The position numbers were made by a program, and so were the translations under genes. From Opitutia bacterium Tous-C8FEB (lineage in GTDB: Bacteria; Verrucomicrobiota; Verrucomicrobiia; Opitutales; Opitutaceae): 44,805 bases of DNA. The number at the start of each line of letters is the position of its first letter. Position 1 is the first letter of the stretch. The stretch lies in NCBI GenBank assembly GCA_002304435.1, contig NEUZ01000008.1, positions 1 through 44,805 on the forward strand, in the 5' to 3' direction. Positions 1 through 44,805 of this stretch are shown piece after piece. The notes under the pieces are model-generated. The model did no database searches. It was not told the origin of the DNA and saw nothing but the letters and a program-made list of their open reading frames with translations.

Positions 1-2
1 TC

Positions 3-977
3 GCCGCCGCCTTCGCCACCACCGCCCTCGCCCGGGCCCGGGTTCGGGGCGTCGCGGTCCGGGTGCTGATCGATGACTTTGACGTTCGCTTCACCCGCGG
101 CGGTGCGGCACCCGCGCTGCGCGCCGCGGGGGTCACGGTGGGGGTGTTTAATCCTCCGCTCCTCCCGGCTCGCTGGAGCGCGATTCACCTGCGAAACCAC
201 CGCAAGATCCTCGTCGTCGATGGCACCACCGGGTTCACCGGCGGCCTCAACATTGACGCGCGCTACTGGCGGCCGGACGACCCGGCCAAGGCCGGCGGCG
301 ACTTGCACGCGCGGCTCCGCGGACCAGCGGTGGCGCAGCTCGGCGAGGTGTTTGCGGAGGACTGGCATTTCGTGACCGGTGAGAGCCTGCGGGGCGAGGC
401 GTGGTTTCCCACTCCGGAACCCTCGGGCAACACGCCCCTGCGGGGCATCGCGGCCGGCCCGGACGAGCGGGGGGACCGGCTCCGCTGGGTGCTGCAAGGT
501 GCCCTCCACGCGGCGCAACACCACGTGCGGATCGTCTCCCCCTACTTCCTGCCGGACGCCCCGCTTCTGGCCGCGCTCAATGCCGCGGCCCTCCGCGGTG
601 TGCAGGTCGACGTGATTTTGCCGGCCCGCGGGGATCTGCCCCACGTTGACTGGGCGGTGCGCGCCAACCTGTGGCAGGTTCTCGAGGGTGGCTGCCGCGT
701 GTGGTTCCAGCCGGCGCCCTTCGACCACACCAAGCTGCTGGTCGTGGACGACACTTGGTTTCTCCTCGGATCGGCCAACTGGGACGCGCGAAGCTTGCGC
801 CTCAATTTCGAGTTCGTGCTGGAAGGTTTTGATCCCGCGATCGGCGCCAAGCTGGCCGAGGCGGCGGAGACCCGCCGGCGGCGGGCTCGTCCGGTCACCG
901 CCGCCCAGTTGGCCACGCGCTCGCTGCCGACCAAGCTACGCGACGGGGTCGCGCGACTCTTCCTCCCCTACCTCTGA
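3..977 (+). CDS. Phospholipase D / cardiolipin synthase-like protein, 5' end outside window
   Basis: Frame is open to the left edge (AAAFATTALARARVRGVAVRVLIDDFD...). Two HKD-type motifs: HLRNHRKILVVDGTTGFTGGLNI and FDHTKLLVVDDTWFLLGSANWDARS. Confidence 0.88.
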   Translation, partial: AAAFATTALARARVRGVAVRVLIDDFDVRFTRGGAAPALRAAGVTVGVFNPPLLPARWSAIHLRNHRKILVVDGTTGFTGGLNIDARYWRPDDPAKAGGDLHARLRGPAVAQLGEVFAEDWHFVTGESLRGEAWFPTPEPSGNTPLRGIAAGPDERGDRLRWVLQGALHAAQHHVRIVSPYFLPDAPLLAALNAAALRGVQVDVILPARGDLPHVDWAVRANLWQVLEGGCRVWFQPAPFDHTKLLVVDDTWFLLGSANWDARSLRLNFEFVLEGFDPAIGAKLAEAAETRRRRARPVTAAQLATRSLPTKLRDGVARLFLPYL

Positions 978-1033
978 ACGGCGCCAGCAAGCTTGGGCCG
1001 CGGGCGATTTTGTGCTTCGGTCCGCGCAACCCT

Positions 1034-2818
1034 ATGTCCTCCACCCGCGCTTTCGCCCTGCTCCTTGGCTTGGTCACCCTCCTGCCCGCGGCCCAGCGCC
1101 CCGCCGCTCCGGACACCTTCGACGGCTGGGTCAACCGCCTGACCGCCGACTGGATCCGGGACCCCGCGGGGGCCGCCTCGGACGCGGCCGCGGGCAACGG
1201 CGACGACGACGAGGCCGGGGCGCTCTGGACCGAGGGACTGCAGGCGCGGCGGGATCGCCGCCTGAAGCTGGCGCAGGAGGGTTTGGCGGGCTTGGCCCGC
1301 TGGCCGGAGGCCGGAATGACGCCGTCGCAGCGGGTTTCCGCCGCGATGCTGCGCTGGCAACTCGAGCGCGTCGTCGAGTCAGCCGCGTTCACGGATCACC
1401 AGAACTTGTCCCTGTTCGAGCAGCGGCGCGGGCTGCACGTGGCGCTCGTCGAGTCGCTGACCGAGCGCGCGAGCTGGCGCCGCCCTTCGGATGTGACGCG
1501 TTATCTGGCGCGGCTGGGCCGGTTCGCGCCCCGGCTCGACGAGGGGCTGGAGCTGGCCCGCGGCTCGGCCCGGCGCGGTTTCGTGCCGCCGCGGTTCATT
1601 TTGGAGCGGGTGCAGACGCAGCTGCGGATGTTCCTCGACCACGCCCCGGCCGCGAATCCACTCGTGGCCACGCTCGGAGAGCGGATGAAGGGCATTGAGG
1701 GTCTGACGGCGGACGCGCAGGCCGAGGCGCTGGCGAAGGCGCGCACGCTGGTGGCGGACGAGATCCGGCCAGCCTACCAGCGCGTGCTGGCGTGGGTGGA
1801 GGAAGTGCTCCCAGGCGCGGTGCAGGAAGCGGGATGGAGCCGCCTGCCGAAAGGGGCGGAGGCCTATGCGGCGGCTTTGCGTGGGTTCACCACGACGGAT
1901 CTGGCCGCCGCGGAGATCCACGCCATCGGCCGTCGGGAAGTGGCCCGGCTGGAAGCGGAGGCCGAGGTGATCCTGCGGCAGCTTGGCCCCCCGGATGGCA
2001 CCTTCAACGAGCGGATGGCAAAGGCGACGCAGGGCCCCCTGGTGGAGGCGGCGGACCCGCGGGCGGCGCTGATCGCGCGCTATACGGACTACATCCGCGA
2101 CGCCGAGCGGCGCAGCGAGGCCCTCTTCAACCGCCGGCCCCGGGCGCCAGTCGAGGTGCGGCGGGTCCCGCCGCTGACCGAGCGCGTGTCCTCGGCCTAC
2201 TACTCGGTGCCCCCCACGGATGGCAGCCGCCCCGGGATCTTCTGGGTGCCCCTGCCGGGGAATGTCTTCTTTTACGGGGCGCGGATGCGGAGCCTTGCCT
2301 ACCACGAGGCCGTTCCCGGCCACCACTTCCAGCTGGCCATCCAGCAGGAGCAGCGGGACCTGCCCCGCTTCCGCGCGCGCCGCACCTTCGGGGGAATCAG
2401 CGCGCACAGCGAGGGCTGGGGCCTTTACGCGGAGCGACTCGCCGTCGAACAGGGCTGGTACGAGGGCGATCCCGCGGGCCAACTCGGCGCGATCGGCTCG
2501 GAACTCTTCCGCGCGCGCCGCCTCGTGGTCGACACGGGCCTGCACACCCAGGGCTGGACGCGCGAACAAGCGATCGCCTACGGCATCAGCGCCTCCGAGG
2601 TCGAACGTTACATCACCAACCCGGGGCAGGCCTGCTCCTATATGATCGGGATGCTGCGGATCCTAGAGATCCGCGAGCGGGCCCGCACGGCGCTCGGATC
2701 CGCCTTCTCCCTGCCCGATTTCCACGACATTGTCCTGACTACCGGCTCCGTCCCGCTGGCGGTGCTGGAGCAGGTGGTGTCGGACTGGTCCGGGGCGCGG
2801 CGGAAACCAGCGCGCTGA
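1034..2818 (+). CDS. DUF885 family protein (putative secreted metallopeptidase-like)
   Basis: YHEAVPGHHFQLAIQQEQ motif (HExxH-like) and hydrophobic N-terminus MSSTRAFALLLGLVTLLPA. ATG at 1034 preferred over the TTG at 1010. Confidence 0.85.
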   Translation: MSSTRAFALLLGLVTLLPAAQRPAAPDTFDGWVNRLTADWIRDPAGAASDAAAGNGDDDEAGALWTEGLQARRDRRLKLAQEGLAGLARWPEAGMTPSQRVSAAMLRWQLERVVESAAFTDHQNLSLFEQRRGLHVALVESLTERASWRRPSDVTRYLARLGRFAPRLDEGLELARGSARRGFVPPRFILERVQTQLRMFLDHAPAANPLVATLGERMKGIEGLTADAQAEALAKARTLVADEIRPAYQRVLAWVEEVLPGAVQEAGWSRLPKGAEAYAAALRGFTTTDLAAAEIHAIGRREVARLEAEAEVILRQLGPPDGTFNERMAKATQGPLVEAADPRAALIARYTDYIRDAERRSEALFNRRPRAPVEVRRVPPLTERVSSAYYSVPPTDGSRPGIFWVPLPGNVFFYGARMRSLAYHEAVPGHHFQLAIQQEQRDLPRFRARRTFGGISAHSEGWGLYAERLAVEQGWYEGDPAGQLGAIGSELFRARRLVVDTGLHTQGWTREQAIAYGISASEVERYITNPGQACSYMIGMLRILEIRERARTALGSAFSLPDFHDIVLTTGSVPLAVLEQVVSDWSGARRKPAR

Positions 2819-2824
2819 CGCCGG

Positions 2825-2842
2825 GGCCGCTCAGAAACGGCC
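2825..2842. terminator. Weak hairpin between convergent genes
   Basis: GGCCG-CTCAGAAA-CGGCC at the convergent junction of DUF885 and the TonB receptor; no T-tract. Confidence 0.3.
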
Positions 2843-5788
2843 GTTGATCCCGAAGGTTAGCGTCGTGCCCGGGTAGTTGTAGTATTCCATATTGTCGGGC
2901 ACCCCACGGTAGCGGCGCTGCGGAACGTTGGTGAGGTTGTCGACATCGACGGTGAAGTTGAGCGTCGGCCGCAGCTGGTAGGCGAGGCCGAGGTTCACCA
3001 GCGTGCGCTCCATCCGGTAGAGGTACCGGGCGGCGGAGGCGGCGTTGTAGGCCTGGAGGTACTCGCCCCCGTAGTTGACGAGCAGCCGCGTGCTGAACCC
3101 GCGATAGCGCCAGCTCAAACTCGCGTTCGCGGTGCGCGGCACGAAACCGGCCACCTGGCCGGTTCCCCGGCGGCCCGTGCCGCCGTAGTTGCCGTGGGTG
3201 TCGAGGAGCGTATAGTTGAACATCCCGCTGAGTCCCTTGAGCGCCCCCGGTAGAAAGGTGAACTGCTGCTGGTAGCTAAACTCCCAGCCCTGCACGATCG
3301 CGGTGCCCGCGTTGGCGGAACGCAGGATGGTCCAACCGCCATACTCTCCGTTGTAACCGTTGTCGGTGCCGGTGCCGATCGTCCCCGAATCGATGCCGCT
3401 CACGATGTAGTCCCGAATCTCCTTATGGAACCAACCAATCGTGAGATTACCCACGGGTTCGAAGTAATACTCAAGGGTCGCGTCCCAGTTGCGGGCCGTC
3501 TGAGGCAGCAGCGCGGGATTATTGATCGTGACCGTCCGCTGGTTTTCGTTCGGGGTCTCGGCGGGGGACAGATTGCCAAAGGCTGGGCGCCCAAAGCTCG
3601 AGGACCAGCTGAGGCGGGTTTTCAAGTTGGCATTCCAGTCGTGCCAAGCGTGCACGCTGGGGAAGGCCTTAGTGTAGTCGCCCGTGCTCTGCCGACGATT
3701 GTTGGCATAGTCGCGCTGGGCGGCACCGGCCGGGTCCGCGGCCTGCTGCGCGGCGTTACTGAGGACGCGGGCGCGGACCCAGCCATCGGCCTTATTCTCG
3801 GTCTTCTCCCAGCGCACGCCGCCGAGGAACCCAGTGCGGGCGACCCAGCCCTCGCGGCCCAGCTTGCCCTGTGTCATCACGTAAGGAGCAGTGACCGTCT
3901 CCACCACGTCCCGGTAAGCGGTGTAGCGGGTGGTGTTGCGGAAATAAAGATCCTCGCGCCAGAGCGAGGGATCAGCGACCTCGCGCGAACGCATAAACCA
4001 GGAGGCCTCCCACTTGGGAATGGCCCGGCCCGTCATCCGCTGGTCCATAGTCAGCAGGTTGGGGTCGTGCGGCAGCGGGCCGGTGCCGGTGTAGCTCCAA
4101 CGGCGCGAGGCGCTGCGGACGCCGACGTGCTGCTCGCGCCAGTGCACCCCCGCCTTGGCGAACACGGGGGCCGCGAGCGGCAGGGTGTAGCGGGCGTCGA
4201 CGCGGGCCTCGGTGACCTCGTGGATCTGGCGGTCATTCTGATTGGAGAGCCCGTTGTTCGTTGGCCGGTAGTTCGCCGGATTCGTAAAATCCAGACCGCC
4301 GTTAGCCAGGAACTGCGGGTAAAGGTCCGAGCGGGTCCGGTCGATGATCCAGCCGGTGCCGCTGATGCGGTTTGTCAGCACCGCGCCCTCGCCGTTGCCG
4401 ATGTTGATGTGAGTCTGGGTGTAGCGGGCGTTCGCCTCGAGCAGGAGCCGACCCTGCTCGTGTTCCACGCCGAGGTCCACGCGGCGCAGCCGATTGAAGA
4501 AGTTGTTTGGTCCCGTCATCGTCACGTCGATGACCGATGAGGCCACGGGGCGGACCGTCGTGATCCGGGAGGTGTAACCCGGCACGATGCTGGTGGTCGC
4601 GCTGGGGACGGTGTCCTGCGCCTGACCATTGGTGAAGGCGCGCACGGCGTACTGGCGCCGGTAGACCTCCGAGTGGTCGATGTACGTCGTCAGGAAGGAA
4701 AGCTTGGTCGTGGGCGTGAGCCGGTAGTCGGCCTTGAGCGTCACGTTCTTCTGGCGCCGGTGGTTGTAGAGGTCATCCCAGCGGTAGTCCCAGAGGAAGG
4801 CCGGCTGCGTTATGGTGTTCTGGTAATCCCGGGTGGTGAAGAAGGAGCCGATCGCCGTCTCGCTGTTGAAGAGAGTCAGCGAGACGCCCAGGTTCCGGCT
4901 GCCGCCGAGAACGTCGAAGACCTCCTGGTAACCGAGGGTGAAGAGCCCGTGCAGCCGGCGGTCCTCACGGGTGGGAATCTGCTGGGTGAAGGACGGGGCG
5001 AGCCGGCCGGTCAGGGTGTAGGTGATGCGGCGCTTCTCGCGCATCGAGAGCGGCGAGCGGCTCTTGAAGTTGATCGTCCCCCCGAGGGAATCGGCGCCCT
5101 TGTCCGGCGTGTGGCCCTTGACCAGCTCCACCTGCTCGAACATCGCGCCCGTGATGTTGTTGACGAAGATCGACCGCCCCATCCCGCCTTGGCCGGTCAT
5201 CAGGCCGCCATCCATCGTCACGCTGTTCAGCCCTGGGCCCATCCCGCGGACGTTGAAGCCCGAAAGGTTCCCGCCCGCGTCGAGCTCCCCGTAGATTCCG
5301 GGCAAACGGATCGCGACCTCGCCAGCGTTCAGGTTGGGGAGATTCCCGAACGAGTCCGTGGCCGCGATGTTCTTCAGGTTTTCCGAGTTGCGGTAGGCCG
5401 TGATCGCGGCGGCGTCCCCCTCCCGCTCCCCGACCACCTTGAACTGATCCAGCTTATAGATGCCGGTGGTGAGGTCGAAGTCCTGGGTCACCCGCTGGCC
5501 CGCCGCGACCGTCACGGTGCGCCGGACGGCGTCCAGACCGATGTAGGCGACGACGAGCTCGTGGCTGCCGGCGGGCACGCCGGCAAGCACGTACTGCCCG
5601 GTGTTGTCGGTGAGCGCTGAGAGCCCGAGCGGGGCGATCTCGACGCGGGCGCCCGGCAGCAGATTGCGGGTGGCGGCATTGCTGACCGTGCCGGTCACGC
5701 TGCCGGGCTCAGCACCACTAAGTGGCAAGGCGAACGCGAGGACGGCAAGAACCAATCGGAGGAAGGTCGAGCAGGGGCGGGATGTCAT
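2831..5788 (-). CDS. TonB-dependent receptor with carboxypeptidase-regulatory-like N-terminal domain
   Basis: Signal-like MTSRPCSTFLRLVLAVLAFALPLSGA, then GSVTGTVSNAATRNLLPGARVEI (CarboxypepD_reg-like), plug (GFNVRGMGPGLNSVTMDG), C-terminal barrel ending ...LTFGINGRF. ATG at 5788. Confidence 0.92.
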   Translation of the reverse strand: MTSRPCSTFLRLVLAVLAFALPLSGAEPGSVTGTVSNAATRNLLPGARVEIAPLGLSALTDNTGQYVLAGVPAGSHELVVAYIGLDAVRRTVTVAAGQRVTQDFDLTTGIYKLDQFKVVGEREGDAAAITAYRNSENLKNIAATDSFGNLPNLNAGEVAIRLPGIYGELDAGGNLSGFNVRGMGPGLNSVTMDGGLMTGQGGMGRSIFVNNITGAMFEQVELVKGHTPDKGADSLGGTINFKSRSPLSMREKRRITYTLTGRLAPSFTQQIPTREDRRLHGLFTLGYQEVFDVLGGSRNLGVSLTLFNSETAIGSFFTTRDYQNTITQPAFLWDYRWDDLYNHRRQKNVTLKADYRLTPTTKLSFLTTYIDHSEVYRRQYAVRAFTNGQAQDTVPSATTSIVPGYTSRITTVRPVASSVIDVTMTGPNNFFNRLRRVDLGVEHEQGRLLLEANARYTQTHINIGNGEGAVLTNRISGTGWIIDRTRSDLYPQFLANGGLDFTNPANYRPTNNGLSNQNDRQIHEVTEARVDARYTLPLAAPVFAKAGVHWREQHVGVRSASRRWSYTGTGPLPHDPNLLTMDQRMTGRAIPKWEASWFMRSREVADPSLWREDLYFRNTTRYTAYRDVVETVTAPYVMTQGKLGREGWVARTGFLGGVRWEKTENKADGWVRARVLSNAAQQAADPAGAAQRDYANNRRQSTGDYTKAFPSVHAWHDWNANLKTRLSWSSSFGRPAFGNLSPAETPNENQRTVTINNPALLPQTARNWDATLEYYFEPVGNLTIGWFHKEIRDYIVSGIDSGTIGTGTDNGYNGEYGGWTILRSANAGTAIVQGWEFSYQQQFTFLPGALKGLSGMFNYTLLDTHGNYGGTGRRGTGQVAGFVPRTANASLSWRYRGFSTRLLVNYGGEYLQAYNAASAARYLYRMERTLVNLGLAYQLRPTLNFTVDVDNLTNVPQRRYRGVPDNMEYYNYPGTTLTFGINGRF

Positions 5789-5941
5789 TGGGATGGGTAC
5801 GGGCCGGGGGATACGGGGGCGGCTTCCGGAGCGGGAGTCCGGAACCGAAAGGAGAAGCGCGGCGGACCGCCGGAACAAGGCGATTCTATCGCGTCCCGTG
5901 GAACGGGTGCCCGCCCGGACACACGCGGCCTTGACCGCGCT

Positions 5942-5961
5942 GGAGGTGACCGGTCACCTCC
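5942..5961. promoter_or_regulatory. Perfect 20-bp palindrome, candidate operator
   Basis: GGAGGTGACCGGTCACCTCC equals its own reverse complement; 21 bp separate it from the ATG of the 5983 receptor, in the divergent receptor intergenic region. Confidence 0.6.
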
Positions 5962-5982
5962 CCTGCAGCACACCGAACCCCG

Positions 5983-8979
5983 ATGAACCCTACCCTGCGT
6001 CTGCTCCCAAGCCCAATCCTCGCGCTGGCCCTCGCCCTGGTTCCCGCGTTGCTGCCCGCCCAACCGGCCCCGGGCACGATCACGGGCCGCGTTTCGAACC
6101 CCGCAACCGGAGAATTCGTGCGGAACGCCCGCGTGGTCGTCCGCGAGACCGGCGTCGCCGCGGTCTCCGAGGGCGGTGGCGAATTCCGGCTCTATCCGGT
6201 GACGCCCGGCCGTGTGACCCTCAGTGTTACCTACACCGGCTACCGAGACGCGAGCGCCACGGTGATCGTCGCCGCGGGTGCGACCGTCACGCAGGACTTC
6301 GCCTTGGTCAGCGCGCTCGCCGCGCCCGGCGGAGCGCTGAAGCTGGACGCGTTCGTCGTCTCCACCGAACGGGAGGGCGCGGCGAAGGCGATCATGGACC
6401 AGCGGAACTCGATGAACATCACCAACACGGTCGCCTCGGACTCCTTCGGCGACAACGCGGAGGGCAACGTGGGCGAGTTCCTCAAGCATCTGCCCGGCGT
6501 CGAGCTGGACCTGTTCTACGGGGAGGTGCGCACCGTGCGCCTCGGGGGCCTCGGCTCCGAGTACACTTCGGTGACAATGGACGGGGTCGCCCTCGCCAGC
6601 GTAGATGCCAACAACAGTGGCTCGGGTGCGGCGCGTTCCTTCACGATGGAGATGGCCTCGCTGAACTCGATGGAGTCGATTGAGGTGTCCAAGACGATCA
6701 GCGCCGACGTCGACGCCAACGCGCCGGCAGGCACGATCAACCTGCGCACGAAGCGGGCATTCGACCGCGCGGGCCGGCGGGTCTCGTGGCAGGCAAACGT
6801 CTCCGCGCACTCGGAGGAAATGGATTTCCGCGCCAAGCTGGGTCCCGACGAGGACCGCCCGAGCCGGAAGTGGCGCCCCGGAGGTATCTTCGAATACTCG
6901 GACGTCTTTCTGAACCGCTCGCTCGGCATCGTGCTGAACCTCAGCGAATCCAATGTCTACCAGGAGGCGCTCATCACGTCCCAGGCCTACAATGCAACGC
7001 CGACGGCGGCCGACCCGCGCCCGCTCGTCCCGACGACCCTGAATTTCCAGTGGGCGCCCCGCTTCAACAAGCGATTCGCCACCACCCTCACCGCCGACTA
7101 CCGCCTCAGCCCTGAGCTCCACATCGGCGTGGGCGTCGTCTACAACTACGCGGACCTGTGGACGCCGCAGCGCACGACGATCTTCAATGCCGGCTCCCGC
7201 GTGAACGTGGCCGGGGCGGACCCGCTCCTGAGTTTCGTGTCCGCGCCGACGGGCTCCGTGCAGGTCAATCCCGTAGCCGTGTCCAAGATGGGCGAGACAT
7301 TCACGCTGCTGCCCCGCTTCGGCTACAAGCGAGGTAACCTCGAAGTGGAAGGAAAGTTCGCCTACACTGACTCGACCAGCTGGTACGACCCCCTAGGGCG
7401 CCACCAATCGATCCGCGACAGCAACTCACCCACGGCGGCCAACGTTACCTTCCGCGCCGAGCGCTCCTCGCCGCTTTCCACCGATTGGCGCTTCACGCAG
7501 GTCGCCGGACCGGACATCAGCAACGGCGCGAGTTTCACGAGCCCATCGTTTACCCTCAACGACGGGCGTTTCGGGCGGATGACGTTGTTCAGCGGCGAGA
7601 TCAACGCGATCCTCAAGACCGCGCGGCTTGTTCCGGTGATCTGGAAATCCGGCGTGAAGTCGCGCCAGCAGTTCCAGAAGTTCGAGGACGACCAGCTCTC
7701 CAAACGGTTTGACTATCTGCCCGGTGGGACCACCGGCGGCTGGGCCAACTACCGTTCCCCTTGGGAGTACGACCTTGGGATGAACGAGGGTGGAATCCGA
7801 TCCCTCTCGGGCGGGAACGTCTTCATGCCCAACCTCCGCGCGATCGCGGATCTCTACCGTGCCAACCCGGATGCGTTCCGGCAGAACTGGGGGAACGACG
7901 GCGATAACTTCTACCAGTCTTACGTCGCGCGCCGCCGCCGATACTACGAAAGGATCGACTCCGGATTTTTGATGGGCACGGCGAGCCTACGTGGGCTCAC
8001 CCTGCGGGCCGGGCTGCGCTGGGAGGGCACCAGCACCGAAGCGAGCGAGGCGGACACGCGGCCCCCGGCGGAACTACGCGCGGCCGGCTTCCCGGTGAAT
8101 GCCGCCGGCCGCGCCACGACCATCCCGGGCATCCAGTACCAGTTCCTCTCCCAGCCGCGCGTGAAGCGCACCGGCGACTACGACAACCTGTTCCCCAGCG
8201 CCTCGGTCAAGTACGGCCTCGCCCGTAACCTCGACCTGCACCTCGGCTACAGCTCGACGATCCGCCGGCCCTCCTACGTCAACCTCGCGGGCGTCTGGAT
8301 CGTCAATGACACCGCCCTGACGGTCACCTCGCCCAACCCGCGCCTGAAGCCGGAGACGGCGGCCAACTACGCGGCGCGGCTCGCCTATTATTTCGAGCCG
8401 GTGGGCCAGCTCGCCGTCACCCTCACCGAGCGCAAAGTGCGCAACCTCTTCATCACCGACCGCCTGACCGCGCAGGAGTTCGGCTACACCGGGGACGACG
8501 AACTGCTCGGCTACGAGTTCATCACCACCGACAATGGACCGGGCACGATCCGGATGCGCAGCATGGAATGGGAGTACAACCAGAGCCTCTCGTTTCTCGG
8601 CGCGCTCTTCCGGCGCCTCTCCGTGCGGGCAAGCTACACCCGGCTCTACGCGGAAGTGCCGCGCGCGAACCTCACACCCCACCTCGCCAGTGGCGGGATA
8701 AATTACACCTACAACCGCCTCAACTTCTACACGAACTGGAACTGGACGGATGATGTGAACACGAACCTCGCTGGCACGACGTTCCGCCGGCACCGCACCA
8801 ACGTGGACGCCGGGGCCGGCTGGCGCCTGAGCCCGGCTTACAGCCTCTCGGTTAGCGTGCGCAACCTCACGGACACGCCTTACATCAACCTCCAGCGTTT
8901 CGCCGGCGGGCGGACCGCCCTCACGCGGAACGAGACCGTGGGCCAGAGCTGGACGTTTGCCCTGAAGGGCACCTATTGA
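5983..8979 (+). CDS. TonB-dependent receptor with carboxypeptidase-regulatory-like N-terminal domain
   Basis: Signal-like N-terminus MNPTLRLLPSPILALALALVPALLPAQPAPGTITGRVSNPATGEFVRNARVVV, plug VRLGGLGSEYTSVTMDGV, C-terminus ...WTFALKGTY. Confidence 0.92.
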   Translation: MNPTLRLLPSPILALALALVPALLPAQPAPGTITGRVSNPATGEFVRNARVVVRETGVAAVSEGGGEFRLYPVTPGRVTLSVTYTGYRDASATVIVAAGATVTQDFALVSALAAPGGALKLDAFVVSTEREGAAKAIMDQRNSMNITNTVASDSFGDNAEGNVGEFLKHLPGVELDLFYGEVRTVRLGGLGSEYTSVTMDGVALASVDANNSGSGAARSFTMEMASLNSMESIEVSKTISADVDANAPAGTINLRTKRAFDRAGRRVSWQANVSAHSEEMDFRAKLGPDEDRPSRKWRPGGIFEYSDVFLNRSLGIVLNLSESNVYQEALITSQAYNATPTAADPRPLVPTTLNFQWAPRFNKRFATTLTADYRLSPELHIGVGVVYNYADLWTPQRTTIFNAGSRVNVAGADPLLSFVSAPTGSVQVNPVAVSKMGETFTLLPRFGYKRGNLEVEGKFAYTDSTSWYDPLGRHQSIRDSNSPTAANVTFRAERSSPLSTDWRFTQVAGPDISNGASFTSPSFTLNDGRFGRMTLFSGEINAILKTARLVPVIWKSGVKSRQQFQKFEDDQLSKRFDYLPGGTTGGWANYRSPWEYDLGMNEGGIRSLSGGNVFMPNLRAIADLYRANPDAFRQNWGNDGDNFYQSYVARRRRYYERIDSGFLMGTASLRGLTLRAGLRWEGTSTEASEADTRPPAELRAAGFPVNAAGRATTIPGIQYQFLSQPRVKRTGDYDNLFPSASVKYGLARNLDLHLGYSSTIRRPSYVNLAGVWIVNDTALTVTSPNPRLKPETAANYAARLAYYFEPVGQLAVTLTERKVRNLFITDRLTAQEFGYTGDDELLGYEFITTDNGPGTIRMRSMEWEYNQSLSFLGALFRRLSVRASYTRLYAEVPRANLTPHLASGGINYTYNRLNFYTNWNWTDDVNTNLAGTTFRRHRTNVDAGAGWRLSPAYSLSVSVRNLTDTPYINLQRFAGGRTALTRNETVGQSWTFALKGTY

Positions 8980-8994
8980 CTTCACCCGCCCCCG

Positions 8995-10728
8995 ATGAAT
9001 CGCCGCCGCTTCCTCCGCCATTCCGCCTCCGGGCTGCCCGCCGCTCTTCTCGTACCGTCCGCGCTGCGCGCCGGCGGAGCGCCCGCCGGGCCCGTGATCC
9101 TCAGTGGCGTGGCAGCCCGGACCTCGCCGGCCGCGAAGGAACTCCGCGCGGACGTGGTGGTGATCGGTGGCGGGCTCGGCGGCTGCGCGGCCGCCCTAGC
9201 CGCGGCGCGCCGCGGCCGGCGGGTGATCCTCACCGAAGAGACGGATTGGATCGGCGGCCAGCTTACGTCCCAGGCGGTGCCCCCGGATGAGAACGCCCAG
9301 ATCGAGACCGGCGGCGCAACCCGGTCCTACCGCGAGTTGCGGGAGCGCATCCGCGACCATTACCGGCGCAATTTCCCGCTGACCCCCGCCGCGCGCGCGA
9401 ACCCCCGGCTCAACCCGGGCAACGGCAGCGTCTCACGGCTCTGCCACGAGCCGCGCGCCGCCCTCGCGGCCCTGCACGAATTGCTGGCCCCGTACGTCGC
9501 CGGGGGGCGCGTGGAGATCCTGCTATTTCACGTGCCGATTGCGGCCCAGACCGCCGGTGACCGGGTCGAGGCCGTGACCGTCCGCAGCCTCGACCTCGGC
9601 CACGAGACCGTGCTGCGCGCGCCCTACTTCATCGACGCGACGGAACTTGGGGATTTGCTGCCGCTCACCGGTACGGAGTTCGTCACCGGGGCGGAGTCGC
9701 GGCGGGAGACAGGGGAGCCCCGCGCGAAGGAGCAGGCGGAGCCGGACAACCACCAGTCGTTCACCTGCTGCTTCGCGATGGATTACGTCGCGGGAGAGGA
9801 TCACGTGATCGAGCGCCCACGCGACTACGCGTTCTGGCGCGAGCACGTCCCCGCCCTCCGGCCGCCGTGGTCGGGCAAGCTCCTGAGCCTGTTCTATTCG
9901 TCCCCGAGGACCCTCCAGCCCTTCAATATGGGCTTCGACCCCGAGAAGGGCACGGGGCTGTTTAAGTACCGACGGATCATCGACCGCGCGCAGTTCGCGC
10001 CCGGCACCTACCGCGGGGACATCACCCTGGTGAACTGGCCCCAGAACGACTATATGCTGGGCAATCTCGCGGGCGTTTCTCCCGCGGAGGCCGCGCGCCA
10101 CACCGAAGGTGGCAAGCAGTTGAGCCTGTCGTGGCTCTACTGGCTGCAGACCGAGTGCCCGCGCCCGGACGGCGGGACGGGCTGGAAGGGCTTGCGGCTG
10201 CGCCCCGACATTGTCGGCACGGCGGATGGCCTCGCCAAGTACCCGTACATCCGCGAGAGCCGCCGGATCCGCGCGGAGTTCACCGTGACCGAGCTCCACG
10301 TCGGCACGGAGGCCCGCCAGCGCGAGACGGGGGCGAAGACCCCGGCCGAGACCACGGCGGCCGTCTTCGCGGATAGCGTCGGGATCGGCAGCTACAACAT
10401 CGACCTCCACCCCAGCAGCGGCGGCGACAACTACATCGACTTCCCTGCGCTACCCTTCCAGATCCCGCTCGGCTGCCTGTTGCCCGTGCGGATGGAGAAC
10501 CTCCTGGCCGCGAACAAGAACATCGGCACCACCCACCTCACGAACGGCTGTTACCGCCTGCATCCCGTGGAGTGGAATATCGGCGAGGCCGCCGGGGAAC
10601 TAGCAGCCTTCTGTCTAGCCGGACGCCACGCGCCTCGCGCCGTCCGCCAAGCCCCTGGCCAGCTGGCGGAGTTCCAGGCGCAGCTGGTGTCGGCCGGGAT
10701 CCCGCTGGCGTGGGAGCGCCGGCCCTAA
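8995..10728 (+). CDS. FAD-dependent oxidoreductase with putative Tat signal
   Basis: MNRRRFLRHSASGLPAALLV twin-arginine-like N-terminus; ADVVVIGGGLGGCAAALAAARRGRRVILTEE dinucleotide-binding motif. 15-bp gap from upstream receptor suggests an operon. Confidence 0.88.
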   Translation: MNRRRFLRHSASGLPAALLVPSALRAGGAPAGPVILSGVAARTSPAAKELRADVVVIGGGLGGCAAALAAARRGRRVILTEETDWIGGQLTSQAVPPDENAQIETGGATRSYRELRERIRDHYRRNFPLTPAARANPRLNPGNGSVSRLCHEPRAALAALHELLAPYVAGGRVEILLFHVPIAAQTAGDRVEAVTVRSLDLGHETVLRAPYFIDATELGDLLPLTGTEFVTGAESRRETGEPRAKEQAEPDNHQSFTCCFAMDYVAGEDHVIERPRDYAFWREHVPALRPPWSGKLLSLFYSSPRTLQPFNMGFDPEKGTGLFKYRRIIDRAQFAPGTYRGDITLVNWPQNDYMLGNLAGVSPAEAARHTEGGKQLSLSWLYWLQTECPRPDGGTGWKGLRLRPDIVGTADGLAKYPYIRESRRIRAEFTVTELHVGTEARQRETGAKTPAETTAAVFADSVGIGSYNIDLHPSSGGDNYIDFPALPFQIPLGCLLPVRMENLLAANKNIGTTHLTNGCYRLHPVEWNIGEAAGELAAFCLAGRHAPRAVRQAPGQLAEFQAQLVSAGIPLAWERRP

Positions 10729-10738
10729 GCAACTTCAA

Positions 10739-10764
10739 TTCGTCTGACGCGCCGGTCAGACGAA
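10739..10764. terminator. Bidirectional terminator-like hairpin between convergent genes
   Basis: TTCGTCTGAC-GCGCCG-GTCAGACGAA, perfect 10-bp arms; lies between the FAD oxidoreductase stop and ndk, and contains the ndk stop codon. Confidence 0.75.
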
Positions 10765-11172
10765 CAATTCCTCGGGCCGGAAGAAACGGGCCAACTCAGC
10801 CCGCGCGTTCTCCACGCTGTCGGATGCGTGGGCGACGTTGACCATCATATCGGTGCCGAAGTCCCCGCGGATCGTACCCTTGGGGGCCTTGCGCGAATCC
10901 GTCGGCCCGAGCAGGTCCCGCACGCGCTGGACCACGTTTTCACCCTGCAGCGCTACGAGGACCACAGGCCGGCGGCTCATAAAGGCCTCGATCTCCGGAT
11001 AGAATGGCTTGGACGCGACGTGGGCGTAATGCTCCCGGAGCAGCGCGGGCGACAGTCGGCCCATCTTGCACGCCACGACGTCGAAACCGGCCGCCTCGAA
11101 GCGGGCCACGATCGTGCCGACCAAGCGCTTCTCCATCGCGTCGGGCTTCAGGATAATGAACGTTTTCTCCAT
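10756..11172 (-). CDS. ndk: Nucleoside diphosphate kinase
   Basis: MEKTFIILKPDAMEKRLVGTIVARFEAAGF; active-site His context NVAHASDSVENA; about 138 aa. Confidence 0.96.
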   Translation of the reverse strand: MEKTFIILKPDAMEKRLVGTIVARFEAAGFDVVACKMGRLSPALLREHYAHVASKPFYPEIEAFMSRRPVVLVALQGENVVQRVRDLLGPTDSRKAPKGTIRGDFGTDMMVNVAHASDSVENARAELARFFRPEELFV

Positions 11173-11237
11173 AAAAACTCCCGACGGTAGCGGCGGCCCC
11201 GCGGGTGGGAAGCCTAGAGTTACCTCGGCGCCCCGGC

Positions 11238-13202
11238 TCAGAATTCGCGCTCGAGGGCGAAGAACACGCCGCGCCCGATTGCCGGGTAGCCGTGCACCTC
11301 CTCATAGCGCTCGTTGAGCGCGTTCTCGAGTCGCGCGCGCAGGGACCAGCCGGAAGCCAGCCGCTGCTCCGCGTAGAGGCGCACCACCGCATAGTCCTCG
11401 CCGTCGATCGTGCGGAACGTGCGGGCGTGCACATCCTCGCGCTGGCCCGTCGCGGCGAGGCCCGCGCCGGCGCTGAATCCGCCTCCCCACGCTCGCCATA
11501 CATCGAGCCCCCCGCGGTGCCGCGGGCGGCGCAACAGCCGGGTCCCCGCCGTGAGGTTCTCCGCCTCAAGGTAGGCGTAATGCCCGGTGACCGTGGCGAT
11601 CTCCGCCCAGCGCAGGCGCCAGGTGAGCTCCCAGCCCCGGGTGCGGGCGCGCAGGATGTTCTCCACGCTGCGGAAGTCCCGGGTGCTCGCGATCAGATCC
11701 CGGAGCCCGAGCTCAAAACGGGTCAGGCCGACGGTCCAACGCCCGCCCCCGCCGCGCCATTCACCTCCGAACTCCCAGCCCCGGGCGCGTTCCGGGCGGA
11801 GGCCGGGGTTGCCACGGTAGAACGCGCTCTGCCCAAAAAGATCGAGGAAACTCGGCGAGCGGAAACCAGTCCCGAAACCCGCGCCCCAGCGCAGCGCCGA
11901 ACCTGCGGGCGCCCAGGACGCGGTGGCCCGACCGGTGGTGGCGCGACCGAAGGTGTCAAAGTCGTCGTTTCGTACCCCGAGGCCTAGGTGCAGATCGGGG
12001 CGCGGCCTAAATTCATCGTGGAGGAAAACCGCCGCGAGCCGCTGGCGCCGGTTGATGTTGCCGAACCCCGTGTTGCGGGTGTGGTTCGCCTCAAGCGTGG
12101 CCCCGCCGAGCAGGAGATGGCCGGACCAGCCCCGGAAGGTGCTCTGGGCATCGAACACTCCGCGCCGGTTTGTCACGCGCGTCTCCGCTGTCGGGCGCGG
12201 GGCGGGAAATGGACTGACCGCGACGAAACGACGGTCCTGCCCCCCGGCGAGCAACCGCGTCTGCCACGGCCCGCGGGTCACCTGCAGTTGCGCCGTGGCG
12301 AGAAGGTTGTTCTCGCGCTCACGATTGTCGGGGTCGTTGGTGAAACGATCCCCGGGCGAGCCATAGGCCCCGCGGAACCAGCGCAGCGTGGCCGTCGCCT
12401 CGATCCCGGGCCGCAGGGTGCGGTCCAGCCGCAGCACCGCGTTGTGCGAGGTGAAGGCATTATTCGCCCGCTCGTTCCGCGTGCGTCCACCGCGCAGCGA
12501 AAGGTTCCAAGCGTCCATCCCGCGGGCGCCCTGCGCGGTCATCGCCCCTTGGAGCGTGCCGAAGCTCCCCGCCTCCATCACGATCCGCCCGGCCGGAGCC
12601 CCTTGACCTCGCGAGGCCCGCAAGGAAATCAGCCCGCCGACCGCCTCGCCCCCGTAAAGCGTACTCTGCGGGCCGTGGGCAACCTCCAGGCTGTCGCACG
12701 CTGCGAGGCAGGCACCGCCAAGGAAAACCGCGTAATCCGTGTTGGGGTCGTTGAGCCGCAGCCCGTCGACCAACAGCAGCGTCTGGTTGGAGTTCGCGCC
12801 CCGCGTGAAGACCGAAGTGATCATCCCGGCCGCCCCCGAGGTTACGGCCGGCACCCCCGCGACCTGACGTAAAGCGTCCGCGAGCGAAGTGATCTGCCGG
12901 CGCGCCAATTCCTCCGCCGTGAGCCAACCGGTGCTCGGGGTCGCCGGTCCCGTCGGCTCCGCCCCCCGGGACGCACGGAAGACGAAGGGCGGCAACGCTT
13001 CCGGCGCCTGCGGGCGCAACTCCGGTACCGCCCCGAATGAAAGGGTCCAGGTTCCCAGCGCCCACGCCGTCGCTCCCCACCGGCCCCAGCCAACCGCAAA
13101 ACTCCGGCGATAACCGCCCGCGGAGCGGAGGGCACGGGAGGGGTCGCGTTCGGCGTTCACTCCTTCGCAATGACCTTCTTTCTCCGGATGTAAAGAACGC
13201 AT
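11238..13202 (-). CDS. TonB-dependent receptor, BtuB-like (vitamin B12-type)
   Basis: Plug motifs SLADALRQVAGVPAVTSGAAGMITSVFTRGANSNQTLLLVDGLRLNDP and AHGPQSTLYGGEAVGG; C-terminal ...YEEVHGYPAIGRGVFFALEREF. Start uncertain (ATG 13202 or GTG 13160). Confidence 0.88.
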   Translation of the reverse strand: MRSLHPEKEGHCEGVNAERDPSRALRSAGGYRRSFAVGWGRWGATAWALGTWTLSFGAVPELRPQAPEALPPFVFRASRGAEPTGPATPSTGWLTAEELARRQITSLADALRQVAGVPAVTSGAAGMITSVFTRGANSNQTLLLVDGLRLNDPNTDYAVFLGGACLAACDSLEVAHGPQSTLYGGEAVGGLISLRASRGQGAPAGRIVMEAGSFGTLQGAMTAQGARGMDAWNLSLRGGRTRNERANNAFTSHNAVLRLDRTLRPGIEATATLRWFRGAYGSPGDRFTNDPDNRERENNLLATAQLQVTRGPWQTRLLAGGQDRRFVAVSPFPAPRPTAETRVTNRRGVFDAQSTFRGWSGHLLLGGATLEANHTRNTGFGNINRRQRLAAVFLHDEFRPRPDLHLGLGVRNDDFDTFGRATTGRATASWAPAGSALRWGAGFGTGFRSPSFLDLFGQSAFYRGNPGLRPERARGWEFGGEWRGGGGRWTVGLTRFELGLRDLIASTRDFRSVENILRARTRGWELTWRLRWAEIATVTGHYAYLEAENLTAGTRLLRRPRHRGGLDVWRAWGGGFSAGAGLAATGQREDVHARTFRTIDGEDYAVVRLYAEQRLASGWSLRARLENALNERYEEVHGYPAIGRGVFFALEREF

Positions 13203-13207
13203 CAACC

Positions 13208-13227
13208 CATATGGATACGTAGATATG
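13208..13227. promoter_or_regulatory. AT-rich inverted repeat, candidate operator between BtuB-like and metH genes
   Basis: CATAT-GGATACGTAG-ATATG, 5-bp arms, in an A/T-rich patch within an otherwise GC-rich region between divergent genes. Confidence 0.35.
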
Positions 13228-13261
13228 TCACTTGCCACGCGGGCGCGCCAACGCCAAAACA

Positions 13262-14353
13262 ATGCCTGAAATGCCCGTCTCCACCCCCTCCGCCCCTGCT
13301 CGTGACGACGCGTTCCGCCGCCTCTTTTCCGGTCGCATCGTGGTGCTGGATGGCGCGATGGGGTCGATGATCCAAGGCCACGGGCTCGAGGAGGCTGATT
13401 TCCGCGGGGAACGCTTCGCCGGGCACCCGCAGGACCTAAAAGGAAACAACGACCTGCTTAGCCTGACCCGGCCCGACGTGATCGAGGGCATCCACCGGGC
13501 CTATTTCGACGCGGGCGCCGACCTCGTCGAGACTAACACTTTCAGCAGCACCTCGATCGCGATGGCGGACTATCGCTGCGAGCCTTGGGTGCGCGAGATC
13601 AACCTCGCCGCGGTGGCGTGCGCCCGGCGCGCAGCGGAGGCGGCCGAACGGGCAACGCCGGGCCGACGTTGTTTTGTTGCCGGCGCGATCGGGCCCCTCA
13701 ACCGCACGCTCTCGATGTCACCGGACGTCAATCGCCCCGAGTACCGAGCGGTGACGTGGGATCAGGTGGTCACCGCGTACACTGAGCAGATCGAGGCGTT
13801 GCTGGACGGCGGGGTCGATGCCCTGCTGGTGGAGACGATCTTCGACACCTTGAACGCGAAGGCTGCGCTCTACGCGATCGCGGAGGTGCAGGAACGCCGC
13901 GGCGCCGCGGCGCGCGTCCCAGTGCTCGTCAGCGTGACCATCACCGACGCCTCGGGGCGCACCCTTTCCGGCCAGACGATCAGCGCGTTCTACCACAGCG
14001 TGGCGCACGCGCAGCCATTCTCGGTCGGCATCAACTGCGCGCTGGGGGGCGAGGCGATGCGGCCCTACGTCGAGGAGCTTTCTCGCATCGCCGGCTGCTA
14101 CGTCTCCTGTTACCCCAACGCCGGCCTGCCGAACGCCTTCGGCGGTTACGACGAGACGCCGGAGGATATGGCGAAAGTCCTCGGAGATTTCGCCCGCCAG
14201 GGCTGGGTCAATCTCGTGGGTGGCTGCTGCGGCTCGACGCCGGCCCACATCGCGGCCATCGCCGCGGCGGTCCGCGGGGTCGCCCCGCGGCCCGTCCCCT
14301 CCGCCCGCCGCGCCTTGCGCTTGAGCGGGCTTGAACCGTTGGTCGTCACCTGA
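13262..14353 (+). CDS. metH: Methionine synthase N-terminal module (homocysteine S-methyltransferase domain), split MetH part 1
   Basis: [25 protein letters not shown]; Zn-ligand contexts GINCALGG and [11 protein letters not shown]; ends [11 protein letters not shown]. Confidence 0.93.
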
Positions 14354-14359
14354 TCCGCC

Positions 14360-17020
<2,661 letters not shown>

Positions 17021-17080
17021 GCGTCGTTGGTCGGGGTTGACCTGAGCGCAGGGCGCGGAAAGCCTGCGGTTCCTTCCCCT

Positions 17081-18007
17081 ATGTGTCCCCTGCCCCGCCC
17101 CTTCCGCTTCCTCCTCGCCCTAGCCTTCCTCGCCTCCCCGGCCGCTGCGGCCGCGCCGACCGCGGAAAAACGCGTCCTGCTCATCGCGGGTACGATGAGC
17201 CACGGCCCCGGCGCGCACGAGCACAACGCGGGCGTTCTGCTACTTCAGAAGTGTCTCGCGGGGGTGCCCGGCCTCCGCGCGGAGGTCTCCCTCAACGGCT
17301 GGCCGAAGGACGCGGCCGCGCTCGCCGCCGTGGACGCGGTGATCCTCTACTGCGACGGCGGCGTGAAGCACTTGGCCCTCGCGGAAAACCGCCTCGGTGT
17401 CCTCAGCGCCCTCGCCCGCCGCGGGGTCGGCATCGGGTGCATCCACTACGCGGTCGAGCCGACCAAGGAAAAGGGCCAAGCCGAGTTCCTCGACTGGATC
17501 GGCGGGGCCTTCGAAACCGACTGGTCTGTGAACCCTCACTGGGATGCGCACTTCAAGTCGCTGCCGGTGCATCCGGTGACCCGGGGAGTGCAGCCGTTCA
17601 CGATCCGCGACGAGTGGTACTTCAATATGCGGTTCAAGCCGGGAATGACCGGCGTGACCCCGCTGCTGGTGGCGATTCCGGACGCCTCGACCGTGTCCCG
17701 GCCTGATGGCCGGCACTCAGGCAACCCTGCCGTCCGAGCCCTCGTTGCGCGCGGCGAGGCGACCGTGGTCGCGTGGGCCCACGAGCGCCCGGATGGCGGG
17801 CGAGGCTTTGGTTTCACCGGCGCGCACTACCACGCCAATTGGGGCCACGAGGATTTCCGCCGGCTCGTGCTGAACGCGATCGTCTGGCTGGCGAAGATGG
17901 AGGTCCCGGCGGGTGGGATCGCGTCGCGCGTCACACCCGAGGATTTGGCGGCGAACCTCGATCCGAAGCCGGCGACCAAGGCGAAGGGGGCCAAGAAGGT
18001 ACCCTGA
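17081..18007 (+). CDS. ThuA-like domain secreted protein
   Basis: Signal-like MCPLPRPFRFLLALAFLASPAAAAA; KRVLLIAGTMSHGPGAHEHNAG; GAHYHANWGHEDFRRLVLNAIVWLA resembles ThuA C-terminus. Confidence 0.8.
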   Translation: MCPLPRPFRFLLALAFLASPAAAAAPTAEKRVLLIAGTMSHGPGAHEHNAGVLLLQKCLAGVPGLRAEVSLNGWPKDAAALAAVDAVILYCDGGVKHLALAENRLGVLSALARRGVGIGCIHYAVEPTKEKGQAEFLDWIGGAFETDWSVNPHWDAHFKSLPVHPVTRGVQPFTIRDEWYFNMRFKPGMTGVTPLLVAIPDASTVSRPDGRHSGNPAVRALVARGEATVVAWAHERPDGGRGFGFTGAHYHANWGHEDFRRLVLNAIVWLAKMEVPAGGIASRVTPEDLAANLDPKPATKAKGAKKVP

Positions 18008-18022
18008 GCGCCCGAGCGCGGC

Positions 18023-20269
18023 TCACTTCATAATCGAGTAGAGGCTCGCGAAGTCGTCGGTCCAAAGCGGCGCGTCGCGCTGCTCGGCGGGGGAATCGGC
18101 GGCGGTGCGCAACTCCTCCTGCTCTAGGAAGACCTTGTCGCGGCTCAGGATCATCCACGTGGTCGCGTAAACCCACCATTCCGGCTCCCGGTCGTCGGAG
18201 ATGGCGGCGACCTCGTAACCGAACTCGGAGGCGAGCCGCTCCACCACCGGGCGGAGATCGAGGTAACGGTTCGAGATGTGGATCGCGAGCACCCCGCCAG
18301 GGCGCAGCAGACGTCCATAGACGGCAAACGCCTCGCGGGTGAGCAGGTGGACCGGGATGGCGTCGCTGGAGAAGGCGTCGAGGGCGAGCAGATCGAACAC
18401 GGGGGGCTGCCCCCCGGCGATCTCCCGTTCCATCACGAGTCGCGCGTCGCCCATCGCGACCTCCACCGTGCCGAGGCAGTAATCGAGGTACTTGAAGTGC
18501 GCGCGCGCCAGCTGCTCCACGGCGGGGTTGATCTCGTAGATGCGGAGCGAATCCCCCTTGCGGGCGTAGGCCGCCAGCGTGCCCGTCCCGAGTCCGACGA
18601 GCCCGAGACGACGCGGTCCGGGAGGCAGGAGATTCAGCGCGATTCCCACCCCGCTGGATTCGCTGTAGTACGTGGTCGGCAGCACGGACTTTTCCGGCTT
18701 CGTGAACTGGAGCCCGTGCGTCGTCGCCCCATGCAGGAGCAGGTGGTAGTTGTCCTCGGCATCGCCGGGATTGTAGTCGAGCACCTTCAGCGTGCCGTAG
18801 AAGTTGCGTGAGGCGCTCAGCGTGTTGGCGCTGCGATCGTTCCAGCCGACCGCAAACGCGGCCCCGAGGCTGACGCAGAGTGCCATCAGGAAACCACCCA
18901 TCCGGGGGGCCCACGAATCCAGCGGACGCCACCGGCGAAAATCCAGCAGCATCACCGGCAGCAGGAGCAGTCCGCCGGCGAGATAGGGCCAACGGTCCCG
19001 CGCAAGGGCGAGCAACTCGGCGCCATAACCCGCCCCGCCGTCGAAGGCCGAGCGCAGACCGGCGATGGCGAAGGGCAAGGCGAGCGCCCCGACTGCGGCG
19101 GCAAGCGCGATCTCGCGACTGCGATGCCGGAAGCACAGCACCCCGATCAGATAGCTGAGAAGCCACAGCCCGACCTGAAGTTCCCGGTAGTCGTCGAACA
19201 CGGCGGGCCCGACGATCGCCACCAAGAAGCCGCCCAGCGCTCCGCCGAGCGAAATGTGCAGGAAGTACGAGGTGAGTCCCTGCGGAGCAGGCTTCAGGCG
19301 ATACAGCTCCCCGTGGCAGACCATGCAGGCCAAGAACAGCACGACGTTGTAGAGGATGATCTGCAGCCGCATCGGCGCGTCGGTGCCCGCCGGGATCAGC
19401 AGCGCGATGGCGGCCGCCCCGGGGACCAGCAGGGCGAGGAAGAGCCCGCGGTGATACCAGCGGTCGTGATCGAAGCAGATGATGAACGACAGCAGGTACA
19501 GGCTCAGTGGCAGCACCCACAGGAACGGGATTACCGCCACCTCTTGGCAGAGCTTGTTGGTGGTCGCGAGGAGCAGGACGGATGCGACCAACGGCAGCGC
19601 TACCCAGAGCAGGCGGTCCACCGCGGAGACCGCGGCCTCCGGTTCTTCCCCGCGGGGCATCTCCGCGGCCCGGCTCTCCGCCGCCGGCGCCAGGCGCCAC
19701 ACCAACCACGCGCAGACCGCGCAGCAAAGCACGAAACCCACCAGACCCCACGACCACATCGCCGCCTGCGCCTGGCGCGTAAACCGAACCTCAAAGAAGG
19801 CGGGATAGCTCAGGAGCGCGAGCAACGAGCCGACGTTAGAGAGCGCGTAAAGGCGGTAAGGAGACACCCCGGGTTGCGTCTGGCTGAACCAGCGCTGCAT
19901 CAGCGGACCGGTCGACGAGAGGACGAAGTAAGGCACCCCGATGGACGCAGCCAGCAGCAGCAGGATCTGGATATTGGGATCTCCGTCTGTCCGCACCCGC
20001 CACGACTCCGAGGGCGTGATGGGCAGGAGCGCCAGCGCCACAGCGAGCAGCGAGAGGTGCAGGATCACCTGCCGGCGCGGGCTCAGGCGCGAGGTGGAAA
20101 AGTGCGCGTAGGCGTAGCCCCCCAGCAGCAGCGTCTGGAAGAATAGGAGGCAGGTGGTCCAAACCCCGGGTCCGCCCCCGAACCAGGGCAAAATATACTT
20201 CCCGATCAGGGGCTGGACCTGGAACAGCAGGAAGGCGCCGGTGAAGATCGTGAGCGCGAAGGGAAGCAT
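18023..20269 (-). CDS. Multi-TM protein fused to spermidine synthase-like domain
   Basis: MLPFALTIFTGAFLLFQVQPLIGKYILPWFGGGPGVWTTCLLFFQ membrane part; C-terminal VGLGTGTLAAYARKGDSLRIYEINPAVEQLAR...MGDARLVME...LLALDAFSSDAIPVHLLT. ATG at 20269. Confidence 0.85.
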   Translation of the reverse strand: MLPFALTIFTGAFLLFQVQPLIGKYILPWFGGGPGVWTTCLLFFQTLLLGGYAYAHFSTSRLSPRRQVILHLSLLAVALALLPITPSESWRVRTDGDPNIQILLLLAASIGVPYFVLSSTGPLMQRWFSQTQPGVSPYRLYALSNVGSLLALLSYPAFFEVRFTRQAQAAMWSWGLVGFVLCCAVCAWLVWRLAPAAESRAAEMPRGEEPEAAVSAVDRLLWVALPLVASVLLLATTNKLCQEVAVIPFLWVLPLSLYLLSFIICFDHDRWYHRGLFLALLVPGAAAIALLIPAGTDAPMRLQIILYNVVLFLACMVCHGELYRLKPAPQGLTSYFLHISLGGALGGFLVAIVGPAVFDDYRELQVGLWLLSYLIGVLCFRHRSREIALAAAVGALALPFAIAGLRSAFDGGAGYGAELLALARDRWPYLAGGLLLLPVMLLDFRRWRPLDSWAPRMGGFLMALCVSLGAAFAVGWNDRSANTLSASRNFYGTLKVLDYNPGDAEDNYHLLLHGATTHGLQFTKPEKSVLPTTYYSESSGVGIALNLLPPGPRRLGLVGLGTGTLAAYARKGDSLRIYEINPAVEQLARAHFKYLDYCLGTVEVAMGDARLVMEREIAGGQPPVFDLLALDAFSSDAIPVHLLTREAFAVYGRLLRPGGVLAIHISNRYLDLRPVVERLASEFGYEVAAISDDREPEWWVYATTWMILSRDKVFLEQEELRTAADSPAEQRDAPLWTDDFASLYSIMK

Positions 20270-20342
20270 ACGAGGAGGCGGGGTAAGGAGGGTGCGAGAG
20301 CGAGCGGTTGGAGCGCGTCCGCGGGACGGGGAAGGCGGCCGG

Positions 20343-23081
20343 TCAGCCAGCGCCGAGCGCCTGCCGGAGTCGCTCCAGCTCGGCACGTTTGGCTTGCTGC
20401 TCGGCCAACTGGCGGCGCGCGCCCTCGAGCACGGCCGGCGGAGCCTTGCTGACGAACGCATTGTTCGCGAGCCGAGCCTCGGTGGCGGCGATATGACGGC
20501 CGATCTGCTCCAGTTCACGCTCCAGCCGCACCCGCTCAGCGCCGGCATCGACGGAGCTCGCGAGGTCAAGATAGACCGTACCCAACGGCGTCACCGCGGC
20601 CGGCGCTCCGTCCACCCGCTCGCGGCGCAGCACCTCTGCCGCCCCCACCATCCGCGCCACCTTCGCAAGGTTGGCCTCGAGGATAGCCCACTCGGCGTCC
20701 CGCGCAGTCACCAGCAACCGCACGTCGCGCCGGCTGGCGAGCTGGTGCTCGGCCTTGAGCGCGCGCACCGCGGCGACCCAGCCCTTGAGCCGTTCCACGG
20801 CGGCAATCGCGGCCGGGTCGAGGCGGAGCCCGTAGCCCCCCGAAGCGGAGACGATCTGCGAGGCGTTCTCCAGCCGCGCGTCCTCGATAAAGGTCCCGGC
20901 CGGGCCGTAGCCCAGCTGCGACCAGAGCTCCTCCGTGATGAACGGGATGAAGGGATGAAGGAGCAGCAGCGTCTGGCGCAGCACGAGATCCTGGATCGCC
21001 AGGCAGTTGGCGCGCGTCTCCGGTGCCTGCAACCTGGTCTTTGAGCCCTCGACGTACCAGTCACAGAAGTCGTTCCAGAAAAAGCCGTACAACTGCTGCG
21101 CGGCGGCGCTGAACTCGAACTCTTGGAACTGGCGGTTCACCTCGCGGGTCGTGGTGAGGAGCCGGTCGAGCAGCGCGTGGTCGTCGGCGTCAAACCGGGT
21201 CGGGTCGATCCGCGCAAAGAGCGCGCGCAGCGAGGTGTTGTCGCCGGTCTCCCCACTCAGCTGGCGGAACCGGCAGGCGTTCCAGAGCTTGTTGCAGAAG
21301 TTCTTTCCGCTCTCGATCCGGTCCTCCTGGAACCGGATGTCCTGGCCTTGCGGTGCGATCGAGACGATGCCAAAGCGCAAGCCGTCGGCGCCGTAGCGCT
21401 CGATGAGATCGAGCGGGTCCGGCGAGTTGCCCAGGGACTTCGACATCTTGCGGCCCTGCGCGTCGCGGATGATGCCGGTGAAGTACACGTGGCGGAAGGG
21501 GATGCGCCGCTCGATCGGCTCCCCGGGCCGCATAAACTCGAGGCCCGCCATGATCATCCGCGCCACCCAGAAGAAGATGATGTCCGGGCCGGTGACGAGG
21601 GTCGTGGTCGGGTAGAACTGCTCGATGCCCGCGGCCCGCTGAGCCTCGGGATCAGGCCAGCCGAGGGTCGCGAATGGCCAGAGCCACGACGACGCCCAAG
21701 TATCGAGCACGTCATCCTCCTGCACCCAGTCAGAGGGATCTGCGGGCCCCTCCAGCGAGATGTGCACCTTGGTGGGATCGCGTAGGTCGGCCTCCGTTAG
21801 CGTCTCGCGGTCGAGGCCGCGCCGGTACCAGACGGGGATCCGGTGTCCCCACCAGAGCTGACGGCTGATGCACCAGTCTTGGATGTTCTCCAGCCAGTGC
21901 AGGTAGACCTTGCTCCAGCGCTCCGGGTGGAAGCGGATATGGCCGTCGCGGACGGCCGCCTTGGCCTCCTCCACCCGCGGGTATCGGAGCCACCACTGCC
22001 AGGTGAGACGCGGCTCCACGGGAACGTCCGCGCGCTCGGAATAGCCGACGTTATTGGCGTAGGGCTCCTCGGCGACGAGCGCGCCGGACGCGCGGAGCAG
22101 TTCCGCGGCGAGCTTGCGGGCGGCGAACCGGTCCTTCCCCGCGAGCTCTGGCCCGGCGAGGTCGTTCATCTGCCCGGTGGCGGTGATGACCTCGATGGCC
22201 GGCAGGTGGTGCCGGTTGCCGACCTCGAAATCCGCCTTGTCGTGGGCGGGGGTGATCTTGAGGGCGCCTGTGCCGAATTCGCGGTCGACGGCGGGGTCGG
22301 CGATGACCGGAATCTCGGCGGGTGGCCCGAGCGGGCGCCGCACCTTCCGGCCGATCCAGCCGGCGTAACGCGGATCGTCCGGGTGCACGGCGATGGCGGT
22401 GTCCCCGGGAATCGTCTCCGGCCGGGTCGTCTTGACCTCGAGGAAGAGGCCGGGCGCGTCCACCCGTTCGTAGCGCACCCGGTAGAGGAAGCCGTTGACG
22501 GGCTTCATAATGACCTCCTCGTCGCTCAGGGCGGTCTGGGAGGCGGGGCACCAGTTCACCATCCGCTTGCCGCGGTAGATGTGCCCACGGCGAAAGAGCT
22601 CCACGAACACGGTCAGCACCGCGCGGGAATAGTGGGGGTCCATCGTGAACTGGGTGCGGTCCCAGTCGCAGGAGGCCCCGAGGCGGCGGAGCTGTTCGAG
22701 GATGATGTTGCCCTTGTCGTGGCGCCAGGCCCAGACCTGCTCGAGGAACTTCTCGCGGCCGAAATCGTGGCGTGTCTTCTTCTGCTTGCGGAGCTCGCGC
22801 TCGACGACCGTCTGGGTGGCGATCCCGGCGTGGTCGGTGCCGGGCAGCCAGAGGGCGGAGTGGCCCTCGAGCCGGGCGCGGCGGATCAGGATGTCCTGGA
22901 GGGTGTTGTTGAGCACGTGGCCCATCGTGAGCACCCCGGTGACATTGGGGGGGGGGATGACGATGGTGTAGGGCTCACGGCCGGGCTCGGCGTGGGCGGC
23001 GAACTGGCGGGCCGCCAACCAGCTGGCGTACCACTTCCGCTCGACATCACGGGGTTCGTAGCTCTTGGAAATTTCGGGCAT
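20343..23081 (-). CDS. valS: Valyl-tRNA synthetase
   Basis: TIVIPPPNVTGVLTMGHVLNNTLQDILIRR; LWLPGTDHAGIATQ; GRKMSKSLGNSPDPLDLIERYGADGLRF. Confidence 0.96.
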   Translation of the reverse strand: MPEISKSYEPRDVERKWYASWLAARQFAAHAEPGREPYTIVIPPPNVTGVLTMGHVLNNTLQDILIRRARLEGHSALWLPGTDHAGIATQTVVERELRKQKKTRHDFGREKFLEQVWAWRHDKGNIILEQLRRLGASCDWDRTQFTMDPHYSRAVLTVFVELFRRGHIYRGKRMVNWCPASQTALSDEEVIMKPVNGFLYRVRYERVDAPGLFLEVKTTRPETIPGDTAIAVHPDDPRYAGWIGRKVRRPLGPPAEIPVIADPAVDREFGTGALKITPAHDKADFEVGNRHHLPAIEVITATGQMNDLAGPELAGKDRFAARKLAAELLRASGALVAEEPYANNVGYSERADVPVEPRLTWQWWLRYPRVEEAKAAVRDGHIRFHPERWSKVYLHWLENIQDWCISRQLWWGHRIPVWYRRGLDRETLTEADLRDPTKVHISLEGPADPSDWVQEDDVLDTWASSWLWPFATLGWPDPEAQRAAGIEQFYPTTTLVTGPDIIFFWVARMIMAGLEFMRPGEPIERRIPFRHVYFTGIIRDAQGRKMSKSLGNSPDPLDLIERYGADGLRFGIVSIAPQGQDIRFQEDRIESGKNFCNKLWNACRFRQLSGETGDNTSLRALFARIDPTRFDADDHALLDRLLTTTREVNRQFQEFEFSAAAQQLYGFFWNDFCDWYVEGSKTRLQAPETRANCLAIQDLVLRQTLLLLHPFIPFITEELWSQLGYGPAGTFIEDARLENASQIVSASGGYGLRLDPAAIAAVERLKGWVAAVRALKAEHQLASRRDVRLLVTARDAEWAILEANLAKVARMVGAAEVLRRERVDGAPAAVTPLGTVYLDLASSVDAGAERVRLERELEQIGRHIAATEARLANNAFVSKAPPAVLEGARRQLAEQQAKRAELERLRQALGAG

Positions 23082-23212
23082 CGGCTCGGGGGGACGGTGG
23101 GAGGGGGAGCCAACCGGCGGCGCGGAGGGGTGGCAAGTGGTTTAAGCCCCGCCGGCGCAATCCGGCTTTGGACGTTGAAAGCGCGGCCGAAGCCTGTCCG
23201 ATAACAGGGCTT

Positions 23213-26011
23213 ATGCCTGAGAAGATCCCCGAACGCGCCGCGGCGCAGCTCGCTTTCCCCGGGGAAGTGCCGCTGCCCGAGCGCGTCGCGGCCTGCCGGG
23301 AATTCCTACGCCGGGAGCAGGAGGGGCTTCGCGCGCGCCATGCCGCGGGAGGTGGCGGCCGGCAGATCTGCCGGGAGCGCTCCTGGATGATGGATGCCCT
23401 CCTGGGTCACCTGTTCGACTACGCGCTGCGCACCTACGCGGGGCCAGGCGCCGGCTCCGCCCTACCCGTAACGCTGGTGGCCCTGGGCGGCTACGGCCGG
23501 GAGGAGCTCTCGCCGTGGAGCGACGTCGACGTGATGTTCCTCTGCAGCCAGAAGATCGCGCGCAACGCCGCCCAGCCGCTGCGCGAGCACCTGTCCCAGC
23601 AGATCCTCTACCCGCTCTGGGACTGCGGGCTGAAGGTCGGGCACTCAACCCGCACCATCGACGAGGCGGTGGCCGAGGCCCGGCGCAACATGCAGACCAA
23701 GACCGCGCTGCTGGAGGCGCGCCGCGTGGCGGGGTCGCAGCAGCTCTTCGACACTTTCACCCAGGCCTACCGCGCCTACTACACGGGCGAGAACCCCAAG
23801 GACTACATCGCCGCCCGCCTCGATGACCAGTCCGGCCGGCGGGCCAAATTCGCGGACACCGTCTTCAACCAGGAACCAGACCTCAAAAACGGCGTCGGCG
23901 GGCTACGCGATTACCAGAGCACCGTGTGGATGGCGCGCGTGCGGCTTGACCTCACGCGGATCGAGGAGCTGTCCGACCTGAACTATGTGCGGGCGGAGGA
24001 GGTCGCGGAGTTTCAGCGGGCGCACGACTTCCTGCTGCGGGTGCGCAACGAGCTGCACTTCATCAGCCCGCGCGCGACCGACGTGATGAGCCTCGACCAG
24101 CAGCCCCGCATCGCGGAGGAGCTCGGTTTCGCCGGCGCCGATCCGCTCGCGCAGGTCGAGGCCTTCATGCAGGAGTACTACCGGGCCGCACAGACCGTGT
24201 TCCGCGTCTCCAAACTGGTGGAAGACCGGCTTGCCCTCAGCATCGGCCGCGGCAGCGGGGAACGCCGCTCCTTCAAGGACACCCTGCTCGCCGCCCGCTT
24301 CCAACGCGCCCGGCGCCTCGACGGCTTCATCGTCCGGGGACGGGAACTGGCCGCTGACCAGCCGACGGTCTTCAAGGAGGATCCGGTCCGCCTCATCCGC
24401 GTCTTCCGCCACAGCCAGACCCTCAACGCCCCCCCGGACCTGCACCTGCGGGAACTCATCCGCGAATCCCTGCCCCTCCTTACCCGAGAGGTGGCGGCCT
24501 CCGCCGACGCCACCGTCAGCTTCCGCGCGATCCTCGGCGAAGTGGGCGCGGTTGAACCCGTGCTCACCCGGATGCACGAGCTCGGCGTGCTCGGGCGCCT
24601 CGTGCCCGAGTTCGACGGCCTCACCTGCCTCGTCCAGCACGAGTACTATCATCGGTATACGGCCGACGTGCACACCCTAAGCGCAATCCGGGAACTCGAC
24701 CGCATTTTCACCGCGGCGGAACCGATCACCCTGAAGTACCGCGAGGCCCTCCACGAGACCAAGGACCCCGCCCTGCTCTACCTTACCTTACTGCTTCACG
24801 ACATCGGTAAGGCGGAGGGCATCCGGGGCCACGCCGAAAGCGGCGTCCGCCTTGCCCTCCCGATCCTGGAGCGATTTGGCGTGGAACCTAATGACCGTGA
24901 GCTGGTTGCATTCATTATTAAAAATCATCTCGTGATGGCACGGTTCTGGCAGAAGCGGGATGTCGATGACCCCGGAACCGCCGCCGCCTTTGCCGAACTC
25001 GTGGGAGACGCCGAGCGTCTCCGGCACCTCTACGTCCACACGTTCTGCGACGCCCGCGGCACGGCGGCCGATCTGTGGAACAGCTACAAGGACACGCTGC
25101 ACACCGCCCTTTTTCGCGCCACCCTCGACCGGCTCAAGTTGGGCCAAGAGGCGGACGCCGCCCCGCTCCGGAAAAAAACCATGACGCAACAGCAGCTCAT
25201 CACCCAGACGATCCCGGGCATCAGCGCCGACGAGATCACCGCCCACTTCGGCCTGTTGCCCGACCGCTACTTCGTCCACACGGACGCCGCGGAGATCGCG
25301 CTCCACCTCCAGATGGTCAACCGCCTCCTGCGCTCGATCACGACCGCGGACTCGGTCGGCTCGCTGCGGCCGGTCATCGAGTGGAAGGACGACCTCAACC
25401 GCTCCCTCACCGTGGTAAACGTGGTAACCTGGGATCGGGCGGGTCTGTTCTACAAGCTGGCCGGCGCGTTCAGCGTCGCCGGGCTGAACATCTTGGGCGC
25501 GAAGGTGATCTCGCGCACGGATCACATCGCGATCGACACTTTCTACGTGGTGGAGCCGGGCCTCGGTCCCGTGCAGAGCGCCCCGGCGCAGGACAAATTT
25601 GCCCGGATCATCGAGGAGGCCCTGATGACGAACCGCGACCTCTTGCCCGACATCGTGGCCCAGGCGCGCAAGATCGCGGCCACGCGCTACCTGCAGGTCT
25701 CGTCCGGCGAGGCGCTCCAGAGTTCCTTCCCCCCGACGGTCGACGTCTACCACGAGCTGTCGATGCAGCGCACCATCGTGGAGGTGCAGGCGCGGGACCA
25801 GATCGGACTCCTCTACCGCCTCGCGAAGGCGATTTCGGACCACGGGTTCGACATCACCTTCGCCCGCATTGGCACCGAGCGCGGTGTAGCCATCGACACG
25901 TTTTACATCGAAGGGGCGAACCACGAACCCGTGGTGGGCCCGGAGCGTCTCGAGGCACTCCGGAGCTCGCTCAACGAGGTCATCGCCGCCCCGGTGACGA
26001 CCAGTGCCTGA
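23213..26011 (+). CDS. glnD: [Protein-PII] uridylyltransferase / uridylyl-removing enzyme
   Basis: Nucleotidyltransferase motif LGGYGREELSPWSDVDVMFL, HD motif LLLHDIGKAEGIRGHAESG, two C-terminal ACT-like repeats (VVTWDRAGLFYKLAGAFSVAGLNI; VQARDQIGLLYRLAKAISDHGFDI). Confidence 0.93.
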   Translation: MPEKIPERAAAQLAFPGEVPLPERVAACREFLRREQEGLRARHAAGGGGRQICRERSWMMDALLGHLFDYALRTYAGPGAGSALPVTLVALGGYGREELSPWSDVDVMFLCSQKIARNAAQPLREHLSQQILYPLWDCGLKVGHSTRTIDEAVAEARRNMQTKTALLEARRVAGSQQLFDTFTQAYRAYYTGENPKDYIAARLDDQSGRRAKFADTVFNQEPDLKNGVGGLRDYQSTVWMARVRLDLTRIEELSDLNYVRAEEVAEFQRAHDFLLRVRNELHFISPRATDVMSLDQQPRIAEELGFAGADPLAQVEAFMQEYYRAAQTVFRVSKLVEDRLALSIGRGSGERRSFKDTLLAARFQRARRLDGFIVRGRELAADQPTVFKEDPVRLIRVFRHSQTLNAPPDLHLRELIRESLPLLTREVAASADATVSFRAILGEVGAVEPVLTRMHELGVLGRLVPEFDGLTCLVQHEYYHRYTADVHTLSAIRELDRIFTAAEPITLKYREALHETKDPALLYLTLLLHDIGKAEGIRGHAESGVRLALPILERFGVEPNDRELVAFIIKNHLVMARFWQKRDVDDPGTAAAFAELVGDAERLRHLYVHTFCDARGTAADLWNSYKDTLHTALFRATLDRLKLGQEADAAPLRKKTMTQQQLITQTIPGISADEITAHFGLLPDRYFVHTDAAEIALHLQMVNRLLRSITTADSVGSLRPVIEWKDDLNRSLTVVNVVTWDRAGLFYKLAGAFSVAGLNILGAKVISRTDHIAIDTFYVVEPGLGPVQSAPAQDKFARIIEEALMTNRDLLPDIVAQARKIAATRYLQVSSGEALQSSFPPTVDVYHELSMQRTIVEVQARDQIGLLYRLAKAISDHGFDITFARIGTERGVAIDTFYIEGANHEPVVGPERLEALRSSLNEVIAAPVTTSA

Positions 26012-27743
26012 GCCCGTCGCAGGATCCGCGCCCGCTTCCGGCCCGCCCGACGCGCGCCGGCTGGAGGCCTTGCACGCCGTCGCGACCTTGGCGGCGCGCC
26101 CCGTGCCGACGGAGGAACTGCTGCAGGGCGTCCTAGACGTCTGCGTCCGGAGTTTTGCGGCTGATGCCGGTGCGATCGCGCTGTTCAATCCGGAGAAAGC
26201 CACCCTCGAGACCGCGGCGCAGCGGGGCGACTTCGGCGAGGCTGGAGGACCCTACGCCCTGCCGGCCGGCCACGGCGTGACCGGCTGGTGCGCGCAGAAT
26301 CGGCGGGCGCTGCTGGTGCCGGAGGTCCGCGCGGAGCCCCGTTACATCGCCGCCCGTCCCGGGACGCGTTGCGAGCTCGCCGCGCCCCTGCTGGACGGTG
26401 ATTCGCTCGTCGGCGTGATCGACCTGGAAAGCGACCGGCCGGGCGGATTCCAGCCCGCGGATCTCACGCGGCTCGAGGAACTGGCCGCGGAGGCGGCCCG
26501 GGTCCTTGCGCTCCGCTGGCGTCAGGGGCACCTCGAGGCCAAGGCTCGCCAACTCGAGTCCCTGATCTCGGCCGGCCAGTCGCTGGTGGCGCGCCTCGAG
26601 CCGGGCGACCTGTTCCACGCGTTCACCCGGGAGGCGCGGCGGATGTTCCCCGATTCCGCGTGCGCGCTGTACCTGCACGATCCCGCGCTGGGCATCCTCC
26701 GGCGCGCGTCGCTCGAGGGCGGGGAGTGGGATCCGGAGGCGCCCGCGGAGGTGCCGCTCGAGGATTGCCTCTGCGCGACCGTCATCCAGACGCGCCGCGC
26801 CGTCTGGTTCCCAGAAGTGGCAGATCTCGACCACGCCGAGCTGCGGGACCTGCCCCGTGAACCCGCCCGGGGATCGCTCCTCGCCACTCCGCTTACCTTC
26901 GAGGGGGAGGTCGTCGGCGTGATGGCCGTGTTCAGCGGGCGGACCCATCGCTTCGACAACGACGAGAAGCGCCTCTGTGCGGCTTTCGCCGCGCTCGGAG
27001 CCGTGGCGGTGCAGAACGCCCGGCTCTATTCGCGCGTGTTCCAGACCGAGGATGCCCTCCGCCGCAACGAGCGTTTGACCACGCTGGGACTGCTCGCGGC
27101 CGAGATCGCCCACGAGATCCGCAATCCGCTCACGGTCATCAAACTGCTTTACCAAGGCAGCCTCCGGATCGACTACCCCGAGGGAGACCCCCGCAGCACC
27201 GACCAGCGGGTGATCGACGAAAAACTGGTGCAGCTGGAGGCCATCGTCACTCGTGTGCTGGGCTTCGCGCAGGCGCCGACCAACCTCCATTCCCGCTGGC
27301 CGCTGGCGGACGTCGTTACCGACACGTTGGCGCTGGTGCGCCTCAAGTTCGCGCAGCAGAAGGTGACGGTGGAGTTCCCCCTTCCCCCTCGCCCCCTCTT
27401 CGTCGAGGGCCACAAGGGGCAATTGCAGCAGGTGCTGCTAAACCTGTTGCTCAACGCGGCGCAGGCGATGCCGGCGGGCGGCCGCATCACGGTGCGCGCG
27501 GAACTCGAGCCGGCCTCGGCCGGCCCCGCAGTCACGCTCGACGTGCAGGACACTGGGGGAGGCGTCCCGGAAGCGCTGCGCGCGCGAATCTTCGACTCCT
27601 TCCTGTCCGGGCGCCCAGATGGCACCGGTCTAGGCCTCGCCATCGCCAAGCGCATCCTCCGTTCCCATCACGGGGACATCCACCTGCTGCGCACGGGCCC
27701 CGACGGCACGACGATGCGGATCCGCCTGCCCCTCGCATCGTGA
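26004..27743 (+). CDS. GAF-domain sensor histidine kinase
   Basis: Two GAF-like regions, H-box LLAAEIAHEIRNPLTVIKLL, N-box LLNLLLNAAQAMPAGG, G-boxes DTGGGVPE and GTGLGLAIAKRI. GTG start overlaps the glnD stop. Confidence 0.9.
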   Translation: MPEPVAGSAPASGPPDARRLEALHAVATLAARPVPTEELLQGVLDVCVRSFAADAGAIALFNPEKATLETAAQRGDFGEAGGPYALPAGHGVTGWCAQNRRALLVPEVRAEPRYIAARPGTRCELAAPLLDGDSLVGVIDLESDRPGGFQPADLTRLEELAAEAARVLALRWRQGHLEAKARQLESLISAGQSLVARLEPGDLFHAFTREARRMFPDSACALYLHDPALGILRRASLEGGEWDPEAPAEVPLEDCLCATVIQTRRAVWFPEVADLDHAELRDLPREPARGSLLATPLTFEGEVVGVMAVFSGRTHRFDNDEKRLCAAFAALGAVAVQNARLYSRVFQTEDALRRNERLTTLGLLAAEIAHEIRNPLTVIKLLYQGSLRIDYPEGDPRSTDQRVIDEKLVQLEAIVTRVLGFAQAPTNLHSRWPLADVVTDTLALVRLKFAQQKVTVEFPLPPRPLFVEGHKGQLQQVLLNLLLNAAQAMPAGGRITVRAELEPASAGPAVTLDVQDTGGGVPEALRARIFDSFLSGRPDGTGLGLAIAKRILRSHHGDIHLLRTGPDGTTMRIRLPLAS

Positions 27744-27997
27744 ATCCCGCCCCGAACTCCGATTCCCGCCGTCGCCGGCTCGGTCGCCAACTGTTCGGGC
27801 TCGGCCTTGGTCTAGTCCTTGCCGGGCTCGCACTCCTATTTCTCGCGCGCCCGGTGCCGCTGCCGGCCCGCTTGCTCACGGGGGCTGTAGACGTAATTGC
27901 GGGTGCGGTGCTCCTCGTGGTCTGGAACCAGAAGTTCCGGGAACGCGGGCCGCCCCGCGGGGGGCGGGTCAGCGGCGAGTCGCCGGCGTCACGTTGA
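27740..27997 (+). CDS. Small membrane protein, hypothetical
   Basis: GTGA overlap with the upstream kinase stop; two hydrophobic segments (LFGLGLGLVLAGLALLFLA; LLTGAVDVIAGAVLLVVW). Confidence 0.55.
   Translation: MNPAPNSDSRRRRLGRQLFGLGLGLVLAGLALLFLARPVPLPARLLTGAVDVIAGAVLLVVWNQKFRERGPPRGGRVSGESPASR
27950..27967 (-). terminator. GC-rich hairpin just downstream of the ornithine decarboxylase stop (minus strand)
   Basis: CCGCCCC-GCGG-GGGGCGG, perfect 7-bp arms, starting 1 nt after the minus-strand stop at 27969-27971. Confidence 0.5.
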
Positions 27998-29120
27998 CGT
28001 GGATGACCCGCGCGGGAGGGAAACCGTTGAACCAAGTCGCCGACGCGTTGCTGTAGGCGCCGATGTTCTCGGCGTACACCAGGTCGTCCAACTCAAGTTC
28101 GGGCAGCTCCTCGGAGAGCGAGAGCACGTCAAGGCCGTCGCAGGTCTGGCCGAACACCGCGCAGATCTCCTTCTGCCCCTTGCGGAAGGCCTGTAGCGGG
28201 TACTTACAGTGATCGAAGATGATGCCCGAGAAAGTGTGGTAGACGCTGTCGTCGATATAGTAACAGGGTTTGCCGTCCCGGCGCGCCTTGCCGATCACGC
28301 TCGCCACCGACATCGCGGCGTTGGCCACCATATAGCGACCCGGCTCGGCGATGATCTCCACGTCACGCGGGAAGAGCCGGTCGATCTCGGCGTTGATCTT
28401 CCGAGCGAGCAGCTCGATCGGCGGAACGTCACGGTGGTAGGGCGCGGGGAAGCCGCCGCCGATGTCGAGGATCTTCATCGGGTGGCCGCGGCTCCGCGCC
28501 TCCGCCATCACCGCCGCGGCCAAGTTCAGCGACTGGACGTAGTTCTCAAAATTGCAGCATTGGCTGCCAACGTGGAAGCTGACGCCCTCGGCGACGAGGC
28601 CGAGATCGGCCGCCGCGACCAGCAGGTCGACCGCCTCCGAGGCCTCGCAGCCGAACTTGGAGGAGAGCTCCACGACCGAGCCGGTGTTCGGCACCCGCAG
28701 GCGCAGCACCACCCCGGCGTCGGGGGCGTAGCGGCGGATCTTCCGCAGCTCCGTCAGGTTGTCGAAGGTGACCAGCGGCTTGTAGCGGTTGAGGGCCTCG
28801 AGGGTCTGCCGCGGCTTGGTCGGGTTCGCATAGATGATCTTGTCCCAGATGAACTGCTGGCGCTCCCGCGCCGGCAACTTCCGGATGTTTTCATAGACCA
28901 GCATAAACTCCGGCAGCGAAGCGACGTCGAAGCTGGCCCCGGCCCGGAAGAGGGTGCGGATGATCTCCGGCTCCGCATTAGCCTTCACGGCGTAATAAGC
29001 CTGCACCTTCGGAAAATGCTTCCGGAAGGCGGCGTAGTTGCGGCGGATCACGGCGTGGTCGATGACCACGAGGGGCGTGCCGTGCCGGCGGGCGAGGGTC
29101 TGGAGCTGGCGTGGATTCAC
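27969..29120 (-). CDS. Alanine-racemase-fold PLP-dependent decarboxylase (ornithine/lysine decarboxylase type)
   Basis: PLP-Lys context AYYAVKANAEPEII, FHVGSQC, ILDIGGGFPAPY, EPGRYMVA, and catalytic FGQTCDGLDVL. GTG start at 29120 preferred. Confidence 0.9.
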   Translation of the reverse strand: MNPRQLQTLARRHGTPLVVIDHAVIRRNYAAFRKHFPKVQAYYAVKANAEPEIIRTLFRAGASFDVASLPEFMLVYENIRKLPARERQQFIWDKIIYANPTKPRQTLEALNRYKPLVTFDNLTELRKIRRYAPDAGVVLRLRVPNTGSVVELSSKFGCEASEAVDLLVAAADLGLVAEGVSFHVGSQCCNFENYVQSLNLAAAVMAEARSRGHPMKILDIGGGFPAPYHRDVPPIELLARKINAEIDRLFPRDVEIIAEPGRYMVANAAMSVASVIGKARRDGKPCYYIDDSVYHTFSGIIFDHCKYPLQAFRKGQKEICAVFGQTCDGLDVLSLSEELPELELDDLVYAENIGAYSNASATWFNGFPPARVIHVNVTPATRR

Positions 29121-29175
29121 GGTGGAGGCTGGGCCACCCGAAGGCGGCCCGCGGGAATGAGTCAGCGGCTTGGGC

Positions 29176-30387
<1,212 letters not shown>

Positions 30388-30442
30388 AGGTGAATGTGTC
30401 GCGATGAGTTCGGCCGGCGCGCTCCCCCATGCAAACCTTTTT

Positions 30443-30455
30443 GCGCGCCGCGCGC
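30443..30455. promoter_or_regulatory. Inverted-repeat site A, GCGCGCCGCGCGC
   Basis: Odd-symmetry palindrome (TGCGCGC-C-GCGCGCA across 30442-30456), 55 bp upstream of the DHS-like start; reverse complement of site B. Confidence 0.35.
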
Positions 30456-30517
30456 ACCATTCGGTGGGCCACCGCGGAGTCGCTGGCCGCCCGCGCACGT
30501 TCCGGGCTTGAGCCCCG

Positions 30518-30530
30518 GCGCGCGGCGCGC
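30518..30530. promoter_or_regulatory. Inverted-repeat site B, GCGCGCGGCGCGC
   Basis: Odd-symmetry palindrome (GGCGCGC-G-GCGCGCC across 30517-30531), 17 bp upstream of the aguA start; reverse complement of site A. Confidence 0.35.
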
Positions 30531-30547
30531 CCATAACCGCGGCCGCT

Positions 30548-31630
30548 ATGCCCACTCCCGCTGCCTCCCCTTCCCCTACTCAGCTTGGATTCGCGATGCC
30601 CGCCGAATGGGAGCGGCACGAGGCCACCTGGCTCGGCTGGCCCCATCACCCGAGCGACTGGCCCGACAAGCTCTCCACCATCCACTGGGTCTACGGCGAG
30701 ATGGTGCGTAAGCTCACCGCGGGGGAAATCGTCCGCATAATGGTCAATGACCGCCGCGAGGAACGCCAGGCCCGCCGGGTGCTGAGCCGCGCGCACGTCG
30801 ACCTTAAGCGGGTCGAGTTCGTCCTCCACCGCACCAACCGCGGATGGACCCGGGACAGCGGCCCCATCTTCGTGCAGCGGTCCCGCGGCCGCGGGCGCGA
30901 GACCGCGATCGTGCACTTCCACTTCAACGCGTGGGCGAAGTACCGGGACTGGCAGCACGACCGCCGGGTGCCGGAGATCGCAGCCCGCCGGCTAGGCCAA
31001 ACCCTATTTGAGGCGATCCGCGACGACGGCCGCCCCTTCGTGCTCGAGGGCGGCGGGATTGACGTGAACGGACGCGGTACCCTCCTCACCACCGAGGAGT
31101 GCTACCTCCACCCCAAGGTGCAGGTGCGCAACCCCGGCGTCGGCCGCGCGGAGTTCGAGCGGGTGGTGAAGGCGAACCTCGGTGTGACCAACGTTTTCTG
31201 GCTCGGCGACGGGCTCGTCGGCGATGACACCCACGGCCACGTCGACGACCTGTGCCGCTTCGTGAACCCGCGCACGGTGGTGCTGATCCGCGAGAACAAC
31301 CGCCGGGACGTGAACTACCGACCGCTCGCCGAGAACTGGGAACGCATCCGCGACCTGCGGCTGGAAGACGGCTCCAAGCCCGAGGTGGTCGCCCTGCCGA
31401 TGCCCGGGCCGCAAATCTTCGACGGGATGCGGCTGCCGGCGAGCTACGCTAACTTCTATATCGGGAATGCGTTTGTCCTCGTCCCCACGTTCAACGACCC
31501 GAACGACCGGATCGCGCTCGGGACGCTCGCGGAGCTGTTCCCGGACCGGAAGGTGGTCGGCATCCACGCCGCCGACCTCGTGCTCGGCTTCGGCACCCTG
31601 CACTGCCTGACGCAGCAGCAACCGGCTTGA
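30548..31630 (+). CDS. aguA: Agmatine deiminase
   Basis: [69 protein letters not shown], terminal Cys motif [14 protein letters not shown]. Confidence 0.93.
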
Positions 31631-31638
31631 GTGAGGCG

Positions 31639-31670
31639 GGAGGCGCGGGGAGCGGGCTTGCGTCGCCTCC
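31639..31670. terminator. Hairpin downstream of aguA
   Basis: GGAGGCG (31639-31645) pairs with CGCCTCC (31664-31670), 18-nt loop; could be a terminator or a 5' element of the sulfatase operon. Confidence 0.3.
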
Positions 31671-31718
31671 GCGCGCAACCTCATCGTGCCGGACAGCGTC
31701 TCGCTGCGCCAGCACCCC

Positions 31719-33638
31719 ATGACCCTCCCCGCCCTCGTCCGTCCCGCCCTGCAGTTCATCCTGCTCGCCCTGCCCGCGCTCGCCGCGGACCGGCCGAACA
31801 TCCTCTGGCTGACCAGCGAGGACCACGGGGTCGAGATGGGCTGCTACGGCGACCAGTTGGCGCGGACGCCCAACGTCGACGCGCTCGCGGGCAAGGGGAT
31901 GATCTTCCGCCGGGCGTGGTCCGTGCATCCCGTGTGCGCCCCGGCGCGCACCGCGATCATCTCGGGCCTCTACGCGCAGAGCAGCGGCGGGCTGCATATG
32001 CGCTCGATGGTCACGCTGGGGGCCGGCCAGCGGATGTATCCCCAGTTCCTGCGCGAGGCGGGCTACTACGCGACCAATAACAGCAAGGAGGACTATAATC
32101 TCCGCAAGCCCGAGGGCGTCTGGGATGACTCCTCGGGGCAGGCCCACTGGCGCAACCGCCCCGCAGGGCGGCCGTTCTTCGCCATCTTCAACTCGACCAA
32201 GAGCCACGAGAGTCAGATCCGGACGCGGCCGCATCAGGCGATCACCGACCCGGCGAAAGTGCGCGTGCCCGCCTACCACCCGGACACCCCCGAGGTGCGG
32301 CAGGACTGGGCACAGTACTACGACAAGGTCAGCGAGGCCGACGCCGACGCGGGCGCGCGCCTGCGCGAACTGGAGGCGGCGGGGCTCGCCGAGGACACGA
32401 TCGTGTTCTATTACGGCGATCACGGAAGCGGGATGCCGCGTAGCAAGCGCTGGCCCTCGAATTCCGGCCTCCACGTGCCGATGGTCGTCTATTTCCCGCC
32501 CAAGTGGCGGCAGCTCGCGCCAAAGGAATACCAGCCGGGCGGGCGCTCGGACCGGCTCGTGAGCTTCGTCGACCTCGCGCCGACCGTGCTGAGCCTCGCG
32601 GGCGTCAAACCGCCCGCCTGGATGCAGGGGCACGCCTTCGCCGGACCGCATCAGGTCGCGGGCCCAGCGTTCCTCCACGGCGCGCGCGGGCGGATGGACG
32701 AGCGGATGGACGCGGTGCGGAGCGTCACGGACGGCCGCTACGTCTACCTGCGCAACTTCCACCCGCACGTCTCCCAGGGGCAACGCGTGGACTTCCAGTT
32801 CCAGACCCCGACGACCCGCATCTGGCGCGCCCGCTTCGACGCCGGTCAGGCCACCGAGGCGCAATCCCTGTTCTGGCGGACGCCGAAGGCGCCGGAAGAG
32901 CTCTATGACCTGCAGAACGATCCCGACGAGGTGCGGAACCTCGCGGGGTCGGCGGCCCACCGGGCCAACCTCGAACGCCTGCGCGCGGAGATGCGCGGCC
33001 AAGCCGAACGCGTGCGCGACCTCGGCTTCCTGCCGGAGGGCGAGATCCACAGCCGCGCCACCGGGACCAACCCTTATGACATGGCACGCGACGAGGCGCG
33101 ATTCCCGTTCGGCCGCATCTACGCCGCGGCGGACCTCGCCTCGGGCCTTGATCCGGCCGCCACCCCGCGGCTGGTGGAGTTGCTCGCGGACGGCGACTCG
33201 GCAGTGCGGCACTGGGCCGCGCTCGGCCTGCTGATGCGGGGGACGGCCGCGGTCAACGCCGCCGTCGTTCCCCTCCGCGAGGCGCTCCGCGACGGCTCCC
33301 GGCTGGTGCGCGTCGTGGCCGCCCAGGCGCTTGCGCAGGATGGCCCCCCGGCGGAATTGGCGGGCGCCCTCGCCGCGCTCCGCGAACTGCTCCCTCCCGC
33401 CCAGAACGGGTTCTTCGTCTCCACGTCCGCCCTCGCCGCCGTCGAGGCGCTCGGCGCCAAGGCCGCCCCGCTGCACGAGGTGGTGCGCACGATGAACCCA
33501 CAAGGTCCCTCCCCAGACGCGCGCTACGAATCGTACATTCCACGCCAGATCGCCAATCTCACGGGCGACCCCGCCGCCGCCCCCGAAGGTGAAGGCGCGC
33601 GCAAGTCCAAGGCCCGCCGCAAGAACTCCAAGGACTGA
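31719..33638 (+). CDS. Sulfatase with C-terminal HEAT-like extension
   Basis: DRPNILWLTSEDHGVEMGCYGDQLARTPNVDALAGKG; formylglycine motif VCAPARTAIISG (CxPxR); C-terminal helical repeats AVVPLREALRDGSRLVRVVAAQALAQDG. Confidence 0.92.
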   Translation: MTLPALVRPALQFILLALPALAADRPNILWLTSEDHGVEMGCYGDQLARTPNVDALAGKGMIFRRAWSVHPVCAPARTAIISGLYAQSSGGLHMRSMVTLGAGQRMYPQFLREAGYYATNNSKEDYNLRKPEGVWDDSSGQAHWRNRPAGRPFFAIFNSTKSHESQIRTRPHQAITDPAKVRVPAYHPDTPEVRQDWAQYYDKVSEADADAGARLRELEAAGLAEDTIVFYYGDHGSGMPRSKRWPSNSGLHVPMVVYFPPKWRQLAPKEYQPGGRSDRLVSFVDLAPTVLSLAGVKPPAWMQGHAFAGPHQVAGPAFLHGARGRMDERMDAVRSVTDGRYVYLRNFHPHVSQGQRVDFQFQTPTTRIWRARFDAGQATEAQSLFWRTPKAPEELYDLQNDPDEVRNLAGSAAHRANLERLRAEMRGQAERVRDLGFLPEGEIHSRATGTNPYDMARDEARFPFGRIYAAADLASGLDPAATPRLVELLADGDSAVRHWAALGLLMRGTAAVNAAVVPLREALRDGSRLVRVVAAQALAQDGPPAELAGALAALRELLPPAQNGFFVSTSALAAVEALGAKAAPLHEVVRTMNPQGPSPDARYESYIPRQIANLTGDPAAAPEGEGARKSKARRKNSKD

Positions 33639-33651
33639 ACTCGACCTCCCG

Positions 33652-35124
33652 ATGCGCCTCCTCCTCTCCCTTGCCCTGTCCGCCACCCTCGCCGCATCCG
33701 CCGCCGAGCGTCCGGCCAAGCCCAACGTACTGTTCTTCGCCGTCGACGACCTTCGACCCGAATTCGGGGCGTACGGTGCGAGGTACGTGCACAGCCCCAA
33801 CCTGGATCGTCTGGCCCGCTCGGGAGTGACCTTCACGCGGGCCTATTGCCAACAGGCCGTCTGTTCGCCGTCCCGCACGGTCGTGATGACGGGCACCCGC
33901 CCCGACACCAGCAAGGTCTGGGACCTCGAGACCCACTTCCGCAAGGCGTTGCCCGATGTCGTGACGGTCGGCCAGCACTTCAAGCAGCACGGCTACTTCG
34001 TGCAGGGGATGGGCAAGATCTTTCACGGGGGCTTTGACGATGCGCCCACCTGGTCCGTGCCGTGGCAGACCCCGCGGGCCAGCGGGGCCTACGCGCGCCC
34101 CGAGAATATCGCCCTGACGCAACGGGCGCCGGCGGCAGCCGCGCCCGGCGATCGGAAGGCCGCGCGGAAGGCGGCGAAGGGACCCCGCGGGCCAGCGTTC
34201 GAGTCGGCGGACGTTCCCGACAATTATTACACCGACGGGCGCACGGCGGATCTCGCGGTCGAGACCCTGCGCGAGCTCGGCAAAAAGGGAGCCCCGTTCT
34301 TCCTCGCCGTCGGCTTCGCCAAGCCGCACCTGCCCTTCGTGGCACCCAAGAAGTACTGGGATCTCTACGATCCCGCGAAGATCACGCTCGCGCCCAACCG
34401 CTTCCGGCCCCGCGGCGCTCCCGAGTACGCGATCCTTCCTGGCGGGGAGTTGCGCTCCTACCACGGGATTCCCGAGGGCCCGATCCCCGATGATCTCGCC
34501 CGCCAGCTCAAGCACGGCTACTATGCCGCGATCAGTTACATCGATGCGCAGCTCGGCCGCGTGCTCGACGAGCTCGAACGCTCTGGCTTGAGCCAGAACA
34601 CGATGATCGTCCTTTGGGGCGACCACGGCTGGAAGCTCGGGGAGCACGATGCCTGGTGCAAACACTCCAACTCTGAGAACGACACCAACGCCCCACTCCT
34701 GCTCTCCGCCCCGTGGCTGGGGACGGCCGGCGCCAAGTCGCGGGCGCTGGTGGAGTTCGTCGACATCTATCCGACCCTCGCCGACCTCGCCGGCTTACCG
34801 CTGCCCGGCCACCTCGAGGGCCTGAGCTTCAAACCCGTCCTAGAACAACCCGATCGCGCGTGGAAGACCGCCGCCTTCAGCCAGTATCCACGAGCGAATG
34901 GCGGCCGCAATCTGATGGGCTACTCGATGCGGACCGATCGGCACCGCTTTACCGTCTGGGTCGAGCGGGGGAACTCTGCGAAGGTTGAGGCCGTCGAGCT
35001 CTACGATCACCAAGCCGACCCGCAGGAGAACCAGAACCTAGCGGCCGAGCCCGGGCAGCAGCCGCTCGTCGAACGCCTGCTGACGCAGTGGCGGGCCGGC
35101 TGGCGAGGCGCCCTCCCCCGCTAA
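33652..35124 (+). CDS. Sulfatase (iduronate-2-sulfatase-like)
   Basis: Signal-like N-terminus; KPNVLFFAVDDLRPEFGAYGARYVHSPNLDRLARSG; formylglycine motif VCSPSRTVVMTG. Confidence 0.93.
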   Translation: MRLLLSLALSATLAASAAERPAKPNVLFFAVDDLRPEFGAYGARYVHSPNLDRLARSGVTFTRAYCQQAVCSPSRTVVMTGTRPDTSKVWDLETHFRKALPDVVTVGQHFKQHGYFVQGMGKIFHGGFDDAPTWSVPWQTPRASGAYARPENIALTQRAPAAAAPGDRKAARKAAKGPRGPAFESADVPDNYYTDGRTADLAVETLRELGKKGAPFFLAVGFAKPHLPFVAPKKYWDLYDPAKITLAPNRFRPRGAPEYAILPGGELRSYHGIPEGPIPDDLARQLKHGYYAAISYIDAQLGRVLDELERSGLSQNTMIVLWGDHGWKLGEHDAWCKHSNSENDTNAPLLLSAPWLGTAGAKSRALVEFVDIYPTLADLAGLPLPGHLEGLSFKPVLEQPDRAWKTAAFSQYPRANGGRNLMGYSMRTDRHRFTVWVERGNSAKVEAVELYDHQADPQENQNLAAEPGQQPLVERLLTQWRAGWRGALPR

Positions 35125-35134
35125 GGACTTACCG

Positions 35135-36568
35135 ATGTACCGCCTCCTGCGCCTGCTTCCGCTCGGCTTGCTCCTTGCCTCCGGCTGGGCGGCGGCGCCG
35201 TCCCGGCCCAACGTGCTGCTGGTCGTCGTCGACGACCTCAACACCCTGCTCGGCGCCTACGGCCACGGGCACGTCCAATCCCCAGCGTTCGACCGCCTCG
35301 CGGCGCGAGGCGCCCGCTTCGATCGCGCGTACGCCCAGTACCCGCTCTGCAACCCGAGCCGCGTGTCCTTCCTGAGCGGACGCCGGCCAGAGACCAGCGG
35401 GGTTTACATCCTCGGCACCCCGGCGCGGACCGCGCTGCCGGATGCAGTGCTGTTGCCGGAGCACTTCCGCCGCCAAGGCTACTACACGGCCGGCGTGGGC
35501 AAGATCTTCCACAATGTACGCACCAGCGATCCCGCCGCGTGGGATCACTACGAGGATGGCGCGGGTGAAGACCCGGAGGAGAAGGCGGCGATCGAGTCGC
35601 GCTACGGCGGCGGCGACGGCCGGCCCCGCGCGCACGTCCTGAGCTCGGACGGCTCGCGCACGCGCGACGGACTCAACGCCCGCACCATTCGCCGTCTCCT
35701 GGGGGAGCGCGCGGCCGCGGGCGGATCCTTCTTCCTCGCCCTCGGCTTCCACAAACCACACCTCCCTTGGACGGCGCCCCGCCGGTTCTTCGATCTTTAC
35801 TCTCCGGCCCGCCTTCCAGTCCCCGCCGAGTCCCCGCTGCGCGAAGTGCCGCCCATCGCGTTGCAAACGGAGTTGACCGGATTCGCTCAGCCCGACTCCC
35901 GCGCTGCCGCGATCCAGGGCTACCTCGCCTGCGTCTCGTTCATCGACGAACAGTTGGGCCTGGTCCTCGATGAATTGGACCGCCTGAAACTCACGGAGCA
36001 CACCCTCGTGGTGCTGTTCAGCGATCACGGCTTCCACCTCGGTGACCACGGGGGACTGTGGGCGAAACTCACGGCCTTTGACGCGTCCACCCGCGTGCCA
36101 CTCCTCGCCGCGGGCCCCGGCATTCCCCGCGGTACGGTTGTTTCCACCCCGGTCGAACTGCTCGATGTCTACCCCACACTGGTAGACCTCGCCGGCCTGC
36201 CGAAGCCAGCGGGCCTCGAGGGCCGCTCCCTGCGACCGCTCCTCGCCCATCCCGGCGCCACGGGGCACGCCCACAGCCTCGTCTACCACTACGACGTCGG
36301 TCGCCGGCGCGACGTGGCGGGCCGCACCGTAATCGGGCCCCGGTGGCGCTACACCGAATGGGGCGGCGGCGAATTCGGCCGCGAGCTTTACTGGCGGCCG
36401 GACGACCCGGAGGAGTACCACAACCGGATCGCCGATCCCGCCCTCGCCTCCACGCTGGCAGAGGCCCGCGCCCAGCTGGCAAAGCTACCGGCGCCCAAAC
36501 CCGGCCCCGCCAACCGCCCGCGCGCGATCGACCCCGACGCCAAGCAGCCGAAGCAGAAGCGGAATTGA
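35135..36568 (+). CDS. Sulfatase (iduronate-2-sulfatase-like)
   Basis: Signal-like N-terminus; RPNVLLVVVDDLNTLLGAYGHGHVQSPAFDRLAARG; formylglycine motif LCNPSRVSFLSG. Confidence 0.93.
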   Translation: MYRLLRLLPLGLLLASGWAAAPSRPNVLLVVVDDLNTLLGAYGHGHVQSPAFDRLAARGARFDRAYAQYPLCNPSRVSFLSGRRPETSGVYILGTPARTALPDAVLLPEHFRRQGYYTAGVGKIFHNVRTSDPAAWDHYEDGAGEDPEEKAAIESRYGGGDGRPRAHVLSSDGSRTRDGLNARTIRRLLGERAAAGGSFFLALGFHKPHLPWTAPRRFFDLYSPARLPVPAESPLREVPPIALQTELTGFAQPDSRAAAIQGYLACVSFIDEQLGLVLDELDRLKLTEHTLVVLFSDHGFHLGDHGGLWAKLTAFDASTRVPLLAAGPGIPRGTVVSTPVELLDVYPTLVDLAGLPKPAGLEGRSLRPLLAHPGATGHAHSLVYHYDVGRRRDVAGRTVIGPRWRYTEWGGGEFGRELYWRPDDPEEYHNRIADPALASTLAEARAQLAKLPAPKPGPANRPRAIDPDAKQPKQKRN

Positions 36569-36584
36569 CGGCCCGTCAGGGCCG
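36569..36584. terminator. Compact bidirectional hairpin between convergent genes
   Basis: CGGCCC-GTCA-GGGCCG, perfect 6-bp stem, directly after the sulfatase stop and containing the stop of the minus-strand metallohydrolase. Confidence 0.55.
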
Positions 36585-37910
36585 GGCGCCAACGACGGGC
36601 TGCACCCAAGCCGTCTCCCATTCGCCGGGCACGCTGCCGTCCGCCTTGGGCTTGGAGGAGATCACCTTCGCGCGGACGTAGAGTTCGTCCCCCTTCAGTC
36701 GATATTCGGCACGCGGGCCGGTGTTCTCCGCGAGGACGGTCCCGACCTCCGGGCTGTAACGGCGGTGATTGAGGGTCCGGCGGGCTGGCTTCTCGTCGGC
36801 GGGAGCAGACATCTCCTCGCTGCGGCGGTCGAAACCGCGCCGGGTGCCGATGAACTGGATACGGTAGGACACGCCCGCCTCCGGCTCTACCTCGACGGCG
36901 AGCCGCCCCGGTTCGCGCACCACCTCCCTGAGGGTCACCCCCGAAGTGCCGTAGAAATCACCCGCCTCCAGCGCGCGAATCAGCGACTCCGCAGTCAGGT
37001 GCCGGGCCCGCACCATCACCCAGCCGCGCCCAGAACTGCTCCGTCCAGGACCGACCTTGTGGTAGTGGTGCGAATCATCCGTGGCCACGCCGTAGACCAC
37101 GCCGAAGTTCAGCTCGGAAAGGCGGAACGCGAGGATCGCATCCCACATCCCATCCATACTGAGCCGGGTGGCGTCACCCGCGTTCTCTACGCCGGGATGG
37201 CCATTGTAGACCTCGAAGAACCGGAGCCGCTCGACGCGCATCATCTCCTCGGCGGTCACACCCCAGCGGAAGTTCGGGTGGTTGAGGTGGGCGAACATCG
37301 GCTGGCCGGTGCGCGCGCGCTGGGCATCGACCGCCTCAAGGGTGCGCTGCATCACGGTCACCGCGTCCGCGGCGTTGACCGCGGGAACGAGGTCACGGGG
37401 ATTGGTCACGTTGATGTGGACCGGACCGGTGAGCGCGGGAGCCGTATCGGACTTCGGCCGCGTCCAAGCGCCGGTGATTTCCTCTGCGGGGATGAGCAGG
37501 AACTTACCGGGTTCGTTGAGCAGCGGCGCGAACTCCGCTAGCGGCTTCAGCCGCACCTCGCGGCGACCTGCGTTCTCCCGCAGCTCCACCCAATCGGGCC
37601 CGAAGCGCCGCAGATACTTCTGCAGAACCTCTCCGCCGCCGCGCTGCACCACTTCGCCCTTCAGGGAAACAGGGGCCTTCAACTCGAACCAGCGAGTACC
37701 CTCGGAGAGGATGTTGTGGTCCGACAGTGCGAGGAAGTGATAGCCGGCGCGCTTGTACCAGTCGGCGATCATTTCCGGATAGTCATCCCCGTCGCTCCAC
37801 AGCGAGTGGGTATGGGTGTTGCCCTTGTACCAGCGGGGCGCCTCGCCTGCAGGGGCGGCGGCGAACAGGGACGGGAGCAGGAGGGGAAGCAGGAGCAGGG
37901 GAATGCGCAT
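36576..37910 (-). CDS. CehA/McbA-type PHP-domain metallohydrolase, secreted
   Basis: MRIPLLLLPLLLPSLFAAA signal; WYKGNTHTHSLWSDGDDYPEMIADWYKRAGYHFLALSDHN; ATDDSHHYH. Confidence 0.85.
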   Translation of the reverse strand: MRIPLLLLPLLLPSLFAAAPAGEAPRWYKGNTHTHSLWSDGDDYPEMIADWYKRAGYHFLALSDHNILSEGTRWFELKAPVSLKGEVVQRGGGEVLQKYLRRFGPDWVELRENAGRREVRLKPLAEFAPLLNEPGKFLLIPAEEITGAWTRPKSDTAPALTGPVHINVTNPRDLVPAVNAADAVTVMQRTLEAVDAQRARTGQPMFAHLNHPNFRWGVTAEEMMRVERLRFFEVYNGHPGVENAGDATRLSMDGMWDAILAFRLSELNFGVVYGVATDDSHHYHKVGPGRSSSGRGWVMVRARHLTAESLIRALEAGDFYGTSGVTLREVVREPGRLAVEVEPEAGVSYRIQFIGTRRGFDRRSEEMSAPADEKPARRTLNHRRYSPEVGTVLAENTGPRAEYRLKGDELYVRAKVISSKPKADGSVPGEWETAWVQPVVGARP

Positions 37911-37990
37911 CAGTCGCGGGGGTTATCGCGAGCGTGGCGCGGACCGCGGTAGCGTCCACGCCAAAGGTGTCTGTCACCCCGTTTTTGCCT

Positions 37991-38015
37991 TGGCGCGGCG
38001 GCCCCGGTCGCGCCA
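37991..38015. promoter_or_regulatory. Inverted repeat in divergent intergenic region
   Basis: TGGCGCG-N11-CGCGCCA, perfect 7-bp arms, 10 bp before the GTG of the 38026 ORF. Confidence 0.35.
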
Positions 38016-38025
38016 GCAACGAGGC

Positions 38026-38490
38026 GTGCCGTCCGATCCGCTCGCCCTACGTGCCCAGCGATGGTGCGCCCGGCTGCTGGGTGCGGCGTTGGTCGGCCTA
38101 ATGCTCCTGATCGCCGCGGGCGAGGGCCTCCCGCGCGCGGCCCAGTTGGGCACCCGCGAATGGATCCTGTTCGCGGCGTTGGCTGCGATCGCCGCCGGAC
38201 ATTTGGGGCTTTGGCTCCGCGTCGGTGTGGGGGCGACGTTCGGACTCGCCGGCTACGCGCTCTTCCTCGGGGTTCAGGGCAACCCGCTGTCCCCGCGTCT
38301 CGCCTTCATCCACCTCCTAGCGCTGCCCTCCGTGCTTGCGCTGGCCGCCGCCCTCGGGTCCCGTGTCAAGCGAAACGCCGGATCCGGTCCCGCACGTCCG
38401 ACTGCAGCCGCGCCAGGTAGCCCAGCGTGTAATCCTCCGGGGACAACGCGGGATCCTGGACGAGCGGGGTCAGATCCATCGCCCAAGTGA
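38026..38490 (+). CDS. Small hydrophobic membrane protein, hypothetical; 3' end overlaps the convergent PIG-L gene
   Basis: Hydrophobic segments LLGAALVGLMLLIAAGE, WILFAALAAIAAGHLGLWL, ATFGLAGYALFLGV, LALPSVLALAAALG. GTG start; last ~125 bp antisense to PIG-L. Confidence 0.5.
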   Translation: MPSDPLALRAQRWCARLLGAALVGLMLLIAAGEGLPRAAQLGTREWILFAALAAIAAGHLGLWLRVGVGATFGLAGYALFLGVQGNPLSPRLAFIHLLALPSVLALAAALGSRVKRNAGSGPARPTAAAPGSPACNPPGTTRDPGRAGSDPSPK

Positions 38491-39217
38491 TGCCGGCCAT
38501 CTGGTCCGTCGCGTGCGAGGTGTGGAACGTCGCGTGCGCCTGCCGGCGGCCGATGGTGGCGAGATCGTAGCGCTTGCCGCCGGCGACCTGGGAATCGAAG
38601 ACCTTGAGCAGGTCGAGGGCGAGGGCGGGATGACGGCCTGCGTCCAAGGCGACCTTGTCGGCATCGACCAGCCAGTCGAGGTCGCGCCAGACCTCGCAGC
38701 CGAGCACGCGTCGGGGCCGGCGGGCGGGAGGCAGGCGGCGGAGCGCCTCTAGGCAGCGCAGGAAGACCGCGACGTGGGTGTCGTGCTTGTCGGCCGGGTT
38801 GTGCAAGTAGACCACCTGCGCCGAACAGCCCCCGAAGATCAGATCTAGGTCCGCCGCGACCCCGGGGTGCCCGGGCGCTTTGACCACGCCGCTCGGGTGA
38901 GCAAGCTGGAGTTGGATCGCGTAGCGCCCCAAACGCGCGGCGGCGCGCTGCTCCTCGCGCCGCACCCCCTGCATCTGGGCGTCATCGAGGTGGGCATAGG
39001 GACCGGTACGCGGGGAGCCCGCCCCGTTGGTCACCACGACACCGCCGAAAGCAAGGCTCGGCTGCTCAAGGCAATCGCTGATGCCCGCGTGGGCCATGAT
39101 CTCGATGTCGTCCTGATGCGCGCCGAGACAGAGGTGCGTGACCCGGCCGAGCGCGGCCTCAGCGCTCGGGTCCGGGGCGGAAAACAGGATATCGGCCTCT
39201 GGTTGGTAGAGTTTCAT
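38366..39217 (-). CDS. PIG-L family deacetylase (intact metal motifs)
   Basis: CLGAHQDDIEIMAHAG and YLHNPADKHDTHVAVFLRC match PIG-L/LmbE metal-binding motifs. Confidence 0.9.
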   Translation of the reverse strand: MKLYQPEADILFSAPDPSAEAALGRVTHLCLGAHQDDIEIMAHAGISDCLEQPSLAFGGVVVTNGAGSPRTGPYAHLDDAQMQGVRREEQRAAARLGRYAIQLQLAHPSGVVKAPGHPGVAADLDLIFGGCSAQVVYLHNPADKHDTHVAVFLRCLEALRRLPPARRPRRVLGCEVWRDLDWLVDADKVALDAGRHPALALDLLKVFDSQVAGGKRYDLATIGRRQAHATFHTSHATDQMAGITWAMDLTPLVQDPALSPEDYTLGYLARLQSDVRDRIRRFA

Positions 39218-39225
39218 GGCAGGGG

Positions 39226-40623
39226 TCAGGCGGGACGGAGAGCAGGCAGACTCGCGGCGGCGATGGCCTGGCCGTGGCGCTTGTCCTTCTCGTCCGGGGT
39301 GTGCAGGCGGACCCGCGCGGCGAGTTCCGGGAAGTCAGCGCGGAGCACCTCGCGGGCGCGCTGCAACAGCAGGTCGCCGCCGGCGCCAGAGGTCACGCGA
39401 CCCAGCACAAGGAGGTGGCGCAGGGCGTAGAAGTCGGCGTAGTGAGCGATCGCGTAGCCGAAGGAGGCGCCGATCGACTCGTAGATCCGGGCGGCGCGCG
39501 CGTCCCCGGCCGCCATCGCCTCCTGCACCCGGATCAACTGTTCCGGCAGGGGCAGACCCCGGGGAATCTCCAGTCCGGCCAAGGGGGCCAGGCGGCCCAC
39601 CGCCTGCTGCGAGAAGTACTGCACGCCGCAGCCGGCGTCCCCGGACCACTCGTCCCGCGGGGCATCCGGGTGGTAGTCGACCGGCGCGAAGGCCAGCTCG
39701 TTCAGCCACGGGGTGATGCCGCCGGAGGGCGTCACGTAGCCCGCGGCGAGGCTCGTGCCCATCGCGATGCCCAGCACAGCACCGTCGCCGAGGCTCATCG
39801 AGCCGGCGAGCGCCGTGACCTCGCCGTCGTTGGCAACCTCGAAAGGCACGCCGCCCCACCGCTCCTGGAGCGTGAAGAACATCCGGCGGACCCGCGCGTC
39901 GAAGGCCGCGGGGGGCACGCCCCGGAACAGGGAGGCGACCCGCACCTCGTTGTTCACGTAGATCCCGGCGGCGCTGCCGCCGATCGCGTCCACCCGCGGC
40001 AAGTGACGGGCCGCCCGCGTGAGGGAGTCGTGGATGCCTTCAAGATGATAGGCGGGATCCTGTTGGAAATAGGGATCCCAGGCGATCTCCTCGGAGTAGA
40101 CGACCTTGCCGTCGATAACCGCGGCGGCTTTGCGGTCACTGCCCCCGAGGTCAAAACCGATCCGACACCCGTCAAGGTGGCGACCCACCGGCAAGGCGGC
40201 GACAGCCTCCGCGGGCAATTCAGCGAGGGGACAGGCCTCGACCCGGAACGCGGCCCGGTAGGTGCGTTCGCCCATGAAGGCGTGGTCGAAGGCCCGCGCC
40301 CCGCCCGGCGCGTACACCGAAGCCAGGTGGCGAGCGACTTCGTCGGCGCCGCCCACGGAGACGTGGCAGCCCCCCCGCTGCCAAAGGAGGAATTTCAGCA
40401 GGCGCTCGGCGTAAACCAGGGTCAACGCCGCGTGCGGGTGTCCCGCGCCGAGCACGCGGCTGTCGTGCCGAGAGACCCCGCCGCCCGGGGAGCGGAGCAC
40501 CAGCGCGAGGGGCCGGGAGCCGGGATCCGCGGCGACCAGCGCGCCGTAGGCGCGGTTCCAGAGGGCGGCCGGGACGAAGTCCCGTTCGAGGCACGGCCGC
40601 AGGGAGGGAGCCAGAGTGAGCAT
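39226..40623 (-). CDS. ROK-family protein (sugar kinase-like) with ~150-aa N-terminal extension
   Basis: CRIGFDLGGSDRKAAAVIDGKVV, VANDGEVTALAGSMSLGDGAVLGIAMGTSLAAGYV, LNELAFAPVD. Confidence 0.85.
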   Translation of the reverse strand: MLTLAPSLRPCLERDFVPAALWNRAYGALVAADPGSRPLALVLRSPGGGVSRHDSRVLGAGHPHAALTLVYAERLLKFLLWQRGGCHVSVGGADEVARHLASVYAPGGARAFDHAFMGERTYRAAFRVEACPLAELPAEAVAALPVGRHLDGCRIGFDLGGSDRKAAAVIDGKVVYSEEIAWDPYFQQDPAYHLEGIHDSLTRAARHLPRVDAIGGSAAGIYVNNEVRVASLFRGVPPAAFDARVRRMFFTLQERWGGVPFEVANDGEVTALAGSMSLGDGAVLGIAMGTSLAAGYVTPSGGITPWLNELAFAPVDYHPDAPRDEWSGDAGCGVQYFSQQAVGRLAPLAGLEIPRGLPLPEQLIRVQEAMAAGDARAARIYESIGASFGYAIAHYADFYALRHLLVLGRVTSGAGGDLLLQRAREVLRADFPELAARVRLHTPDEKDKRHGQAIAAASLPALRPA

Positions 40624-40634
40624 CGGAGCCGCGA

Positions 40635-43600
40635 TCAGTCGAGGCGCGCGCGGGAGAAGCCCTCAAGGGCCTCATAGTCGGCCAACCCGAGCTTGTCGTA
40701 ATTGGCCGCGAGGGCACGGTTCTGCTGCTCCGCCTGCTGCCAGGGCTCCCTTAGCCCAGCGGCAACGGGAGTCTGGCTGCGTTGGGACTTGTGGTGGAAC
40801 ACGACTTGGATCTTTTGCGCCAGCTCGCGCGGGCTCAACGGCACCGCCATCTCGATCTCGGCCGCCTCCCAGGGCTGCTCAACCCCGCGGTAAGCCCAGA
40901 CCCGGCAGTCTTTGGCCCACGGCTCGCCGGCTACCTGCCCCCACGCCTGCCGAACCAATTGGAAACCGACCGCAGTGATCGACGAAGGGTCATCTCGTTC
41001 GCCCGTGAGGAATATCTGGTTTGGCGTCAGGTCGCGCAGCAGCGCGGCCACCGCCGCCACGTCCTCCGCGTCGGGCGCGAACTGGCGGTAGCGCCCGCGC
41101 TCGTAGAACCCGAGGTCGAGGAAGCGGGCTTGGCTTGGGGCGTAACCGCAATCCCGCAACGAGGCGCGCGCCTCGCCGCGGCGCAACAGCCCCTTGAGCC
41201 GGCGAATTGACGCCGAATCCGCGGCGAAGGCCGCCTTCTCGAGGAGTTCCTTGCGGGTGGTCCGCGCAAATTCCGCCACTGGCCCCTCCGAACGCGCGAG
41301 GGTCTCCGCAATGTCGCCCACGAGGTCCGCCGCCATCACCGCCTCCTCATCCGGCACGGCGAGGTTGCCGGAGGTGAGGTAGACGACCGTGACGTCGTGC
41401 CCCTGATCCTTGAGCCGCCGGAGCGTGCCTCCCATCCCCAGCACGTCGTGGGAGGGCTCTGGGCTGAAGACCACCACTCGCTTCGGGAACGGCAGGGCCC
41501 GCTCCGGGCGGGAGCTGTCGTCCGCGTTGGGCTTGCCGCCGGGCCAGCCGGTGATCGTGCGCTGGATCTCGTTGAAGATCCTGATGTTCAACCCGTAGCT
41601 TGGGCCCTGCTCGGTGAGGAGATCCGCCATCCCGTGTTCACTGTAATCCTCATCCAACAACTTAAGCACCGGTTTTCCAACCGTCTGCGAGAGCCACATC
41701 ACGGCGCGGCGGGCGAGCGCGGGGCTCCACACGACCGGGGTGACCAGCCAGGGGTGGCGGACACGGGTGAGGCCGGAGGCGGCGGCCTCATCGAGCAGAA
41801 AACGGACCTGGGGGTGCCCCTGCAGAAAGCTGGCCGGCAGGGCGTCGGACGGCGGGGCCTCGACGGCGGCGGCGACGACGGCGGCCTTGGACTCGCCCCA
41901 CGCGAGCAACACGATGCGGCGCGCGTCCAGGATGGTGCCGACACCCATCGTGATCGCGTGACGGGGCACGTTGGCCTCGCCGAGGAAGTCGCGGGCCGCA
42001 TCGCGCCGGGTGAGACCGTCGAGGGTGACGAGGCGGGTGCGCGATTCCCGGCTGGAGCCAGGCTCGTTGAAGCCGATGTGGCCGGTGCGGCCGATACCGA
42101 GCACCTGCAGGTCGAGGCCGCCCGCGGCGCGGATGCGCTCCTCGTAGCGCCGGCACCACCCGAACACCTCACCGCGCGGGACCGTGCCGTCGGGGACGTT
42201 CACGTTGGTCGCCGGGATGTCGAGGTGGTTAAAGAGCTGCTCGTGCATGAAGCGCCAGTAGCTCTCCGGATGCTCGCGGGGGAGCCCGTAGTATTCATCG
42301 AGGTTGAAGGTGATGACGTTGCGGAAGCTCAGGCCGTCCTCGCGGTGCAGCCGGATTAGCTGCCGGTAGAGCCGGACCGGGGTGGAACCCGTGGCCAAAC
42401 CGAGCACCGTAGGCTTGCCCGCGCGGTCGTGGGCGCGGATCAGGTCGGCGATCTCGCCCGCCAGCCGGGCGCAGGCGTCGTCGGCCCCCGGAAAAATCTC
42501 GGTGACGATGCGCTCGCGCTGCTGGGACTCGCTGGAGGTGGGGATCATGGGAGCTGAAACGGTGGCGGCGGAGCTGCGGCGCGCGCGGGCGGCGAGGCGG
42601 CGGACGGCAGCCTCCATCGCTTCGCGCTGGTCCTCAAGACTCCGCACCAGGGCGAACTGGCTGCGGGCCCGGTCAAGGTTTTGGCCCTCGCGATGGATGC
42701 GGAAGTAGGCGTCGCCCTCGAGGTGATCGGTGAGGAAGCGCATCCCGATCTCAAGGGCGATCAGGCGGCCCGCGAACGCGAGTTGCCCGATCTCGGCCTC
42801 GTTCAGCAATCCGCCCGTACCCGCGAGGTAGCCCTCGACCAGCGCCTCGAAGATCTCCGGCCGCGCGCGAACCTTGGCCAGATCGCGCTCGTCCTCCGGC
42901 GCAGCATTCGTCGCCGAACGCACCAGATCCCCGAAATCGTAGAGCGCCAGCCCCGGCATTACGGTGTCGAGGTCGATGACGCAGAGCCCGGCACCAGTCC
43001 GGTCGTCGATCAGGACGTTGTTCAGTTTGGTGTCGTTGTGGGTGACGCGTTCGGGCAGCTCACCCCGGGCGTGCAGGTCGAGTAGTTGGTCGACCATCCG
43101 CTCGCGCGCGCGCACAAAGGCCAGTTCGGCGGCAACCCCCGCCGCCCGACCCCGCCGATCCTCGGCGGCGGCGCGCATTAGGGCATCAAACCGACGCCTA
43201 GTATGGTGGAAGTCCGGAATCGTTTCCCGGAGGCGCTCCCCCGGCAGGTCGCCGAGCATCCGCTGGAACTCCCCGTACGCGCGGGCCGCCTCCCGCGCCA
43301 TCTCCGGGCCCCGGATGACGTCGTGCGACGTCGCGTCCCCGATGAACACGTAACAGCGCCAAGCGCCGGTCGCGTCCCGCAGCAGGTTTTCCCCGCCCCG
43401 GGTCGGGATCAGCGTGAGGACGCGCCGCTGCGGGTCTGGCACCCCGGCGGCAAGCGCCCGCCGCCCGGCGTGGGCCGTGACGCGCGCGACGTTCGCCATC
43501 ACGGCGTCCACATCGCGGAAGACGTGCTCGTTGATGCGCTGCAGGATGTAGCGGGTCGAAACGCCGGCCTGCTCGAAGGTGACCGCGAAGGTGTCGTTGA

Positions 43601-43712
43601 TGTGCCCGTTGCCGTGGGGCGCCCCGCCACAGTAGGTGCCGCCGAGCCGGAAGGCGGCGGCGACCGAGCGCAAGGCGGCGGCGTCGATGGTCACGGAGGA
43701 CATCCGTACCAT
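40635..43712 (-). CDS. Fusion: APH-type (N-acetylhexosamine kinase-like) domain :: glucosamine-6-phosphate deaminase (NagB) :: PIG-L-like domain
   Basis: Kinase: THNDTKLNNVLID...VIDLDTVMPGLALYDFGD. NagB: VLGLATGSTPVRLYRQL, FNLDEYYGLPREHPESYWRFMHEQLF, GIGRTGHIGFNEPGSS. PIG-L-like: VVVFSPEPSHDVLGMGGTLRRLKDQGHDVTVVYLTSGN. One uninterrupted frame; likely ATG 43712 or 43703. Confidence 0.85.
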   Translation of the reverse strand: MVRMSSVTIDAAALRSVAAAFRLGGTYCGGAPHGNGHINDTFAVTFEQAGVSTRYILQRINEHVFRDVDAVMANVARVTAHAGRRALAAGVPDPQRRVLTLIPTRGGENLLRDATGAWRCYVFIGDATSHDVIRGPEMAREAARAYGEFQRMLGDLPGERLRETIPDFHHTRRRFDALMRAAAEDRRGRAAGVAAELAFVRARERMVDQLLDLHARGELPERVTHNDTKLNNVLIDDRTGAGLCVIDLDTVMPGLALYDFGDLVRSATNAAPEDERDLAKVRARPEIFEALVEGYLAGTGGLLNEAEIGQLAFAGRLIALEIGMRFLTDHLEGDAYFRIHREGQNLDRARSQFALVRSLEDQREAMEAAVRRLAARARRSSAATVSAPMIPTSSESQQRERIVTEIFPGADDACARLAGEIADLIRAHDRAGKPTVLGLATGSTPVRLYRQLIRLHREDGLSFRNVITFNLDEYYGLPREHPESYWRFMHEQLFNHLDIPATNVNVPDGTVPRGEVFGWCRRYEERIRAAGGLDLQVLGIGRTGHIGFNEPGSSRESRTRLVTLDGLTRRDAARDFLGEANVPRHAITMGVGTILDARRIVLLAWGESKAAVVAAAVEAPPSDALPASFLQGHPQVRFLLDEAAASGLTRVRHPWLVTPVVWSPALARRAVMWLSQTVGKPVLKLLDEDYSEHGMADLLTEQGPSYGLNIRIFNEIQRTITGWPGGKPNADDSSRPERALPFPKRVVVFSPEPSHDVLGMGGTLRRLKDQGHDVTVVYLTSGNLAVPDEEAVMAADLVGDIAETLARSEGPVAEFARTTRKELLEKAAFAADSASIRRLKGLLRRGEARASLRDCGYAPSQARFLDLGFYERGRYRQFAPDAEDVAAVAALLRDLTPNQIFLTGERDDPSSITAVGFQLVRQAWGQVAGEPWAKDCRVWAYRGVEQPWEAAEIEMAVPLSPRELAQKIQVVFHHKSQRSQTPVAAGLREPWQQAEQQNRALAANYDKLGLADYEALEGFSRARLD

Positions 43713-43752
43713 CCAAGGACCCGCAGCGACCGGCGCAACACGTGTTTTCGGG

Positions 43753-44388
43753 TCAGGCCGCCAGCGCGTGGCACGCCAGGAACAGCTCCTCGTCGTCGAG
43801 CGCTGGCACGCGGGCAAGCTGCGAGCGGACCGCGGGTTCCCAGAGCGACGCCCGGAGGGGGGCGAGCAAGCGCGGCGGCAGGTCCGGCTCGGCCACCCGG
43901 CGTAGGATCGCAAGCGCCTGGCGGCTGGCCGGCAGGCCCAGCCATTGCAGGAGCCCGAAGGCGCCATCCCGCCCGTGCACCGCCGAGATCTCCGCCCATG
44001 CCGCGGCGCCGCCACCCCGCAGCTCGGGGTGCGCCGCGAGAAAGCACGCAAGCACCGGCGTCTGGTGTAGTTCCGGAATCAGGTCCGGGCACCGCAGGGC
44101 CACCAGCAGCGCCGCCATCCGGCCGTGCGTGTACCGTTGCAGCAATCCCCGCACCTCCGGTGGGACGAACTCCAGGAACCGCCGCCAGGCCGCTCCGCCC
44201 ACCCCGAGGGCCGCTGAGGCCAACGCCCCGGGAGAAGGGTCCTCCGCGTCCCAGCGCCCCGGGATCACCTCACGGTGGAACGTCGCCTCAGGCCAAGCGG
44301 TCACGCGGTGGCGGTAACCATCGTGAATCCAATTCAGGGAACCAGGAGCGATATCGGGGCCGGAAGCGCGGCGGGGGGAGTTCATCAT
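43753..44388 (-). CDS. Hypothetical protein, first gene of the amino-sugar operon
   Basis: 211-aa ORF 40 bp upstream of the fusion gene, same strand; no family recognised by eye. Confidence 0.6.
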   Translation of the reverse strand: MMNSPRRASGPDIAPGSLNWIHDGYRHRVTAWPEATFHREVIPGRWDAEDPSPGALASAALGVGGAAWRRFLEFVPPEVRGLLQRYTHGRMAALLVALRCPDLIPELHQTPVLACFLAAHPELRGGGAAAWAEISAVHGRDGAFGLLQWLGLPASRQALAILRRVAEPDLPPRLLAPLRASLWEPAVRSQLARVPALDDEELFLACHALAA

Positions 44389-44406
44389 CGCAGCGTACCA
44401 GACGGG

Positions 44407-44425
44407 TGGGACATAGCTTGTCCCA
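44407..44425. promoter_or_regulatory. Inverted repeat TGGGACA-TAGCT-TGTCCCA, candidate operator
   Basis: Perfect 7-bp arms, 5-nt spacer; extended arms GGGTGGGACA/TGTCCCAGCC match 9 of 10. Lies between the divergent amino-sugar operon and the HTH regulator. Confidence 0.65.
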
Positions 44426-44485
44426 GCCCGAAAAACCTGTCCGGCTTCCCGCGTGCCCGCCCCCTACCACACCTCCCGGCCCCCG

Positions 44486-44805
44486 ATGGAACGGATGCTG
44501 CGGATCCACGACGAGCTGCGCCGCGGCGCATTCACAAACTGCACCAAGCTGGCCGCCGCCCTCGAGGTCTCCCGGAAGACCATTGTGCGTGACATCGCCT
44601 TTATGCGCGACCGGCTCGACCTTCCGGTCGAGTTCGACCCCCTGATCAACGCCTACCGCTACACGCACCCGGTCGCTGCCTTCCCCACCGTCAACGTCAC
44701 TGAGGGCGAACTCCTCGCTCTCCTCGTCGCCCGCAAGGCCCTCGAGCAGTACCGCGGCACCCCGTTCCACCGGCAACTGGAGGCCTCGTTCGACAAGCTG
44801 ACCGG
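44486..44805 (+). CDS. HTH/WYL-type transcriptional regulator, 3' truncated at window edge
   Basis: Open frame absent from the ORF track because it has no stop in the window: MERMLRIHDELRRGAFTNCTKLAAALEVSRKTIVRDIAFMRDRLDLPVEFDPLINAYRYTHPVAAFPTVNVTEGELLALLVARKALEQYRGTPFHRQLEASFDKLT. Alternative GTG start at 44453. Confidence 0.8.
   Translation, partial: MERMLRIHDELRRGAFTNCTKLAAALEVSRKTIVRDIAFMRDRLDLPVEFDPLINAYRYTHPVAAFPTVNVTEGELLALLVARKALEQYRGTPFHRQLEASFDKLT

Follow-up and report, generated by a model that had tools for sequence, protein, structure and literature searches.

Glucosamine-6-phosphate deaminase (NagB) acts on a 6-phosphate substrate, converting GlcN-6-P to Fru-6-P. The N-acetylhexosamine 1-kinases (NahK) phosphorylate O1 (PMC8106489), and the GalNAc kinase BT4240 of Bacteroides thetaiotaomicron gave only the 1-phosphate, its modelled active site precluding phosphorylation of O6, although B. 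theta needs this kinase to grow on GalNAc (PMC11992087). No prokaryotic enzyme converting GlcNAc-1-P to GlcNAc-6-P has been described (PMC9599254). LmbE-like (PIG-L) enzymes use an HXD1D2 motif together with a distant His as their catalytic and metal site (PMC4101496). Here we describe a gene in which these three families meet, and which bears on the question of how bacteria with NahK-type kinases route the 1-phosphate to central metabolism (cf. PMC11992087; PMC9599254).

The window, by which we mean the whole stretch of 44,805 nucleotides analysed, is an entire contig of the draft genome of Opitutia bacterium Tous-C8FEB, which is 70% complete and in 96 contigs. Its minus strand carries one gene (Table 1) that encodes NahK, NagB and a tail of the PIG-L fold in a single frame of 1025 amino acids plus stop, with zero internal stops. 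Pfam places the domains in the order APH (residues 32-276, E 2e-19), Glucosamine_iso (410-632, 4e-21) and PIG-L (748-908, 4e-08), and residues 389-1022 match positions 16-650 of the 653 in the NCBIfam profile PRK02122 (NagB::PIG-L) with 808.1 bits against a cut-off of 384. An earlier note, made from the sequence letters, had proposed a three-domain fusion in one frame, leaving the strand unstated, and the domain order and the open frame bear this out; its further statements that HNDTKLNN and DFGD motifs are present, that an in-frame ATG lies at 42548 (residue 389), that NagB::PIG-L is a known unit (a full-model match to PRK02122) and that the kinase is a stand-alone protein elsewhere were likewise correct. 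The chain is a new domain architecture built from known families, the function of which we infer below.

Table 1. Features of the fused gene and its neighbours, in window coordinates.
Feature	Position	Strand	Basis or remark
nahK::nagB::PIG-L-like fused gene, 1025 aa	40635..43712	-	alternative start ATG at 43703
N-acetylhexosamine 1-kinase (APH fold) part, residues 12-376	42585..43679	-	phmmer, Foldseek
Linker, residues 377-394, with putative relic NagB start ATG at 42548	42531..42584	-	pLDDT, dN/dS
NagB glucosamine-6-phosphate deaminase part, residues 395-655	41748..42530	-	TIGR00502, 1cd5, 2bkv
PIG-L/LmbE-fold part, residues 741-1022, catalytic site lost	40647..41492	-	Pfam PF02585, PRK02122
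Position of HXDD metal/catalytic motif, here E752-P-S754-H755	41448..41459	-	alignment to family
Position of third metal ligand His, here T913	40974..40976	-	alignment to family
ROK-fold sugar kinase-like protein, 465 aa, next downstream, 11-nt gap	39226..40623	-	predicted structure
Stand-alone PIG-L protein, intact AHQDD and HDTH	38366..39217	-	PF02585 1.5e-9
Three sulfatases, CxPxR active-site motifs	31686-33638, 33589-35124, 35135-36568	+	motifs, SGSH-type C-termini

The kinase part resembles the N-acetylhexosamine 1-kinases of Bifidobacterium (4ocu, 4ocj and 4wh1; phmmer E about 1e-77), and its AlphaFold2 model (mean pLDDT 88) superposes on 4wh2 with a TM-score of 0.95 over the target and an rmsd of 1.8 (Foldseek). 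The catalytic motifs HNDTKLNN, DLDT and DFGD are present, and their positions are invariant in nine fused species except for T228 and L230. By similarity in sequence and predicted fold across the full kinase, this part belongs to the NahK family; by analogy with NahK and BT4240, at about 40% identity, it would phosphorylate GlcNAc/GalNAc at O1. The NagB part exceeds the cut-off of TIGR00502 (265.7 against 236.9 bits) and has the E. coli and B. subtilis enzymes as its best matches (1cd5, E 1e-60; 2bkv, E 2e-58). What we take to be the active-site residues of NagB, Asp72, His143 and Glu148 in E. coli numbering, correspond to D472, H545 and E550, which are invariant in the fused proteins. Asp141 of the E. 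coli enzyme is replaced by Thr543; B. subtilis NagB (2bkv) carries Asn there, so that Asp141 is not universal in the family, and the idea that this replacement inactivates NagB was dropped. Judged from these residues, deaminase activity is likely but not certain.

The tail matches PF02585 with 34.2 bits against a cut-off of 28.2, so that the PIG-L/LmbE-like assignment of the earlier note stands as far as family is concerned; all four of the catalytic/metal positions are replaced (Glu752, Ser754, His755 and Thr913), leaving no residue of the HXDD+H set, and the PIG-L part is predicted to be catalytically dead. Among 47 aligned NagB::PIG-L proteins the full motif is kept in five (Balneola twice, Mucilaginibacter, G029 and G031) and gone in the other 42, with loss of HXDD and loss of the far His occurring together. 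A loss so widespread indicates that it predates the fusion. The domain evolves as slowly as the other parts, which suggests that the tail probably has a non-catalytic role; a deacetylase fold would thus have persisted over about 280 residues after the loss of its entire catalytic site.

The same uninterrupted three-part gene is present in nine species of one Opitutaceae genus, the window species included, and the eight other proteins are 95, 95, 94, 94, 80, 79, 75 and 70% identical to the window protein; in a tenth genome (G021) the 3′ part alone is found, at a contig end. The earlier note had considered that close relatives might encode two genes with a conserved stop at this junction; instead, these eight close relatives are also fused. 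Within the kinase, NagB and PIG-L parts dN/dS is about 0.03-0.10 in close pairs (Nei-Gojobori), dS being near saturation for more distant ones, and all three parts are under purifying selection. Outside the genus, none of the genomes covered for the family (252) or for the phylum (388) has the complete fusion, and the best 80 matches in a scan of 84,980 species include only two of the same nine fused species and no other fusion, in keeping with the earlier remark that the architecture was not a recognised one; fusions in distant or unsampled genomes may lie beyond these 80 matches. Fusions of NagB with LmbE or of NahK with NagB were not found in the open-access literature. Open-frame lengths hinted at another, independently formed NahK::NagB fusion in families f42 and f35, where the two turned out to be separate genes with a stop, and the frames of 1022 aa in G031 and 1596 aa in G343 have no kinase part and represent upstream read-through only.

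All nine fused proteins make up a single clade in the tree of the kinase part (99/94). The tree of the NagB::PIG-L part groups eight of them (100/99) and does not resolve that of G019; without the distant rows it unites all nine, though only weakly (59/66, not significant), so that a single origin is compatible with this half and is not shown by it. Unfused relatives indicate what the fusion replaced. G002 belongs to the same genus, and there the kinase gene ends in TGA and nagB has its own ATG about 60 nt further on; G130 has a similar arrangement of separate neighbours, and nahK and nagB::PIG-L are likewise separate neighbour genes in Mucilaginibacter. In G265, G266, G162, G242, G243 and a Rariglobus MAG, nahK and nagB are separated by a gene of roughly 1 kb; that of G266 is a GalE-type NAD-dependent epimerase (Pfam, NCBIfam), and the proteins of G242 and G243 are clearly similar, the former also being read as an epimerase. 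Apart from the incomplete window genome, the fused genomes contain only distant epimerases, at about 40%. A sugar-1-phosphate nucleotidyltransferase-like gene stands ahead of nahK in several unfused loci, and a homologue with 65-72% identity is found elsewhere in the fused genomes, with the exception of the incomplete window genome.

Since unfused relatives keep the two genes apart, often adjacent with a stop and in several cases with an epimerase between them, a single fusion event in one Opitutaceae genus is most likely, brought about by loss of what separated two operon genes. The ancestral operon may have been that of the relatives, namely nucleotidyltransferase, nahK, GalE-type epimerase, nagB::pigL, ROK and PIG-L, and the simplest reading would be that the epimerase was lost from it first and the stop afterwards. 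As separate observations, the GalE-type epimerase between nahK and nagB::pigL was seen at four unfused Opitutaceae loci (L138, L139, L141 and L142), two of which, L138 and L139, have the nucleotidyltransferase-like gene before nahK; the stretch upstream of the nucleotidyltransferase in G266 and G265 is a dispersed repeat that shares the gene's reading frame, with more than 100 short matches to it in G266 (query L139:9721-10899, residues about 20-90).

In another class of the phylum, nahK and nagB are neighbours in seven genomes, six of which have two kinase genes before nagB. These pairs, together with that of Mucilaginibacter, indicate that the association of the two activities extends beyond the fusion. 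At six loci of the other class (L167, L168, L169, L170, L171 and L172) a tandem duplicated nahK directly precedes nagB, and at some of them the genes lie in the same frame with a single stop codon between them.

Downstream of the fusion, the ROK-fold protein has no Pfam, NCBIfam or PDB sequence match. Its model (pLDDT 75) matches the ROK glucokinase 2qm1 (E 1.8e-13, with a TM-score of only about 0.45 over the query), as well as the GlcNAc kinase 4db3 and ManNAc kinases, and it is a probable, uncharacterised sugar kinase of the amino-sugar locus. Its family is conserved, at 60-95% identity, in 13 other loci. The stand-alone PIG-L protein that follows has intact HQDD and HDTH motifs in 16/16 loci compared. 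The pair is found downstream in eight of the nine fused loci and also follows unfused nagB::pigL in several other genera; it is absent near the fusion in G019, so these genes are not always its partners. The sulfatase trio is retained in the same glycan locus of close relatives, and because sulfatases and amino-sugar genes share the locus, it looks like one for the use of sulfated amino-sugar glycans.

Other genes of the region are listed here for completeness. A CehA/McbA-like metallohydrolase, below the model cut-off (36576-37910, -), lies beside the sulfatases in a block conserved in close relatives, and an agmatine deiminase-like gene (30548-31630, +; PF04371 E 4e-108) scores under both NCBIfam agmatine deiminase cut-offs. 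Between the fusion and a divergent regulator is a 211-aa protein of no known family (43753-44388, -), which shows 89-96% conservation among the four nearest fused relatives and was not seen at the other loci compared. The divergent gene is the start of an HTH/WYL-type protein cut by the contig end (44453-44805, +) and a candidate regulator of the locus; its full-length relative at L133 has HTH_11, WYL and WCX domains. Matches to the nagA family were present in 16/16 genomes and also in 14/14 controls, mostly as sub-cut-off amidohydrolases, so that this family does not serve as a marker of the pathway.

The earlier note had read the fusion as placing phosphorylation and deamination of amino sugars on one chain. 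Taken as successive steps, this does not agree with the chemistry of the two families, as characterised members of the NahK family make a 1-phosphate and NagB uses a 6-phosphate; the kinase and NagB therefore probably do not catalyse successive steps. The fusion links two amino-sugar steps without any known reaction directly connecting them. Since the product of a 1-kinase is not a substrate of NagB and no prokaryotic enzyme leading from the 1- to the 6-phosphate has been described (PMC9599254), we favour a cytosolic branch-point enzyme with two activities in the use of GlcNAc/GalNAc, which as a whole explanation we give an even chance of being correct. The N-terminal part would phosphorylate HexNAc at O1, with HexNAc-1-P going to the UDP-sugar pool, and the middle part would deaminate GlcN-6-P to Fru-6-P for glycolysis. 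The tail, which would bind no metal, may serve NagB as a structural or ligand-sensing module, as in unfused relatives. GlcN-6-P would be supplied by the downstream genes, with the intact PIG-L protein deacetylating GlcNAc and the ROK-fold kinase then phosphorylating GlcN at O6. The tether would thus hold salvage and breakdown, the two ways out of a single HexNAc pool, in a constant ratio of 1:1 and would not link successive steps.

The main rival, possible but with clearly less in its favour, is a near-neutral fusion in which co-transcribed, co-regulated genes lost a stop with no change in how either half works and no benefit from the tether. The linker between them is fast-changing and predicted to be disordered: pLDDT is 29-43 around residues 381-398, and over about residues 373-394 dN/dS is mostly 0.2-0.86 and identity 18-86%. 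With a pTM of only 0.62, the relative placement of the domains is not fixed by the model. Such a flexible connection would suit a tether of no consequence, as would the single origin in one genus and the fact that the parts function unfused in all other lineages. However, no re-split was seen among nine species that have diverged to 70% identity, and G019 keeps the fusion though the surrounding operon is gone.

Doubtful, in our view, is an undescribed route that directly couples the metabolism of HexNAc-1-phosphate and GlcN-6-phosphate, for example through an unknown 1-to-6 phosphate step, or through a PIG-L-derived tail that senses HexNAc-1-P and gates NagB. If such a route did exist, NahK would supply catabolism besides UDP-sugar salvage. 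Less likely is direct channelling by a kinase whose specificity has shifted to O6 of GlcN/GlcNAc and which, with NagB, would form a short channel leading from the amino sugar to Fru-6-P. Enzymes of successive steps are often found fused, and the nahK and nagB neighbours across the phylum and in Mucilaginibacter argue for linked metabolites, but the close superposition on NahK with signature motifs kept, the exclusive 1-phosphate product of BT4240 with its modelled site precluding O6 (PMC11992087), and the presence in the operon of a ROK-fold kinase, the usual O6 class, make this reading unlikely.

Production of a separate NagB::PIG-L protein beside the full-length one, which the earlier note had raised, is highly improbable. 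The ATG at the former NagB start is retained in seven of the nine fused species, but it is absent in G023, where the sole alternative is a GTG one codon ahead of the conserved ESQQRER block, and in G012, where none of the 22 codons upstream is a start codon. Production of a separate protein is therefore unlikely to be conserved, and the ATG is best read as a relic start codon. No Shine-Dalgarno-like sequence was seen at the internal ATG, but the other starts have none either, so that its absence says little. An assembly or sequencing error masking a stop, such as a draft of this completeness and contig number might contain, is ruled out by the agreement of nine separately assembled genomes, whose synonymous divergence runs from 0.3 to above 1.

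The branch-point reading can be set against the known systems part by part. The kinase has about 40% identity to NahK/LnpB of Bifidobacterium longum (PDB 4OCV, 4WH1) over its whole length, with the same fold and motifs; known NahK/LnpB and BT4240 are stand-alone proteins, whereas here the kinase is joined to NagB::PIG-L. Residues 389-1022 match the entire model NF002557 (PRK02122, 'glucosamine-6-phosphate deaminase-like'), to which the fused protein adds the N-terminal kinase, and its PIG-L catalytic site is replaced, unlike in the NagB::PIG-L members from Balneola, Mucilaginibacter and G029/G031. With the LmbE-like/PIG-L deacetylases MshB, BshB and diacetylchitobiose deacetylase the tail shares the PF02585 match, and a weak sequence match to the last of these, whereas none of their HXD1D2+H residues is retained. 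At the level of the locus, the unfused Opitutaceae arrangements with an epimerase resemble the bifidobacterial NahK-GalE logic with NagB added. The adjacent nahK and nagB genes of the other class (G312, G286, G328 and others) and of Opitutaceae place the same two activities on one strand, but as separate genes with a stop, and in the other class the NagB lacks PIG-L. Together, such gene pairs in several lineages and the NahK::NagB chain are direct evidence, at the level of genomes, that these two activities go together, and the chain offers one purifiable protein in which the 1-phosphate question posed by BT4240 can be tested.
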